This document shows, in pieces, positions 1-64,000 of a DNA stretch of 64,000 nucleotides; within the stretch, counting starts at the first letter, position 1, and every line of letters begins with the position of its first letter. The stretch is from Streptomyces sp. SAJ15. GTDB lineage: Bacteria; Actinomycetota; Actinomycetes; Streptomycetales; Streptomycetaceae. Location: contig NZ_NISY01000004.1 of NCBI RefSeq assembly GCF_007595705.1, positions 434,001 through 498,000 on the forward strand. The letters run 5' to 3'. A model generated the notes under the pieces. It did no database searches. It was given only the letters and a program-made list of their open reading frames with translations, and was not told where the DNA came from. The position numbers and the translations under genes were made by a program.

Positions 1-699
1 CTGCGTCCGCACGTCCGACTGGCGCTGCGAGAGCGACTCCCGCTGTGGTGGCAGACGCGCTGCGGCGTCGAGCCGAGGGCGCTCGCGGCCCTCGGACTGG
101 TGCTGCTGGTGGTGACGGGGTTCGGCGTCCACCACTTCTGGGCCGGGCGACCGCAGACCGTGCGGGCACCGGCGGTCGAACCTCCGCGGGCGGCTCCAGC
201 GGAGCCCGGGCCCCCGAGGGGAGCCGGTCCCACGGCGGCCGCCGGGCCGGGGCGGACGGTCGTGGTCGATGTGGCGGGGCGGGTCCGGGACCCCGGTGTG
301 CACCGGCTGCCGACGGGGTCACGGGTCGCCGACGCTCTCAAGGCGGCGGGCGGGGTGCGGCCCGACACCGATATGAGCGGCCTGAACCGCGCCCGCACGC
401 TGACGGACGGTGAGCAGATCGTCGTCGGCGGCACCCCGGCTCCGGCCCCTGCACCACCCGGTGGTCCCGCCGTTCCGCCGCCCGGGGGCGCGCCCACGCC
501 CGGCAGCGCCCCGGTCAGCCTGAACTCCGCCACCGCCGAACAGCTCGACGCGCTGCCCGGCGTGGGCCCGGTCCTCGCCCAGCACATCCTGGACTACCGC
601 GCGCGGCACGGCGGCTTCCGCTCCGTGGACGAGCTGCGCGACGTCAACGGCATCGGCGACCAGCGCTTCGCCGACCTCAGCCCCCTGGTGCGGCCATGA
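1..699 (+). CDS. comEA: ComEA-like helix-hairpin-helix DNA-binding protein (5' partial)
   Basis: Membrane-anchored DNA-binding protein of the ComEA family, whose members bind incoming double-stranded DNA outside the membrane. The reading frame is open to the left edge, so the true start lies outside the window. Visible in order: a hydrophobic helix (about bases 85-125, LGLVLLVVTGFG), a Pro/Ala-rich linker, an SLBB-like domain (about 255-430, VVDVAGRVRDPGVHRL), a second Pro-rich linker, and two C-terminal helix-hairpin-helix motifs (about 515-690, SLNSATAEQLDALPGVGP). comEC follows 82 bases downstream on the same strand, the usual pairing. Natural transformation is not established in Streptomyces, so the cellular role is open. 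Confidence 0.9.
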   Translation: MRPHVRLALRERLPLWWQTRCGVEPRALAALGLVLLVVTGFGVHHFWAGRPQTVRAPAVEPPRAAPAEPGPPRGAGPTAAAGPGRTVVVDVAGRVRDPGVHRLPTGSRVADALKAAGGVRPDTDMSGLNRARTLTDGEQIVVGGTPAPAPAPPGGPAVPPPGGAPTPGSAPVSLNSATAEQLDALPGVGPVLAQHILDYRARHGGFRSVDELRDVNGIGDQRFADLSPLVRP

Positions 700-781
700 C
701 GCGTCAGCCGCCCCCGGCCGGGGCCACCCCGGAGCGGGCCGGCCGACGCCTGCCCGTGGCGGGCGTCATGAGGGCGGCGCC

Positions 782-3544
782 ATGACGTCCTCGACGCCGA
801 CCTCCGGGCCGGGCCGTGGAGGGACCACCGGCCCGGGCCGGTCACCGATGCGCCGGCCGGCCGGGGCGCGGGCCGCGGTGCACGCACGGGCCGCGGTGCA
901 CAGGGCGGCGGCCTCGCCGCTCGGCGCGTCCGATCCGCACCAGGAGGGGCCGGCCGACCTTCGCCTGGTTCCTCCCGCTCTCGCCGCCTGGGGTGCGGCC
1001 GCGCTGGCGCTGGGGTTGCCGGGAGTCGTCGTGGCGATCGGCTGCGCGGGGGCGGTCCTCGTGGCGGCGGCGCTGTGGTGGGGCGTACTCCGGCGGCACC
1101 GCCCCTCCGGCGGCCCGGTGGGCGAGGGGGCGCGGGGCCCGGCGGCGCGGCGGCGGGCGGCCGGGCCGGTGACCGCCGTGGTGACCGCGTTGTTGTGCGC
1201 CGCCGCGGCCGGCTCGGTCGCGGGTCTCCAGGCCGCTGAGCTGCGCCGGGGACCGGTCGCCGCGTTGGCGGGGCGGTACGCGGAGACCACGGTGGAGCTG
1301 ACGTTGACCGGCGACCCGCGTCAGGTGCGGCCGCGGGTGCGCGGCGCCGCCCCACTGCCGTCCACCGTGGTGGTCCCGGCCGAGACCCTGCGTGTCACCA
1401 CGGTCGGCGGGGCGGTGACGCACACCGAGGTGCCCGTCCTGGTGATGGTCCATCCGCAGGGCCGGGCGCGGGCGGCGTGGCTCGCGCAGCTGCCCTCCAC
1501 CCGGCTGCGGGTGACGGGCCGTCTGGCGCCGTCGACCCGCTCCGGGGACCGGGCGGCGGCCGTCTTACGGGTGCGGGGCGCCGGGCCGCCGCACGTCACG
1601 GCCGGGCCGACGGTGACGCAGCGCGTGGCGGGGCGGCTGCGCGCCGGGCTCCGTGAGGCGAGCGACGGGCTCGCGCCGGACGCCCGGGCGCTGTTGCCGG
1701 GGCTGGTGGTCGGGGACACGGCACGGATTCCACCAGACCTGGACGACGCCTTCCGGGCCACGGACCTGACGCACTTGTTGGCCGTCAGCGGCAGCAACCT
1801 CACGCTGGTGCTCACCCTGCTGATCGGCCCGCCCCGGTCGGCCGCGCGGGCCGAACGGGGCGGCCTTGCCGGGCGGTTGGGCATCCCGCTGCGGGCCACG
1901 GCCCTCCTGGGCGGCGGGCTGACGCTCGCCTTCGTCATCGTGTGCCGCCCGGAGCCCAGCGTGCTGCGGGCCGCCGCCTGCGGCCTGATCACACTGCTGG
2001 CGATCGGCACCGGGCGCCGGCGCGCGCTGCTCCCCGCGCTGGCCGCCGCGGTGCTCGCCCTGGTGCTCTACGACCCGTGGCTGGCGCGGAGTTACGGCTT
2101 TCTGCTCTCCGTGCTGGCCACCGGCGCGCTGCTGCTCATCGCGCCGGGGTGGGGCGCCGCGCTGCGTCGCCGAGGGGTGCCGCCGCGGCTGGCCGAGGTG
2201 CTGGCGGCGGCCGCCGCGGCCCAGGCGGTGTGCGCGCCGGTGATCGTGGTGCTGGCCGCGCGGGTGAGCCTGGTGGCGATCCCCTGCAACCTGCTCGCCG
2301 AGCTCGCGGTGGGCCCCGCCACGGTCCTGGGCTTCGCCGCCCTCGCCGTGGCGCCGCTCGCCCTCCCGGTGGCCCGTGCGCTGGCCTGGCTGGCGGGGTG
2401 GCCGACGGAGTGGATCGCGACGGTGGCCCGGACCGGCGCCGGGCTACCGGGCGCCGAGGCGGGCTGGCCGGGTGGCTGGAGCGGCGGCCTGCTGCTGGCG
2501 GCGGTCACCGCACTCGCCGTGCTGCTGGGACGTCGCCTGACCCGTCACCCCTGGCTGTGCCTGGCCGGCGCGCTGCTCCTCCTGGTGGCGTTGGTGCGCC
2601 CCGCCCCGCTGGCGCGCGTGGTCACCGGGTGGCCGCCGCCCGGCTGGCGCATGGTGGCGTGCGACGTCGGCCAGGGAGACGCCCTGGTGCTGGCGGCGGG
2701 CGCCGGCTCCGCCGTCGTCGTGGACACCGGGCCAGAGCCGCGCACCGTCGACCGGTGCCTGCGCGACCTCGGCGTGGAGCGGATCCCGCTGCTGGTGCTG
2801 ACGCACTTCCACGCCGACCATGTGGCGGGTCTGGCGGGCGCCGTGCGCGGCCGGCCGGTCGGCGCGATCCAGACGACCGCGCTGACCGAGCCGCCCGGCC
2901 AGGCCGCGTTCGTGCGCCGCGTGGCGCGGGCGGCGCGGATCCCCGTGATCACCGCGACGCCGGGTGAGCGACGGCGGACCGGGCCACTGTCCTGGGAGGT
3001 GCTCTGGCCGCCGGGCGGCGCGGCGGCCGCGCGGGATGGGGCGCCCGGTGGCTCGACCGGGTGGCCGGGGGAGGGGCCGAACGACGCGAGCGTGACGCTG
3101 CTGGTCCGCACCGGGGGACTGACCCTGCTGCTTCTGGGCGATCTCGAACCGCCCGCTCAGCGGGCCCTGCTGGCCGCCACGCCGGGGCTCGGGCCGGTCG
3201 ACGTCCTCAAGGTCGCGCACCACGGGTCGGCCTACCAGGACCCGGAGCTGATACGTCGGCTGCGCCCCCGGCTGGCCGTCGTCTCCTGCGGGGCGGACAA
3301 CCCGTACGGGCACCCGTCGCCCCGCACGATCGCGGCGCTGCGCCGGCAGGGCGCGGTGGTGGTGCGCACGGACACCGACGGTCCGATCGCGGTCAGCGGT
3401 GCCGGTGCCGGGCTGCGGGCCTCGGTCAGGGGCGGCAGACGTCGTCGGGTGCGCTCTGCCGGTCGGCGCAGGGCACGTGCTTGTACATGCGCAGGAAGTT
3501 CCGGGCGGTGTCGCTGTTCAGGAAGGCGAGGAACTTGGCGGTGA
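782..3544 (+). CDS. comEC: ComEC/Rec2 family DNA-uptake channel protein
   Basis: About 920-residue polytopic membrane protein of the ComEC/Rec2 family, which carries single-stranded DNA across the membrane. The N-terminal third has hydrophobic helices and a soluble segment. The Competence core starts near residue 305 (PGLVVGDTARIP, then LTHLLAVSGSNL) and is followed by many membrane helices. A C-terminal metallo-beta-lactamase-fold domain begins near residue 620 with the metal motif THFHADH near residue 675, and a later KVAHHGS motif is typical of ComEC. The start is the ATG after GAGGGCGG. The last about 40 residues are Arg-rich, look unlike the family, and overlap the convergent gene by 119 bases. 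Confidence 0.9.
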   Translation: MTSSTPTSGPGRGGTTGPGRSPMRRPAGARAAVHARAAVHRAAASPLGASDPHQEGPADLRLVPPALAAWGAAALALGLPGVVVAIGCAGAVLVAAALWWGVLRRHRPSGGPVGEGARGPAARRRAAGPVTAVVTALLCAAAAGSVAGLQAAELRRGPVAALAGRYAETTVELTLTGDPRQVRPRVRGAAPLPSTVVVPAETLRVTTVGGAVTHTEVPVLVMVHPQGRARAAWLAQLPSTRLRVTGRLAPSTRSGDRAAAVLRVRGAGPPHVTAGPTVTQRVAGRLRAGLREASDGLAPDARALLPGLVVGDTARIPPDLDDAFRATDLTHLLAVSGSNLTLVLTLLIGPPRSAARAERGGLAGRLGIPLRATALLGGGLTLAFVIVCRPEPSVLRAAACGLITLLAIGTGRRRALLPALAAAVLALVLYDPWLARSYGFLLSVLATGALLLIAPGWGAALRRRGVPPRLAEVLAAAAAAQAVCAPVIVVLAARVSLVAIPCNLLAELAVGPATVLGFAALAVAPLALPVARALAWLAGWPTEWIATVARTGAGLPGAEAGWPGGWSGGLLLAAVTALAVLLGRRLTRHPWLCLAGALLLLVALVRPAPLARVVTGWPPPGWRMVACDVGQGDALVLAAGAGSAVVVDTGPEPRTVDRCLRDLGVERIPLLVLTHFHADHVAGLAGAVRGRPVGAIQTTALTEPPGQAAFVRRVARAARIPVITATPGERRRTGPLSWEVLWPPGGAAAARDGAPGGSTGWPGEGPNDASVTLLVRTGGLTLLLLGDLEPPAQRALLAATPGLGPVDVLKVAHHGSAYQDPELIRRLRPRLAVVSCGADNPYGHPSPRTIAALRRQGAVVVRTDTDGPIAVSGAGAGLRASVRGGRRRRVRSAGRRRARACTCAGSSGRCRCSGRRGTWR

Positions 3545-4916
3545 GGGAGCCGTCCTCGGGCCGCCCGTAGGTGTAGAGGTATTCGACCGCCCAGAAGGGA
3601 TAGTCGCGTTGTCTGCCCCATTCGATGTCGGGCTCATGGCCGTCCAGCCGGAGCGTGTGCACGCCGGCGTGCTTGGTGGCCGCGTAGGTCTCCGTGTAGC
3701 CGAGGGCGCCGGGCGTGCGGTTGATCGTGTCGAGCAGGTCCTCGGTGCTGTTCACCTCGCAGCGGGTGACGCGGGCCCGGCGGTCCCGGTCCTTGGTGGC
3801 GCAGTCGAAGGAGGAGACGACGCCGGGCTCGGAGCGGTCGAGCACCGTGGTCTCGAAGGTCCTGCGGGTGCCGGACCTGCTGTCCCGGCTGACCAGGCGT
3901 ATCGGCTGGTCGGCGCCGCCGAGTTGGCGCCAGTTGGTGTAGGTGCCGTCGTAGATCGCCCGCACCTGCCGGCGGGTCAGGCTGTCCACTCCGTTGCGCT
4001 CGTTGACCACCAGGCTGAGCAGGACCACCCCGACCGGTGGTTGACCCTCCAGCCGTCGGTAGGACCTGGGGGCCGGCACGTCCGACATGGCGATGAAGGC
4101 CGGGCTGCCGTTCGGCGCCGAGCGACCCGCGCGATCCAGGTTGCCGAGCCCCGCCAGGCTGCCGCTCTCCCGCACCGTGATCTCGGCCCCCGGGCACTGC
4201 TTCTCGTAGGCGCGGGCCGTCTCCCGCATCGGAGGAGCGAAGGCCGTGGACCCGTCGACGGTGAGCCGCCCGGACGCGCACTCCATGCGGACGGGCTCCT
4301 CGGCGGCCGAGTTGAGCAGCAGCCCGCCCAACAGCCCGACCAGGACGATGAAGGTCGCGCCGAGAGCGAGGCTGGGGGTGCTCGGCCCACGGCGCTGCGC
4401 GTTGCGTCTGACGCGGCCACCGCTGAGGAAGCCGTCCAGGGTGACCGAGTCGCCCGAACCGGACAGCAGGACCAGCAGCTTGAAGTGGTCACGCTTGTTG
4501 AGCGGCACGCGGGGGATGGCGAGTCGACTGCCGTCGGGGCGCAGACCGCCGTTGCGGTCGAGCATGGCGGTGAGCGTGGACGGATTGGCGTCGGGCACCT
4601 CGACCCCGATGATGGTGCGACCGGGGAAGTCGACGGTGAGCGGCTCCTGGTAGTCGTTGCGCACGATGTCCTTGCTGCCGTCGTTCTCGATCCGCAGCAG
4701 CGCCAGCGTGGCGTCGGGCACCTCCCGGTTCTCCCGCAGCAGCCGCAGCTGCACCATGCTGTGCGCGGCCTGTGGATTGACGCCGATCGCGGTGTCCATC
4801 TGCACCCGGTAGCCGATGCGTTTGCGGCCCGGCAGAAAGCGCTCCACCGCCCAGACCACCCCGGTGGTCACCAGCCCGGCCAGCGCCAGAATCGTCTCGG
4901 TGTCAGGCAGGGCCAT
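3426..4916 (-). CDS. Membrane-anchored PstS-like substrate-binding protein
   Basis: About 496-residue protein. It has an N-terminal membrane helix (residues about 8-26), a cytoplasmic region of about 130 residues, a second strong helix (ALGATFIVLVGLLGGLLL), and a C-terminal phosphate-binding-protein-like domain (VDGSTAFAPPMRETARAYE, SRDSRSGTRRTFE). The latter resembles PstS/PBP_like_2, which bind oxyanions. Unlike PstS it is not a lipoprotein and has no pst genes beside it, so a sensory or scaffold role is as likely as transport. The ATG at 4916 is preferred over 4955 because GAGG sits 6 bases before it. The 3' end overlaps comEC tail to tail. Confidence 0.75.
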   Translation of the reverse strand: MALPDTETILALAGLVTTGVVWAVERFLPGRKRIGYRVQMDTAIGVNPQAAHSMVQLRLLRENREVPDATLALLRIENDGSKDIVRNDYQEPLTVDFPGRTIIGVEVPDANPSTLTAMLDRNGGLRPDGSRLAIPRVPLNKRDHFKLLVLLSGSGDSVTLDGFLSGGRVRRNAQRRGPSTPSLALGATFIVLVGLLGGLLLNSAAEEPVRMECASGRLTVDGSTAFAPPMRETARAYEKQCPGAEITVRESGSLAGLGNLDRAGRSAPNGSPAFIAMSDVPAPRSYRRLEGQPPVGVVLLSLVVNERNGVDSLTRRQVRAIYDGTYTNWRQLGGADQPIRLVSRDSRSGTRRTFETTVLDRSEPGVVSSFDCATKDRDRRARVTRCEVNSTEDLLDTINRTPGALGYTETYAATKHAGVHTLRLDGHEPDIEWGRQRDYPFWAVEYLYTYGRPEDGSLTAKFLAFLNSDTARNFLRMYKHVPCADRQSAPDDVCRP

Positions 4917-5023
4917 GGCAACCTCGCACACATGGTCGGATGTGGGTCCGAGCAATCTACGAAGGAGGCACGGCTTCCGCGGGGGCTTCGAAAAGCGGTC
5001 ACCAGAGGTTCATCGTCCGGCCC

Positions 5024-5497
5024 TCAGACCGTCCACACCCCGCCCCGCATCAGGTGCCGTCCCGGCATCTCCGGCATCTCGTGCCACACCTGCACCTCCG
5101 TCAGCAGCACCCGGTGGTAGGCGTAGGCGTGGCCGTTGCGCGGGTGTCGAGGGTCCCAGCCGGCCTTGGCGGCGAAGGCGTCCGCCGTCGCGGCCGGCAC
5201 CTCGTCCACCCGGACGACATCCGCCACCCGGCCCTCCAACAGCGCCACATCGCGGGTGTGCGCCAGCGAGAGCCGCACCGGACGGCCGGGCTCGCCCAGG
5301 TTGCGACCCGTGGGATTGGACCTGCGGGTGGAGAGCCATATCGCCTCCCCGTCCCACAGGAACGACAGCGCGACCAGACAGGGCACCCCCGCGGAGTCGG
5401 CCGAGGCGACCCAGATGTCCTCCTCGCGCTCCAGCCTCTCCAGCAGATCGCGCCTGCGCTGCTCCGCGCTGCGCACGGCCGTGCTCTGCACCGCCAT
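5024..5497 (-). CDS. Pyridoxamine 5'-phosphate oxidase (PPOX) family protein
   Basis: 157-residue protein with a split-barrel FMN-binding fold. Typical elements are an early strand WVASADSAGVPCLVALSFLWDGEAIWLST and a basic TRRSNPTGRNL segment, then PVRLSLAHTRDVALLEGRV. Relatives include flavin- or F420-dependent oxidoreductases and heme-binding proteins, so the substrate cannot be assigned. The start at 5497 is supported by GAGGAG eight bases upstream; the upstream extension of the frame is low-complexity. It is 52 bases downstream of the STAS gene in the same direction and may be cotranscribed with it. Confidence 0.8.
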   Translation of the reverse strand: MAVQSTAVRSAEQRRRDLLERLEREEDIWVASADSAGVPCLVALSFLWDGEAIWLSTRRSNPTGRNLGEPGRPVRLSLAHTRDVALLEGRVADVVRVDEVPAATADAFAAKAGWDPRHPRNGHAYAYHRVLLTEVQVWHEMPEMPGRHLMRGGVWTV

Positions 5498-5549
5498 GGG
5501 GGGCTCCTCACCTGGGGTTATGCGGTTGCCGGGGCGAACCCCCGGCACG

Positions 5550-5972
5550 CTACCCGCGGGCGCTGCCCGCCGCCTCGGGCGCGGGACGTAGGGCTGCCGC
5601 CCGACGCCGGGCGAGCTCCTCCACCACACGCGGCAGACCCTCCTCGGCCGCCGCCACGCTGGAGAAGATCGGGAACACCTTGACCAGGCCGGTGATCCGG
5701 AAGATCTTCAGAAGGCGTTCCTCGGTGCAGACCAGCCCCACGGAGCCGTCGTGGGCCCGACAGCGCTTGAGCCCGCCCGTGATGACTCCCAGGCCCGTGC
5801 TGTCCAGATAGTCCACACCGTTCATGTCGATGATCAGGTGGGAGCGCCCGTGGTTGACCAGCTCGATGAGCACCTCCCGCAGCTTCGGGGCGGTGTAGAC
5901 ATCGCATTCGCCGACCGTCGTGACGACGGTCATCTCGTCGGAGACATGCTCATAGGTGATGCTCAGGTCCAT
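5550..5972 (-). CDS. STAS-domain anti-sigma factor antagonist (BldG-like)
   Basis: 140-residue protein whose first about 112 residues closely resemble BldG. It opens [10 protein letters not shown] and contains [12 protein letters not shown], then the phosphorylation segment YLDSTGLGV, then [18 protein letters not shown]. In partner-switching systems the serine of DSTG is phosphorylated by an anti-sigma kinase, and the unphosphorylated form releases a sigma factor. An Ala/Arg-rich tail of about 25 residues is added. The start at 5972 follows AGGGGAAG; the longer frame upstream is not protein-like. A clear paralogue lies at 9775-10158, on the other side of the big NTPase gene. Confidence 0.9.
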
Positions 5973-6004
5973 GGCTTCCCCTGCGCGGAGCGTGTCTGAC
6001 AAGT

Positions 6005-6289
6005 CTACGACCGGGACCGGTCGTGCCCACCCATGGGCGACAACGCGCGGGTCCAGCAGATCAGTTGACGTACGATCCGTTCCGCCCGCGCCCCACCGGC
6101 CGGCCAGAACGGCAGCAGAGCGAGAGCGGGCAGGCTGGCGACGGTGACCAGCAGCAGCGCCGGTACGAGCAGGGCCGCAACCGCCACCGCGCGCAGCGCG
6201 TCGCCCCAACGGGCGGCGGCGCGAACGACGAGGGAGACGAGGGAAAGGGGAACGGGCGGCAAGGCGGCCTCCAGACGGGCTGATGTCAC
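6005..6289 (-). CDS. Small hypothetical membrane protein
   Basis: Possible 94-residue protein starting at GTG 6289. It has an amphipathic N-terminus and two adjacent hydrophobic stretches ([30 protein letters not shown]) separated by a proline, then a polar C-terminus rich in Arg. It lies 32 bases upstream of the STAS gene in the same direction and diverges from the NTPase gene. No clear ribosome binding site precedes the GTG, and no family is recognised. The hydrophobic composition is unlike a chance shadow frame. Confidence 0.45.
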
Positions 6290-6412
6290 GCCAGGTGGTG
6301 CCGGCGGGCGGTGGTGCGCCGCCGGTGGTTTCCACGATGGGGCCGGGCACGAGGGCGTCGACCGGAGGCGACGGGTGGCGACGGGGCCGGGGCCGGCCGA
6401 GGAGGGGATGCG

Positions 6413-9400
6413 ATGGGACGCGATGAGGAGGGCCGGGGCCACCGCCGCGGCGGTGGCCACGGGGAGCACGACAGGGCCGACGGGGGGAGCGAGGGACGCG
6501 GCGACGGACGGGACGGACGCGGTGAGGGACGCAAACCGCGGACGGTCGCCCCGCCGCGCGTGCCGCCGGGCGCGCTGCGCGAGTTCAAGCGGTATCTGTA
6601 CCGGCTCTACCTCACCGCGGGCGCGCCCAGCCTGGAGGGCATCGCCGCCCTCATCGCGGAGGACGACGGCCTTCCCGGCGCCCCCGGCAAGGACACCGTC
6701 GCCCGGCTGTTGAGCGGCGGACGGCTGCCGAGGCTCCAGGACGCCGAGTCGGTGGCGGCCGTGCTGGGCCGCGAGGCCGACCACGGTCGGGACCCCGCCG
6801 AGGTGGTCGCCCGCACCCGTGAGCTGTGGGTGGCGGCCAACGAGAACCCCGTGCCGCCGCTGCGGACCGTCGAGGAGTGGGGCCCGTTCCGGCTCGGGGT
6901 GCACCACGCCGTCGCCGCCGACGGCCAGCGGACCGATCCGCTCACCCCCTACATCGAGCGCAACCACGACGAGACCCTGCGGGACCGGCTGCGGCAGGCG
7001 GCGGTCAGCCGGCAGTCCGTGCTGGTCGTGCTCGTCGGCCAGTCGTCCACCGGCAAGACCCGCGCCGGCTACGAGGCGGTGCGCGCCGAACTGCCCGGCT
7101 GGCCGCTGCTGTTCCCCGCCGACGCGGAGGAGCTCGCCGGCTGGGTCGCCGCCGACGCCGTCGACGCCCGCAGCGTGCTGTGGCTCAACGAGACCCAGCG
7201 CTACCTCTCCGGTACCGCGGGAGAGGTCGCGGCCCGCGCCCTGGCCACCCTGCTGGAGCGGGTCACCCCGCTCGCGGTGGTCGGCAGCATGTGGCCGGAG
7301 TACGCGCGCAAGCTGACCGCGCGTCCGGCCGGAACGCAGGACCGGAACTTCCACGCCCGTGGCCTGCTGGAGCTCCATCGGGCCGAGATCCATGTGCCGG
7401 ACCACTTCGCCGGCGGCCTGCCGCGCGTCGGCGAGGCCGCCGCGCGAGACCCGCGGCTGGCCGCCGCGCTGCGGGTGGCCGGGGCCGAGGCCCGGGTGCT
7501 GCAACAGCTCACCGGCGGCCCGGAGCTGGTGCGCCGGTACGACGAGGGGCCGGGCAACGCCTTCACCGAGATCGAACACGCGGTCCTCACCGCGGCGGTC
7601 GACGCCCGACGCCTGGGGCACACCAGCGCGCTCCCCGCGGAACTGCTCGCCGAAGCCGTCGCCGGATACCTCCCGACCACCGCGCGGGTCACCCATGACC
7701 GCGACTGGTTCGCCGCCGCCGTCGCCGCCCTGTGCCCGCGGCCGCACGCCAACGGCACGCTCACCGCGCTCGTCCCGGACCGGGTCGCCCCGGGTCTCGG
7801 CGCCGCCGACGGCTACCACCCCGCCGACTACCTCGACCAGAGCGTGCGCCGCTCGCGCGGCCATCTGGCCCCACCCGCCCAGCTCTGGCAGGCGGCCGAG
7901 CGGCACGCGCGCACCGCCGACGACCTGTACGCCCTGGGCCACGCGGCCGAGGACCGACGGCGGTACGGCCACGCGTTACGGCTCTACCAGCGCGCCGTCG
8001 ACCACGGCAGCCCCGCGGCCCGAGCGGCTCTCGCCTCGCTCCTCGACGCCGTCGGCGACCACATCGGGGCGGAGGCCGCGGCCGCGGACTGCCCGCGCGC
8101 CTGGGCGGCCCTGGCCATGGCCCGTGAGGCCGGCGGCGACCTGCCCGGCGCCGAGCGCGCCTACCGCGTCGCGGCCGAGACCGGCGAGCCCTGGGCCTGG
8201 GCACCCTTGGCCCGCATCCGGGAGAACGCCGAGGATCCGGAGGGCGCCGAGGAGATCGCCTGCCGCGCGGCCGCCGAGGGACATCCGCAGGTGTGGCTCA
8301 CCCTGGCCCGGCTGCGCGAGCGCTCCTCCCCGGCCCGCTCCCGAGCGCGGCCCGCGCCGGGGGCGGGAACGGGGACGGTCACCGGCAGGCCGTCGGACCC
8401 GGCGTCGGGGCCCGACCCGGTCGGCGGGGGCGGCACCGCGAACGGCACGGGAGTGCACGAGGGCGCGACCGCGAACGGCAGCCGCACCTCGCCGCCGCGC
8501 GGGGCGGAACCGGCCCTGGAAGGCCGCCTGCCGAGGGGCACGGGCACCCGCCTCCCCGCCCCACCCGGCCGGTGCGTCCCCAGGGTGGACGCCCACGCCT
8601 CGCGACCGGAGGAAGCCCCGAAACCGGGGGGTACGGCGGCCACGGCGGGAGTCGAGGGAGCGCCGGTCGAGCCCGCCGAGCGCGCCTACGCGGCGGCCGC
8701 GGCAGCGGGAGAGCCCTGGGGTTGGCTGGGCCTGGCCCGGCTGCGCGAGCGGGCCGGGGACGTGCCGGGCGCCGAGACCGCCTACGGTCAGGCCGCCGCG
8801 GCAGGGGTCACCGCCGCCTGGACCCACCTGGTCCAGTTGCGCCGGCGGTCCGGAGACCCGGCCGGGGCGGAGGAGGCGGCCGTCCGCGCGGCCGAGTACG
8901 GGGACGCCGAGGCGTGGAGCGTGCTGGCCCGGCTCCTGGAGCAGCAGGGCGACCTGCCGGGGGCCGAGCGCGGCTACGCGGCCGCCGCGGCCACCGGCGC
9001 CAGCAGCGCCCTCGCCCGCCTGGCCGGGCTCCGCGAGGAGTGCGGGGACCGTCCGGGCGCCGAGCGCGCCGCGGTCGACGCCGGGCGGGACGGCGACGGC
9101 GAGGCGTGGAGCACGCTGGCCCGGTTGCGGGAGGCGGCGGGCGACGGCGACGGCGCCGAGTACGCCGCCGCCCAGGCGTCCCGCACCGGGGACGCCGAGA
9201 TCTGGACCGTGCTCGCCCGACTGCGCGAGGCGGCGGGGGACCGGGTGGGCGCCGAGCGCGCGGCCGACGAGGCCGCCGAGAACGGCGACCCCGACGCCTG
9301 GGCCGCGCTCTCCCGGATCCGGGAGCGGGCCGAGGACCGGCGGGGGTCGGAGTGCGCCGTTCGACGGGCGGTCGACGTCGGCGGCACCGGCGCCTGGGCG

Positions 9401-9694
9401 GCCCTCGGCCGGGTTCGGGAACAACACGGTGACGCCCCGGCGGCCGAACGCGCCTACCTCGCCGCGACCGCCCTGGGCGACACGGACGCCTGGGGCGACC
9501 TGGCCCGACTGTACGAGGAGACCGGCGACCGGCGCCGCGCGGAACAGGCGTACCGCACGGCCGTCGACGCGGGCGACACCGAGGCGTGGGGCGGGCTGCT
9601 GCGCGTGCTGCGCCCGGGCGGCGGCCGGCGGCTTGAGCCGCGCCGGCGGCGCCACGGCCTCGACGCGGCCGGCGGCTTCGCCGAGGTGCTGTGA
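6413..9694 (+). CDS. STAND-like P-loop NTPase with TPR/Sel1-like repeats
   Basis: About 1093-residue cytoplasmic protein. After a Gly/Arg/Asp-rich leader there is an N-terminal helical domain (residues about 50-130, [15 protein letters not shown]) resembling the HTH-like module of Streptomyces NTPase regulators. A P-loop domain follows, with Walker A GQSSTGKT near residue 210 and an acidic strand SVLWLNE near 260. From about residue 500 on there are 33-34-residue helical repeats of the form GD-x2-GAE-x6-AA-x2-GD-x2-AW-x2-LARLRE. A low-complexity linker (about 640-752) interrupts them. The start at 6413 follows GGAGGGG. The architecture fits signal-sensing STAND proteins, including some immune NTPases, but no effector domain is recognised. 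Confidence 0.7.
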
Positions 9695-9704
9695 CTCCTT
9701 GATC

Positions 9705-9736
9705 CTGTTGCCCTGTTGCCCTGTTGCCCTGTGACC
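9705..9736. repeat. 8-bp tandem repeat (CTGTTGCC)
   Basis: Three exact copies of CTGTTGCC and a fourth, altered copy (CTGTGACC) lie just after the NTPase stop codon, between two convergent genes. Such a repeat is prone to slippage but lies outside any coding frame assigned here. Confidence 0.8.
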
Positions 9737-9774
9737 GCGCGGCCCCGCGGCAGAGCGGGCCGCCCCCGCTGCGG

Positions 9775-10158
9775 CTAGCCTTCGGTCGAGGTGACGGTCC
9801 GGCGCCGTGCCGCGTGGGTGAGGGCCTCTTCTGCGCGGGCCACCGAGCCGTACCTCTCGAAGACCTTCATGAGTCCGGTGATGCGGAGCACCACCAGCAC
9901 CTCCTTGGAGATCGGGGCCAGGGCGAGGCCGCCGTCGACCCGCCGTACCCGTCTCAGCGCGCCGACCAGGACACCCAGGCAGGTGCTGTCGATCCAGTGC
10001 ACCCCACTCATGTCGATCACCAGGTGATGGCGGCCCTGGTCGATCAGCGCGATCAGCACCGCGTGCAGCTTCGGCGCCTCGTAGACATCGGGTTCGCCCT
10101 CGACGGTCACCACGGTCACCGTGTCGGACAGGTGCTCGTACCCGACCTTCAGCTCCAT
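9775..10158 (-). CDS. STAS-domain protein, paralogue of the BldG-like gene
   Basis: 127-residue STAS protein aligning end to end with the one at 5550-5972: shared YEHLSD, VTVV, DVYEAPKLHAVLI, LVIDMSGV, LRITGLMKVF. The phospho-acceptor region reads WIDSTCLGV, so the serine is kept while the usual glycine is a cysteine. It is probably an anti-sigma factor antagonist or a regulator module of the same partner-switching type. It is convergent with the NTPase gene. Its own start, MELKVGYEHL, matches the family N-terminus. Confidence 0.87.
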   Translation of the reverse strand: MELKVGYEHLSDTVTVVTVEGEPDVYEAPKLHAVLIALIDQGRHHLVIDMSGVHWIDSTCLGVLVGALRRVRRVDGGLALAPISKEVLVVLRITGLMKVFERYGSVARAEEALTHAARRRTVTSTEG

Positions 10159-10177
10159 CGGCGAGCCACCGCCCCCG

Positions 10178-10429
10178 CTAAGACTCCGGACTCTCCAGCC
10201 ATCCCTCGTACTCCTCCGCCAGCTCGTGGAGCGCCTCGCCGTGGAGGTTCCCCGCCGTGTCCTCGACCACCACCAGCCACTGGGCGTCCTCGGCGTCGTC
10301 CTCGCCCGCCAACGCGTCCCGGACCAGCTGCGGCTCCTCGGTCAGGCCGAACCGCTCCACCACGGTCTCGGCCACCTCCTCCGCCGCGTCGCGGTCGGGG
10401 AGGACCAGCACATGTCGCACATCGCTCAC
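10178..10429 (-). CDS. Small acidic conserved hypothetical protein
   Basis: 83-residue protein with many Asp and Glu residues. It begins VSDVRHVLVLPDRDAAEEVAE, with a middle QLVRDALAGEDDAEDAQWLVVVED and a C-terminus AEEYEGWLES. The first strand followed by an amphipathic helix and a second strand suggests a small alpha/beta fold. Start GTG 10429 is preferred to ATG 10435 because GGAG is nine bases upstream of the GTG but only three from the ATG. It diverges from holA across 57 bases, so the two share a promoter region. Function unknown; similar small proteins next to holA are common in streptomycetes. Confidence 0.7.
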   Translation of the reverse strand: MSDVRHVLVLPDRDAAEEVAETVVERFGLTEEPQLVRDALAGEDDAEDAQWLVVVEDTAGNLHGEALHELAEEYEGWLESPES

Positions 10430-10486
10430 GGGCATATTCTCCGGCACGGATCGAGGTGTCAGCCCCTCGTGGGATGCTGGTCCGCG

Positions 10487-11479
10487 ATGGCCAGGAAGAG
10501 TACGACCGACGACCCGCTCGCCCCCGTGACGATCGCCGTGGGGCAGGAGGACCTGCTGCTCGACCGCGCCGTGCAGCAGGTCGTGGCGGCCGCGCGCGCC
10601 GCCGACCCGGACACCGATGTGCGCGACCTCATGCCGGACGCGCTGCAGCCCGGCACGCTGGCCGAGCTGACCAGCCCGTCGCTGTTCGCCGAGCGCAAGG
10701 TCGTGGTGGTGCGCAACGCCCAGGACCTCTCCGCCGACACGATCAAGGACGTGAAGGGGTATCTCGGCGCCCCGGCCGAGGAGATCACCCTGGTGCTGCT
10801 GCACGCCGGCGGGGCCAAGGGCAAGGGGCTGCTCGACGCCGCGCGCAAGGCCGGCGCCCGCGAGGTGGCCTGCCCCAAGATGACCAAGCCCGCCGACCGG
10901 CTGACGTTCGTGCGGACGGAGTTCCGGGGGACCGGCCGCTCCGCGACCCCCGAGGCATGTCAGGCGCTGGTCGACGCCATCGGCAGCGATCTGCGCGAGC
11001 TGGCCAGCGCCTGCGCGCAGTTGGTGGCCGATGTGGAGGGCGTCATCGACGAGGCCGTCGTCGCCCGCTATTACACGGGGCGGGCCGAGGCGTCGAGCTT
11101 CACCGTCGCCGACCGCGCGGTCGAAGGACGCGCGGCCGAGGCCCTCGAAGCGCTGCGCTGGGCGCTGTCGACCGGCGTCGCCCCGGTGCTGATCACCAGC
11201 GCGCTCGCCCAGGGCGTCCGCTCCATCGGGAAGCTCGCCTCCGCGCCCCGCGGCGCCCGCCCCGCCGATCTCGCGCGCGACTTGGGCATGCCACCGTGGA
11301 AGATCGACCGCGTGCGCCAGCAGATGCGCGGTTGGTCGGCGGACGGGGTGGCGGTCGCGCTCCGCGCGGTGGCCGAGGCCGACGCGGGCGTCAAGGGCGG
11401 CGGGGACGACCCCGAGTACGCCCTGGAGAAGGCCGTCGTCACCATCGCCCGCGCCGCCCGCTCGAACCGCGGCCGCTGA
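10487..11479 (+). CDS. holA: DNA polymerase III subunit delta
   Basis: 330-residue clamp-loader delta subunit, an AAA+-fold protein that opens the beta sliding clamp. Characteristic stretches are an N-terminal VTIAVGQEDLLLDRAV in place of a functional Walker A, ERKVVVVRNAQDL, TLVLLHAGGAKGKGLLDAA, and the helical collar LGMPPWKIDRVRQQMRGW. Length fits the family. The start at 10487 (MARKSTTDD) is the expected N-terminus; the frame upstream is antisense to the small acidic gene. rpsT lies a short distance downstream, the usual neighbourhood of holA in actinobacteria. Confidence 0.93.
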   Translation: MARKSTTDDPLAPVTIAVGQEDLLLDRAVQQVVAAARAADPDTDVRDLMPDALQPGTLAELTSPSLFAERKVVVVRNAQDLSADTIKDVKGYLGAPAEEITLVLLHAGGAKGKGLLDAARKAGAREVACPKMTKPADRLTFVRTEFRGTGRSATPEACQALVDAIGSDLRELASACAQLVADVEGVIDEAVVARYYTGRAEASSFTVADRAVEGRAAEALEALRWALSTGVAPVLITSALAQGVRSIGKLASAPRGARPADLARDLGMPPWKIDRVRQQMRGWSADGVAVALRAVAEADAGVKGGGDDPEYALEKAVVTIARAARSNRGR

Positions 11480-11606
11480 CCCCCGGCCCCGGGACCGGGC
11501 CGGGATGGGGACCGCCGACGACCGGGACCGATGAGGACCGGGGCCGACGACGGCCGGGACCGACGACGACCGGGGCCGACGACGGACGACCGGGGCGGAA
11601 GGCCCG
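11480..11606. repeat. Degenerate GC-rich repeat between convergent genes
   Basis: The gap between holA and the convergent membrane-protein gene consists of imperfect copies of a unit like GACGACCGGGGCC, with GGGACCGA variants. It is low-complexity, could form local hairpins, and may terminate both genes. No coding frame is supported. Confidence 0.6.
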
Positions 11607-12524
11607 TTACTTCTGGAGCTTGGCCAGCGTGGCCTTGGCGCTGGTCTGCAGCAGTTCGCCCGCCTTGTCGGGGGAGACCGCCGTGACCCCGGTGGAGGAG
11701 GACGACACGTACTCGGACCAGGTGATCTGGTAGGTGAACCAGCCGTCGCGGACGCCGAGGATCACATAGGCCCCGTCGTCCTCGCCGTCCTTCTCCTTCA
11801 CGGTCACCAGATACGCCTCGTCGCCGACGCCGGAGACGTCCTTGAGGACGTACTTGTCGCCCCCGGAGGCATCCAGGCTCTCGTACGCCTTGTACTGGGC
11901 CTCGAACTCGGGCGCCGGATCCGTCTTCTTGTGCAGGCTGGCGGAGGTGTAGACGCTCACCGAGGAGTAGTCGTCGCTGGACGCGCCCGTCGGCTTGTAC
12001 TCGATCTCGCAGGACATCCCGTCGAGGGCGGCGTGCTCGGAGCCGTCGTGCTCCGGGTTCTTCTCGTCCTCGTCCGGGGTGTCCTCCCGGAACCCGGCGC
12101 CCTCGAAGGCGGAGAAGTCGGAGGACGCGCAGAGGTCCTCCTTGTAGCGGTAGCCGGCCAGGTCGGCCTTCTCCTCGCCGTCGAAGCCGCCGGTGGCGAA
12201 GAGCGTGCCGGCCCAGACCGCCGAGGCGAGCACCGCGCCGCCGACGCCCCACAGCCAGCCCTTGCCCTTGCCACCGCCTCCGCCGCCGGGCGGGGCCGGG
12301 AAGCCGGACGGGGGTGTGACGGCACCGAAGCCGGCGGGCGGCGGCACCGCTCCCGGCGCCGCCCCGGGCATGGGCGTCCCACCGGCCGGAGGCTGCGCGT
12401 ACGGATTGGGCTGCGGCGGCTGCGGCGGAACCTGGCCGTACGGGTTCGGCGGCGCGGGCGGCATCCCCGGCTGCTGCGGCGGCTGCTGGTACGGGTTGGG
12501 CGTCTGGTCCCCCGGTATCGACAT
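11607..12524 (-). CDS. Proline-rich single-pass membrane protein with extracytoplasmic domain
   Basis: 305-residue protein. The cytoplasmic N-terminus (residues 1 to about 90) is rich in Pro, Gln, Asn, Tyr and Gly (repeats like PNPYQQPP and PNPYGQVPP). One membrane helix follows (about 95-115, WGVGGAVLASAVWAGTLFATGG), then an extracytoplasmic domain of about 190 residues rich in Asp, Glu and Lys and containing two cysteines. This layout is frequent in streptomycete surface proteins of unknown role. Start 12524 begins MSIPGDQTP; the upstream frame runs into the intergenic hairpins. Confidence 0.75.
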   Translation of the reverse strand: MSIPGDQTPNPYQQPPQQPGMPPAPPNPYGQVPPQPPQPNPYAQPPAGGTPMPGAAPGAVPPPAGFGAVTPPSGFPAPPGGGGGGKGKGWLWGVGGAVLASAVWAGTLFATGGFDGEEKADLAGYRYKEDLCASSDFSAFEGAGFREDTPDEDEKNPEHDGSEHAALDGMSCEIEYKPTGASSDDYSSVSVYTSASLHKKTDPAPEFEAQYKAYESLDASGGDKYVLKDVSGVGDEAYLVTVKEKDGEDDGAYVILGVRDGWFTYQITWSEYVSSSSTGVTAVSPDKAGELLQTSAKATLAKLQK

Positions 12525-12659
12525 GCGCGAAGAGTACCCGAACGGGTACAGGGCGAAGACGCTTCCGGGGTCACGAAACGGCTCACGCCTCAACCGCGCC
12601 CCCGGCGCCCCGGGGCGCCCGGCCGCACTCGCTGCCGTGCACCCGTGCCCGACCACGCC

Positions 12660-12705
12660 GAAGGCCCCGTCCGGCCTCCGGGGAAAGGAGGCGGAAGGGG
12701 CCTTC
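12660..12705. terminator. Strong hairpin upstream of the proline-rich membrane gene
   Basis: The arms GAAGGCCCC and GGGGCCTTC (12660-12668 and 12697-12705) are exactly complementary. The interior continues pairing (TCCGGCCTCC with GGAGGCGGA, one bulge) around a short loop. No T-tract follows on either strand, as is usual for Streptomyces terminators. Its place between rpsT and 12524 suggests termination of rpsT transcripts. Confidence 0.6.
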
Positions 12706-12720
12706 GGTACCAGCTGTGGT

Positions 12721-12783
12721 GCGCCGCACCCGCGTGGCGAACGCAGGCCGCGTGCGGCGCGATGTCGCTGTGCGAGACAGCGA
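12721..12783. other. Two further hairpins downstream of rpsT
   Basis: GCGCCGCAC (12721-12729) pairs with GTGCGGCGC (12752-12760). Just beyond it, TCGCTGT and ACAGCGA (12765-12771 and 12777-12783) enclose a 5-base loop. With the hairpin at 12660 the 420-base gap holds three stable stems and no supported coding frame. It may be a compound terminator or a structured RNA. Confidence 0.5.
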
Positions 12784-12946
12784 GGCTTGCTCTACAGGAC
12801 TGCTCCTGCGGGCCGCCGGTCGGAGCGGGTGAGAGGGACCGCTGTGCCCGTTCCGGCGGGGGCTTCACGCCCCGGTGGATTCCAGAAGCGCCTCGTCAGG
12901 ACCCGGAGGTCCGAACCCGGCGGTGTTCCGGAAAGACGTGCGGAGG

Positions 12947-13213
12947 TCAGCCCTGGAGGGACGAGACCTGCTGCGCCAGCGCCGACTTCTTGTTGGCGGC
13001 GGCGTTCTTGTGGATGACGCCCTTGCTGGCGGCCTTGTCCAGCTTCTTGCTGGCCTCGCGGACGGCGACGGTGGCCTTCTCGAGGTCACCGGCGGCCACG
13101 GCCTCGCGGGCCTTGCGGATGGCGGTCTTGACCGAGGACTTGATCGACTTGTTGCGAAGTCGCGCCTTCTCGTTGGTCTTGTTCCGCTTGATCTGGGACT
13201 TGATGTTCGCCAC
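12947..13213 (-). CDS. rpsT: 30S ribosomal protein S20
   Basis: 88-residue ribosomal protein S20, a 16S rRNA-binding primary assembly protein. The sequence is very basic and typical: [23 protein letters not shown] near the start, AIRKAREAV in the middle, and [19 protein letters not shown] at the end. The start codon is GTG at 13213 with AAAAGG upstream. It is divergent from lepA, as in most actinobacteria. Confidence 0.97.
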
Positions 13214-13250
13214 GAATGAGCCTTTTCAGGTTCGAATGGATGGTTCGCTT

Positions 13251-13266
13251 GGATCCCAGGGGATCC
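13251..13266. repeat. Short palindrome in the rpsT 5' leader
   Basis: GGATCCC and GGGATCC flank a 2-base centre, 38 bases upstream of the rpsT start codon. In the untranslated leader it could be an RNA stem or a protein site; S20 is autoregulated in some bacteria, but no link is shown here. Confidence 0.4.
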
Positions 13267-13308
13267 GGGGCGCGCCTCGGCATGAGAGGGCACGAGGCAC
13301 AGTGGACC

Positions 13309-13338
13309 AGGCTACCAGCAGGCTCTAACGCGTCCCAA
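13309..13338 (-). promoter_or_regulatory. Probable rpsT promoter
   Basis: On the minus strand TTGGGA (13338-13333) and TAGCCT (13314-13309) are separated by 18 bases, a good match to the sigma-70/HrdB consensus. Transcription would start near 13302, giving a leader of about 90 bases before the GTG of rpsT. Confidence 0.5.
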
Positions 13339-13426
13339 ACCGGAGAGCGCCGCCCGGTCATGGGACGATAGGGGGAAACCAACACCTGGAACCAACACCG
13401 CGTCCCGCCTAGACACAGGACCCTGC

Positions 13427-15298
13427 GTGCCCGCGACCCCTACCAACGTGCCGGAGCCGAGCCGTACCGACCCGGCGCTCATCCGCAACTTCTGCATCAT
13501 CGCGCACATCGACCACGGCAAGTCGACGCTGGCCGACCGGATGCTTCAGCTCACCGGAGTGGTCGAGCAGCGGCAGATGCGCGCGCAGTACCTCGACCGC
13601 ATGGACATCGAGCGCGAGCGCGGCATCACCATCAAGTCCCAGGCGGTCCGTCTGCCGTGGGCCCCGACCACGGGGCCCGACCAGGGCCGTACCCACATCC
13701 TCAACATGATCGACACGCCTGGGCACGTCGACTTCACCTATGAGGTGTCGCGGTCGCTGGCGGCCTGTGAGGGCACCATCCTGCTCGTCGACGCCGCGCA
13801 GGGCATCGAGGCGCAGACCCTCGCCAACCTCTACCTGGCGATGGAGAACGACCTCGCCATCGTCCCCGTGCTGAACAAGATCGACCTGCCGGCCGCGCAG
13901 CCCGAGAAGTTCGCCGAGGAGCTCGCGAACCTGGTCGGCTGCGACCCGGACGACGTGCTGCGCGTCTCGGCCAAGACCGGCATGGGCGTCGAGGCCCTGC
14001 TGGACCGCGTGGTGCGGGAGGTCCCGGCCCCGGTGGGCGTGGCCGACGCCCCCGCCCGCGCGATGATCTTCGACTCGGTCTACGACTCCTACCGCGGTGT
14101 CGTGACCTACGTCCGTGTCGTCGACGGCCAGCTCGGCAAGCGCGAGCGCATCAGGATGATGTCGACCGGCGCGACCCACGAGCTGCTGGAGATCGGCACC
14201 AACTCGCCCGAGATGCTGCCGGCCGACGGCCTCGGCGTCGGCGAGGTGGGCTACCTCATCACCGGTGTGAAGGACGTCCGTCAGTCCAAGGTCGGTGACA
14301 CGATCACCCAGCAGACCAAGGGCGCCACGGAGGCGCTCGGCGGCTACAAGGACCCCAAGCCGATGGTGTTCTCCGGCCTCTACCCGCTGGACGGCTCGGA
14401 CTACCCGGAGCTGCGCGACGCCCTCGACAAGCTCCAGCTCAACGACGCCGCGCTGGTCTACGAGCCGGAGACCTCCGCCGCGCTGGGCTTCGGCTTCCGC
14501 GTCGGCTTCCTCGGCCTGCTCCACCTGGACGTGATCCGCGAGCGCCTGGAGCGCGAGTTCGGGCTCGACCTGATCGCCACCGCCCCCAACGTGGTCTACC
14601 GCGTGCTCATGGAGGACGGCAGCGAGCACACGGTCACCAACCCGAGCGAGTTCCCCGAGGGCAAGATCTCCGAGGTCTACGAGCCGGTGGTGCGCGCCAC
14701 CATCCTCGCGCCCAGTGAGTTCATCGGCTCGATCATGGAGCTCTGCCAGACCCGTCGCGGCACCCTGCTCGGCATGGACTACCTCTCCGAGGACCGGGTG
14801 GAGATCCGCTACACCCTGCCCCTCGCCGAGATCGTCTTCGACTTCTTCGACCAGCTGAAGTCCAAGACCCGCGGCTACGCCTCGCTGGACTACGAGCCCA
14901 CCGGCGAGCAGACCTCCCAGCTGGTGAAGGTCGACATCCTGCTGCACGGCGACAAGGTGGACGCGTTCTCCGCGATCACCCACCGGGACAACGCCTACGC
15001 CTACGGCGTCCGCCTGGTCGCCAAGCTCAAGGAGCTCATCCCGCGGCAGGCCTTCGAGGTCCCCGTCCAGGCGGCCATCGGCTCCCGGGTCATCGCCCGC
15101 GAGACCATCCGCGCCATCCGCAAGGACGTCCTCGCCAAGTGCTACGGCGGTGACATCTCCCGTAAGCGGAAGCTGCTGGAGAAGCAGAAGGAAGGCAAGA
15201 AGCGGATGAAGATGGTCGGCTCCGTGGAGGTCCCGCAGGAGGCGTTCATCGCGGTGCTCTCCAGCGACGACTCCGCGGGCGGCAAGGGCAAGAAGTAA
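13427..15298 (+). CDS. lepA: Elongation factor 4 (LepA), ribosome-associated GTPase
   Basis: 623-residue translational GTPase that acts on stalled or mis-translocated ribosomes. G1 is AHIDHGKST at residues 26-34, G3 is DTPGH near 101-105 and G4 is NKID. Domains II and III follow, then the LepA-specific C-terminus ([23 protein letters not shown]). The length fits the actinobacterial form with a short N-terminal extension. The start is GTG 13427, shortly after the rpsT promoter region. Confidence 0.97.
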
Positions 15299-15305
15299 TC
15301 CGTAC

Positions 15306-15338
15306 GCCTCACGGGCTCGCCAGGAGCGCCCGTGAGGC
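15306..15338 (+). terminator. lepA terminator hairpin
   Basis: GCCTCACGGGC (15306-15316) and GCCCGTGAGGC (15328-15338) form an 11-bp perfect stem with an 11-base loop, eight bases after the lepA stop codon. No T-tract follows. The rest of the 300-base gap before the next gene shows only a GGAGG site at its end. Confidence 0.7.
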
Positions 15339-15600
15339 GCGGCCGTGGAATCCGCGGCCGGGTCGTCACACCGACCCCGACAAGGGTCCGGCGCACCACG
15401 CCGGGCCCTTGATCCGAGTTCCGCGGACAACGTCCCCGCCAGACCCTTACCAACAGCGGATACGGCCTCTACGCTGATCTCCACTCGAAGGTTACCCACG
15501 AGTCAATAAGACGAGTCGGCCGACGGAGTCCGACCATCGACGGAAGTCGAGGGTCGACGGCGTCGGTCGACGAGCGTTGAGGCGGGCCCCGGAGGATGCC

Positions 15601-17487
<1,887 letters not shown>

Positions 17488-17679
17488 CGCCTCGCCGGCG
17501 GGGCGAAGCGAGGGTGAGGGGCCGGCCGGATCCGGCCCCCCACACCTCCGGCCTCCGATCTTCCGCGGACCGACCCCGTCCGCGGACCGACCGTTCTCGC
17601 GGGCGGGCCGTCCCCCGGCCGGGCCGGCCCCACCACGAGGCGGGCCGGGTCGCTCCGGCGATGCCGGACAATGGGTTGC

Positions 17680-18912
17680 ATGCCTTCCGTACTGCCCGAT
17701 GGTGAGCCCGTGCCCGACGACGGGGCGCTGCCCCGTGACGCGCTGGCGGGTGCGGCCGGGCGGCCGCTGGGCTTCTACCTGCACGTGCCGTACTGTGCCA
17801 CCCGCTGCGGCTACTGCGACTTCAACACGTACACCGCCAGCGAGCTGCGTGGCTCCGGCGGCGCCCTCGCCTCGCGCGAGAACTACGCCGACACGCTGAT
17901 CGAGGAGATCCGGCTGGCGCGCGAGGTGCTGGGCGACGACCCACGCCCGGTCCAGACGGTCTTCGTCGGCGGCGGCACCCCGACCCTGCTGCCCGCGGCC
18001 GATCTGGGGCGGATGCTCGCCGCCATCCGGGAGGAGTTCGGGCTGGCGCCGGACGCCGAGGTCACCACCGAGGCCAACCCGGAGTCCGTCGGCCCGCGCT
18101 ACCTCGCCGAGCTGCGCGACGGCGGATACAACCGGGTCTCCTTCGGCATGCAGAGCGCCCGTCGGCATGTGCTGAAGATCCTCGACCGCACCCACACCCC
18201 GGGCCGCCCCGAGGCCTGCGTCGCCGAGGCCCGCGCGGCCGGCTTCGAGCACGTCAACCTGGACCTGATCTACGGCACGCCGGGCGAGAGCGACGACGAC
18301 TGGCGCGCCTCCCTGGACGCGGCGCTGGGCGCGGAGCCCGATCACGTCTCCGCCTACGCGCTGATCGTCGAGGAGGGCACCCAGCTCGCCCGGCGCATCC
18401 GGCGCGGCGAGGTCCCGATGACCGACGACGACGTGCACGCCGACCGCTATCTGATCGCCGAGGACCGGCTGTCGGCCGCCGGCTTCGAGTGGTACGAGGT
18501 CTCCAACTGGGCCACCACCCCCGAGGGCCGCTGCCGCCACAACGAGCTGTACTGGCGCGGCGCCGACTGGTGGGGCGCGGGTCCCGGCGCCCACAGCCAC
18601 GTCGGCGGCGTGCGGTGGTGGAACGTCAAGCACCCGGGCGCCTACGCCCAGGCCCTCAGCGAGGGCCGGTCGCCCGGCGCGGGCCGCGAGGTCCTCGCCG
18701 AGGAGGACCGTCGGGTCGAGCGGATCCTGCTGGAGCTGCGGCTGTCCGAGGGCTGCCCGCTGGACCTGCTGAAGCCGGCCGGCCGCGCGGCGGCCGAGCG
18801 CGCCCTGGCGGACGGGCTGCTGGAGCGGGGCCCGTACGACGCCGGCCGCGCGGTGCTGACGCTGCGCGGGCGGCTGCTGGCCGACGCGGTGGTGCGCGAT
18901 CTGGTGGACTGA
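17680..18912 (+). CDS. hemW: Radical SAM protein HemW (HemN-like)
   Basis: About 410-residue radical SAM protein. The iron-sulfur motif is Cys39-x3-Cys43-x2-Cys46 followed by Asp-Phe, the pattern of HemW (heme chaperone) rather than of true HemN coproporphyrinogen dehydrogenase. SAM-binding stretches VFVGGGTPTLLP and ANPESV, and the C-terminal HNELYWRGADWWGAGPGAHSH, are present. The likely role is delivering heme to membrane respiratory proteins. ATG 17680 (MPSVLPDGE) matches the expected start; an in-frame ATG at 17671 is possible. Confidence 0.9.
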   Translation: MPSVLPDGEPVPDDGALPRDALAGAAGRPLGFYLHVPYCATRCGYCDFNTYTASELRGSGGALASRENYADTLIEEIRLAREVLGDDPRPVQTVFVGGGTPTLLPAADLGRMLAAIREEFGLAPDAEVTTEANPESVGPRYLAELRDGGYNRVSFGMQSARRHVLKILDRTHTPGRPEACVAEARAAGFEHVNLDLIYGTPGESDDDWRASLDAALGAEPDHVSAYALIVEEGTQLARRIRRGEVPMTDDDVHADRYLIAEDRLSAAGFEWYEVSNWATTPEGRCRHNELYWRGADWWGAGPGAHSHVGGVRWWNVKHPGAYAQALSEGRSPGAGREVLAEEDRRVERILLELRLSEGCPLDLLKPAGRAAAERALADGLLERGPYDAGRAVLTLRGRLLADAVVRDLVD

Positions 18913-19014
18913 TTACCTGTTCGGGTGAACTGACGCGCATACGCCGACTACCCGCCTACGCTCTCCATAGGCTGCCGTTACAAGCACGCGGCGGATGTGG
19001 AGGAGACCACGGAG

Positions 19015-19569
19015 ATGACCGCTGTGGATGAGCGCCGAATGACCGAGATCTTCGAGAACCTCGACGTTCCCGAGGGCATCAAGGTCGAGCTCCTCAGGGG
19101 GGAAATCGTGATGATGGCCGCGCCCAGCTGGGTGCACAACGACATCGTCGAGTGGGTGCAGGCGCAGATCCCCATCGAGAAGTGGCAGCGGAAGACGACG
19201 CAGGCCGTCGCGATCCCGGGCGAGGAGAGTGAGCCGCAGCCCGACCTCGTGGTCCTTGAGCGGGAGGCGTTCCAGGGGCCCGAGGCCCTGATCCCTTCCC
19301 CGGATGTGTCCCTCGTGGTGGAGGTGGTCTCCAAGACCAGTCGGGACCGTGACTACGGGGCCAAGCGCTCCATCTACGCGGCCGGCCGGGTGCCCGCCTA
19401 CCTGATCATCGATCCGTTCGCCGCCGAGTGCCTTCTGCTCACGGCCCCCGTCGGTGCCGGCTACGAGGCCAAGTACCAGGCGCAGCGGACCACCGGTTTC
19501 GGGGAGCCGGTCCCGCTCGACGTGCTCGGCATCGAACTGGACACCAGCCGCTTCCGTACGCTGCCCTGA
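19015..19569 (+). CDS. Uma2 family (DUF820) restriction-endonuclease-fold protein
   Basis: 184-residue protein with the PD-(D/E)XK fold typical of Uma2. Seen are KVELLRGEIVMM, then PQPDLVV near residue 75, then VVEVVSKTSRDRDYGAKRSIYAA (the E-x-S/K region near 103-109), and VPAYLIIDP. Family members are abundant in streptomycetes and of unknown biological role; nuclease activity is presumed from the fold. Start ATG 19015 follows GGAGGAG at nine bases; a GTG at 18997 is the alternative. It is a stand-alone gene. Confidence 0.88.
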   Translation: MTAVDERRMTEIFENLDVPEGIKVELLRGEIVMMAAPSWVHNDIVEWVQAQIPIEKWQRKTTQAVAIPGEESEPQPDLVVLEREAFQGPEALIPSPDVSLVVEVVSKTSRDRDYGAKRSIYAAGRVPAYLIIDPFAAECLLLTAPVGAGYEAKYQAQRTTGFGEPVPLDVLGIELDTSRFRTLP

Positions 19570-20397
19570 TCAGGCGGGGGCCGTCACGAAGTCGATCAGC
19601 TCCTCCACCCTTCCCAGCAGCTCCGGCCGCAGGTCCTTGTAGGTGCGGACCGAGCCCAGGATCCGCTGCCAGGCCGCGCCGGTGTGCTCCGGCCAGCCCA
19701 GCGCGCGGCAGACACCGGTCTTCCAGTCCACCCCGCGGGAGACCGTCGGCCAGGCGGGGATGCCCACGGACGAGGGCTTGACCGCCTCCCAGACGTCCAC
19801 GTACGGGTGGCCGACGACCAGGACGTGGTCGCCCGTCACCTCGGCGGCGATGCGGGACTCCTTGGAACCGGGGACCAGATGGTCCACCAGCACGCCCAGC
19901 CGGGCGTCCGGGCCCGGGGCGAAGTCGCGGACGAGGGCCGGAAGGTCGTCGACGCCCTCCAGGTACTCCACCACCACGCCCTCGACGCGCAGGTCGTCGC
20001 CCCACACCTTCTCCACCAGCTCGGCGTCGTGGCGTCCCTCGACGTAGATGCGGCCCGCGCGGGCGACGCGGGCGCGGGCACCGGGCACCGCGATCGAACC
20101 GGAGGCGGTCAGCCGGGGACCCGCCTGCCGGGCCGGGGCCGTCGGTCGGACCAGGGTGACGACCCGGCCCTCCAGCAGGAAGCCGCGCGGCTCCATGGGG
20201 AACACCCGGTGCTTGCCGAAGCGGTCCTCAAGAGTGACGGTGGGGCCCTGGGCGGTCTTCTCACAGCGGACGACGGCGCCGCAGAAGCCGGTGGCGACCT
20301 CCTCGACCACCAGATCGGGATCGGCGGGCACCTCGGGCGCGGGAGCGCTCCGCTTCCACGGAGGGGTCAGGTCCGGGTCGTACTGTCTGCTGCGCAC
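19570..20397 (-). CDS. DUF3097 family protein
   Basis: 275-residue conserved actinobacterial protein. It starts [16 protein letters not shown] with a GTG codon, has a beta-rich N-terminal part, and then a TOPRIM-like stretch [23 protein letters not shown] followed by [12 protein letters not shown]. The glutamate after GRIYV and the later DH pair fit an acidic metal-binding site as in TOPRIM folds. The function is unknown. The stop codon abuts the stop of the convergent Uma2 gene without overlap. The MBL-fold gene lies nine bases upstream, so the two probably form an operon. Confidence 0.85.
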
Positions 20398-20406
20398 CGG
20401 GAGACG

Positions 20407-21168
20407 CTACGCCACCCCGAACCGCGCCGCCAGCTCGGCGCGTTGGCGGCGCACGAAGGCCGCGTCCACCACGGCGCCGTGCCCCGGGACGTACCGCGCG
20501 TCCTCGCCGCCCAGGTCGAGCAGCCGGTCCAGGGCGGCGGGCCAGCGACCGGGGAGCGCGTCCCGGCCGGCCTGCGGCTCACCGGACTCCTCCACCAGAT
20601 CGCCGCAGAAGACCACCGGCGGCTCGCCGGAGGCGGGCGCGCCGGGGACCAGCACCACCAGGTCGTGGCTGGAGTGGGCGGGGCCGAGGTCGGCGAGCAG
20701 CACCCGACGGTCGCCCAGGTCGACGGCGAGCTCCCCGGTGACCGGATGGTGGGGCAGCACCAGGAAGTCGACGGCCTCGGCCGCCGCGTCCGCGTCCACA
20801 CCCTGCCGGACCGCGCTTCCGTGCAGCTCGTCCCGCTCCCGCTCCAGCAGCCCGGCCAGCCCCACCGACCCGTACACCTCGCAGCCCGCGAAGGCGGCGG
20901 TGCCCAGGACGTGGTCGAAGTGCGGATGGGTGAGCACGATGTGCGTCGGGCGACGGCCGAAGAGCTCGGTCACCTCCCGGCGGATCTCCGCCCCCTCCCG
21001 CAGCGTGGAGCCGGTGTCGACGACCAGCACCCCCGTCTCGCCGGCGATCGCCCCCACCGTCGCGTCCCAGCCCGGCAGCCGGCGTCGTGCGACCCCCGGC
21101 GCGAGTCGCTCCCAGCGCGCCCGGTCGCCGTCACCGTTCATCCCGGCCTCTTCCCCATCGCTGCTCAT
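20407..21168 (-). CDS. MBL-fold metallo-hydrolase
   Basis: 253-residue metallo-beta-lactamase-fold hydrolase. The metal site motif is T-H81-P-H83-F-D85-H86, and further ligands are plausible at GPAHSSHD and at the C-terminal [10 protein letters not shown]. It resembles the broad hydrolase group with glyoxalase II-like and lactamase-like activity; the substrate is not predictable. A second start at ATG 21141 has GAGG upstream and may be the real one, which would shorten the protein by nine residues. It reads away from hrcA across a shared 300-base region. Confidence 0.85.
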
Positions 21169-21346
21169 AGGGAGACGCTAGCGCCAGCACGACGGCGTCG
21201 CGCGGGCGCCCGGGGCGGCTCGCGGTCGCCGGCCGCGCCCCCGGGAGCGGGGCGGAACCGGGCCCGGCCAGGGCCAGGACCGGCCCGGACGAGCTGGTCA
21301 GGGCTGGTGCGCGGCCGGTGCGGGGCCGGTGCGGCGAGGCCGGCCC

Positions 21347-21377
21347 TTGCCCGGGCCCTGGCACCCGGCCGTACACT
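21347..21377 (+). promoter_or_regulatory. Possible hrcA promoter
   Basis: TTGCCC (21347) and TACACT (21372) are separated by 19 bases and lie just before the CIRCE element, which would then cover the start of transcription. The hexamers are reasonable, the spacing slightly long. Confidence 0.35.
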
Positions 21378-21390
21378 GGGCCCGGAAGAT

Positions 21391-21417
21391 CTGGCACTCG
21401 GCTCAGGTGAGTGCCAG
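21391..21417 (+). promoter_or_regulatory. CIRCE operator (HrcA binding site)
   Basis: CTGGCACTC, nine bases, then GAGTGCCAG: a perfect inverted repeat matching the CIRCE form TTAGCACTC-N9-GAGTGCTAA, with the outer bases changed to C/G. It lies about 55 bases before the hrcA start codon and so should mediate autorepression of the hrcA-dnaJ operon by HrcA. Confidence 0.9.
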
Positions 21418-21471
21418 GGGGAAGAGACTTCAAGCCCCGAGCAGCGGCCGGACTGGAGGTGTGTGTGCGCC

Positions 21472-22488
21472 ATGCTGAGTGAACGCAGACTCGAAGTGCT
21501 GCGCGCCATCGTCCAGGACTACGTGGGCACCGAGGAGCCGGTCGGCTCCAAGGCGCTCACCGAGCGCCACCGGCTCGGCGTCTCCCCGGCCACGGTGCGC
21601 AACGACATGGCCGCCCTGGAGGACGAGGGGTACATCGCCCAGCCGCACACCAGCGCGGGCCGCATCCCCACCGACAAGGGCTACCGCCTGTTCGTGGACA
21701 AGCTCGCCGGCGTCAAACCGCTCTCCCAGGCCGAGCGGCGCGCCATCCAGAACTTCCTGGACGGCGCCGTCGACCTGGACGACGTGGTGGGGCGCACGGT
21801 CCGGCTGCTGGCCCAGCTGACCCGGCAGGTCGCCGTGGTGCAGTACCCGTCGCTCAGCCGGTCGACGGTGCGCCATGTCGAGCTGCTGGCGCTCGGACCG
21901 GCCCGGGTCATGGTGGTGCTGATCACCGACACCGGACGGGTCGAACAGCGGCACGTGGAGTGCCCCGCCCCGGTCGGCGAGACGACCCTCGCGGACCTGC
22001 GGGCGCGGCTCAACGGCCGGGTGGTGGGGCGGCGCTTCGCCGACATCCCGCAGCTCGTCCAGGACCTGCCCGACTCCTTCGAGGTGGACGACCGCGGCAC
22101 GGTCTCGGCCGTCCTGGCCACCCTGTTGGAGACCCTGGTCGAGGAGACCGAGGAACGGTTGATGATCGGCGGCACCGCCAATCTGACCCGCTTCGGACAT
22201 GATTTTCCTCTCACCATCCGGCCCGTCCTGGAGGCCCTGGAGGAGCAGGTCGTGCTCCTGAAACTCCTGGGCGAGGCCAAGGATCCGGGCATGACCGTAC
22301 GCATCGGGCACGAGAACGCCCACCAAGGGCTGACGTCCACGTCCGTCGTCGCGGTCGGCTACGGTTCGGGCGACGAGGCGGTCGCCAAACTCGGCGTGGT
22401 CGGACCGACCCGCATGGACTACCCCGGAACGATGGGAGCGGTACGCGCAGTGGCACGTTACGTCGGACAGATCCTGGCGGAGTCGTAA
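21472..22488 (+). CDS. hrcA: Heat-inducible transcriptional repressor HrcA
   Basis: 338-residue HrcA repressor. The N-terminal winged helix contains [41 protein letters not shown] and [14 protein letters not shown], as in the family. A GAF-like dimerisation region and the C-terminal VVAVGYG...[13 protein letters not shown] follow. It binds CIRCE and represses heat-shock chaperone genes with help from GroE. A GGAGG site lies 12 bases before the ATG. dnaJ begins at the base after the stop codon, so the two are coupled. Confidence 0.96.
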
Positions 22489-23628
22489 GTGGCGACGGAC
22501 TACTACGCAGTCCTGGGCGTGCGGCGGGATGCCTCGCAGGACGAGATCAAGAAGGCGTTCCGCCGGCTCGCTCGTGAGCTGCACCCGGACGTCAACCCGG
22601 ACCCGAAGACCCAGGAGCGGTTCAAGGAGATCAACGCCGCTTACGAGGTCCTCTCCGACCCGCAGAAGAAGCAGGTCTACGACCTCGGCGGCGACCCGCT
22701 CTCCAGCACCGGCGGTGCCGGGGCCGGCGCCGGCGGCTTCGGCGCGGGCTTCGGCAACTTCTCCGACATCATGGACGCGTTCTTCGGGACCGCCTCGCAG
22801 CGCGGACCCCGGTCCCGCACCCGGCGCGGCCAGGACGCCATGATCCGCCTCGACATCGAGCTCGACGAGGCGGCGTTCGGCACCACCAAGGACATCCAGG
22901 TCGACACCGCCGTCGTCTGCACCACGTGCACCGGCGAGGGCGCGGCCCCCGGCACCTCGGCGCAGACCTGCGACATGTGCCGCGGCCGTGGCGAGGTCTC
23001 CCAGGTCACCCGGTCCTTCCTGGGCCAGGTCATGACCTCCCGCCCCTGCCCGCAGTGCCAGGGCTTCGGCACCGTGGTGCCCACCCCGTGCCCGGAGTGC
23101 GCCGGCGACGGCCGGGTGCGCTCCCGCCGCACGCTCACGGTCAAGATCCCGGCCGGTGTGGACAACGGCACCCGGATCCAGCTCGCCGGCGAGGGCGAGG
23201 TCGGCCCGGGCGGTGGCCCGGCGGGCGACCTGTACGTCGAGATCCACGAGCTTCAGCACCCGGTCTTCCAGCGTCGCGGCGACGACCTGCACTGCACGGT
23301 CACCATCCCCATGACGGCGGCCGCGCTCGGCACCAAGGTGCCGCTGGAGACGCTCGACGGCATGGAAGAGGTCGACATCCGGCCCGGCACCCAGTCCGGT
23401 CAGTCGATCCCGCTGCACCAGCGCGGCGTCACCCATCTGCGCGGCGGCGGCCGTGGCGACCTCGTCGTCCACGTCGAGGTGCAGACGCCCAGCAAGCTCG
23501 ACCCGGAGCAGGAGGAGCTGCTGCGCCGGCTCGCCAAGCTGCGCGGCGAGGAGCGCCCGACGGGCGAGTTCAAGCCGGGGCAGCAGGGCCTGTTCTCGCG
23601 TCTGAAGGACGCGTTCAACGGGCGCTAG
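22489..23628 (+). CDS. dnaJ: Chaperone protein DnaJ
   Basis: 379-residue type I DnaJ co-chaperone that stimulates DnaK. The J domain (residues 1-66) contains HPD at 32-34. A Gly/Phe-rich stretch follows (about 70-95), then four zinc motifs CxxCxGxG (CTTCTGEG, CDMCRGRG, CPQCQGFG, CPECAGDG, about 145-215), then the substrate-binding C-terminal domain. It starts with GTG directly after hrcA; this is the second dnaJ typical of streptomycetes (the other is in the dnaK operon) and is expected to be under HrcA-CIRCE control. Confidence 0.96.
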   Translation: MATDYYAVLGVRRDASQDEIKKAFRRLARELHPDVNPDPKTQERFKEINAAYEVLSDPQKKQVYDLGGDPLSSTGGAGAGAGGFGAGFGNFSDIMDAFFGTASQRGPRSRTRRGQDAMIRLDIELDEAAFGTTKDIQVDTAVVCTTCTGEGAAPGTSAQTCDMCRGRGEVSQVTRSFLGQVMTSRPCPQCQGFGTVVPTPCPECAGDGRVRSRRTLTVKIPAGVDNGTRIQLAGEGEVGPGGGPAGDLYVEIHELQHPVFQRRGDDLHCTVTIPMTAAALGTKVPLETLDGMEEVDIRPGTQSGQSIPLHQRGVTHLRGGGRGDLVVHVEVQTPSKLDPEQEELLRRLAKLRGEERPTGEFKPGQQGLFSRLKDAFNGR

Positions 23629-23673
23629 GCCCGTTGAACGCGGAGCCCGGGGAGCCGCGCTCCCCGGGCTCCG
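23612..23673 (+). terminator. Double hairpin terminator after dnaJ
   Basis: A first stem, CGTTCAACGGG/CCCGTTGAACG (23612-23622 with 23630-23640), includes the dnaJ stop codon in its loop. A second 13-bp perfect stem, CGGAGCCCGGGGA/TCCCCGGGCTCCG, occupies 23641-23653 and 23661-23673. Together they should end the hrcA-dnaJ transcript. Confidence 0.8.
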
Positions 23674-23752
23674 CCTCGCCCTCGGGCGCCCGGCCGCGGC
23701 CGAGGCCCGAGGTCGGTACTGTGCGGTACGGGGGACGTGACACGATGTGGTC

Positions 23753-24844
23753 ATGTCCTCCGCGCTGACCGATCTCTATCGGTACCCGATCGTGCAGGCC
23801 CCCATGGCCGGTGGCGCCTCCTGTCCCCGGCTCGCCGCCGCCGTCTCCGACGCGGGTGGCCTCGGTTTCCTCGCCGCGGGCTACAAGACGCCGGAGGCGA
23901 TGTACGAGGAGATCAAACAGCTCCGCGCCCAGACGGAACGCCCCTTCGGGGTGAACCTGTTCATGCCGCAGCCGGCCGCCGCCGACCCCTCCGCCGTCGA
24001 GGTCTACAGCGAGCAGCTCGCGGCCGAGGCCACCTGGTACGAGACGCCGCTGGGCGACCCCGACTCGGGCAACGACGACGCCTACGAGGTCAAGCTGGCG
24101 ATCCTGCTGGACGACCCCGTGCCGGTGGTCTCGTTCACCTTCGGCTGCCCCTCGCGCGCCGTCTTCGACGCCTTCGCCAAGGCCGGCACGCGCACCGTGG
24201 TCACCGTCACCTCGCCGGAGGAGGCGGAGGCGGCGCAGTGGGCGGGCGCCGACGCGGTGTGCGTCCAGGGCGTGGAGGCGGGCGGCCACCAGGGCACGCA
24301 CCGCGACGACCCGCAGGCCGACGGCGCCGGCGCCGGCACCGGGCTGCTGACGCTGACCGCGCTGGTCCGGGATGCCGTGCGGATCCCGATCATCGCGGCG
24401 GGCGGACTGATGCGCGGCGGGCAGATCGCGGCGGTGCTGGCGGCCGGCGCGAGCGCGGCCCAGCTGGGCACGGCGTTCCTGGTCTGCCCCGAGTCGGCGG
24501 CCAACCCGCTGCACAAGGCGGCCATGACCGACCCGCTGTTCCCGCGCACCGAGCTGACCCGAGCCTTCTCCGGCCGCCCGGCCCGCGGCCTGGTCAACCG
24601 TTTCATCCGCGAACACGGCCCGTACGCGCCCGCCGCCTACCCCCAGGTGCACCACCTCACCTCCGGCCTGCGCAAGGCGGCGGCGAAGATCGGCGACCCG
24701 CAGGGCATGGCGCTGTGGGCGGGCCAGGGCCACCGGCTGGCGCGCGAACTGCCCGCCGGGCGGCTGGTCGAGGTGCTGGTCGGCGAGCTGGAGGCGGCGC
24801 GGGCCGGGCAGTCGGCCGCCCCGCGCGACGGGGTGGCGTCATGA
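23753..24844 (+). CDS. Nitronate monooxygenase-like FMN protein
   Basis: 363-residue TIM-barrel flavoprotein of the nitronate monooxygenase/2-nitropropane dioxygenase group, which oxidises alkyl nitronates with FMN and oxygen. Seen are the N-terminal YPIVQAPMAGGAS, the strand/loop VVSFTFGCPS, the catalytic-region GVEAGGHQGTH with the conserved histidine, and the FMN phosphate-binding IIAAGGLMRGGQIAAVLAAGA. ATG 23753 (MSSALTD) is the expected start. The stop overlaps the ATG of rsmE by 4 bases (ATGA), so the two genes are translationally coupled. Confidence 0.88.
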   Translation: MSSALTDLYRYPIVQAPMAGGASCPRLAAAVSDAGGLGFLAAGYKTPEAMYEEIKQLRAQTERPFGVNLFMPQPAAADPSAVEVYSEQLAAEATWYETPLGDPDSGNDDAYEVKLAILLDDPVPVVSFTFGCPSRAVFDAFAKAGTRTVVTVTSPEEAEAAQWAGADAVCVQGVEAGGHQGTHRDDPQADGAGAGTGLLTLTALVRDAVRIPIIAAGGLMRGGQIAAVLAAGASAAQLGTAFLVCPESAANPLHKAAMTDPLFPRTELTRAFSGRPARGLVNRFIREHGPYAPAAYPQVHHLTSGLRKAAAKIGDPQGMALWAGQGHRLARELPAGRLVEVLVGELEAARAGQSAAPRDGVAS

Positions 24845-25578
24845 CGGCGCCGGTCTTCGTGGTCGACACGGTGCCGGCGGCCGGGGAGTTCGTCCTGGAC
24901 GGACCCGAGGGCCGACACGCGGTGTCGGTGCGCCGGCTGCGCGCCGGTGAGGAGTTGGTCCTCACCGACGGCCGCGGCACCTGGGCGGAGGGCGTCGTGC
25001 TCGCCGCCGAGGGCAAGGACCGGCTGGTGGTCCGGGTGACCGCCGGCGGCGCGGCCGAGCCCGAGCCCGCCCCGCGCATCACCGTCGTCCAGGCGCTCCC
25101 CAAGGGCGACCGCGGCGAGTTGGCCGTGGAGACCATGACGGAGACCGGGGTCGACGCCATCGTGCCGTGGGCCGCCTCCCGCTGCATCACCCAGTGGCGC
25201 GGCGACCGGGGCGCCAAGTCCCTGGCCAAGTGGCGGAGTACCGCACGCGAGGCGGGCAAGCAGTCACGTCGGGTGCGCTTCCCCGAGGTGCACGACGCGA
25301 TGACGACCAAGGAGGTCGCCGCGCTCCTCGGCGACGCGGACCTCGCGGCCGTGCTGCACGAGGAGGGCAGCGAACCGCTCGCCACCGCGGAACTCCCCGC
25401 CTCGGGGAGCATCGTGCTGGTCGTGGGCCCCGAGGGGGGTGTCTCCCCGGAGGAGCTCGCCGCCTTCGCGGAGGCCGGCGCCCGACCGTACCGGCTGGGC
25501 CGCACGGTCCTCCGCACCTCCACGGCGGGCACCGCCGCCACCGCCCTCCTCCTGGGCCGCACCGGCCGCTGGAACTGA
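24841..25578 (+). CDS. rsmE: 16S rRNA (uracil-1498-N3)-methyltransferase
   Basis: 245-residue SPOUT-class RNA methyltransferase modifying U1498 of 16S rRNA. The N-terminal PUA-like domain contains GPEGRHAVSVRRLRAGEELVLTDG. The C-terminal knot region has VVGPEGGVSPEELAAF near residue 196 and RLGRTVLRTSTAGTAA, the SAM-binding knot. ATGA overlap with the preceding gene. The 3' end has been partly duplicated directly downstream; the gene itself looks intact. Confidence 0.93.
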   Translation: MTAPVFVVDTVPAAGEFVLDGPEGRHAVSVRRLRAGEELVLTDGRGTWAEGVVLAAEGKDRLVVRVTAGGAAEPEPAPRITVVQALPKGDRGELAVETMTETGVDAIVPWAASRCITQWRGDRGAKSLAKWRSTAREAGKQSRRVRFPEVHDAMTTKEVAALLGDADLAAVLHEEGSEPLATAELPASGSIVLVVGPEGGVSPEELAAFAEAGARPYRLGRTVLRTSTAGTAATALLLGRTGRWN

Positions 25579-25927
25579 CCCGGTAGCCCCGTTCGGCGGC
25601 GGGTGCTCGCCCCCTACCGCCGCGCCCTGCGTACCGCCGCAACCCTCCGCGGTGGCCCGTCTCGTCCCGCCGCGGTGGCGAACGACCCCGACGGCGGAGT
25701 CCGGCGGTGCCGAACCGGCGCGCGGTGGTGACTGGGTCGCACGGTGCTCCGTACCTCGCACCGGCCGCTGGAACTGACCCGGTAGCCCCGTTCGGCGGCG
25801 GGTGCTCGCCCCCTACCGCCGCGCCCTGCGTACCGCCGCAACCCTCCGCGGTGGCTTGTCTCGTCCCGCCGCGGTGGCGAACGACTCCGACGGCGGAGTC
25901 CGGCGGTGCCGAACCGGCGCGCGGTGG
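25501..25927. repeat. Tandem duplication of the rsmE 3' end and downstream sequence
   Basis: Bases 25558-25728 recur at 25757-25927 with only three visible differences in 171 bases. The match continues to the left: 25501-25520 matches 25738-25757 with two differences, but at a spacing 38 bases longer. The second copy thus carries the end of rsmE, including its stop codon, with an internal 38-base deletion. The 430-base gap between rsmE and the lipoprotein gene holds little else, and no frame in it looks like a real protein. Confidence 0.9.
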
Positions 25928-26008
25928 CGGCCGTTCCTGCGATCGGCCGCGATGATGGGCCGGTCGACGGTCTTCCGGATCGCGCGGCGGGCTGGCAGTC
26001 TGTCCCGT

Positions 26009-26563
26009 ATGGGGGCATTACGACATGTGCGGCGGCTCCTTGCCGCCGGAGTCACGGGAGTTGCGGTCCTGGCCGTGACGGCCTGCGAACCCGAGGAGCG
26101 TCGGGGACTCAGCGCCATCGGCGTGGCCGTCACCACGGACAAGGTCGCCACCCGGGCGCTGGAGCGCGGCGGTATCGGCGTGCGGTGGATGACGTGCACC
26201 GCCGACCTCAAGGGCGACCAGGTGATCGGGGCGTCCTCCTCGCCCGCCAGCGAGGCGTCGGTGGACTGTCGCGGTGAGACCGAGCGGGGCGACGCGGAGA
26301 TCCGGGTCACCGGCGTCGTGACGTATGCGCGCGAAGGGCGGTGCGTGCGCGGCGATCTGACGGCCAAGGTGGCCGGCAAGCAGGTCTTCCGCGCGGACGT
26401 GATCGGCGAGTGCGGTGGGGGCGGCGGGAGCGGGGAGGGTGACGGCGACGGCGGCGAGCGGCCGTCCGACGGCGCCACGCGAACCGCCCACCAACCCACC
26501 GACGGCCCCGCCACCGGCCCGTCCGCGCCGCGGACCTCCGCAGCCCCCACCGTCGGCAAGTAG
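26009..26563 (+). CDS. Putative lipoprotein
   Basis: 184-residue exported protein. A basic N-terminus (RHVRR) precedes a hydrophobic stretch and a lipobox V-T-A-C with the modified cysteine at residue 26. The mature part has a beta-rich domain with three further cysteines (WMTCTADL, SVDCRGE, GRCVRGDL, and one at ECGGG). It ends in a Gly/Ser/Thr/Pro-rich tail of about 45 residues. It was probably anchored on the outer face of the membrane. No family is recognised. The start at 26009 gives a normal signal peptide; no good ribosome site is visible. Confidence 0.75.
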   Translation: MGALRHVRRLLAAGVTGVAVLAVTACEPEERRGLSAIGVAVTTDKVATRALERGGIGVRWMTCTADLKGDQVIGASSSPASEASVDCRGETERGDAEIRVTGVVTYAREGRCVRGDLTAKVAGKQVFRADVIGECGGGGGSGEGDGDGGERPSDGATRTAHQPTDGPATGPSAPRTSAAPTVGK

Positions 26564-26643
26564 TGCGGCACCGGACGCAGACCGCCCGGTAGCATCCCCA
26601 CCGTACGGAACCGTACGAGCCGACGACCCGGAGGAGCCCACCG

Positions 26644-27003
26644 GTGGCGGGAGAACCGCAGGCCGACTGCCTGTTCTGCAAGATCGTGTCGGGAGACGTG
26701 CCCGCGACCATCGTCCGGGAGAGCGAGACCACCGTCGCCTTCCGTGACATCAATCCCCAGGCCCCGACGCACATCCTGGTGATTCCCAAGGCGCACTACC
26801 CGGACGCCGCCTCCCTCGCGGCCGCCGAGCCGACGATCGCCGCGGACATACTGCGTGAGGCCGGCGAGGTCGCCACCGAGGAGAAGATCGAGGGCACCGG
26901 CTTCCGGATCGTGTTCAACACCGGCACGGGCGCGGGCCAGACCGTCTTCCACGCCCACGCGCATGTGCTCGGTGGCCGCGGCCTCCAGTGGCCTCCGGGG
27001 TAA
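26644..27003 (+). CDS. HIT family nucleotide-binding protein
   Basis: 119-residue histidine-triad protein, a nucleotidyl hydrolase/transferase of the HinT type acting on AMP-linked substrates. The family N-terminus DCLFCKIVSG, the middle FRDINPQAPTHILVIPK, and the catalytic HAHAH near residues 102-106 are all present. It starts with GTG after GGAGGAG at seven to eight bases. rnz begins six bases after the stop, so the two form a tight pair. Confidence 0.94.
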   Translation: MAGEPQADCLFCKIVSGDVPATIVRESETTVAFRDINPQAPTHILVIPKAHYPDAASLAAAEPTIAADILREAGEVATEEKIEGTGFRIVFNTGTGAGQTVFHAHAHVLGGRGLQWPPG

Positions 27004-27009
27004 GTTCCC

Positions 27010-27954
27010 TTGTCCGCACGAGAACTGGTGGTCCTGGGCACCGCCAGCCAGGTCCCGACCCGGCACCGCAACCACAACGGCTATCTGCTCCGCTGGGACG
27101 GCGACGGCATCCTCTTCGACCCCGGTGAGGGCACCCAGCGGCAGATGCTGCGCGCCGGGGTCGCGGCGCACGACATCGACCGGATCTGCGTCACGCACTT
27201 CCACGGCGACCACAGCCTGGGCCTGGCCGGGGTGATCCAGCGGATCAACCTGGACCGGGTGCCGCACCCGGTCACCGCGCACTACCCGGCCAGCGGCCAG
27301 CGCTTCTTCGACCGGCTGCGGTACGCCACCGCCTACCGGGAGACCGTCGAGCTGGCCGAGCGGCCGGTGGCGGAGGACGGGGTGCTGGCCGCCTGCCGCG
27401 GCTACACCCTGGAGGCGCGCCGGCTCTCCCACCCGGTGGAGTCCTACGGCTACCGCCTGGTCGAGCCCGACGGCCGCCGGATGCTGCCCGAGGCGCTGGC
27501 CGAGTACGGCATCGCCGGGCCGCGGATCGGACAGCTCCAGCGGGAGGGGGAGGTCCAGGGCGCCGACGGCCGTCTGGTCCGGCTGGAGAAGGTCAGCGAG
27601 GAGCGCCCCGGTCAGCGCTTCGCGTTCGTCATGGACACCCGGCTGTGCGCGGGGGTCCACGCGCTCGCCGAGGGGTGCGACATGCTCGTCATCGAGTCCA
27701 CCTTCCTGGACGAGGACGAGTCGCTGGCCGTCGAGCACGGCCATCTGACGGCCGGCCAGGCGGCCGCGGTCGCCGTCGGGGCGGGGGTGCGGCACCTGGT
27801 GCTGACCCACTTCTCCCAGCGGTACGGCGACCCCGCCGAGTTCGAGCGTCAGGCGCGGGCCGCGGGCTTCGCGGGAGAGCTCACCGTGGCCCGTGATCTG
27901 ATGCGGGTGCCGCTGCCCAAGCGTCGTCAGCCGCGTCCCGCGTCCGGTGGGTGA
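27010..27954 (+). CDS. rnz: Ribonuclease Z
   Basis: 314-residue tRNA 3'-processing endonuclease of the metallo-beta-lactamase fold. The N-terminus [26 protein letters not shown] is typical, and the metal motif THFHGDH is at residues 62-68. Further ligands are seen at FVMDTR, EST, and [11 protein letters not shown] (with the HFSxRY signature). The start codon is TTG at 27010. The 3' end overlaps the convergent HATPase gene by 74 bases. Confidence 0.93.
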
Positions 27955-28354
27955 CGAGGAAGGACACCACCTTCCCCGTCGGCGTGGGCTCCGACCGGAG
28001 CTCGGCCACCATCGCCTGGAGCAGGGAGAGTCCGCGCCCCGTCTCGGAGTCCCACGCCGCCTCGGCCGGCACCGCCATGCGCGGGCTGGTGTCGTGCACC
28101 ATGACGACGACCCCCTCGGGGCGCTGGGCCAGCGTCAGGGTGCACGGCGCGCCGTGGCCGACGTGCTTGTGCACGTTGGTCAGCAGCTCGCTGATGCCCT
28201 GGGCGACCACCTGCCGGAGCTCCTTCGCATGACCCCAGTGACGCAGCCGCTCGTTCGCCAGCCGCCGCACATGCTGGATCTCCTCCGGGTGGGCGGTCAC
28301 CGCCGTCACGCTGACGCGCAGACCGGAGGAGCTCTCAACCACGTGATCTGTCAT
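27881..28354 (-). CDS. Anti-sigma-type ATP-binding protein (HATPase_c_2)
   Basis: 157-residue protein of the RsbW/SpoIIAB-like single-domain ATPase group that is very numerous in streptomycetes. The N-box is [14 protein letters not shown]1 is DTSPRMAVP, and the lid/G2 is [11 protein letters not shown]. Members phosphorylate STAS antagonists or bind sigma factors. It could in principle act on one of the STAS proteins at 5550 or 9775, but the distance is large and no link is shown. The ATG at 28354 is preferred because the extended frame upstream is low-complexity. Confidence 0.87.
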
Positions 28355-28680
28355 GGGGGGGGACCCTTCGCACCGGGCACACGCGACCACCACCCGCCAT
28401 GCGGTGTGCGCGGTCTTCGGCGGACGGGGGCCACAGCCTGACCCGCAAGGGCTGCCCCGCGCAAGCGTGTTGAGCACCACATGCGCGCCTTTATCACGCG
28501 GGGCCGGCGCGCGGGCCGGGTCGCGGGCCGGGACCGCCGGCCGGGGGGCCGCGACGGGGCGTTGTCAGTGACATGAGGCACACTGGCCAGACCACAGCAC
28601 ATCGGTGGCGTGACGCCTCGCTGACCCCTCACCGCGGCGCCATGCCGGCGCGGAGCGCGGAGCGACCCGGGGAGCGCACG

Positions 28681-29805
28681 GTGACGACACACAGCAGTGA
28701 TCAGTTCGGGGCGGACAGCCCGCTGCTCGACCCGCTCGCCGCCCTGCGCACGCCCGCCGATCCGCCCCGGGACGTCTACCTCACCGGCACCGTCTTCCTC
28801 GACATCATCTTCACCGGCCTGGACTCCGCCCCGGTGCGCGGGACCGAGTCCTGGGCGCGCGGCATGGGGTCCAGCCCCGGCGGGGTCGCCAACATGGCCA
28901 CCGCGCTGGCCAGGCTGGGCCTGCGCACCTCGCTGGCCGCGGCCTTCGGCGACGACCACTACGGGGAGTACTGCTGGGACGCCCTCGCCCAGGGGGAGGG
29001 CATCGACCTCTCGCTGTCCCGCACCGTCCCCGGCTGGCATTCCCCGGTCACCGTCTCCATGGCGTACGAGGGCGAGCGCACCATGGTCTCCCACGGCCAT
29101 GAGGCACCCCCGCCGGAGCCCGCGCCGGACACCCCGCCGACGGCGCGGGCCGCCATCGCCTCGCTGGTGCCCGGCTGCCGCGAGGAGTGGATCGCCCAGG
29201 CCGCCCGCCAGGGCAGCCGGATCTTCGCCGACGTCGGCTGGGACGACACCGGCCGCTGGGACCCGGCCGACCTGTCCGACCTGGAGCACTGCGAGGCGTT
29301 CCTGCCCAACGCGGCCGAGGCGATGCGCTACACCGGCACCGACTGCCCGCGCGCCGCCGCCCGGGCGCTGGCGGACCTGGTGCCGCTGGCCGTGGTCACC
29401 CTCGGCGCCGAGGGGGCGTACGCGGTGGACGGGCGCACCGGCGAGACCGCCGAGGTCCCCGCCATCGCGGTCGAGGCGCTGGACCCCACCGGCGCCGGGG
29501 ACGTCTTCATGGCGGGCTTCGTGACCGGCACCCTCGCAGACTGGCCGCTGGCCGACCGGCTGGCGTTCGCGGGGCTCACCGCCGCGCTCTCGGTTCAGGA
29601 GTTCGGCGGCTCCCTGTCCGCGCCCGGATGGGCGGAGATCGCGGCCTGGTGGGAGCGGGCGAAGGCGCTGCGCTCGGCGCGACCGATGGGCTCCGCGCCG
29701 TGCGCGCTGTCCCGCTACGACTTCCTGGACCGGATACTGCCCGCCACCCACCGCCCCTGGCCGCTCCGCAGGGCCGTGCCGACGATCGGCTTCCGCTCGT
29801 CCTGA
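28681..29805 (+). CDS. PfkB family carbohydrate kinase
   Basis: 374-residue ribokinase-fold sugar or nucleoside kinase. The PfkB N-terminal signature region GSSPGGVANMATALARLG and the C-terminal signature DPTGAGDVFMAGF (near residues 269-281, with the catalytic Asp) are clear. About 60 residues after the signature extend beyond the usual end, ending PLRRAVPTIGFRSS. The substrate is not predictable. GTG 28681 follows GGGGAG; the longer frame from 28573 is less likely. Confidence 0.88.
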   Translation: MTTHSSDQFGADSPLLDPLAALRTPADPPRDVYLTGTVFLDIIFTGLDSAPVRGTESWARGMGSSPGGVANMATALARLGLRTSLAAAFGDDHYGEYCWDALAQGEGIDLSLSRTVPGWHSPVTVSMAYEGERTMVSHGHEAPPPEPAPDTPPTARAAIASLVPGCREEWIAQAARQGSRIFADVGWDDTGRWDPADLSDLEHCEAFLPNAAEAMRYTGTDCPRAAARALADLVPLAVVTLGAEGAYAVDGRTGETAEVPAIAVEALDPTGAGDVFMAGFVTGTLADWPLADRLAFAGLTAALSVQEFGGSLSAPGWAEIAAWWERAKALRSARPMGSAPCALSRYDFLDRILPATHRPWPLRRAVPTIGFRSS

Positions 29806-30005
29806 CCCCCCGGCCCCGCGGGTGCGCGGGAGGCGGAGACGGCGGGGCGGGGCCACGGGCGGCGGTGGCCCTGTTATGGCCAAAGCCCGGCGGGTGGGGA
29901 GCGGTGCTTGCCATCATGGGACGCCTTCGGGCATCGGGAGGCCCGAGCGGGGCCGTACGCGCCTGCGGATGTCGGCGCACTCATGGGGCGAGGTGGTCAT
30001 ACGGC

Positions 30006-31910
30006 ATGGATGCGGCATGCGCACCGCCGGGTGGAGCGAGAGAAGGGGAGGAGGGGGCCGAAGGGGGAGCGGCGGGCGCGGGGGATCCGAGCGGCAGGGC
30101 CGAACAGGACGACGACCGAAAGCCCGGTGGCCGCGACGCGCGGCACACGATGGCCGAGCACTCGCCGGTCGCGCCGGCCGAGCATCCGCGGCTCGCGCTG
30201 GCCGAGCGGGTGGCCCTGCTCGCGGACCGCGCGGGAGCCGACGGCGCCGCCGAGCTCATCCGCCGGGCGGGTCGCCGCGCCGGTACGCCGGTGGCCCGGG
30301 TGTGCGTCGTCGGCAGCACCAATGCCGGCAAGTCGCAGCTGGTCAACCGGCTCGCGGGCGCGGCGCGGGTACCGGTCTCGGCGCTGCCGGTGGCGCGCCC
30401 GCCGACCGTGGTGCGATCGGAGGGCGGGGACGACTGGCTGGCCCGGTCCGGGCTGGAGCTGGTCGACACGCCGGGCTGGGACCTGACCGCGGAGGCGCCC
30501 GCCCACTGGGCGGACGGGGGCGAGCCGGCGCGGGTCGTCGCGGACTCCGACGTGGTCGTGGTGGCCACCGAGGCGCGTAGGGCCCTGCTGGGCACCGAGC
30601 AGGCCCGGATCAGGGGGCTGGCCGGCCAGCCGCACGCGCCGGCCATCGTCGTGGTCGTCACCAAGCTCGACGAGGTCGAAGACGAGCGGGACGAGGTGAT
30701 GCGGCGGGTCAGACACCTGATGCGCACCCTCGCCCCCGAGGCGCATCTGCTGCCGGGCCCGCTCCCGGAGCGGGCACCGGACGCCTCCCCGGCGGACCGG
30801 CCCTCGCCGGCGGGCTCTCCGGCGGGCGGCGACCGCGAGAGCCGTGGGCACGAGTCGGGGGCGAGCCGGCCCGCGCGGGACGACGAGCACCTGGAGCTGT
30901 GCCGGTCGGTCCTCACCGCGCTCACCGGGGCCCGGCAGCGGATCGCGCTGCGCACCGTGCGCCGACTGCTGCTGCTCGCCGACGCCTGCGAGCTGGTGGC
31001 GGGCGCGGCCGAGCGGGGGCCGGCCGACGCGCGGCGCGACACCGAGCGGCAGGCGCGGGCGCTGGAGGTGTGGCACGCCGCCCACGAGAGCGCCCGGTTC
31101 GGCTGGATCGTGCTCGGGTCGGAGCTCGACCGGCGCCGGGGCGCGCTCATCGGGCGGGTGCGCGCCGAGGCGGGCCTGCGCCGGGCCCGCTGTGCCGCCG
31201 AGCTGTCCGCCACCCTGTCCGAGGCGCCCGAGCTCCCAGCCTTCCTGCGGCTGAGGGCCCTGCCCCGCGTCGAGCTGGCGCTCCAGGAGTTCGAGGGCTG
31301 GATCATCGGGACCGTCGAGGCCGCACTGGCCGAGGACACCGGCTGGCTGCGGGAGCGGCTGGCCGCCGGCCGGCCGGGTGAGGACCTCTTCGCGGAGCTC
31401 ACGCCCGCCCCGCCGGCGACGCCGTACGAGGCTCCTCCGCCGCCGTGCTCCGGGGCCGGCGGAGGAGCCTTCGAGGGAGCGGCCGCCTGGCTCCCGGAGG
31501 CGGTCGGCGGCACCGTCGAACAGGCCCTCGCCCCGGTCGCCTCCGAGGCGATCGCGGCCGTGCTCGGGGCCGTGGTCACCGGGCTGGTGGAGGGCGCCCT
31601 GGCCCGCGGCCAGGAGCGGCGGCTGCTCGACACCGTCGACCAGGTCGACCACGCGGTCGACACCGCCTTCGAGGAGCACCTGGCCGCCGTCGAGCGCCGC
31701 GTCGCCGGGCTGTACGAGCGGCTTGAGGCCGGGGCCCGGGACCGGGACGAGCAGTGGTGGCGGCTGCACACCGCGGCCCTGGCCGCGCCCCCGGCCTCCC
31801 GCGAGCACTGGCGGAGCCTGCGCGACGAGGCGGCGCGGCTGCGTCGGGAGGTCGAAACCCATATGTCCGCACTGGGGATGGAAATGCCGCGACCAGGAGG
31901 GTCTTCGTGA
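30006..31910 (+). CDS. Dynamin-like GTPase, first of a pair (DynA/DynB type)
   Basis: About 634-residue large GTPase. G1 is GSTNAGKS near residues 103-110, G3 is DTPGWD and G4 is TKLD. The rest is mostly helical and Arg/Ala/Glu-rich, with one weakly hydrophobic amphipathic stretch (VASEAIAAVLGAVVTGLV, near residue 505). It overlaps the next dynamin-like gene by 4 bases (GTGA), so the two are coupled. Streptomyces has a known pair of dynamin-like proteins, DynA and DynB, that stabilise Z-rings in sporulation septa; this pair fits that description. Start 30006 has GAGGTGG upstream; ATG 30150 (MAEHSP) is the alternative. Confidence 0.8.
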   Translation: MDAACAPPGGAREGEEGAEGGAAGAGDPSGRAEQDDDRKPGGRDARHTMAEHSPVAPAEHPRLALAERVALLADRAGADGAAELIRRAGRRAGTPVARVCVVGSTNAGKSQLVNRLAGAARVPVSALPVARPPTVVRSEGGDDWLARSGLELVDTPGWDLTAEAPAHWADGGEPARVVADSDVVVVATEARRALLGTEQARIRGLAGQPHAPAIVVVVTKLDEVEDERDEVMRRVRHLMRTLAPEAHLLPGPLPERAPDASPADRPSPAGSPAGGDRESRGHESGASRPARDDEHLELCRSVLTALTGARQRIALRTVRRLLLLADACELVAGAAERGPADARRDTERQARALEVWHAAHESARFGWIVLGSELDRRRGALIGRVRAEAGLRRARCAAELSATLSEAPELPAFLRLRALPRVELALQEFEGWIIGTVEAALAEDTGWLRERLAAGRPGEDLFAELTPAPPATPYEAPPPPCSGAGGGAFEGAAAWLPEAVGGTVEQALAPVASEAIAAVLGAVVTGLVEGALARGQERRLLDTVDQVDHAVDTAFEEHLAAVERRVAGLYERLEAGARDRDEQWWRLHTAALAAPPASREHWRSLRDEAARLRREVETHMSALGMEMPRPGGSS

Positions 31911-33955
31911 GCCAGGAAATCCAGCAGGAATCCGGTCCGGCGGCCGCGAGGTTCGACGACTGGGCGAGCCGCGTCCGAGAACTGCGGGAGCTTTTCCACC
32001 GTCTCCAGGTCATCGCGGAGAACGCCGACGAGATCATCGGCGAAACCCGGGAGCTCGGCGCCGCCCAGCGACTGGAGAAGACCGAAAGCGTCTTCGAGCG
32101 CGAGACCTTCCGCATCATGGTCGTCGGCGAGTTCAGCAGCGGAAAGAGCACGCTGATCAACGCGATGCTGGGGAAGAAGCTGCTGCCGACCAAGGCGAAC
32201 CCGGCCACCGCCTTCACCACCCTGCTGCAGTGGGGCGAGGCGGAGAAGGCCCGGCTCTACCGCGGCGTGGAGCGCCGGGGCTCCTCCACCGTGGTGAGCA
32301 TCGACAAGTTCCAGGAGGAGGTCTCGCTGAAGATCGACGCCGAGGGGGCGCCGCGCGAGCCCTCCTTCGGCCTGGCCGTCGTCTCCCAACCGCTCGACCT
32401 GCTGCGCCAGTCGGTGGAGATCGTCGACTCCGCGGGCATCAACGAGAGCCCGGAGCGGGAGCTGATCACCCTCAGCTTCCTGGAGCAGGTGGACGCGGTC
32501 GTCTTCGTCACGGACGCCGGCCGCCCCTTCACCCTCAACGAGACCAAGAACTACCTCGACCACGTCCGGGAGCTCGGCCACCGGGACATCTTCTTCGTGG
32601 TCAACCAGTTCGACCGGATCGGCGAGGAGGACCGGGCCGAGGTCCAGAGCCGGTGTCGTAACGTCGTCACCCAGTTCAGTCGCGCATCGGGGTCCTCAAG
32701 CGGCACGAACATCTTCTTCGTGAGCGCCCTGACCGCCCTCAAGGCCCGGATCTCGCATGACGGCGCGGCGGAGCGGGAATCCGGGATCCTCGAGTTCGAG
32801 AAGGCCCTGGAGCTGTTCTGCCAGCGTGATATCGCCCGGGTGAAGTTCGTGCGCCTGGCGGAGTTCCTCCGCCACAACGTGGTGCTGCTCCGGCGGCGGC
32901 TCCAGGGCGAAAGCGCCATGCTGGCGAAGTCCGCCGAGGAGCTGCGCGCCATCCTGGACCGCAGCCAGGGCACCCGCGACCACCTCCAGCAGTCCCTGAC
33001 CCAGATCCGGGACTGCGTCGACCGCTGGATCTCGGAGGTGGAGTCGGAGGTGAAGATGTCGTTCGCCGAGTTCCTGCGGGAGCTGGGCGAACAGGTCCCG
33101 CAGTGGGACGCCAAGGGCAAGGGGTCGCTCGGGCGGCTCTCCCGGGCCTTCACCCGGGACGGCCGGGTCGCCCTCTCCCGGGAGATCCAGCAGGGCTACG
33201 TCAGCGTCCTCCAGCGGGAGATGCAGATCTTCTGCACCCGCACCGTGGACCCGTTCATACGGCAGAAGCAGACGGAGCTGCTCCAGCGCATCGAACCGCT
33301 GCTGCAGTCGTACGCGAACACGCTGGAGGAGCTGCGCAGCGAGCTGACCGGCCTCCCGGCGGTGGCGGACCACGACTACCTCCAGCAGGCCCTGGCCCTG
33401 TCGGCGGACCGGGGCCGGGCCCCGGGGGAGGACCCCGACATCCCGCTCCACCTGCGGGCGGTGCCGATGATGGCGTTCGGGGCGGGCGCGGGCGCGGGGG
33501 CGGGCGGTGGCTTCGCCGCCGCGGCCAGCGCCGGAGCCGTGAGCCTGGGCGTGGCCATGCCGCCGCTCGGAGCCGCCATGGCCTTCGGGGCGGCACTCGG
33601 CGCGCTCAGCGCCGGCTTCGTGGCCGTCTTCTCGGTCGGCAAGCTGCGCGGCAAGGTGGCGGAGGACTTCGCGGCGCACCTGGTGCGCACCGCCGACGCC
33701 TCGGGCCAGCAGTACGCGCGCAACCGCGCCGCCGATCTGCGCGGCCACTGGCGCGGGGTCGCCGACGCCCTCGCGGACCGGCTCCAGGAGCTGATCGTCA
33801 GCGTGAAGCGGAACATCGACGGGGCGCGTGTGGACGAGCAGGAGAAGGTGCACCGGCGCAACGAGATCTCCCACCACGAGCGGTCCCTGACGGACATCGA
33901 GGACCTCATCGGCGCGTTCCTCAAGCCCTACGTCTCGGAGGTCCCGCGGGACTGA
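31907..33955 (+). CDS. Dynamin-like GTPase with membrane segment, second of a pair
   Basis: 682-residue dynamin-superfamily GTPase. G1 GEFSSGKST lies at residues 74-82, G3 is DSAG and G4 is NQFD, and long helical regions follow. A Gly/Ala-rich hydrophobic segment near 520-580 (AFGAALGALSAGFVAVF) is the likely membrane-inserting paddle or transmembrane region. The C-terminal helices close the stalk. Start GTG 31907 has AGGAGG at the proper distance and overlaps the stop of the first dynamin gene. With that partner it probably acts at sporulation septa (Streptomyces DynA/DynB). Confidence 0.85.
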   Translation: MSQEIQQESGPAAARFDDWASRVRELRELFHRLQVIAENADEIIGETRELGAAQRLEKTESVFERETFRIMVVGEFSSGKSTLINAMLGKKLLPTKANPATAFTTLLQWGEAEKARLYRGVERRGSSTVVSIDKFQEEVSLKIDAEGAPREPSFGLAVVSQPLDLLRQSVEIVDSAGINESPERELITLSFLEQVDAVVFVTDAGRPFTLNETKNYLDHVRELGHRDIFFVVNQFDRIGEEDRAEVQSRCRNVVTQFSRASGSSSGTNIFFVSALTALKARISHDGAAERESGILEFEKALELFCQRDIARVKFVRLAEFLRHNVVLLRRRLQGESAMLAKSAEELRAILDRSQGTRDHLQQSLTQIRDCVDRWISEVESEVKMSFAEFLRELGEQVPQWDAKGKGSLGRLSRAFTRDGRVALSREIQQGYVSVLQREMQIFCTRTVDPFIRQKQTELLQRIEPLLQSYANTLEELRSELTGLPAVADHDYLQQALALSADRGRAPGEDPDIPLHLRAVPMMAFGAGAGAGAGGGFAAAASAGAVSLGVAMPPLGAAMAFGAALGALSAGFVAVFSVGKLRGKVAEDFAAHLVRTADASGQQYARNRAADLRGHWRGVADALADRLQELIVSVKRNIDGARVDEQEKVHRRNEISHHERSLTDIEDLIGAFLKPYVSEVPRD

Positions 33956-34092
33956 GCGGGCCGCCCCGGCCGGGCCGGGCCCCGGAAAAGGGCTCGGGCG
34001 ATCTCGGCATACCGTCGTACCCTTGATATCCCAAGGAGGTCGAGCAGGGGCACCCTGCACGAGGAGGTAGCAGCAGGCCCGAGTGCCGGCCC

Positions 34093-35100
34093 ATGACGCA
34101 GACACCCACAGAACGGCAGGCGCACGCCCAGTTCACCGTCCCGACCAAGCACCCCATGGTCATGGTCCTGGGCTCCGGTGACGTGCTGCTGCGCGTGATC
34201 GAGCAGGCGTTCCCGTCGACAGACATCCACGTCCGGGGCAACGAGGTCAGCGCGACCGGCGAGCCCGGCGAAGTGGCTCTGATCCAGCGGCTGTTCGACG
34301 AGATGATGCTGGTGCTCCGCACCGGTCAACCCATGACGGAGGACGCGGTGGAGCGCTCGATCGCCATGCTGCGAGCGGCGGACAACGGCGAGACGGGCGT
34401 TCCCGAGAGCCCGGCCGAGGTGCTCACACAGAACATCCTCTCCAACCGCGGTCGCACCATCCGGCCGAAGACGCTCAACCAGAAGCGTTACGTCGACGCC
34501 ATCGACAAGCACACCATCGTGTTCGGCATCGGCCCGGCGGGCACCGGCAAGACCTATCTGGCCATGGCCAAGGCGGTCCAGGCGCTGCAGTCCAAGCAGG
34601 TCAACCGGATCATCCTGACCCGGCCGGCGGTCGAGGCGGGGGAGCGGCTGGGCTTCCTGCCCGGCACGCTCTACGAGAAGATCGACCCGTATCTGCGCCC
34701 GCTCTACGACGCCCTGCACGACATGCTCGACCCCGACTCCATCCCGCGGCTGATGGCCGCCGGGACGATCGAGGTCGCCCCGCTGGCGTATATGCGCGGT
34801 CGGACGCTGAACGACGCGTTCATCATTCTGGACGAGGCGCAGAACACCAACCCCGAGCAGATGAAGATGTTCCTCACCCGGCTCGGCTTCGACTCGAAGA
34901 TCGTGATCACGGGGGACATCACCCAGGTCGACCTCCCCGGTGGCACCAAGAGCGGGCTGCGCCAGGTGCGGGAGATCCTCGACGGGGTGCAGGACGTCCA
35001 CTTCTCGATACTCACCAGCACCGACGTGGTCCGGCACAAGCTGGTCGGCCGTATTGTCGACGCGTACGAGCAGTACGACAGCCGCAACGGGAAGCAGTAG
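34093..35100 (+). CDS. phoH: PhoH-like ATPase
   Basis: 335-residue cytoplasmic ATPase of the PhoH/YbeZ family. Walker A is GPAGTGKT near residues 148-155 and Walker B is FIILDEAQN near 245. [17 protein letters not shown] and [12 protein letters not shown] (the helicase-like motifs) are present, and a KH-like N-terminal region precedes them. Family members act with the endoribonuclease YbeY in RNA metabolism, and ybeY follows 10 bases downstream here. Confidence 0.93.
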
Positions 35101-35110
35101 TCACAGCACC

Positions 35111-35608
35111 ATGGCGATCGACGTCAACAACGAGTCCGGCACCGACATCGACGAGCAGGCGATCCTGGACGTCGCCCGCTACGCCCTCGCCCGGATGCGT
35201 ATCCACCCGCTCTCCGAGCTCTCGGTGATCGTCGTCGACGCCGACGCCATGGAGCAGCTCCACATCCAGTGGATGGACCTGCCCGGCCCCACCGATGTCA
35301 TGTCCTTCCCGATGGACGAGCTGCGCCCGCCGGCCAAGGACGACGAGGAGCCCCCGCAGGGGCTCCTCGGCGACATCGTGCTCTGCCCGGAGGTCGCCAG
35401 GCGACAGGGCGAGGAGGCGCCGACCAACCACTCGATGGACGAGGAGCTCCAGCTGCTCACCGTGCACGGCGTGCTCCACCTGCTGGGATACGACCACGAG
35501 GAGCCGGACGAGCGGGCCGAGATGTTCGGGCTCCAGGCCGCCATCGTGGACGGCTGGCGCGCCGAGCGCGGTATCACCGGTCCCTCGCCGGCCCCCACCA
35601 CCCGATGA
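35111..35608 (+). CDS. ybeY: Endoribonuclease YbeY (rRNA maturation factor)
   Basis: 165-residue zinc-dependent RNase needed for 16S rRNA 3'-end maturation. The metal-binding signature [11 protein letters not shown] is present near residues 118-128. The earlier strands MAIDVNNES and DVMSFPMDE, and the segment [13 protein letters not shown], match the family. The start ATG 35111 follows phoH closely. The stop overlaps the ATG of the next gene (ATGA). Confidence 0.95.
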
Positions 35609-36915
35609 CCGCACAGCTGATCGCGGCGACCGTCCTGCTGGTGGTCGTCGCGTGGCTGGCGGCCTGCGCCGAGGCCGGCCTGGCGCGCACCACCCGCTTC
35701 CGCGCCGAGGAGGCGCTGCGCTCCGGACAGCGCGGCAGCGCCCGGCTGATGGCGGTGGCCGAGGACCCGACCCGCTATCTGAACGTCGCGCTGCTGGTCC
35801 GGGTGGCCTGCGAGGTGGCGGCCGGCGCCCTGGTGACCTACGCCTGTCTGCGCGAGTTCGACCAGACCTGGCAGGCGCTGACCGTGGCCATCGGCGTGAT
35901 GGTCCTGGTCAGCTATGTCGCCGTCGGCGTCTCCCCGCGCACCATCGGTGCCCAGCACCCGCTGGGCACCGCCACCGCGGCCGCCTATGTGCTGCAGCCG
36001 CTGGCCCGGGTGATGGGCCCGGTGCCCGCGCTGCTGATCCTCCTGGGTAACGCGCTCACCCCCGGCAAGGGCTTCCGCAAGGGCCCGTTCGCCTCCGAGG
36101 CCGAGCTGCGCGCGATGGTCGACCTGGCGGAGAAGGAGTCGCTCATCGAGGACGATGAGCGGCGCATGGTGCACTCCGTCTTCGAGCTGGGCGACACGCT
36201 GGTGCGCGAGGTGATGGTGCCGCGCACCGACCTCGTCGTCATCGAGCGCTACAAGACCATCCGCCAGGCGCTCACCCTCGCGCTGCGCTCCGGTTTCTCC
36301 CGCATCCCGGTGACCGGGGAGAACGAGGACGACATCGTCGGTGTCGTCTACCTCAAGGACCTGGCCCGCAAGACGCACATCAGCCGGGACGCCGAGACGG
36401 AGCTGGTGTCCACGGCGATGCGGCCGGCGACCTTCGTCCCCGACACCAAGAACGCGGGCGACCTCCTGCGCGAGATGCAGCAGGAGCGCAACCACGTCGC
36501 CGTCGTCATCGACGAGTACGGCGGCACCGCCGGCATCGTCACCATCGAGGACATCCTGGAGGAGATCGTCGGCGAGATCACCGACGAGTACGACCGGGAG
36601 CTGCCGCCCGTGGAGGAGCTGGGCGCCGACCGCTACCGGGTGACCGCCCGGCTGGACATCGGCGACCTGGGCGAGCTCTACGGGCTGGAGCTGGACGACG
36701 AGGACGTGGAGACGGTCGGCGGGCTGCTCGCCAAGTCCCTGGGCCGGGTGCCGATCGCCGGCGCCTCCGGCCTGGTGGACCTCCCGGACGGCCGGTCGCT
36801 GCGGCTGACCGCGGAGGCCGCCGCGGGACGTCGGAACAAGATCGTCACGGTGCTGGTGGAGCCCATGCGCTCCGCCGAGCTGAGCGAGGAGGCGGGGCTG
36901 CCCGCACCGTCGTGA
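35605..36915 (+). CDS. CNNM/HlyC-CorC family membrane protein
   Basis: 436-residue protein of the CNNM/CorC group, implicated in divalent-cation efflux or tolerance. An N-terminal membrane domain of about four helices (residues 1-145) is followed by two CBS domains (about 206-320). These contain [13 protein letters not shown] and [29 protein letters not shown]-terminal CorC_HlyC domain closes the protein (about 345-425). It overlaps ybeY by four bases, continuing the phoH-ybeY operon. The old name hemolysin is not supported by anything seen here. Confidence 0.92.
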
Positions 36916-36988
36916 CCTGGTGGTCCGCGGTGGGGGGACGGTCCCGTCCACCCACCCCGGACGCCCGCTTGAGACGCGAGCCGGCTCG

Positions 36989-38449
36989 TCAGGACCGGGC
37001 CGGCTTCCGCAGCCCCAGCGCCACCAGCAGACCCGCCGCCACGACGATCGCCGCGTCGACGCCCAGCACCAGACGGACGCCCGGCAGCAGCTCGGAGCCG
37101 GTGGTGGCCAGGACGCCCAGCAGCGGGATGCCGACGGTGAGGCCGACCTGCTGGGTGCTGGTGACCAGCCCGGTCGCCAGCCCCTGCTCCTCGTCCGGCA
37201 CCCCGGAGGTGACGGTGAGCCCGTAGGAGATGATCGCGCCGAGGTGGCACATGCTGGCCAGCGAGACGGCGGCGGTCGCCAGCCACACCGACCGGCCGCC
37301 GGAGTCCAGGCCCAGCAGCGCGGCGACGAACAGGCCCTGCCCCAGCAGCGAGAAGACCAGCGTGCGCCGCGCGCCGAAGCGGCCGATCACCCTGGGCGCG
37401 TAGCCGCCGGCCACCGCCGAGAGCGCGCCCTGGACGCCGAAGACCAGACCGGTCTGGAAGGCCGACAGCTCCAGTACCTCCTGGAGGTACAGGGTCAGCA
37501 CGAAGATCACCGTGCTCATCATGGAGAAGGTGACCAGCCCGCCCAGGTTGCCCCAGGCGATGGTGCGGCGTCGCAGCATCGGCAGCGAGACCAGCGGCTG
37601 CTCGGCGCGGGACTCCACGATCACGAAAGCCACCAGCAGGGCGATGCCCACCACCAGCGTGACGAGGACGTCGGCGCCGCCGAAGCCGCGCTCGCCCGCC
37701 GTCGACAGGGCGTAGATGACGGCCAGCAGACCACCGGTGACGGTCACGGCGCCCGGCACGTCCAGCCGCGGCCGGTCCGGGGTGCGCGACTCGGCCAGCA
37801 GGCCCGGCGCCGCCACCAGCACCAGCAGCGTGCACACCGCCAGCAGCCCCATGGTGGAGCGCCAGCCCAGGGTGTCGGTCATGGAGCCGCCGAGCACCAT
37901 GCCGATGGTGAAGCCCAGCGACAGCAGGGTGCCGCTGATGCCCAACGCCCGCTCGCGCTCCGGGCCCTCGGCGAAGGTGGTGGTCAGCAGCGACATGCCG
38001 GTCGGCACGATGGCGGCCGCGGCCAGGCCCTGGAGCGCGCGCCCGGCCAGGAGGGCCGCCGGGTTCCAGGCCAGGGTGGCCACCACCGAGGCGGCGGTGA
38101 ACAGCGCCAGCCCGGCGAGGAACAACTTCCGCCGCCCGTACAGGTCGCCGATCCGGCCGAACAGCAGCAGGAAGCCGCCGGACGGCAGCGCGAACGCGGT
38201 CACCGCCCATTGCAGATCGGCCTGGCTCATCCCCAGGTCGGCGCCCATCACCGGGAGCGCCACGTTCAGGATCGAGAAGTCCAGGGCCACGATGAACTGC
38301 GCGGCGCACAGCACCATCAGCACGAGCCTGGCGCGGCCGGACATGCGGGCGGGGGCGGGGGCGGGAGAGGTCGGCGCCTCGGGGTGGGTGGGGGTGTCGG
38401 ACGGGGTGGGGCGTGTCGGGGAATCGATCGGCATGATCAAGAGGTTCAT
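36989..38449 (-). CDS. MFS exporter, 14-helix (DHA2/QacA type)
   Basis: 486-residue drug:proton antiporter-type transporter. The first helix region is VLMVLCAAQFIVALDFSILNVALP, a DHA2 motif, and FGRIGDLYGRRKLF is the loop A motif. GRALQGLAAAAIVPTGMSLL corresponds to motif C/B. About 14 membrane helices can be counted. Start 38449 (MNLLIMPIDSP) or 38434. It is divergent from the XRE regulator at 38527 across about 80 bases, so the regulator likely controls it. Probable substrate is a toxic or antibiotic compound. Confidence 0.87.
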   Translation of the reverse strand: MNLLIMPIDSPTRPTPSDTPTHPEAPTSPAPAPARMSGRARLVLMVLCAAQFIVALDFSILNVALPVMGADLGMSQADLQWAVTAFALPSGGFLLLFGRIGDLYGRRKLFLAGLALFTAASVVATLAWNPAALLAGRALQGLAAAAIVPTGMSLLTTTFAEGPERERALGISGTLLSLGFTIGMVLGGSMTDTLGWRSTMGLLAVCTLLVLVAAPGLLAESRTPDRPRLDVPGAVTVTGGLLAVIYALSTAGERGFGGADVLVTLVVGIALLVAFVIVESRAEQPLVSLPMLRRRTIAWGNLGGLVTFSMMSTVIFVLTLYLQEVLELSAFQTGLVFGVQGALSAVAGGYAPRVIGRFGARRTLVFSLLGQGLFVAALLGLDSGGRSVWLATAAVSLASMCHLGAIISYGLTVTSGVPDEEQGLATGLVTSTQQVGLTVGIPLLGVLATTGSELLPGVRLVLGVDAAIVVAAGLLVALGLRKPARS

Positions 38450-38526
38450 GCGAACCGAAGGGGTGTGGGGAGCGGGAGAATATCCTGTTGGCCCGACCAC
38501 CAGGCAGTGCGAGAGCAGGGGGAAGC

Positions 38527-39417
38527 GTGGCACCGGCCACCGAGAGCAGCGCGAAGACCCGTCGTCGGCAGGAGCTGCGTGACTTCCTGATGAGCCGTCG
38601 GGCCCGGATCAGCCCCACCGACGCGGGTCTCCCGGACGGCGGGGCGCGGCGCCGCACGCCGGGGCTGCGCCGCGAGGAGGTCGCGGTGCTCGCCGGGGTC
38701 GGCGCCTCCTGGTACCAATGGCTGGAGCAGGGCCGGGACATCACGGTCTCTCCGCAGGTGCTGGACGCGGTCGCGCGGGTGCTCCGGCTGAGCGCCACCG
38801 AGCGCCGCCACCTGTACGTCCTGGCGGGGCTCAACCCGCCGCAGCCCGAGACCGACCTCCCCGACCCGGACTACCTGCGCGAGGGGCTGCACCGGCTGAT
38901 CGACGCCTGGATGCCGTTCCCCGCGCACATCATGGACGCGTACTGGAACACCATCGTCCATAACGAGGCCGCCCGCCTGGTCATGGGCTACGGTCAGCCG
39001 GGCGTCTCGTCGAACTGCGTCGTCGCCTTCTTCACCGACCCCGTCTACCGTGCGCGCGCCAAGAGCTGGGAGCGGATCGCCCCCTGGGTCGTCGCCCAGT
39101 ACCGAGCGGCCTGGTCGGAGCGGCCGCACGACGAGGGATACGCCGAGGTCGTACGGGAGGCGACCGAGCTCAGCGAGGAGTTCGCCGAGCTGTGGGCGCT
39201 CGGTGACGTACGGGCCGGTGGCCAGCTGGTCAAGGAGATGGAACATCCGCGGGTCGGAGCGCTGTTCTTCGAGTCCACCCAACTGCGGGTGCCGGCCCGT
39301 CCGGATCTGACGATCGTGCTGCACAACCCCGTGCCGGAGACCGACACGGCGGCGAAGTTGGAGCGGCTGATGTCCCCCGAGGACCGTCGCGACGGGATGT
39401 ACTCGGTCGCGGGCTGA
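38527..39417 (+). CDS. XRE-type regulator with MmyB-like ligand domain
   Basis: 296-residue DNA-binding protein. An N-terminal helix-turn-helix (residues 15-85, with TPGLRREEVAVLAGVGASWYQWLEQGRDITVSPQVL) is followed by a PAS-like MmyB ligand-binding region (FPAHIMDAYWNTIVHNEAARLVMG) that may bind a fatty acid or other small ligand. The start GTG follows GGGGAAG. It is divergent from the MFS exporter gene, and such pairs commonly respond to the exported compound. Confidence 0.9.
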   Translation: MAPATESSAKTRRRQELRDFLMSRRARISPTDAGLPDGGARRRTPGLRREEVAVLAGVGASWYQWLEQGRDITVSPQVLDAVARVLRLSATERRHLYVLAGLNPPQPETDLPDPDYLREGLHRLIDAWMPFPAHIMDAYWNTIVHNEAARLVMGYGQPGVSSNCVVAFFTDPVYRARAKSWERIAPWVVAQYRAAWSERPHDEGYAEVVREATELSEEFAELWALGDVRAGGQLVKEMEHPRVGALFFESTQLRVPARPDLTIVLHNPVPETDTAAKLERLMSPEDRRDGMYSVAG

Positions 39418-39444
39418 GCGGGGCGTGCGCATATCCTCGTCCCC

Positions 39445-39795
39445 ATGAGCGACGCTGCACCGCTGGACCCCGAAGACCGCAAGATCATCACGCTCGCCCG
39501 CTCCGCGCGCGCCCGCAACGGGGTGCCGGAGGGCGCGGCCGTACGCGACGAGACCGGCCGGACCTATGTGGCCGGCACCGTCGCCCTCGACTCGCTGCGG
39601 CTGACCGCCCTGCAGACCGCGGTCGCCATGGCCGTGGCCAGCGGCGCCAGGTCCCTGGAGGCGGCTGCCGTGGTCACCGAGGCGACGGACGCCGCCGACC
39701 TCGACCTCGCCGCGGTGCGCGACCTCGGCGGCCCCGGCACGCCGGTGCTCCTGGCGGGGCCGGACGGTGAACTGCGGGTGACCGCCCGAACCTGA
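39445..39795 (+). CDS. Cytidine deaminase-fold protein lacking catalytic residues
   Basis: 116-residue protein that follows the length and strand order of short cytidine deaminases (DRKIITLARSARARNGVPEGAAVRDETGRTYVAGTV). However, it has no cysteine at all: the expected zinc motifs (C/H-A-E and PCxxC) are replaced by LTALQTAVAMAVASG and GTPVLLAGPDG. It is therefore unlikely to deaminate cytidine. The homologous gene in streptomycetes usually sits between the CNNM gene and era; here the two are separated by an accessory stretch. Confidence 0.75.
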   Translation: MSDAAPLDPEDRKIITLARSARARNGVPEGAAVRDETGRTYVAGTVALDSLRLTALQTAVAMAVASGARSLEAAAVVTEATDAADLDLAAVRDLGGPGTPVLLAGPDGELRVTART

Positions 39796-40141
39796 ACGCC
39801 TGGCGGCGTGCGCGGTTGAGGGCTTCGCCCTCGTCTTCCTGGGTGTGGCTGGGGCTTTCCCCCTGTCCCCGCTCCCGGGGCGTCGACGGTGCCGTCGGTT
39901 GTGTTGGTGTCGTCGGTGTCGTCGGTGTCGTCGGTGTCGTTGGTTCTGTCGGTTCGGCACCGCCGGTCCGCGTCGTGGTGGTTGCGCGCCGTCGTGGCGG
40001 CATCGGAGTGCCGGTCCGGGGCGGGCTGAAGGTGCTGGTCCGCGGCGGGGCGAAGGTGCTGGTCCGCGGCGGCGTGAGGGCGCTGGGCCGTGGGGGAAAC
40101 AAGCGCGCCGGTCCGTTCGGTGCCCGCCCCTTGGGGTGGGG
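39796..40141. repeat. Low-complexity intergenic region with two tandem repeats
   Basis: Bases about 39897-39950 contain repeats of TCGGTGTCG, and about 40020-40090 contain three near-copies of AAGGTGCTGGTCCGCGGCGG. Read on the minus strand these give Thr-Pro and PPRTSTF repeats without a recognised protein. No gene is called in this 346-base gap. Confidence 0.65.
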
Positions 40142-41599
40142 TCAGCTGGGTGAGGCGACCCGGGGGTGTTCCGTGAGGGGCGGTTCGACGGCGGGCGTAC
40201 GGGACTCCGCGCGGGACTCGGCGAGCCGGGCCCAGAGGGCGATGGCGGCGCCGGTCAGGCAGAGCGCGGCGGCGACGAGGAACGCGTTGTTCGCTCCGTC
40301 GGCCATGGCCTGGCCGGGGCCGGCGGCCGACTCGGGCTGGCTGACGACGGTGATCATGACGGCGACGCCGAGGGCGGAGCCCAGGTAGCGGGCGCTGTTG
40401 TTGGCGCCGGAGCCCATCGCGGCCCGGTGCGGGGGCACGCTGCTGACGGCGAGTCGGGCCAGGGCGGCGTTCAGGACGCCGCTGCCGATGCCGGCGATGA
40501 CCAGGCCGGGCACCAGGTGGGCCCAGGAGTCGCCGGCGTCCAGCCCGTACAGCGCCGCCTCGCCGATGCCGCACAGCAGCAGCGAACCGGCGACCTGGGT
40601 GGCGGCGGCCACCTTGGCGGCCAGCCGGCGGGCCTGGAGCGCCGAGACCACCGAGAGGCCGGACCAGATGGCCAGCACGCCGGAGGCGGTCAGCGGGGAC
40701 TCGCCGAGCGACTTCTGCACCACGGTGGGCAGATAGCTCATCAGGCCCACGATGGACATCCCGGTGAAGAAGGCGCCGCTGGTGGAGGCGATGAAGCCGG
40801 GCGTCCGGAACAGCCCCAGCTCCAGCATGGGTTCCGCCACCCGCGACTCGACCAGCACGAACGCGGCGAGCAGCAGCACCCCGGCGCCGAGCAGCGTCAG
40901 CACCTGGGTGCGCCCCCAGCCGTAGCGGCCCTCGGCGAGTCCGGCGATCAGACAGGAGGAGCCGGCGCCCAGGGTGAGCACGCCGAGCGGGTCGAGCCGG
41001 CGCGGGCGGTCGTTCTTGGACTCGTTCAGGGTCCACGCGGTGAGCGCGATCAGCAGGAGGGAGAGCGCGGACAGCACCCAGTAGATGGCGCGCCAGCCGC
41101 CGGCCCGCTCCACCAGGGCCGCGTAGACCGGGCCCAGCGCGATGCCCAGGCCGACCGAGGCGCCCCACATGCCCAGCGCCTTCACCCGCGCCGGGCCGAC
41201 CGGGTAGGCGTTGCCGATCAGCCCGAGGCTCGGCGCCAGGACGGCCGCGGCGGCGCAGCCCTGGAGGATCCGCCCGGTCAGGAAGAGGCCCGTGTTCGAG
41301 GCGGCGGCGGAGAGCGCGGTCGACACCAGCAGCAGCCCGGCCCCGGCGCCGAACACCCGCTTGCGGCCATGGTCGTCGGCGACGCTGCCCATGGTGAGCA
41401 ATAAGGCGGCCAGACCCACCAGGGTGCCGGTGAGCACCCAGGTCTGGGCGGAGGGGGTCATGTCCAGCGCGGTGGCGGTGGGGGAGAGCGTGGTCAGCGG
41501 CGAGGTGTAGTCGATCAGCACCAGCAGGGTGCCGAAGCTGGCGGTCAGCAGCGTGAGGCCGGGGCTGCGGAGCGCGGAGGGTGAGGCGTTGGGCGCCAT
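40142..41599 (-). CDS. MFS exporter, 14-helix type
   Basis: 485-residue MFS transporter. It begins MAPNASPSALRSPGLTLLTASFGTLLVLIDYTSPL. The loop motif VADDHGRKRVFG and GRILQGCAAAAVLAPSLGLI are typical of DHA2 drug exporters. About 14 helices are visible. Start 41599 has GAGGAC upstream. It is divergent from the HxlR regulator, and the shared gap contains inverted repeats that probably are its operator. Confidence 0.87.
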   Translation of the reverse strand: MAPNASPSALRSPGLTLLTASFGTLLVLIDYTSPLTTLSPTATALDMTPSAQTWVLTGTLVGLAALLLTMGSVADDHGRKRVFGAGAGLLLVSTALSAAASNTGLFLTGRILQGCAAAAVLAPSLGLIGNAYPVGPARVKALGMWGASVGLGIALGPVYAALVERAGGWRAIYWVLSALSLLLIALTAWTLNESKNDRPRRLDPLGVLTLGAGSSCLIAGLAEGRYGWGRTQVLTLLGAGVLLLAAFVLVESRVAEPMLELGLFRTPGFIASTSGAFFTGMSIVGLMSYLPTVVQKSLGESPLTASGVLAIWSGLSVVSALQARRLAAKVAAATQVAGSLLLCGIGEAALYGLDAGDSWAHLVPGLVIAGIGSGVLNAALARLAVSSVPPHRAAMGSGANNSARYLGSALGVAVMITVVSQPESAAGPGQAMADGANNAFLVAAALCLTGAAIALWARLAESRAESRTPAVEPPLTEHPRVASPS

Positions 41600-41660
41600 G
41601 GCGGGTCCTCTGTCGGTCCTCGTACGCCGGTCGGGCCGACGGCGTAGCTCTGGGCAGGTA

Positions 41661-41726
41661 AGTCTGTTCAACGAACTTAGGTGAACGTACCACGGTTAAT
41701 TCGTTCACCGAACCTGTTCGTTAGAC
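41661..41726. promoter_or_regulatory. Operator-like inverted repeats between the MFS and HxlR genes
   Basis: GGTGAAC (41680-41686) and GTTCACC (41703-41709) form an inverted repeat. The elements GTTCAACGAAC and GTTCACCGAAC lie at 41666 and 41703, and AGTCT at 41661 is complementary to AGACT at 41722. The whole is a roughly 66-base imperfect palindrome, a good candidate binding site for the HxlR regulator. Confidence 0.7.
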
Positions 41727-41733
41727 TCATGTC

Positions 41734-42273
41734 ATGGCGCTGGGTACGGATTACGCACAGCAGGACTGCTCGCTCGCACGCGCCCTGGAGGTGGTCGGCG
41801 AGCGCTGGAGCATGCTGATCGTGCGCGACGCCTTCTACGGGGTGCGGCGCTTCAACGACTTCCTCGCGCACCTGGACATCCCGCGCGCGGTGCTCACCCA
41901 GCGGCTCCAGTCGCTGGTCGCCGCGGGGGTGCTGCGCAAGGAGCCGTACCAGCGGGCGCCGGTGCGCCACGGCTATGTGCTCACCGACGCGGGGCGGGCG
42001 CTGTGGCTGCCGATCTACGCCCTGGCCCAGTGGGGCGAGCGGCACGCCTCCGACGGCCGGTCGCGGACCGTCTTCAGCCATGTCCCCTGCGGGACCCGGC
42101 TGGATCCGCTCGGCAACTGCCCCTCCTGCGCCGTACCGGTGGCCCCCGGGGACATCTCGATGCGGCCGGGCCCCGGCGCCGACGACGAACTGCGGCAGGA
42201 CCCGGTCTCCCGAGCCCTGGCCCGGCCGCACCGCTTGCTGAGCCCCATCGAGCCGCAGGCCGGACGGGCCTGA
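41734..42273 (+). CDS. HxlR family transcriptional regulator
   Basis: 179-residue winged-helix regulator. DCSLARALEVVGERWSMLIVRDAFYGVRRFNDF and LTQRLQSLVAAGVLRKEPY match the HxlR family, which often senses oxidative or electrophilic stress. The C-terminal third has three cysteines, two of them in a CPSC pair (CGTRLDPLGNCPSC), that could bind zinc or be redox-active. It is divergent from the MFS exporter and likely represses it through the palindromic gap. Confidence 0.9.
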   Translation: MALGTDYAQQDCSLARALEVVGERWSMLIVRDAFYGVRRFNDFLAHLDIPRAVLTQRLQSLVAAGVLRKEPYQRAPVRHGYVLTDAGRALWLPIYALAQWGERHASDGRSRTVFSHVPCGTRLDPLGNCPSCAVPVAPGDISMRPGPGADDELRQDPVSRALARPHRLLSPIEPQAGRA

Positions 42274-42359
42274 GCCGCCCGCCGCGGCGCCCCGGCATCC
42301 CGGGGCGCCGTACGGCGGCGTCCGGACCCGCCCGGCCCCGCGGCGGACGGAGACGTCGG

Positions 42360-43388
42360 CTAGGCGTTCGCGGACCGCGTCCGCGGCACCGCCACCAACA
42401 GCTCGGTGTCCAGCGGCAGCCCGTGGACGACGGAGAGCGCGAAGCCCGACTGCTCCAGCAGCGCCGCGTACTCCGAGGCGGTGCGCTCCGAGCCGCCCGC
42501 GATCGCCAGCATGTGCACGTCGAACCAGGCGGCCAGCGACGGCGAACCGTCCTCCGGCACCACCCGCTCCACGATCAACAGCGCGCCGTCCTCCGGGATC
42601 ACCTCCCGGATGCGCCGCAGCACCTCCAGGCACCGCTCGTCGTCGCGCCCGTGCAGCACCCGCGAGAGCAGGTAGACGTCCCCGCCCGCCGGGACCTTCT
42701 CGTAGTAGTCGCCCCAGGCGTAGTCCAGCCGGCCCGCCAGCTCGGTCCGCGCCAGCTCCGTGCGGGCCGCGTCCACCACGTGCTCGGTGTCGAACAGCAC
42801 GCCCCGCAGGTGCGGATGGGCCCGCAACACGGTGGTCAGCAGCGAGCCGTTGCCGCCCGCGATGTCCACCACGGTCCGCGCCTCGCTGAAGTCGAAGAGG
42901 GTCGGGATCGGGTCGAAGAACGCCGAGCTGGCCGCCATCGCCCGGTCGAACTTGGCGGTCAGCTCCGGGGTCCGGCCGAAGTACGGGTACATCGCCGCCC
43001 CGTGCAGCGCGGTGAAGGCGTTCTCCCCCGTGCGCACGGTGTGCGTCAGATGGCCCCAGCCGGCGTAGAACTCCTCGCCGTACAGCAGCGCCAGATCGCG
43101 CATCGAGCCCTGCTCCTCGGTGCGCAGGGTCCGGCCCACCTCGGTGGTGCGGTAGGTGCCGCGCGCCGGGTCCCGTTCGACGACGCCCAACTCGGCCAGG
43201 AAGCGGAGCAGTCGGGCGAGGGAGGGCTCATGGGTGCCGGTGCGGTCGGCCAGTTGCGCGGGGGTGGCCGGACCGTCCGCCAGCTCGTCCGCGAGGCCCA
43301 GCTTGGCGGCGGTGTAGACGGCCTGGGAGGCCCAGTAGCCGATCATCAGGTCCATCAGTCTGCGCGAGGCCGCTGCGCCGTCGGTCAT
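42360..43388 (-). CDS. SAM-dependent O-methyltransferase (class 2 type)
   Basis: 342-residue enzyme. The N-terminal dimerisation/winged-helix domain (residues 1 to about 100) contains SQAVYTAAKLGLADEL and THEPSLARLLRFLAELGV. The SAM site is VVDIAGGNGSLL near residue 180. SRVLHGRDDERCLEVLRRIREVIPEDG holds the catalytic-histidine region of plant-like O-methyltransferases found in secondary metabolism. It is the last gene of the apparent glutamate mutase operon, 78 bases after the FAD/NAD gene. The natural substrate is unknown. Confidence 0.87.
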   Translation of the reverse strand: MTDGAAASRRLMDLMIGYWASQAVYTAAKLGLADELADGPATPAQLADRTGTHEPSLARLLRFLAELGVVERDPARGTYRTTEVGRTLRTEEQGSMRDLALLYGEEFYAGWGHLTHTVRTGENAFTALHGAAMYPYFGRTPELTAKFDRAMAASSAFFDPIPTLFDFSEARTVVDIAGGNGSLLTTVLRAHPHLRGVLFDTEHVVDAARTELARTELAGRLDYAWGDYYEKVPAGGDVYLLSRVLHGRDDERCLEVLRRIREVIPEDGALLIVERVVPEDGSPSLAAWFDVHMLAIAGGSERTASEYAALLEQSGFALSVVHGLPLDTELLVAVPRTRSANA

Positions 43389-43466
43389 CCTGCGTCTCCT
43401 TGCGTGCGGAAGTCAGAAGGGAAGGGGGCCAAAGGGAAAGGGAGGGAAAGCGAAGGCGAAGGGGGC

Positions 43467-45419
43467 TCAGGCGACGGCCATGCGGCGCTGCCCGAGGTTC
43501 TCCAGCCCCGTGCGCAGACAGCCGCGGGTGATCGCGTCGCCCTGGAGCAGCGTGCGGGAGCCCACGTGCGGCCGGGCACCGATCGCGGTCACCCACTGCA
43601 CCGACTCCACCGGGGGCCCGTACGAGAAGCGGCCGCGGTGCTGGGTGCCGGCGACGTCGATCAGCCGGAAGCTGGTCTCGGCGACATCCAGGCCGCCGGT
43701 CTCGTAGCCCGGGCCCTCCGCGTCGGGGATGGTGTGCGGCCGGCAGCCGCCCGTGGTGAGCAGGTGGCGTAGCAGCGGATCGGTGGCGCGGCGCACGTCG
43801 GTCAGCGCCAGGTGCGCCTCCAGCAGCGCCGTCACCTCCAGCGGCGCCTCGTCGACCTCGGGTGAGGAGACCAGGAAGCGGCCGCGCTCCGGGGCGCACT
43901 CCACCCGCATCCGGGGGCCGACCATGCGCACCACCCCGGCCGCGACCAGAGCCTCCAGCTCCTCGATCCGGGCCACCGGCGGACCGGAGGCCACATAGTT
44001 GTTCAACCCGCTGAACCAGCGGTCCACGTGCTCCCGGTACGACGCCCCGCGCAGCCCCTGGTGGGAGATGACCTGCCGGATCTCGTCGCGCAGGTCGCGC
44101 ATGATGGCCGCGGTGGCCTTGAACGGGCTTGTCGCGGGGCCGGCCGCCGACTGCTCCAGGTCCCAGCGCAGCCGGCCGGCCACCCAGGCGTCGTACTCCG
44201 CGCGGTCGGCGAACCGTCGGCCGAGGCCGGGCCGGTCCACCCGCGCCCAGTCCCACCGCTCGGCGGGGTCCGGGACATGGCGCTCGATCAGCTCCCGCAT
44301 CGCGGCGCTGTCCCAGTCGAGCCGGGAGTACTCCGCCAGGAACGCCTCCCGCTCCGCCTCCGGGGCCCGGCTCAGCAGGGCCCGGTAGTAGACGAACCCG
44401 ACCTCCTTGGCCACGTACGGCCACAGGTGGTTCATGAAGTCGGTCTCGCCGCGCCCGGCCCCGTGCCGCAGCTCGGTGATCACCTCGGCGGTCAGGAAGC
44501 GCGGCTGGTAGCGCGGCACGACCTCCAGGTGGATCTCGGCCCGCGCGGTGTACGGCACGCCCCGGCCCGAGCCCGCGTAGATCAGCGGCTCCTTGCCGGA
44601 GGGCTCGTAGCGCAGCCGGCCGGCCTCGTCCCGGCGCAGCCGGCCGCCACGGCCCTGCGTCAGCAGCGTGACGTAGTCGAAGAAGCTCAGCCCCAGGCCG
44701 CGCAGCACCACCGGCTCGCCGGCGGGGAAGTCGGACAGATCGGCCTCGGCGGGGCTGACCGGCTCCTGGTAGACCAGGCCGTGCTCGGCCGCGAAGCGCC
44801 GCAGCCGCTGCTGGCCCTCGGTCGGCGCGACGTCGAAGTGGCCCTGGGCCAGCACCACCGCGTCCAGCAGCAGCTCCGTCTCCTCTCCCTCGCCGCGCTC
44901 CTCCAGCCGCAGCACCTGCCGGCCGCCGGGCACGTCGTCGAGCGCCACCGCGCGCGTGGCGTGGGTGCGCACGGAGATCTCCGCCGGCGCGGTGCGGACG
45001 ATGTGGCCCAGCGCCCAGCGCAGATAGCCGCCGTTGAGCGCCCGGCTCCCGTACGACCAGGGCAGCATCCCGGCGCACTCGGCCCGGTCCGCCGCGCTCA
45101 CGTCGTCGATCAGTCCCTCGGCCACCATCCGGGCCCACTGGTACTGGGTGGGCCCGGGGATGATCGGCCCCTCACAGGGCACGGAGTCGTCGGTGAACAC
45201 GGTGACGTCCGAGGCGACGGTGTTCATCAGCAGCGAGCGGTCCTGGTCCTGCTGCCAGACCCGGCCGCCGCCCGGCGGGCAGGGATCGATCAGATGGACC
45301 TCCACCGTCACGCCGGGAGCCAGCAGCGGCGCGTTGGCACACAGCCGTTCGAGCGCGACGACGCCGCGCGGGCCGGCGCCCACTATGCCCACTCGTATGG
45401 TCGACTGGCTGGTAGCCAC
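43467..45419 (-). CDS. FAD/NAD(P)-binding protein (NAD_binding_9 type)
   Basis: About 650-residue flavoprotein. The N-terminal Rossmann fold contains VGIVGAGPRGVVALERL. A second stretch includes LLDAVVLAQGHFD, and FPAGEPVVLRGLGLSFFDYVTLLTQGRGG is typical of NAD_binding_9 proteins. Its large size, and the absence of an obvious partner reductase, suggest a self-sufficient monooxygenase or oxidoreductase. GTG 45419 has AGAGGAA at eight bases; GTG 45470 overlaps the upstream stop (GTGA) and is the other option. It is part of the leftward glutamate mutase operon. Confidence 0.8.
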   Translation of the reverse strand: MATSQSTIRVGIVGAGPRGVVALERLCANAPLLAPGVTVEVHLIDPCPPGGGRVWQQDQDRSLLMNTVASDVTVFTDDSVPCEGPIIPGPTQYQWARMVAEGLIDDVSAADRAECAGMLPWSYGSRALNGGYLRWALGHIVRTAPAEISVRTHATRAVALDDVPGGRQVLRLEERGEGEETELLLDAVVLAQGHFDVAPTEGQQRLRRFAAEHGLVYQEPVSPAEADLSDFPAGEPVVLRGLGLSFFDYVTLLTQGRGGRLRRDEAGRLRYEPSGKEPLIYAGSGRGVPYTARAEIHLEVVPRYQPRFLTAEVITELRHGAGRGETDFMNHLWPYVAKEVGFVYYRALLSRAPEAEREAFLAEYSRLDWDSAAMRELIERHVPDPAERWDWARVDRPGLGRRFADRAEYDAWVAGRLRWDLEQSAAGPATSPFKATAAIMRDLRDEIRQVISHQGLRGASYREHVDRWFSGLNNYVASGPPVARIEELEALVAAGVVRMVGPRMRVECAPERGRFLVSSPEVDEAPLEVTALLEAHLALTDVRRATDPLLRHLLTTGGCRPHTIPDAEGPGYETGGLDVAETSFRLIDVAGTQHRGRFSYGPPVESVQWVTAIGARPHVGSRTLLQGDAITRGCLRTGLENLGQRRMAVA

Positions 45420-45466
45420 GGGTGCGTTCCTCTCGGTTGCGGGGTCTTTCGCGGGGCCGGGGCGGG

Positions 45467-46855
45467 TCACCGCGCCGACCCGCCGTCTCCGGCTTCGCTG
45501 AACAGGTGGGGGAAGTAGTCGATGTCGAACCGCAGCGCCTCGAAGAGGTCGCCGCCGGGGGTGCCGCCCGGGGCGGCGCCGGGCCCGGCCGCCAGCAGCC
45601 TCTGGTTGCGCGCCACGCTGGCCGGCGACAGCGGCAGCCGACCGTGCGAGTGGTAGCGGATCGCCCCGCTCGGGTCCCGCCGCGGGATGATCGCCGAGTG
45701 GGCGTGTCGGCTGGCGCTGAACGGGATGTCGAGGCGGCCCTCGGCGAACGCGGTGACGATGGCGCTGTGCAGCCGCGGGGCGGCCAGCACCGGCTCGACG
45801 ATCTCCGCGACCTCCCGGCAGATCCACCGCTGCTCCTCGGACACCGCCTCCTCGTCGACCGTGACGAAGTCCAACAGCCGGGAGTTGGCGATGTCCGCCA
45901 GCCGCAGCCCGGCCACGTTGGCCGCCGCGTCCGGGATGCCGTGCGCCTCCTGGTACGTCTTGGTGATCATCTTTGAGGCGCCGCCGAGCCGGGCGGTCAA
46001 CGCCCCGTAGAAGATCAGCTCCTCGGCGTGGTGCCGTTCCCTGGGGAAGACCCCCATGAACTCGTGGAGCACCGCGTGGGTGCGCACCCCGGCCGGCAGA
46101 TAGCGGCCGGCCAACTCGGGGATGGCGCGCAGCGCCGCCACGTCCTGGGCGAGATGGCCGCTCTGCGGATACGAGACGGAGACGCAGCGCACGCCCTCGG
46201 CCGTCGCCGCGACCGCCTCCAACACGCTGATCGCCAGCGAGATCGACGGCGGCACGAGCACCGCGGTCAGCGTCCCGAACAGCTCCCGGTCCACCACGGT
46301 GCCCAGCCGCGCCAACTCCCCGCAGACCGCGTCCACCTCGGCCCAGGCGGTCAGCGAGTGCGCCAGCGGCACGTCCTTGGAGTACGGCAGGTTGTACGAG
46401 ATCCCGCCGCCCTCGAAGGAGGTGATGCCGGCGGCCACCGAGGTGGCGAACAGGGCGCGCGGGTCCGGCGAGCCGTGTCGGATCTCCAACGGCACCGACA
46501 CGCTCTCGTTCAGCTCCCGGCCCCGCCGCCAGCCGTGGGTGACCAGCGGATAGCCGTTCAGCCCGAGCGGGTCGGCGCGCAGCGCCCGCGCGGCGTGCTC
46601 CCAGCGGAGCAGCCGGGTGTGCGCGTCGATGGTCAGGGTCAGGATGTCCGGGCGGCCCTCGCGTTCCAACTCGGCCAGGAGCGCCGCCATCTCCCGGTGG
46701 CCGCCGACGCCGCAGCGCGGCTGGAGCGCCACCCGGCCCGTCGCCTGCGCGAGGTCCAGCACCTCGGCGGCGGTCGGCTTGCCCAACCGGCCGATGTAGG
46801 CGACCGACTCCCGGAGGGAGGGCAGCTCTTCCGGCCCGGCCGGTGCGTCGGTCAT
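45467..46855 (-). CDS. glmE: Glutamate (methylaspartate) mutase subunit E
   Basis: 462-residue catalytic subunit of adenosylcobalamin-dependent glutamate mutase, which interconverts L-glutamate and (2S,3S)-3-methylaspartate. Family stretches are [80 protein letters not shown] and [19 protein letters not shown]. The three arginines expected to bind the glutamate carboxylates appear conserved (the PRCG, HTR and EIRHG positions). It overlaps the S subunit gene by four bases (ATGA), so the two are coupled. Confidence 0.92.
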
Positions 46856-47346
46856 CGGGCCGCGGCACCGGCCAGCGCGCGGACGGCGGCGTCGGCACCG
46901 GCGCCCGCCCCGACCGGGGCGACGGCGGGCCGCAGGGTGTCCAGCAGCGGGGTCAGCCGCGCCGGACTGTCCAGCACATGGTCGACGCCCAGCGCGTACA
47001 GCCGGTCGATCGCCGAATCGTGCTTGACGCTGCCGACCGAGAGGTTGCCGCCGACGATCACGGGGCAGGGGATCCGCCCCGCCCGCTTGGCGTCCGCCAG
47101 GTCGTGCAGATCCGCGTGGATCTGACCGTTGAGGCTGCCGATGATGACGGCCTCCGCCCCGGGGTGGCGCGCGCAGGCGTCCGCGAACTCGGCGACCGGG
47201 GTGCAGGTGCCCAGGTTGATGACGGTGAAGCCGTCGGCGCGCAGCGAGTGGGCGATCAGATGGTTGGCGACGGCGTGCGCGTCGCTGGCCGCGACGCCCA
47301 GGATCACCAGGCGTTCGGGGGAGTCGGGGGTGGCGGACATGGTCAT
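46852..47346 (-). CDS. glmS: Glutamate (methylaspartate) mutase subunit S
   Basis: 164-residue cobalamin-binding subunit with a Rossmann-like B12 fold. The cobalamin motif reads S-D-A-H-A-V-A-N, so the Asp and the axial His are kept but the usual Gly of D-x-H-x-x-G is Ala. GSLNGQ and VGGNLSVG match the family. A Gly/Ala-rich tail of about 30 residues follows. Here glmS means methylaspartate mutase S, not glucosamine synthase. GAGAGG lies before the ATG. It is upstream of, and coupled to, the E subunit. Confidence 0.9.
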
Positions 47347-47394
47347 CCTGCGGAACCTCTCTGGCGGTACGGAGGGGGTGGGCGAGGCCGGCCG

Positions 47395-48591
47395 TCAGTC
47401 GTCGAAGGCGGCGAACAGCTCGCGGCGGCTGACCGACCGGAGCCGGGTGATGTCGAACTCCTCGGGGTCGGCCACCGACAGCGAGTCGAAGACCCGGTTG
47501 ACGGCGGCCACCAGGCCCCACTCCGCGGTGTACGGGGGCCAGCCGCGATGGCCGTCGGCGATGTCCTGCTGGCGCACGAAGAGGTAGTCGTACCACTGGC
47601 GGCTGGCCGGATAGCGGTGGTGGTAGTCGTGCACCACGGTGTCCCCGGTGAGCACCAGGTAGCGGGTGGGGAAGTGGACCAGGGCCATGCGCAGCGTCCA
47701 GCGCGTCCAGGCGGCCGTCGCGCGTCCCGCCGAGAGCCCGGGCGCGGGGGCGGGCTCGCCGATGAAGATGGCGTTGGTGAGGCCGGCGAAGTACTCCTTG
47801 CCGCGCCGGACGGTGGCGTCGGGCGCGGGAAAGGTGTGCTTGACGCACAGCCGGAGGGTGTTGCTGATCTGGTAGAAGAAGATCAGCGGCAGAAACCAGA
47901 CCACCAGCACCGGTACGACGAGACCGGTCCATACGGCGGTGACGGCGAGCGCTCCGTAGAGCAGGGGCGCCAGGACCTTCTCGGCGCGGGCGGAGTTCTT
48001 CCAGAAGGAGCGCACGCGCGCCACCGCGAAGGCCAGGTGGAAGCGGGGCGAGACCAGCTTGAGCAACACCCTGCGCCACATCTGGCGGCGCGTCATCCCG
48101 GGACGCAGGTCCAGGCTGACCAGGAACGCCTGCACGGTCGGGTCGCGCAGGGTCATGTGGTGCACGGCGTGGTGGTCGGCCACGTGCTCCTTGCTGTAGC
48201 GCTTGAAGTTCTGGATGACCAGCAGGCTGGAGACGGCGTAGCCGAGGGCGGCGTCCAGTCGACGGCGGCCGAACATGTTCCGGTGCGAGCACTGGTGATA
48301 GATCATCATGCGCAGATTGCGCTGGCCGTGCAGGGTCATCGCCCAGCCGGGGACCAGGAGTGTCAGCCAGCCGCCGCCGAGCAGGAGCGCGGAGCTGGAG
48401 AGCGCAATGCCGGCCAGCATGCTCAGGACGGCCGTTGTCAGGTGGAATCCGGGCGACAGGTTGACAGGACGCTGGCCCGCCAGCGGTTTGCCGGTCAGGA
48501 AGGTGAGGGGTAACTGGAGCGGGCCGGGTAAGACCCGCATGGACTCGCGTGTGGCATCCGCGGTCGACATGGACGCATTGCTGGCACTCAT
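47395..48591 (-). CDS. Fatty acid desaturase-like membrane protein
   Basis: About 398-residue membrane protein with the di-iron desaturase/hydroxylase histidine boxes [16 protein letters not shown] and HDYHH. Hydrophobic stretches lie between (residues about 55-85 and 210-245, [29 protein letters not shown]). It could desaturate or hydroxylate a lipid or a carrier-bound acyl group. It is first in the leftward operon with the mutase and has a promoter upstream near 48800. The start at 48591 is chosen because the longer frame begins within that promoter. Confidence 0.8.
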
Positions 48592-49189
48592 GGTGGGCGG
48601 GGGCCTTTTCTGCGTTGGCGGCATGGCCGAAGGGGGCGAACAGGCAGAACCAGGTGCGGAGAGCAGGGGGCCGTACAGCGGTGAAACCGGCGGAGCGGGG
48701 TACGGAACAGGCGCCGGAGATGGCGGGCCACGGCCAGCGGCACGGCGCTCTGGAGGCGCGACCTTGTGACGTGCCATCTGACTGGCGGGCGGTGCCAAGC
48801 TACTCAGGTCTGCCAGAGGTAGTCAAGCAGTGGTCATATGAAGTCACGACTAGTCAGTTGTCGCGCACATGGGCTAGGCTATTTAGGACTGTTGAACGAA
48901 CCTGTGTACGTCACACATTGGTCCTGGACAGTGGGGGGAGTACCGGGATGCCGGAGGAGCGGGGCGTGACTGCGGCCGCGTTACGGCCGGGTGTCACCGC
49001 CGCGGCGCGAGGCGGTTCGGGAGGGCCGCGCCGGACGTCGCGGCAACAGCTTCCGCGGCAACAGCTTCCGCAAGGCGGGCAGGTGCCCCGTCGACCACCG
49101 CTCCGAGGATCCTCGGGCGCCCCGCGCCCCCGACGCCGGTGGTACGCCCCGCGCCCCGGAGCTCCATGGCGCGTCCCGCGCTCGCGGGG
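48592..49189. other. Non-coding region between the XRE-TPR gene and the glutamate mutase operon
   Basis: About 600 bases that contain the operon promoter (48797-48826), a locally lower-GC stretch (48830-48930), and a 15-base tandem pair CGGCAACAGCTTCCG near 49040-49070. The plus-strand open frame from about 48948 is mostly antisense to the regulator gene and is not called. No other gene is supported. Confidence 0.55.
48797..48826 (-). promoter_or_regulatory. Probable promoter of the glutamate mutase operon
   Basis: On the minus strand TTGACT (48826-48821) and TAGCTT (48802-48797) lie 18 bases apart, a good sigma-70 match. Transcription would start near 48790, about 200 bases before the desaturase start codon. 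Nearby sequence is unusually low in GC for this genome. Confidence 0.6.
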
Positions 49190-50695
49190 TCAGTCGCGCG
49201 CCGCGGGGCCCTCCGGCCGCCTGCCGCTGCCCCCGCTGCCGTTGACACCTCTGACAACGCCCTCCCTGGCCGAGGGTCGGGGCCCGTCCAGCGGCGTCCC
49301 CGCCCACTGGGTCTCGTCCAGCCGGGTCGCGTCCAACAGCGCCCCCTCCAGCGGAGTCATGTCCGTCTCGCCGGTGAGGTTCCCCCCGCGCGGGGCGCCG
49401 ATCCTCCGGTCGCCCTCCGTCTGTGCCCCGTCCAGCGCCGAGGCCAGCGACTTCCACGCCTCGGTGGCCAGGTCGAGGTACCCCGAGTCCTCCGCCTGCA
49501 TGGCCACGGACCGCATCTGCGTCCGCGCCTCGGCCTCGGAGCCGATCCGCAACAGGCACCGGCTGCGCAGCAGCCGGTTGCGCAGACCGTCATGAAACGC
49601 GAGCAGTCCGGTCTCCTCGGCCTGGTCGGCCGCCGCGATCGCCGCCCGGTAGTCGCGCTCGATCCACAGCAGCCAGGCCGTCAGGGACAGCAGCGCCGCG
49701 CTCTGACCGGGGCCGCCCACCAGATCGACCGCGCGGCGCGCCTCCTTGATCCAGCCCCGGACGTCGTCGGTGCGTCCACTGCGCAGCCGCAGCGCGCTGG
49801 CCGCCATCCGCAGCCGTGCCCAGGCCAGCAGGTCGTCCCGGCTGTCCAGGATGGCCAGGGCCTTGAGCATCAGCCGGTCGCTCTCCTCGGCCCGCCCCTG
49901 ACGGCTGCGCACCCCGGCGCAGGTCCAGTAGATCTGGGCGGCCGTGCGGGGGGTGGTGGCGTCGGCCAGCGCCAGCAGCTCGGGCACCCGCTTGTCCGCG
50001 AGCCGCACCGCGCCCAGCTCGGTCTCGGCCGCGGCCACCGCCATCAGCGCGCGCGCCTGCTCGGGCGCTCCGGCTCCGCGGGCGGCCGCGACCGCCTGCT
50101 CGCCCGCCTCCAGAGCGGCCGGCAGATGGCCCAGGGCCCGCTCGTCGGCGGACAGGTCGGCCAGGATGCCGGCCCGGACCGCGGCCGCGTCCGGCCAGAT
50201 GGCGCTGGTGTCGAGCATGGTGCGCAGCACGCGGACCCGCGCGGGCAGCTCCTGTCGGCGGCCGTACGCCTCGGCCAGCGTCCACAGCAGATGCCAGTGC
50301 CAGCCGAACGGGGCGGCCGCCTCCGCCCGGTCCAACTGCGGCTCCAGCAACTCGATGACGCGGGCGGTGTCGCCGTCGCGCAGCGCGGTGGCCGCCTCGG
50401 CCAGCAGCAGGCTGCGGGCGGAGTGCGGGTCGTCCGCGCCGCCGGCGCCCACGCCGCCCGGGCCGGCTTCCGCCCCCTTCGACGGCGCGCAGGTCGTCAG
50501 GGCCTCACTGGGCACGCCCAGCTTGTCCGCGAGGTAGCTGAGGGCGGCGGGAGAGGGAAGGCGGTTGCCCATCTCGAGCCGTGAGATGTAGCTGGCGGAC
50601 ACCGGTCCACCGGCCAACTCCGTCTGCTTGATCCCGCGCTCCAGCCGCAGTTGTCTCAGCCGCTGACCGAACTCGGGCTGGTTGACCACCGTCAT
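49190..50695 (-). CDS. XRE-type regulator with TPR-like domain
   Basis: 501-residue protein. The N-terminal helix-turn-helix (residues about 8-70) includes FGQRLRQLRLERGIKQTELA and VSASYISRLEMGNRLPSP. A long all-helical region follows, with TPR-like pairs (residues 95-430: LLLAEAATALRDGD, DYRAAIAAADQAEETG and others). The last about 70 residues are low-complexity. The layout is that of peptide- or ligand-sensing XRE-TPR regulators. It reads toward the glutamate mutase operon in the same direction and may control it. A divergent short frame at 50732 could encode a signal peptide-bearing partner. Confidence 0.85.
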   Translation of the reverse strand: MTVVNQPEFGQRLRQLRLERGIKQTELAGGPVSASYISRLEMGNRLPSPAALSYLADKLGVPSEALTTCAPSKGAEAGPGGVGAGGADDPHSARSLLLAEAATALRDGDTARVIELLEPQLDRAEAAAPFGWHWHLLWTLAEAYGRRQELPARVRVLRTMLDTSAIWPDAAAVRAGILADLSADERALGHLPAALEAGEQAVAAARGAGAPEQARALMAVAAAETELGAVRLADKRVPELLALADATTPRTAAQIYWTCAGVRSRQGRAEESDRLMLKALAILDSRDDLLAWARLRMAASALRLRSGRTDDVRGWIKEARRAVDLVGGPGQSAALLSLTAWLLWIERDYRAAIAAADQAEETGLLAFHDGLRNRLLRSRCLLRIGSEAEARTQMRSVAMQAEDSGYLDLATEAWKSLASALDGAQTEGDRRIGAPRGGNLTGETDMTPLEGALLDATRLDETQWAGTPLDGPRPSAREGVVRGVNGSGGSGRRPEGPAARD

Positions 50696-50731
50696 GGCAA
50701 GCCCATTACTTCCTTGGAGAGAAATCCGGAC

Positions 50732-50760
50732 ATGTTAAGGCTTCTTGCTGCATTAGTCAT
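50732..50760 (-). promoter_or_regulatory. Possible promoter of the XRE-TPR regulator
   Basis: On the minus strand ATGACT (50760-50755) and TAACAT (50737-50732) are 17 bases apart. This would start transcription near 50725, leaving about 30 bases before the ATG at 50695, in which AAGGAAG is the likely ribosome site. Confidence 0.4.
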
Positions 50761-50902
50761 GTCGCTCACGGTCCAGGCGGCGGCCCAGACCTGCGCCGTG
50801 CCGACCTTGACCGAGGATGAGCGATCGGGTGGCCGGTTCGTGGCCCGAGCGGTGTCGCGCCCGACGGGTCCGGGGAGCTCCACCGACCTGGAGTGGCCGT
50901 AG
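50732..50902 (+). CDS. Possible small exported peptide divergent from the XRE-TPR gene
   Basis: 56-codon open frame starting MLRLLAALVMSLTVQAAAQ, which looks like a signal peptide (hydrophobic core, Ala-x-Ala). A short charged mature part with one cysteine follows. GGAGAG lies about ten bases before the ATG. It is directly divergent from the XRE-TPR regulator, an arrangement that would suit a secreted pheromone. However, the regulator's own promoter seems to overlap the start of this frame, and codon-bias evidence is thin. Confidence 0.35.
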   Translation: MLRLLAALVMSLTVQAAAQTCAVPTLTEDERSGGRFVARAVSRPTGPGSSTDLEWP

Positions 50903-50970
50903 TCCGGGTGGTGGCGTCGACACCGCCCGTATGACAACGCTATGACACCGCCAGTCAACTGGCAAGCAAC

Positions 50971-51489
50971 TCAGGTGCATCGGTATGGCGGCGCCGGCGG
51001 GCGCTCGGTGAGGACCAGGTCGAGCAGGCCGGGGAAGGCGGCGTCGAACTCCTCCCGGCGCAGCCGGTTGAGCCGCCGGGCGCCTTCGTCGCGCTGTTCG
51101 AGTAGTCCGGCGTGGCGCAGCACCGCGAAGTGGTGGCTCCGGGTGGCCTTGCTGACGCCCAGGTCGAAGGTGCCGCAGGCGCGGCTCCAGTCCGGGCAGT
51201 CGGCCAGCTCTCGGATGATGGCGCGGCGCACCGGGTCGCCCAGCGCGCCCAGCGCGTCCTGCAGCGTGGCCTGGGCCGGGTCCGTGTGGGTGAGGCGGCG
51301 GGTGCGCTGTGAGACGCGGGCGCGGGCGTCGCTCGGCCGAGGGTCGGCGGCCGGGAGGTGCTCGCACGGCCGTGCGTCGAGAGAGGGGTCGCCGAGAGAG
51401 GGGTCGCCGAGAGAGGGGCCGTCGGGAGAGGGGTCGTCGAGGGAGGCAGCCGTACTTGACTCGGTGTCAGGAGAACGGCTTTTATTCAT
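50971..51489 (-). CDS. ArsR-type winged-helix regulator
   Basis: 172-residue regulator. The C-terminal about 100 residues are a winged helix with QDALGALGDPVRRAIIRELADC, then SKATRSHHFAVLRHAGLLEQRDEGARRLNRLRREE, as in ArsR-like repressors. The first about 60 residues are repetitive (DPSPDGPSLGDPSLGDPSL) and are encoded by a 15-base tandem repeat. GGAGG at nine bases supports the start at 51489. It is divergent from the MFS exporter at 51587, which it probably regulates. The likely inducer is unknown. Confidence 0.85.
   Translation of the reverse strand: MNKSRSPDTESSTAASLDDPSPDGPSLGDPSLGDPSLDARPCEHLPAADPRPSDARARVSQRTRRLTHTDPAQATLQDALGALGDPVRRAIIRELADCPDWSRACGTFDLGVSKATRSHHFAVLRHAGLLEQRDEGARRLNRLRREEFDAAFPGLLDLVLTERPPAPPYRCT
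51380..51440. repeat. 15-bp tandem repeat inside the ArsR regulator gene
   Basis: About four imperfect copies of GAGAGAGGGGTCGCC. In the reading frame they encode GDPSL units, so changes in number would alter the regulator's N-terminal extension but not its DNA-binding domain. Confidence 0.75.
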
Positions 51490-51586
51490 GGTGATCGACC
51501 TCCATCGAACACTATAGACCGTGCGGGCGTCGCCGTGTCCGGCGATCGTCCCGGAAGTGGATGCGAGTTGTCAGGTGAGTGAAGCC

Positions 51587-53017
51587 ATGGAGAGCGGCCC
51601 GGCGGCTCCGGCGCCGCGCGGCCAGGCGCCCTCGAAGGTACCGGACCCCGCGGACCCGGTCGGCGGAACTGCCCTGGCGGCGGTCTGTCTCGGCTTCTTC
51701 ATGGTGCTCATGGACGCCAGCGCGCTCAATGTCGCACTGCCGCGACTCCGCGCGGAACTCGGCGGTGGACTGGCGCCGTTGGAGTGGACGGTCAACAGCT
51801 ACACCATCGCCATGGCGGCCTGCCTGCTCGGCGGCGGCGCACTCGCCGACCGGCTGGGCGCCCGCCGCCTCTTCGAACTGTCCCTGCTGCTCTTCGTCGC
51901 CGCCTCGGCCGCCTGCGCCGCCAGCCCCGGACTCGGCACGCTGATCGCCGCGCGCACGGTGCAGGGCGTGGCGGCCGGCGGGCTGCTGCCCGCCTCGCTC
52001 GCGGTCATCGCGCACATGCACCCCGAACCGGCGCGGCGCGCCAAGGCGTTCACCATCTGGGGCGGTGTCAGCTCCCTCGCCCTGGTCATCGGCCCGGTGG
52101 CGGGCGGCGCCCTGACCGCGGCCGTCGGCTGGCGCGCCATCTTCCTCATCAACGTGCCCATCGGGCTGCTCGCCGTGGCCGGCTGCCGGCGGCGGCTGGC
52201 CCCCTCGCCGACCCGCGCGGTGCCCCTGGACCCGTGGGGCCAGTTGGCGGCCGCGGTGGTGGTGGGCTGCGGTATCGGGGCGCTGGTCGAGGGCGGCAGT
52301 CACGGTTGGTCCGCCCCGCTTCCGCTGACGCTGCTCGGCGCGGCGGCCCTGGCGGCCGTCGCCTTCGGGCTCGCCGAACGCGCGGCCCCCCACCCGGCGC
52401 TGCCGCTGGACGTGCTGCGCCGGCCCGGGTTCGCGGCCGGACTGGGGCTCGGGGCGCTGTTCCAGTTCGGTGCGTACGGCGGCCAGTTCGCCATCTCACT
52501 CCATCTGCAACACCGCTGGGGGCTGGGCGCGCTGGGCGCCGGGCTGGCCTTCGTGCCGTTCGCGAGCTGCTGGGCCTTCGCGTCGTTCGTGCTGGCCCGC
52601 GCGGTGACCCGTACCGGCCCCCGGCTGTTGCTGATCGCCGGCTCCGCCGGGGCCGCCGCCGGCGCCCTCGCGCTGCTCCCGCTCTCCGGCGGTCGGGACT
52701 GGCCGCTCTTCGCGGTCGGCAGCTGTCTGCTGGGGCTCGGCGCCGGGCTGATGGGTCCCAGCCTGCCCACGGTGGTGCTGCGCTCGCTCCCCCCGGACCA
52801 GTCGGGGCTGGCCTCCGGCTCGCTGAACGCGCTGCGGCAGGTGGGCGGCGCGATCGGCGTGGCGCTCTTCGGACCGCTGCTGGACGGGCGGGGCGACGCC
52901 GGCCTACGGGTGTGTCTGGCCCTGGTGGCCCTGGGGTTCGCGGCGGCCGCGCTGGTGGTGCGCCACAGCATGCCGGCCGTCACCCGCGCGAGGCCGGCGG
53001 ACATCCGAGCGACCTGA
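51587..53017 (+). CDS. MFS exporter, 14-helix (DHA2) type
   Basis: 476-residue drug exporter. The first helix LAAVCLGFFMVLMDASALNVALPRLR, loop motif ALADRLGARRLFE and motif C region GVSSLALVIGPVAGGALT are clear, and about 14 helices are present. The frame opens earlier (51521), but ATG 51587 gives the usual length. It is divergent from the ArsR-type regulator, and the reductase gene lies downstream. Confidence 0.87.
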   Translation: MESGPAAPAPRGQAPSKVPDPADPVGGTALAAVCLGFFMVLMDASALNVALPRLRAELGGGLAPLEWTVNSYTIAMAACLLGGGALADRLGARRLFELSLLLFVAASAACAASPGLGTLIAARTVQGVAAGGLLPASLAVIAHMHPEPARRAKAFTIWGGVSSLALVIGPVAGGALTAAVGWRAIFLINVPIGLLAVAGCRRRLAPSPTRAVPLDPWGQLAAAVVVGCGIGALVEGGSHGWSAPLPLTLLGAAALAAVAFGLAERAAPHPALPLDVLRRPGFAAGLGLGALFQFGAYGGQFAISLHLQHRWGLGALGAGLAFVPFASCWAFASFVLARAVTRTGPRLLLIAGSAGAAAGALALLPLSGGRDWPLFAVGSCLLGLGAGLMGPSLPTVVLRSLPPDQSGLASGSLNALRQVGGAIGVALFGPLLDGRGDAGLRVCLALVALGFAAAALVVRHSMPAVTRARPADIRAT

Positions 53018-53143
53018 GAACGCCGCGAACGCGCGAACCCGCGGACACCGAGAAAGCCGAGAACAACACCGAGAACGCCGAGAAGGCCGAGAACGACACG
53101 TCATGCGAGAAACACGAGAAACACCAGGAAGGGGAGGCGCCTG
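53018..53143. repeat. Short GCCGAGAAC-type repeats
   Basis: Between the MFS gene and the reductase, variants of GCCGAGAACG and GAGAACACC recur about six times. The stretch is A-rich for this genome, and no protein is called. It ends in the ribosome site of the next gene (GGGGAGG). Confidence 0.6.
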
Positions 53144-54136
53144 ATGCGCGCTGTAGTGGTGGAGCGGGCCGGCGGCCCGGAGGTACTGGTCCCGACGGAG
53201 CTGCCGGACCCGGTGCCCGGCCCGGGTGAGCTGCTGGTGCGGCTCGCGGTGGCCGGCGTGAACTACAAGGACGTCTACGAGCGCCAGGCCGGCAACCGCG
53301 CGACGCCGCCCTTCGTCCCCGGCAGCGAGGGGGCCGGCACCGTCCTGGCGCTGGGCCCCGGGGCCGAGGGCTTCGCGGTCGGCGACCGGGTGGCGTGGTG
53401 GGCGGCACCCGGAAGCTATGCGGAACAGGTGATCGTCCCCGCCGCCGCGGCCGTGTCGGTGCCGGAGGACATCACCGCGGCGGACGCGGCGGCCGTGCTG
53501 CTCCAGGGCCTCACCGCGCACTACCTCACCACCTCCGTCCACCCGGCGGTCAAGGGCGAGACCGCCCTGGTCCACTCGGCGGCCGGCGGCCTCGGCCGAC
53601 ACCTCACCCGGCTGCTCACCGCGCAAGGTGTACGGGTCCTGGCCACCGTCTCCGCCCCGGAGAAGGTCGAGGCGGCCCGCGCGGCCGGCGCCCAGGAGGT
53701 CCTCATACGGGCCGAGGGCGGCGCGCTCGCCGACGGCGGTGAGCTGGCCGCCCGGGTCCGTGAGCTCACCGACGGTCGGGGCGTCGACGTGGTCTACGAC
53801 GGCATCGGCCGCGACACCTTCGAGGCCGGCCTGGGCGCGGTGCGCCGACGCGGCCTCTTCGTCCTGGTCGGCTCCGCCTCCGGGCCCGCCCCCGCGTTCG
53901 ACCCGCAGTCCCTGGCCTCCCGCGGCTCGCTCTTCCTCACCCGCCCCACCCTGGTCGACTACGCCACCGACCCCGACGAGCTGCGCTTCCGCGCGGCCGA
54001 GGTCTTCGACTGGCTCCGCGACGGCCGGCTGGAGCTCGCCGTCGGCGGCCGCTACCCCCTGGCGGAGGCCGCCCGCGCCCACACCGACCTCCAGTCCCGC
54101 CGCACCACGGGCAAGCTGCTGCTGCTCCCCTCCTGA
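53144..54136 (+). CDS. NAD(P)H:quinone oxidoreductase (zeta-crystallin type)
   Basis: 330-residue medium-chain reductase without the zinc residues of alcohol dehydrogenases. The N-terminus MRAVVVERAGGPEVL is typical. VKGETALVHSAAGGLGRHLTRLLTAQG gives the NADPH-binding motif (AAGGLG), and PGSEGAGTVLALG is the early catalytic-domain signature. It likely reduces quinones by one or two electrons, giving a detoxifying role that would suit the neighbouring exporter. Confidence 0.9.
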   Translation: MRAVVVERAGGPEVLVPTELPDPVPGPGELLVRLAVAGVNYKDVYERQAGNRATPPFVPGSEGAGTVLALGPGAEGFAVGDRVAWWAAPGSYAEQVIVPAAAAVSVPEDITAADAAAVLLQGLTAHYLTTSVHPAVKGETALVHSAAGGLGRHLTRLLTAQGVRVLATVSAPEKVEAARAAGAQEVLIRAEGGALADGGELAARVRELTDGRGVDVVYDGIGRDTFEAGLGAVRRRGLFVLVGSASGPAPAFDPQSLASRGSLFLTRPTLVDYATDPDELRFRAAEVFDWLRDGRLELAVGGRYPLAEAARAHTDLQSRRTTGKLLLLPS

Positions 54137-54289
54137 GGGGACAGGGCCTGAGGCGGGGAAGCGTCCCGGTGTGGACCGCCCGGCCTTCCCCGCCCGGGCC
54201 CGCGGCCCGCCCCGCCCGACACCCCGGCCTTGCCCGCTCTCGGCCCCGCTGCCCCGGGCTGGTCGGCGTAGGGCGGCGCATCGGGGACA

Positions 54290-55321
54290 ATGAGCGACAT
54301 GAGCGATCGTTCCCCGTCCCCCGAGACCGCGCCGAAGACCACCCAGCAGTCGGCCCCGCACCGCGCGGGCTTCGCCTGCTTCGTCGGCCGGCCCAACGCG
54401 GGCAAGTCCACCCTCACGAACGCTCTGGTCGGCACCAAGGTGGCCATCACCTCGAACCGGCCGCAGACCACCCGGCACACCGTGCGCGGCATCGTGCACC
54501 GCCCCGACGCCCAGCTGGTGCTCGTCGACACCCCCGGCCTGCACAAGCCGCGCACCCTGCTCGGCGAGCGGCTCAACGACGTGGTCCGCACCACCTGGGC
54601 CGAGGTCGACGTGATCGGCTTCTGCCTGCCCGCCGACCAGAAGATCGGTCCCGGCGACCGCTACATCGCCACCGAGCTGGCCGGGATCAAGAAGACCCCC
54701 AAGGTCGCCATCGTCACCAAGACCGACCTGGTCGACTCCAAGCGGCTGGCCGAGCAGTTGATCGCGATCGACAAGCTGGGCCAGGACCTGGGCATCGTGT
54801 GGCAGGAGATCATCCCGGTCTCCGCGGTGGACGCGGACAAGCAGGGCGGCCGCGGCCCGGCGGTCGTGGGCGGCGGCGGACGCGGGGCCGGCCAGGTGGC
54901 GCTGCTCGCGGACCTGCTGGTGCCGCTGCTGCCGGAGAGCCCGCCGCTGTACCCGGAGGGCGACCTCACCGACGAGCCCGAGCAGGTCATGGTCGCGGAG
55001 CTGATCCGCGAGGCCGCGCTGGAGGGCGTGCGCGACGAACTGCCGCACTCCATCGCCGTCGTCGTCGAGGAGATGCTGCCCCGCGAGGGCCGCCCGGCCG
55101 ACCGCCCGCTGCTGGACATCCACGCCAACGTCTACATCGAGCGGCCCAGCCAGAAGGGCATCATCATCGGCCCCAAGGGCGCCCGCCTGAAGGAGGTCGG
55201 CACCAAGTCCCGCAAGCACATCGAGGCCCTGCTGGGCACGCCGGTCTTCCTGGACCTGCATGTGAAGGTCGCCAAGGACTGGCAGCGGGACCCCAAGCAG
55301 CTGCGCAAGCTCGGATTCTGA
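54290..55321 (+). CDS. era: GTPase Era, ribosome assembly factor
   Basis: 343-residue GTPase that binds the 3' end of 16S rRNA. G1 GRPNAGKST (residues 33-41), G3 DTPGLHKPR and G4 TKTD are present. The C-terminal KH domain has GIIIGPKGARLKEVGTKSRKHIEALL. Between the GTPase and KH domains there is an extra Gly-rich stretch of about 18 residues ([19 protein letters not shown]) compared with E. coli Era. Translation may also begin at ATG 54299. Confidence 0.96.
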   Translation: MSDMSDRSPSPETAPKTTQQSAPHRAGFACFVGRPNAGKSTLTNALVGTKVAITSNRPQTTRHTVRGIVHRPDAQLVLVDTPGLHKPRTLLGERLNDVVRTTWAEVDVIGFCLPADQKIGPGDRYIATELAGIKKTPKVAIVTKTDLVDSKRLAEQLIAIDKLGQDLGIVWQEIIPVSAVDADKQGGRGPAVVGGGGRGAGQVALLADLLVPLLPESPPLYPEGDLTDEPEQVMVAELIREAALEGVRDELPHSIAVVVEEMLPREGRPADRPLLDIHANVYIERPSQKGIIIGPKGARLKEVGTKSRKHIEALLGTPVFLDLHVKVAKDWQRDPKQLRKLGF

Positions 55322-55466
55322 GCGCCTTGCCGGGAGCGCCTTGCCGGGAACGACCTCCCGGGAACGACCTCCGGGCGCGCTCCCGCGCGGGCCCTCCCGG
55401 GGACCTTCCCGGGGCGCTCCGTCACGGGCCCCGGCCGGGCCCGGGCACACCCTTCAGGGCACTCCC
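55322..55466. repeat. GCCTTGCCGGGA-type repeats after era
   Basis: Several near-copies of CCTTGCCGGGA and ACGACCTCCCGGG lie between era and the convergent emfourin gene. The sequence is strongly self-complementary in places and may act as a bidirectional terminator. Confidence 0.5.
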
Positions 55467-55739
55467 TCAGGCCCCTTCCCTGAGCACCGCGCGGACCAGC
55501 TCGCGCTGGGCGTCGCTCAGGTGCGGGTCGGCGCAGTGCGCGGTGCGCCCGTCGACCGTGATCTCGTAGGAGAAGCCGTCCGGCACCCCCCGGACCGCGG
55601 TGGCCTCGGCCGGGCTCGCCGACACGGCCTGATGGGCCAGGGCCTCCAGGTGTCGGGCGTCGGGCCGGCCGGAGGTGTCCAGCTCGGCCCGGCGCTCGAT
55701 GCCGGCGAAGCCGCCGGAGCGGATCACAGAGATGCGCAT
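55467..55739 (-). CDS. Emfourin-type inhibitor of M4 protease
   Basis: 90-residue protein resembling emfourin (M4in), the cytoplasmic protein inhibitor of protealysin-like proteases. Seen are MRISVIRSGGFAGIERRAELD, the central LEALAHQAVSAS and YEITVDGRTAHCADPHLSDAQRELV. The adjacent upstream gene in the same direction encodes a protealysin-like M4 protease, the known genomic context of emfourins. Start 55739 is supported by GGATGGAG. It probably blocks the intracellular protease until it is needed. Confidence 0.8.
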   Translation of the reverse strand: MRISVIRSGGFAGIERRAELDTSGRPDARHLEALAHQAVSASPAEATAVRGVPDGFSYEITVDGRTAHCADPHLSDAQRELVRAVLREGA

Positions 55740-55861
55740 GGCTCCATCCTTACGACCCGCGGCCCGGAGTGCTACCCCGATCCGCCCCCGGCGCGCCGCC
55801 TGCCGGCGTGCCGTCCCCCGGCGTGCCGTCCCCCGGGCTGACGCTCCGCGGCGGTCGCTCG

Positions 55862-56908
55862 CTACTCCACCGGGACGCCGACCTGGCTCCACGCCTTGTC
55901 GACCGCCTCCAGCTCCGCCCCCTCGCCGAAGCGGGCGCGGGTCGCGGCCACCGACAGCCGGGCGAAGTCCGCGAAGGTGGCGTCGGTGGACAGCTCGCCG
56001 CCGGTCAGCGTGTCGTACCAGATCCGGCCCGCCCGCTCCCAGGCGTTGCCGCCGAGGGCCGTGGCGACCAGGTAGAAGGCGTGGTTGGGGATACCGGAGT
56101 TGATGTGCACGCCGCCGTTGTCGCGGCTGGTCTTGACGTAGTCGTCCATGGTCGCGGGCTGCGGGTCCTTGCCGAGGACGTCGTCGTCGTAGGCGGTGCC
56201 CGGGGCCTTCAGCGAGCGCAGCGCCTCGCCGGTGACGCCGGGCGCCAGCAGCCCCGCGCCGATCAGCCAGTCGGCCTGGTCGGCGGTCTGACCGAGGGTG
56301 TACTGCTTGATCAGCGAGCCGAAGACGTCGGACATGGACTCGTTGAGCGCCCCGGACTGGCCCCAGTACTCCAGGTTGGCGGTGTACTGGGTGACACCGT
56401 GGGTCAGCTCGTGGCCGATGATGTCGACCGAGACGGTGAAGTCGAGGAAGATCTCGCCGTCGCCGTCCCCGAAGACCATCTGTTGGCCGTCCCAGAAGGC
56501 GTTCCCGTAGTCCTGGCCGAAGTGGACGCTGGCGTCGAGCGGCAGCCCCGAGTCGTCGATCGAGTGCCGGCCGTACGCCTTCAGGAACAGCTCGAAGGTG
56601 GCGCCGAGCCCGTCGTAGGCGCGGTTGACCGTGGTGTCGGCGGTGGCCTGGTCGCCCTCGCCGCGGACCTTCCTGCCCGGCAGCCGCTCGGCGCCCTGGG
56701 CGTCGAAGATGGTGCGGTTCGGCTTGTCGGAGGGGGTGCCGGCGGGCGTGGCGAGGGCGCGCACGGTGGTGATGCGGCGGCGGGTGCGCTGGAGGGCGTC
56801 GTGTTCCAGGGTGCGGCTGGCCTTGTCGGCGATCCGGGAGTCGCCGTGGCGGGCGAGTTTGTCCAGGATGTGCGGTGGCACGATCGTGCAGAAGAGGTTT
56901 TCAGCCAT
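55862..56908 (-). CDS. Protealysin-like M4 (thermolysin family) metalloprotease
   Basis: 348-residue M4 peptidase without a signal peptide. The short precursor starts AENLFCTIVPPHIL, with the PPHIL motif of protealysin-type propeptides. The catalytic zinc site is HELTH near residues 166-170, with the third ligand in NESMSD near 190. Downstream GGVHINSGIPNHAFY carries the second catalytic histidine region. A substrate role inside or outside the cell is not settled. The start is ATG 56908; TTG 56917 is less likely. The emfourin gene follows 122 bases downstream. Confidence 0.92.
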   Translation of the reverse strand: MAENLFCTIVPPHILDKLARHGDSRIADKASRTLEHDALQRTRRRITTVRALATPAGTPSDKPNRTIFDAQGAERLPGRKVRGEGDQATADTTVNRAYDGLGATFELFLKAYGRHSIDDSGLPLDASVHFGQDYGNAFWDGQQMVFGDGDGEIFLDFTVSVDIIGHELTHGVTQYTANLEYWGQSGALNESMSDVFGSLIKQYTLGQTADQADWLIGAGLLAPGVTGEALRSLKAPGTAYDDDVLGKDPQPATMDDYVKTSRDNGGVHINSGIPNHAFYLVATALGGNAWERAGRIWYDTLTGGELSTDATFADFARLSVAATRARFGEGAELEAVDKAWSQVGVPVE

Positions 56909-57079
56909 GCCGGGCAATGTGGCAGCGCGTCACGGGCTTGTCACTACTTGGCGCCATGATTGATGAAATCGAGTGGTTGATTCCCATTCGCACGCGACGG
57001 CGGCGCCGACCCCCACTCGTCCCGCATAGTGAAACGGGGGCTACACATCCGGTACGCCTCCGTTATGGTCGTTTCCATC

Positions 57080-59013
<1,934 letters not shown>

Positions 59014-59166
59014 TCCAGGCCCCGCCCGGTGCCCCGCTCACCCGTGTGGTGGGTGGGCCACCGGGTTTGGCCTGTTGTCTCCGTACGGGGTACTGACGAC
59101 ACATTGGCGATGTGGCTAACATCACGTCAACGCGGCGAGGTTGCCGGAGCGTGATGGAGGTGTGAC

Positions 59167-59901
59167 GTGGTGCACACGGAGAGCCGCGGCGGCGGCGACG
59201 GCCGGAGCGGCCGGGAGCTGTGCGTCGTGGGTGTGCGCACGCTCTGGAAGACCGTCGGCGACGGCGAGTTCTTCTGCACCGAGTGCGGCGGCGACCGCAA
59301 CTACCGCCGGCGCACCGGCCGCCGGCGCGTCGTGCTGTTCGGCCTCCCGCTCCCGCTGCTGCCGCGCAGCCAGGTCGCGCCCGTCCTCGAATGCGCCTCC
59401 TGCCGGGGCCGCTTCGGCATGGAGGCCCTGGACCACCCCACCACCACCCGCCTCTCGGCGATGCTGCGCGACGCCGTGCACACCGTCACCCTCGCCGTCC
59501 TCGCCGCCGGCGGCACCGAGGCCCGCCCGGTCCGCGACGCCGCCGTCGGCACGGTCCGCAACGCCGGCTTCGACGACTGCGACGAGGAGCAGCTGCTCAC
59601 CCTGATCGAGGCCCTGGCCGCGGACACCGGCCGCCTCCCCGACACCTGCGCCTCCCGCGACGGACTGGACCCCTGCGGCACCGCGCTCGCCATAGAGCTC
59701 CACGAGGCGCTCGAACCCCTCGCCCCCCACCTCGCCCCCGCCGGTCGCGAGGCGATCCTGCTCCAGGGCGCCCGCATCGCCGTCGCCGACGGCCCCTACC
59801 GCCCCGCCGAGCGCGCCGTCCTCGAAACCGTCGGCCGTGCCCTGATGATCGGCCCGGACGACACGGCGCGGCTGCTGGCGACCACACGCACCTCGCCCTG
59901 A
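59167..59901 (+). CDS. TerB-like protein with zinc ribbon
   Basis: 244-residue protein. An N-terminal zinc ribbon (CTECGGDRNYRRRTGRRR, later CASCRGRFG) is followed by a helical TerB-like domain (DAVHTVTLAVLAAGGTE, ALAADTGRLP and ILLQGARIAVADGPYRPAERAVLETVGRALMI). TerB domains are linked to tellurite resistance and stress responses, but no ter operon is seen here. Start GTG follows GGAGG at seven bases. Confidence 0.8.
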   Translation: MVHTESRGGGDGRSGRELCVVGVRTLWKTVGDGEFFCTECGGDRNYRRRTGRRRVVLFGLPLPLLPRSQVAPVLECASCRGRFGMEALDHPTTTRLSAMLRDAVHTVTLAVLAAGGTEARPVRDAAVGTVRNAGFDDCDEEQLLTLIEALAADTGRLPDTCASRDGLDPCGTALAIELHEALEPLAPHLAPAGREAILLQGARIAVADGPYRPAERAVLETVGRALMIGPDDTARLLATTRTSP

Positions 59902-60330
59902 CGCGCCCTTCGTCCTGACGCGCCCCTCGGCCCGAGCGCACCTCGTCCTGACGCGCCCCTCGTCCCGAGCGCACCTCGTCCTGACGCGCCCGCGGGCCGG
60001 AGCGTGAGGGCTCCGGGTGTCGGGGTGCTCGAAGGAGGGGCGGTGGCACGCGGGCCGACGCGGCCGTCCAGGGGCGCTCCAGGGCGCGGACGCGCTGCGT
60101 CAAGGGAGGCGAGCGGCCGTCCACGGGCCGGCGCGGCGTCCACGGGCCGACGCGGCCGCCTGTGGTGCGCGGGCGTGGCCGTGGCGCGAGAGTAGGGTGC
60201 GACACGGAGGCACCTCCCCCCGTTGAACAACCGGTACCTCCGTGCCGCGTAACCAGACTGGATGGCAGGCGAGGCCACGTCGACGTGTTTCGGCGAGGCC
60301 CGAAGGACGGCGAATCGGGAGGATCAGCCC
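59902..60330. repeat. 33-bp tandem repeat and other low-complexity sequence
   Basis: Bases about 59898-60000 hold three imperfect copies of a 33-base unit, CCTCGTCCTGACGCGCCCCT plus CGTCCCGAGCGCA. The minus-strand frame would read RSGRGARQDEV units but is not like a real protein. Further copies of GTCCACGGGCCG-type sequence occupy about 60110-60160. No gene is called in this 430-base gap. Confidence 0.7.
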
Positions 60331-61347
60331 ATGGTGCTGCGCATCCACTTCACGGCCGAGGATCTGGCGCGCACCCGGCTGGCCGACCGGCCGCGGCCGC
60401 TGCTCGAACTGGGCAGCGCGATCCGGCTGTTGCAGAAGCCCACGCACACCTCGACGCATCCGGTCTGCTTCGACGCCTGGCGGAACCGGGCGTTCACCCG
60501 GCTGAGCCCGCGGGTGCGGACGCTCTTCGAGCTGATCCCGGCGTCCGGCTGGTCGTTGGACTTCCTCACCCCCGAGGCGTACGGCGACCCCGCGGAGCTG
60601 CTGGAGGAGGTGCGCCGCACCCCGAGCGCCCGATTACGCGCCGACCTGGCCGAGTGGGCGGAGCAGCGACCGCGAATACCGCGGTGGACCCGCCGGCTCA
60701 TGGACGAACCCCGGCAGCTGCAACGGCTGGTCGACACCATGGAGCACGCCTACGACCAGGTGATCGCGCCGTACTGGACGCAGATCGAGCAGCATGCCCG
60801 CACCGACCGGGCCGTCCGCATGCGCCAGCTCACCGAGGAGGGGCTCGCGGGGCTGCTGGGCGGGCTCAACCCGCGCTACATCCGGTGGGACCCGCCCGTC
60901 CTGGAGGTGACCCTGGCCTCGGGCCTCAGCGGCGACCTCCCGCTGTGCGGCCGTGGGCTGCTGCTCGTCCCCTCCTACTTCGAGTCGACCTTCCCGGTGG
61001 TCAACGACGCCGATCCGCAGCCCTGGATCGTCTTCCCCATCTGCGTCGACGAGAACATCCTGGTCCCGCTCGCCGCCACCACCGAGTCCGCCCGCGCGGG
61101 GGTGCCCCAGTCCCTGACCGCCCTCCTCGGCCGCACCCGCGCCACCGTCCTCCGCGCCATCGCCGACCACCCCGGCTGCACCACCAGCGAACTCGCCGAC
61201 CACGCGCGGATCGCCACCGCCAGCGCCAGCGAGCACGCCACGATCCTGCGCGGCGCCGGCCTCACCACCAGCAGCCGCCACCGCAACTCCGTGCTGCACA
61301 CCCCCACCGCGGCCGGGATCTCCCTGCTCAACGCGGCCACGTACTGA
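60331..61347 (+). CDS. DUF5937-type winged-helix regulator
   Basis: 338-residue protein. The N-terminal part (residues 1 to about 240, MVLRIHFTAEDLARTRLAD) is a conserved actinobacterial domain of unknown fold. The C-terminal about 75 residues are an ArsR-like winged helix (RATVLRAIADHPGCTTSELADHARIATASASEHATILRGAGL). Such regulators in streptomycetes often adjoin exporters or biosynthetic genes, but none is next to it here. GGAGG at eight bases supports the start. Confidence 0.87.
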   Translation: MVLRIHFTAEDLARTRLADRPRPLLELGSAIRLLQKPTHTSTHPVCFDAWRNRAFTRLSPRVRTLFELIPASGWSLDFLTPEAYGDPAELLEEVRRTPSARLRADLAEWAEQRPRIPRWTRRLMDEPRQLQRLVDTMEHAYDQVIAPYWTQIEQHARTDRAVRMRQLTEEGLAGLLGGLNPRYIRWDPPVLEVTLASGLSGDLPLCGRGLLLVPSYFESTFPVVNDADPQPWIVFPICVDENILVPLAATTESARAGVPQSLTALLGRTRATVLRAIADHPGCTTSELADHARIATASASEHATILRGAGLTTSSRHRNSVLHTPTAAGISLLNAATY

Positions 61348-61404
61348 CGTGCGAGGATCATGGGCCGGACCCACGCCACCACCCCACCGAAGCGAGGAGA
61401 CGGC

Positions 61405-62154
61405 ATGCCCGCGCGCACCGTACTGATCCTGCAGCATGTCGAGGCCGAGAAGCCGGGCATGATCCTTGACGCGCTGGCCGGCTGCGACGCCGAGGTCGAC
61501 ATCCGCAACCTGCTCACGGCGGCTCCGGGCGCCCCGGTCGGTGAGCTGCCCGCGGTGGCCGAGTTGGCCGGGCTGGTCGTCATGGGCGGCCCCATGAACG
61601 CCGACGACACGGCCGCACACCCCGGGCTCGCCCGGGAGCGGGAGCTCCTGGCGGACGCCGTGGCGGCCGGTGTGCCGACGCTCGGCGTCTGCCTGGGCGC
61701 CCAACTGCTCGCCCGCTCGCAGGACATGAAGGTGCTGCCCGGTGCCGCCCTGGGCCAGGGCCCCGAGATCGGCTGGGCCCCACTCCACGACGTCGACCGC
61801 CGTGACCCGGTCGTCGGTCCGCTCGCCGACGCCCCCGGCGTGCTCCACTGGCACGGCGACCGCATCGTCGTGGACGGGCCCGCCCTGGCCCGCACGGAGA
61901 CCACCTCCTGCCAGGCGTTCCGCGTCGGGCCCGCGGCCTGGGGGCTCCAGTTCCACCTGGAGGTCACCCCCGCCCTGCTGGACGAGTGGCTGGCCGAGCC
62001 CGGCTTCGTCGCGGAGGCGCGGGACGCCCTCGGCCCCGGCGCCCTGGACCGACTGCGGGCCGACGCCCGCACCGTCGCCCCGGCGCTGCGCCCCCTGGCC
62101 GAACAGAGCCTGAGCCACCTGCGCCGGCTGGTCCAGGAGCGGTCGGCACGCTGA
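61405..62154 (+). CDS. Class I glutamine amidotransferase-like protein
   Basis: 249-residue protein with a class I amidotransferase fold. The nucleophile elbow GVCLGAQLLA carries the catalytic Cys, and WGLQFHLEVTP the His-x-Glu pair. Such stand-alone domains include GMP synthase-like and various glutaminase proteins; the acceptor substrate is not known. ATG 61405 follows GAGGAG at six bases. Confidence 0.88.
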   Translation: MPARTVLILQHVEAEKPGMILDALAGCDAEVDIRNLLTAAPGAPVGELPAVAELAGLVVMGGPMNADDTAAHPGLARERELLADAVAAGVPTLGVCLGAQLLARSQDMKVLPGAALGQGPEIGWAPLHDVDRRDPVVGPLADAPGVLHWHGDRIVVDGPALARTETTSCQAFRVGPAAWGLQFHLEVTPALLDEWLAEPGFVAEARDALGPGALDRLRADARTVAPALRPLAEQSLSHLRRLVQERSAR

Positions 62155-62245
62155 CGGCGAGCACCGCCGCCGAACCCCGAAAGGGGAGGTCGCCCCGGCC
62201 GGGTGCGTGGCACGCCGGGGCGTCGCCGTACGGAACAATGGCTCC

Positions 62246-62992
62246 ATGAGTCTGTTCCGCGACGACGGCATCGTGCTGCGCACCCAGAAGCTCGGTGAGG
62301 CGGACCGGATCATCACGCTGTTGACCCGGGGCCATGGGCGGGTGCGGGCCGTCGCCCGGGGGGTGCGACGGACCAAGTCGAAGTTCGGGGCCCGGCTGGA
62401 GCCGTTCTCACATGTGGACGTGCAGTTCTTCGCGCGCGGCAGCGACCTGGTCGGCCGCAGCCTGCCGCTGTGCACCCAGAGCGAGACCATCGCTCCGTAC
62501 GGCAGCGGTATCGTGACCGACTACGCGCGCTACACCGCCGGGACCGCGATGCTGGAGACAGCGGAGCGGTTCACGGACCAGGAGGGCGAGCCCGCCGTAC
62601 AGCAGTATCTGCTGCTGGTCGGCGGGCTTCGCACGCTTGCGGCGGGGGAGCACGCTCCGCATCTGGTGCTCGACGCGTTCCTGCTGCGCTCGCTCGCCGT
62701 CAACGGCTACGCGCCGAGCTTCGGCGACTGCGCGAAGTGCGGCATGCCGGGGCCGAACCGGTTCTTCTCGGTCGGCGCCGGCGGTGTGATCTGCGGTGAG
62801 TGCCGGGTGCCCGGAAGCGTCGTACCCTCCTCGGAGACGCTGACGCTGCTCGGGGCGCTGCTCACGGGGGACTGGGAGACGGCGGACGCGTGCGAGGCGC
62901 GGCACGCCCGCGAAGGCAGCGGGCTCGTCGCGGCGTACCTGCACTGGCACCTCGAGCGGGGACTCCGGTCCCTGCGGTACGTAGAGAAGTAA
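62246..62992 (+). CDS. recO: DNA repair protein RecO
   Basis: 248-residue recombination mediator that helps RecA load onto single-stranded DNA. The N-terminal OB fold has DDGIVLRTQKLGEADRIITLLTRGHGRVRAVARGVRRTKSKFGARLEP. The C-terminal zinc finger has CAKCGMPG and CGEC. Start ATG 62246 (MSLFRDD) is the expected one. uppS follows 33 bases downstream. Confidence 0.95.
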   Translation: MSLFRDDGIVLRTQKLGEADRIITLLTRGHGRVRAVARGVRRTKSKFGARLEPFSHVDVQFFARGSDLVGRSLPLCTQSETIAPYGSGIVTDYARYTAGTAMLETAERFTDQEGEPAVQQYLLLVGGLRTLAAGEHAPHLVLDAFLLRSLAVNGYAPSFGDCAKCGMPGPNRFFSVGAGGVICGECRVPGSVVPSSETLTLLGALLTGDWETADACEARHAREGSGLVAAYLHWHLERGLRSLRYVEK

Positions 62993-63025
62993 GCAGCACC
63001 AGCCACGAAGGAGACGTGACACCGC

Positions 63026-63850
63026 ATGGCACGACGCGGGATTCTGGGCCGGAGGCGACGTGACTACCGGGCCCCGGACCCACACCCCTCCGGTGCCCGG
63101 CCGCCGAAGATCCCCGGCGAGCTGGTCCCCAACCACGTGGCGATCGTCATGGACGGCAACGGCCGCTGGGCCAAGGAGCGCGGGCTGCCGCGCACCGAAG
63201 GGCACAAGGTGGGCGAGGGCGTGGTGCTCGACGTCCTCAAGGGCTGCCTGGAGATGGGCGTCAAGAACCTCTCCCTCTACGCCTTCTCCACCGAGAACTG
63301 GAAGCGCTCGCCCGACGAGGTCCGCTTCCTGATGAACTTCAACCGCGACGTCATCCGCCGCCGCCGCGACGAGATGGACGAGCTGGGCATCCGCATAAGG
63401 TGGACCGGCCGGATGCCCAAGCTGTGGAAGTCCGTGGTGCAGGAGCTCCAGATAGCGCAGGAGCAGACCAAGGACAACGACGCCATGACGCTGTACTTCT
63501 GCGTCAACTACGGCGGTCGCGCGGAGCTCGCCGACGCCGCGCAGGCGCTGGCCCGGGACGTCGCGGCGGGGCGGCTCGACCCGGACAAGGTCAACGAGAA
63601 GACGCTGGCGAAGTACCTGTACTACCCGGACATGCCGGACGTGGACCTGTTCCTGCGGCCGTCCGGAGAGCAGCGGACCTCGAACTACCTGATATGGCAG
63701 AGCGCCTACGCCGAGATGGTCTACCAGGACGTGCTGTGGCCCGATTTCGACCGCCGCGACCTGTGGCGGGCCTGCCTGGAGTACGCCTCCCGGGACCGCC
63801 GCTTCGGCGGAGCGATCCCCAATGAGGAGATCCTCCGCAAGGAGGGGTGA
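63026..63850 (+). CDS. uppS: Isoprenyl diphosphate synthase (UppS type)
   Basis: 274-residue cis-prenyltransferase, making the undecaprenyl-type lipid carrier for cell-wall synthesis. The catalytic Asp is in [16 protein letters not shown] at residue 43, and [40 protein letters not shown] are the family signatures. recO precedes it in the same direction and zur converges from the right, the standard actinobacterial order. Confidence 0.96.
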
Positions 63851-63860
63851 CAGGGCGGAC

Positions 63861-63901
63861 AAGGGTGCGGGGCCGGCTGTGACAGCCGGCCCCGCACCCT
63901 T
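63861..63901. terminator. Bidirectional terminator after uppS
   Basis: A perfect 19-bp stem (63861-63879 with 63883-63901, AAGGGTGCGGGGCCGGCTG and its complement) with a 3-base loop. It lies between uppS and the convergent zur gene and probably terminates both. Confidence 0.9.
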
Positions 63902-63929
63902 GTGTCGTTCTCGCCGCCCGTGACCGGCG

Positions 63930-64000
63930 CTACGCCTCGGCCGCCGCGGCGCAGTCGCCGCAGGTGCCGAAGATCTCGATCGTGTGGGCCACGTCCACGA
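63930..64000 (-). CDS. zur: Fur-family zinc uptake regulator Zur (C-terminal part)
   Basis: Only the last about 22 codons enter from the right edge. They read VDVAHTIEIFGTCGDCAAAAEA then a TAG at 63930. The H-T-I-E-I-F-G-x-C-x-x-C end is the typical zinc-binding C-terminus of Fur-family proteins. The position next to uppS and recO is that of zur in streptomycetes. The rest of the gene is outside the window. Confidence 0.8.
   Translation of the reverse strand, partial: VDVAHTIEIFGTCGDCAAAAEA

Follow-up and report, generated by a model that had tools for sequence, protein, structure and literature searches.

The gene rsmE of Streptomyces sp. SAJ15 is followed by a near-identical copy of its own tail. 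This raises the question of how the end of a gene came to be duplicated and whether the duplication is a peculiarity of this locus or one instance of a more general process. The locus lies in a 64,000-nucleotide stretch of contig NZ_NISY01000004.1 (positions 434,001 to 498,000), hereafter the window, to which all coordinates refer unless another contig or locus is named. A repeat search of the window found that a 171-nt block at positions 25558–25728 recurs at 25757–25927, with 98% identity, three differences and a spacing of 199 nt, as had been read from the sequence in the original prediction. TRF reported the same region as an array (25558–25927; period 199; 98% matches), the only one of period ≥45 reported within the window. 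A repeated flank with a 38-base deletion, which had also been predicted, was recovered when the two units were aligned together with their flanks, and it extends them to 237 and 199 nt. Unit 1 occupies positions 25496–25732 of the forward strand by this alignment, its ungapped part being that found by the repeat search. Unit 2 (25733–25931, same strand) directly adjoins it, head-to-tail, and is devoid of the 38 nt equivalent to positions 25520–25557 of unit 1. The alignment comprises eight substitutions over 199 aligned positions and the one 38-nt gap.

Upstream of the copy rsmE is intact, as had been claimed. The open reading frame (24841–25578, forward strand) runs from an ATG at 24841 to a TGA at 25576–25578 and encodes both an RNA methyltransferase and a PUA domain (Pfam Methyltrans_RNA and PUA_4). 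Its last 83 nt are inside unit 1, confirming that the partial duplication takes in the tail of the gene, and the second copy is indeed non-coding. The duplication after rsmE is real. The proposal that it arose by exchange between short repeats is not supported, as the breakpoints at the junction have at most 1 nt in common. The near-identity of the copies, which had been taken to indicate a recent event, stands for the 171-nt block (98%); the word 'recent' is uncertain in view of the eight substitutions in 199 positions and the 38-nt indel, a divergence close to that between the window's genome (G000) and a second strain of the same species (G082), which are 96.6% identical over the rsmE end.

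Within the 24 nt at the start of unit 2 there are three differences (25500–25515 versus 25737–25752), each at a third codon position of rsmE, and divergence here exceeds that of the 171-nt block. Such a pattern could be expected if unit 2 were derived in part from another rsmE allele through recombination, instead of arising by simple copying of the existing gene end. We consider this improbable: three out of three is a weak signal (1 in 27 by chance), at two of these three positions the base in G082 is that of unit 1, and no donor was found.

Each duplicated unit has at its end a REP-like element of about 50–60 nt. The core of the first copy is at positions 25665–25714, with softer conservation over approximately 25661–25722, and that of the second at 25864–25913, both on the forward strand. 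A further, single copy is present elsewhere in the window (39953–40000, reverse strand), and the element is also found at the orthologous place in G082. That the duplicated block carries a multi-copy element goes beyond the original prediction, as does the presence of local tandem arrays at many other sites of the element. When the own genome was searched with the duplicated block, there were a single full match and 47 short matches, most of the latter to the same ∼50 nt. Copies have nearly fixed ends, CCGCCGCRACGGCG and CCGGCGGTGCCGAAC, flanking a variable middle. A profile iterated from genome copies with their flanks is sharply bounded and reads TYCCGCCGCRACGGCG, approximately 20 variable nucleotides and then CCGGCGGTGCCGAAC, with softer edges. 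Inspection of the consensus indicates that neither end is an inverted copy of the other. Each end may form a short hairpin with a stem of about 4–6 bp; pairing was seen in 89.7% of cells, and no compensatory pair change was found in the two hairpins. Two doublets of elements arranged tail-to-tail have a much stronger fold than their shuffled counterparts (z of −7.3 and −8.0); the z scores of two singlets (0.25 and −0.82) show no such advantage. A search of six array loci and of window positions 25000–26700 against Rfam returned no family at the gathering score; one match to a microRNA family, far below its gathering score, was regarded as due to chance.

The element is dispersed unevenly among genomes. 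With the consensus as query, the own genome yielded at least 60 matches (E≤0.01), a number of them partial, and four other genomes yielded at least 58, at least 66, at least 58 and 10 (E≤0.001); 40 candidates were scored per genome, so that counts above this number are minimum values. An exact two-ended pattern matched 17 of 199 genomes of the genus, and among the matches listed the reversed control had none. A sequence-only profile built from 60 element copies, with 13 candidates scored per genome, had a match at E≤1e-3 in 164 of 392 sampled genomes of the genus, many of these matches being weak and many of them single and near the E limit; about 97 of the 392 genomes pass 1e-6 by hand count, 11 have at least 13 matches, and 228 are without a match at E≤1e-3. 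Among the matches listed in a scan of named genomes are many Streptomyces, including verticillate species, as well as Streptantibioticus and Actinacidiphila. One pattern match among those listed falls outside the Streptomycetaceae, in Mycobacterium aquaticum (L165), and is perhaps a chance one. The plasmid and phage collections gave no match to the element consensus at E≤1e-3.

Neighbouring copies of the element are mostly in direct orientation in the window's species (21 of 25 pairs at loci of G000, 20 of 23 at loci of G082), tail-to-tail pairs being rare (2 of 25 and 1 of 23, respectively). At 115 loci of named species, 34 direct, 21 tail-to-tail and 24 head-to-head neighbour pairs were counted, and in 20 of the 21 tail-to-tail pairs the gap is 9–31 nt. 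Species rich in doublets include S. abikoensis, S. hiroshimensis and S. roseoverticillatus. The repeat unit of a direct array consists of the element and a locus-specific flank, as it does at rsmE. A CRISPR reading of such arrays was rejected, since inside an array the sequence between elements is itself repeated along with them. In a test covering loci of named species and four further loci, direct neighbours were found to be alike in the variable middle (0.816 within 29 pairs versus 0.57 between; 0 of 2000 permutations), and they are therefore products of local duplication. Against expectation, the arms of tail-to-tail doublets are unmatched in the middle (0.585 versus 0.585 in 21 pairs; 984 of 2000 permutations), and head-to-head neighbours (23 pairs) do not have the variable middle in common either.

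These arrangements bear on whether the duplication at rsmE has anything to do with the element. It could be an accidental tandem duplication, unrelated to an element that happened to be inside the copied stretch, and the near-absence of common nucleotides at the breakpoints would suit such an accident. When TRF was run on 464 kb (400 kb of G000 contig C32 plus the window), arrays of period ≥45 were found at four places, two of which are without the element. However, element sites make up a tiny share of the 464 kb and yet hold the other two arrays, albeit in a small control with about six element sites, two of them weak or partial. Furthermore, in the two strains and in other species, many element sites carry direct arrays in which the flanks are duplicated too. 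We therefore regard an accident as unlikely. The rsmE feature is probably a local array of a REP-like element that is dispersed through intergenic DNA of Streptomyces, and at the sites of which local duplications occur. The two element-free arrays (C32:309200–309286 and 363072–363345) are both covered by long open frames.

Comparison with a close relative, which had been proposed as a way to date the event, could be made with G082, a single-contig complete genome. At rsmE this strain has one element copy, the left half of which is decayed, and no duplication. Gain in G000 and loss in G082 both fit this result, the G082 copy being decayed. At other places copy number does vary between the strains. 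It differs at 10 and is equal at 13 of 23 compared site pairs, these being drawn from 31 alignable ones after removal of six at contig ends, one that repeats a place already counted (L304) and the poorly aligned L070/L275; at L063 and L071 the difference is due to partial copies. At one locus (L061/L273) the arrays of the two strains have opposite orientation as well as different copy number. When nine further G000 sites were sought in G082, eight were located, five of them with the element (weakly so at L313) and three (L306, L307 and L311) without a full copy. The latter three are rearranged in G082 and provide no clean empty site or target duplication, and a pair of loci from two close species (L220/L255) contains no clean empty site either.

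The original prediction that assemblies may collapse or expand here is supported by G000 itself, in so far as its assembly breaks at places of this kind. Its contig ends C2/C8, C15/C21 and C62/C3 carry element copies, each pair aligning to one stretch of G082, and element copies thus account for some of the breaks. Being a 65-contig draft with other element copies at contig ends, the assembly might be suspected of having produced the rsmE duplication as an artefact. This is hardly credible, because the eight differing positions and the 38-nt deletion show that the two units are not a single stretch entered twice by the assembler, and similar arrays are present in the single-contig G082.

With orthologous places counted once, 35 of 67 element sites lie between convergent genes, 30 between genes in tandem and 2 between divergent ones; the corresponding shares of element-free intergenic bases, taken from the same loci and the 400 kb of C32, are 23.6%, 48.6% and 27.8%. 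Genes were called with a crude GC3 script, and the classes are accordingly approximate. Most copies are located between genes, with 27 of 207 inside genes of this caller. The element thus favours convergent 3′ ends and avoids divergent gene pairs. Several sites are common to more than one genome, forming groups of 10, 9, 8, 7, 7 and 5 loci in which some genomes are counted twice. The group of nine (including L336:6026–6075) represents six genomes, and here the element is positioned between rplT (encoding L20) and a gene for a SpoU-family methyltransferase, downstream of infC and rpmI. Element identity within sites (0.776 in 188 pairs, which include genomes fetched twice and near relatives) is only slightly above that between sites (0.719 in 3623 pairs).

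Sites common to several genomes, such as the one after rplT, together with the location at 3′ ends and the small variation of the element ends, are what might be expected of a host-functional site, for instance a protein-binding or RNA 3′-end site, which is under selection at gene ends and is not mobile. Constancy of the ends at common sites is not to be taken at face value, however, as many of the loci were gathered by exact end patterns and the constancy is in part a product of that collection. The number of copies per genome, from no match to more than 60, the large number of genomes in the profile survey without a match, and the lack of an Rfam family and of covariation also argue against such a site. 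We give this reading some credence as a possible one, short of finding it probable; host use and a selfish origin of the element are not mutually exclusive.

The Y1 (RAYT) transposase domain PF01797 was detected in none of the five multi-copy genomes; it was found in 2 of 15 other genomes, and of 14 controls 5 were positive, including E. coli. No other mobiliser was found. When 20 single-copy loci of low-copy genomes were compared for a mobiliser gene next to the element, the neighbour genes in common proved to reflect orthology of the loci and are uninformative on this point.

The element was compared with known repeat families on the basis of extracts from the papers cited here. REPs are extragenic palindromes of 21–65 nt, often positioned between convergent genes (PMC1525189); those catalogued together with their RAYTs are mostly tagged with GTAG or GTGG (PMC2817692). 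REPINs are inverted doublets of such sequences, and ordered clusters, built of tandem repeats into which flanking sequence is incorporated, are also on record (PMC3116915). Like REPs and BIMEs, the Streptomyces element is short, extragenic, often between convergent genes, possibly hairpin-forming, present in many copies and found in both direct and inverted groups; in general terms, it is a short repeated sequence at gene ends, as REPs are. It differs in consisting of two short putative hairpins and a variable middle instead of one long palindrome, in having no conserved GTAG and in its occurrence in Streptomyces. GTAG is present in 2 and CTAC in none of 60 aligned copies, and the sequence logos show no GTAG column. 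The closely spaced inverted doublets of other species, and the tandem clusters that include flank, recall REPINs and their RAYTs (PMC3116915), but no Y1 transposase was detected, the doublet arms are unmatched in the middle, and direct arrays of singlets predominate in the window's species. REPs lacking a dedicated transposase have already been described in the form of the CGTC-tagged ones, palindromic sequences which, like the present element, are short, differ in abundance from species to species and frequently lie downstream of genes or as dimers (PMC3733652). In those, however, the tag is terminal and unpaired and the stems are of 8–9 bp (PMC3733652), whereas in the element GACG is internal (51 of 60 copies) and is not an end tag, and the stems are shorter. 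Since GTAG is so rare, GACG internal, the stems shorter and no RAYT seen, the element is not filed as a GTAG REP/REPIN or as a CGTC REP, and is only REP-like. The arrays also resemble minisatellite or VNTR loci, being head-to-tail and varying in copy number between strains, but units at different loci have only the element in common, the remainder being locus-specific. For GTAG repeats, the extract of PMC3733652 lists Proteobacteria, Cyanobacteria, Chloroflexi and members of the PVC group, with no mention of Streptomyces, and within the extracts of the REP literature covered (including PMC1590033, PMC3733652, PMC1525189, PMC2817692 and PMC3116915) no such Streptomyces family is named. The literature searched yielded no previous description of the element, and a search with the literal letters of its ends retrieved nothing related.

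Taken as a local array of a dispersed REP-like element, the rsmE feature may have originated as follows. The element probably reached 3′ intergenic spaces through an ancient dispersal, in the form of a short non-autonomous repeat, and in other species it often lies in closely spaced inverted pairs. At a given site, head-to-tail duplication can copy the element along with whatever adjoins it; the arrays that result, with locus-specific units of some 85–240 nt, would grow, shrink and decay. At rsmE, a 237-nt unit that included the last 83 nt of the gene would have formed, and unit 2 would then have lost 38 nt and gained substitutions. We infer that the family spread by mobility, and the element itself may have a causal part in the duplications, through hairpins, fork stalling, nicking or slippage. 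The combined proposal, that this is a mobile REP/REPIN-like family, widespread in Streptomyces, which owes its spread to some enzyme that is not a RAYT and which provokes local tandem duplication of its flanks, gene tails included, is doubtful and is offered tentatively.

Where REP-type repeats have been studied, they influence transcript ends, DNA topology and genome plasticity. The high copy number of the element in some Streptomyces, without the usual transposase, raises the question of what spreads it, and its arrays offer variable-number loci for strain typing.
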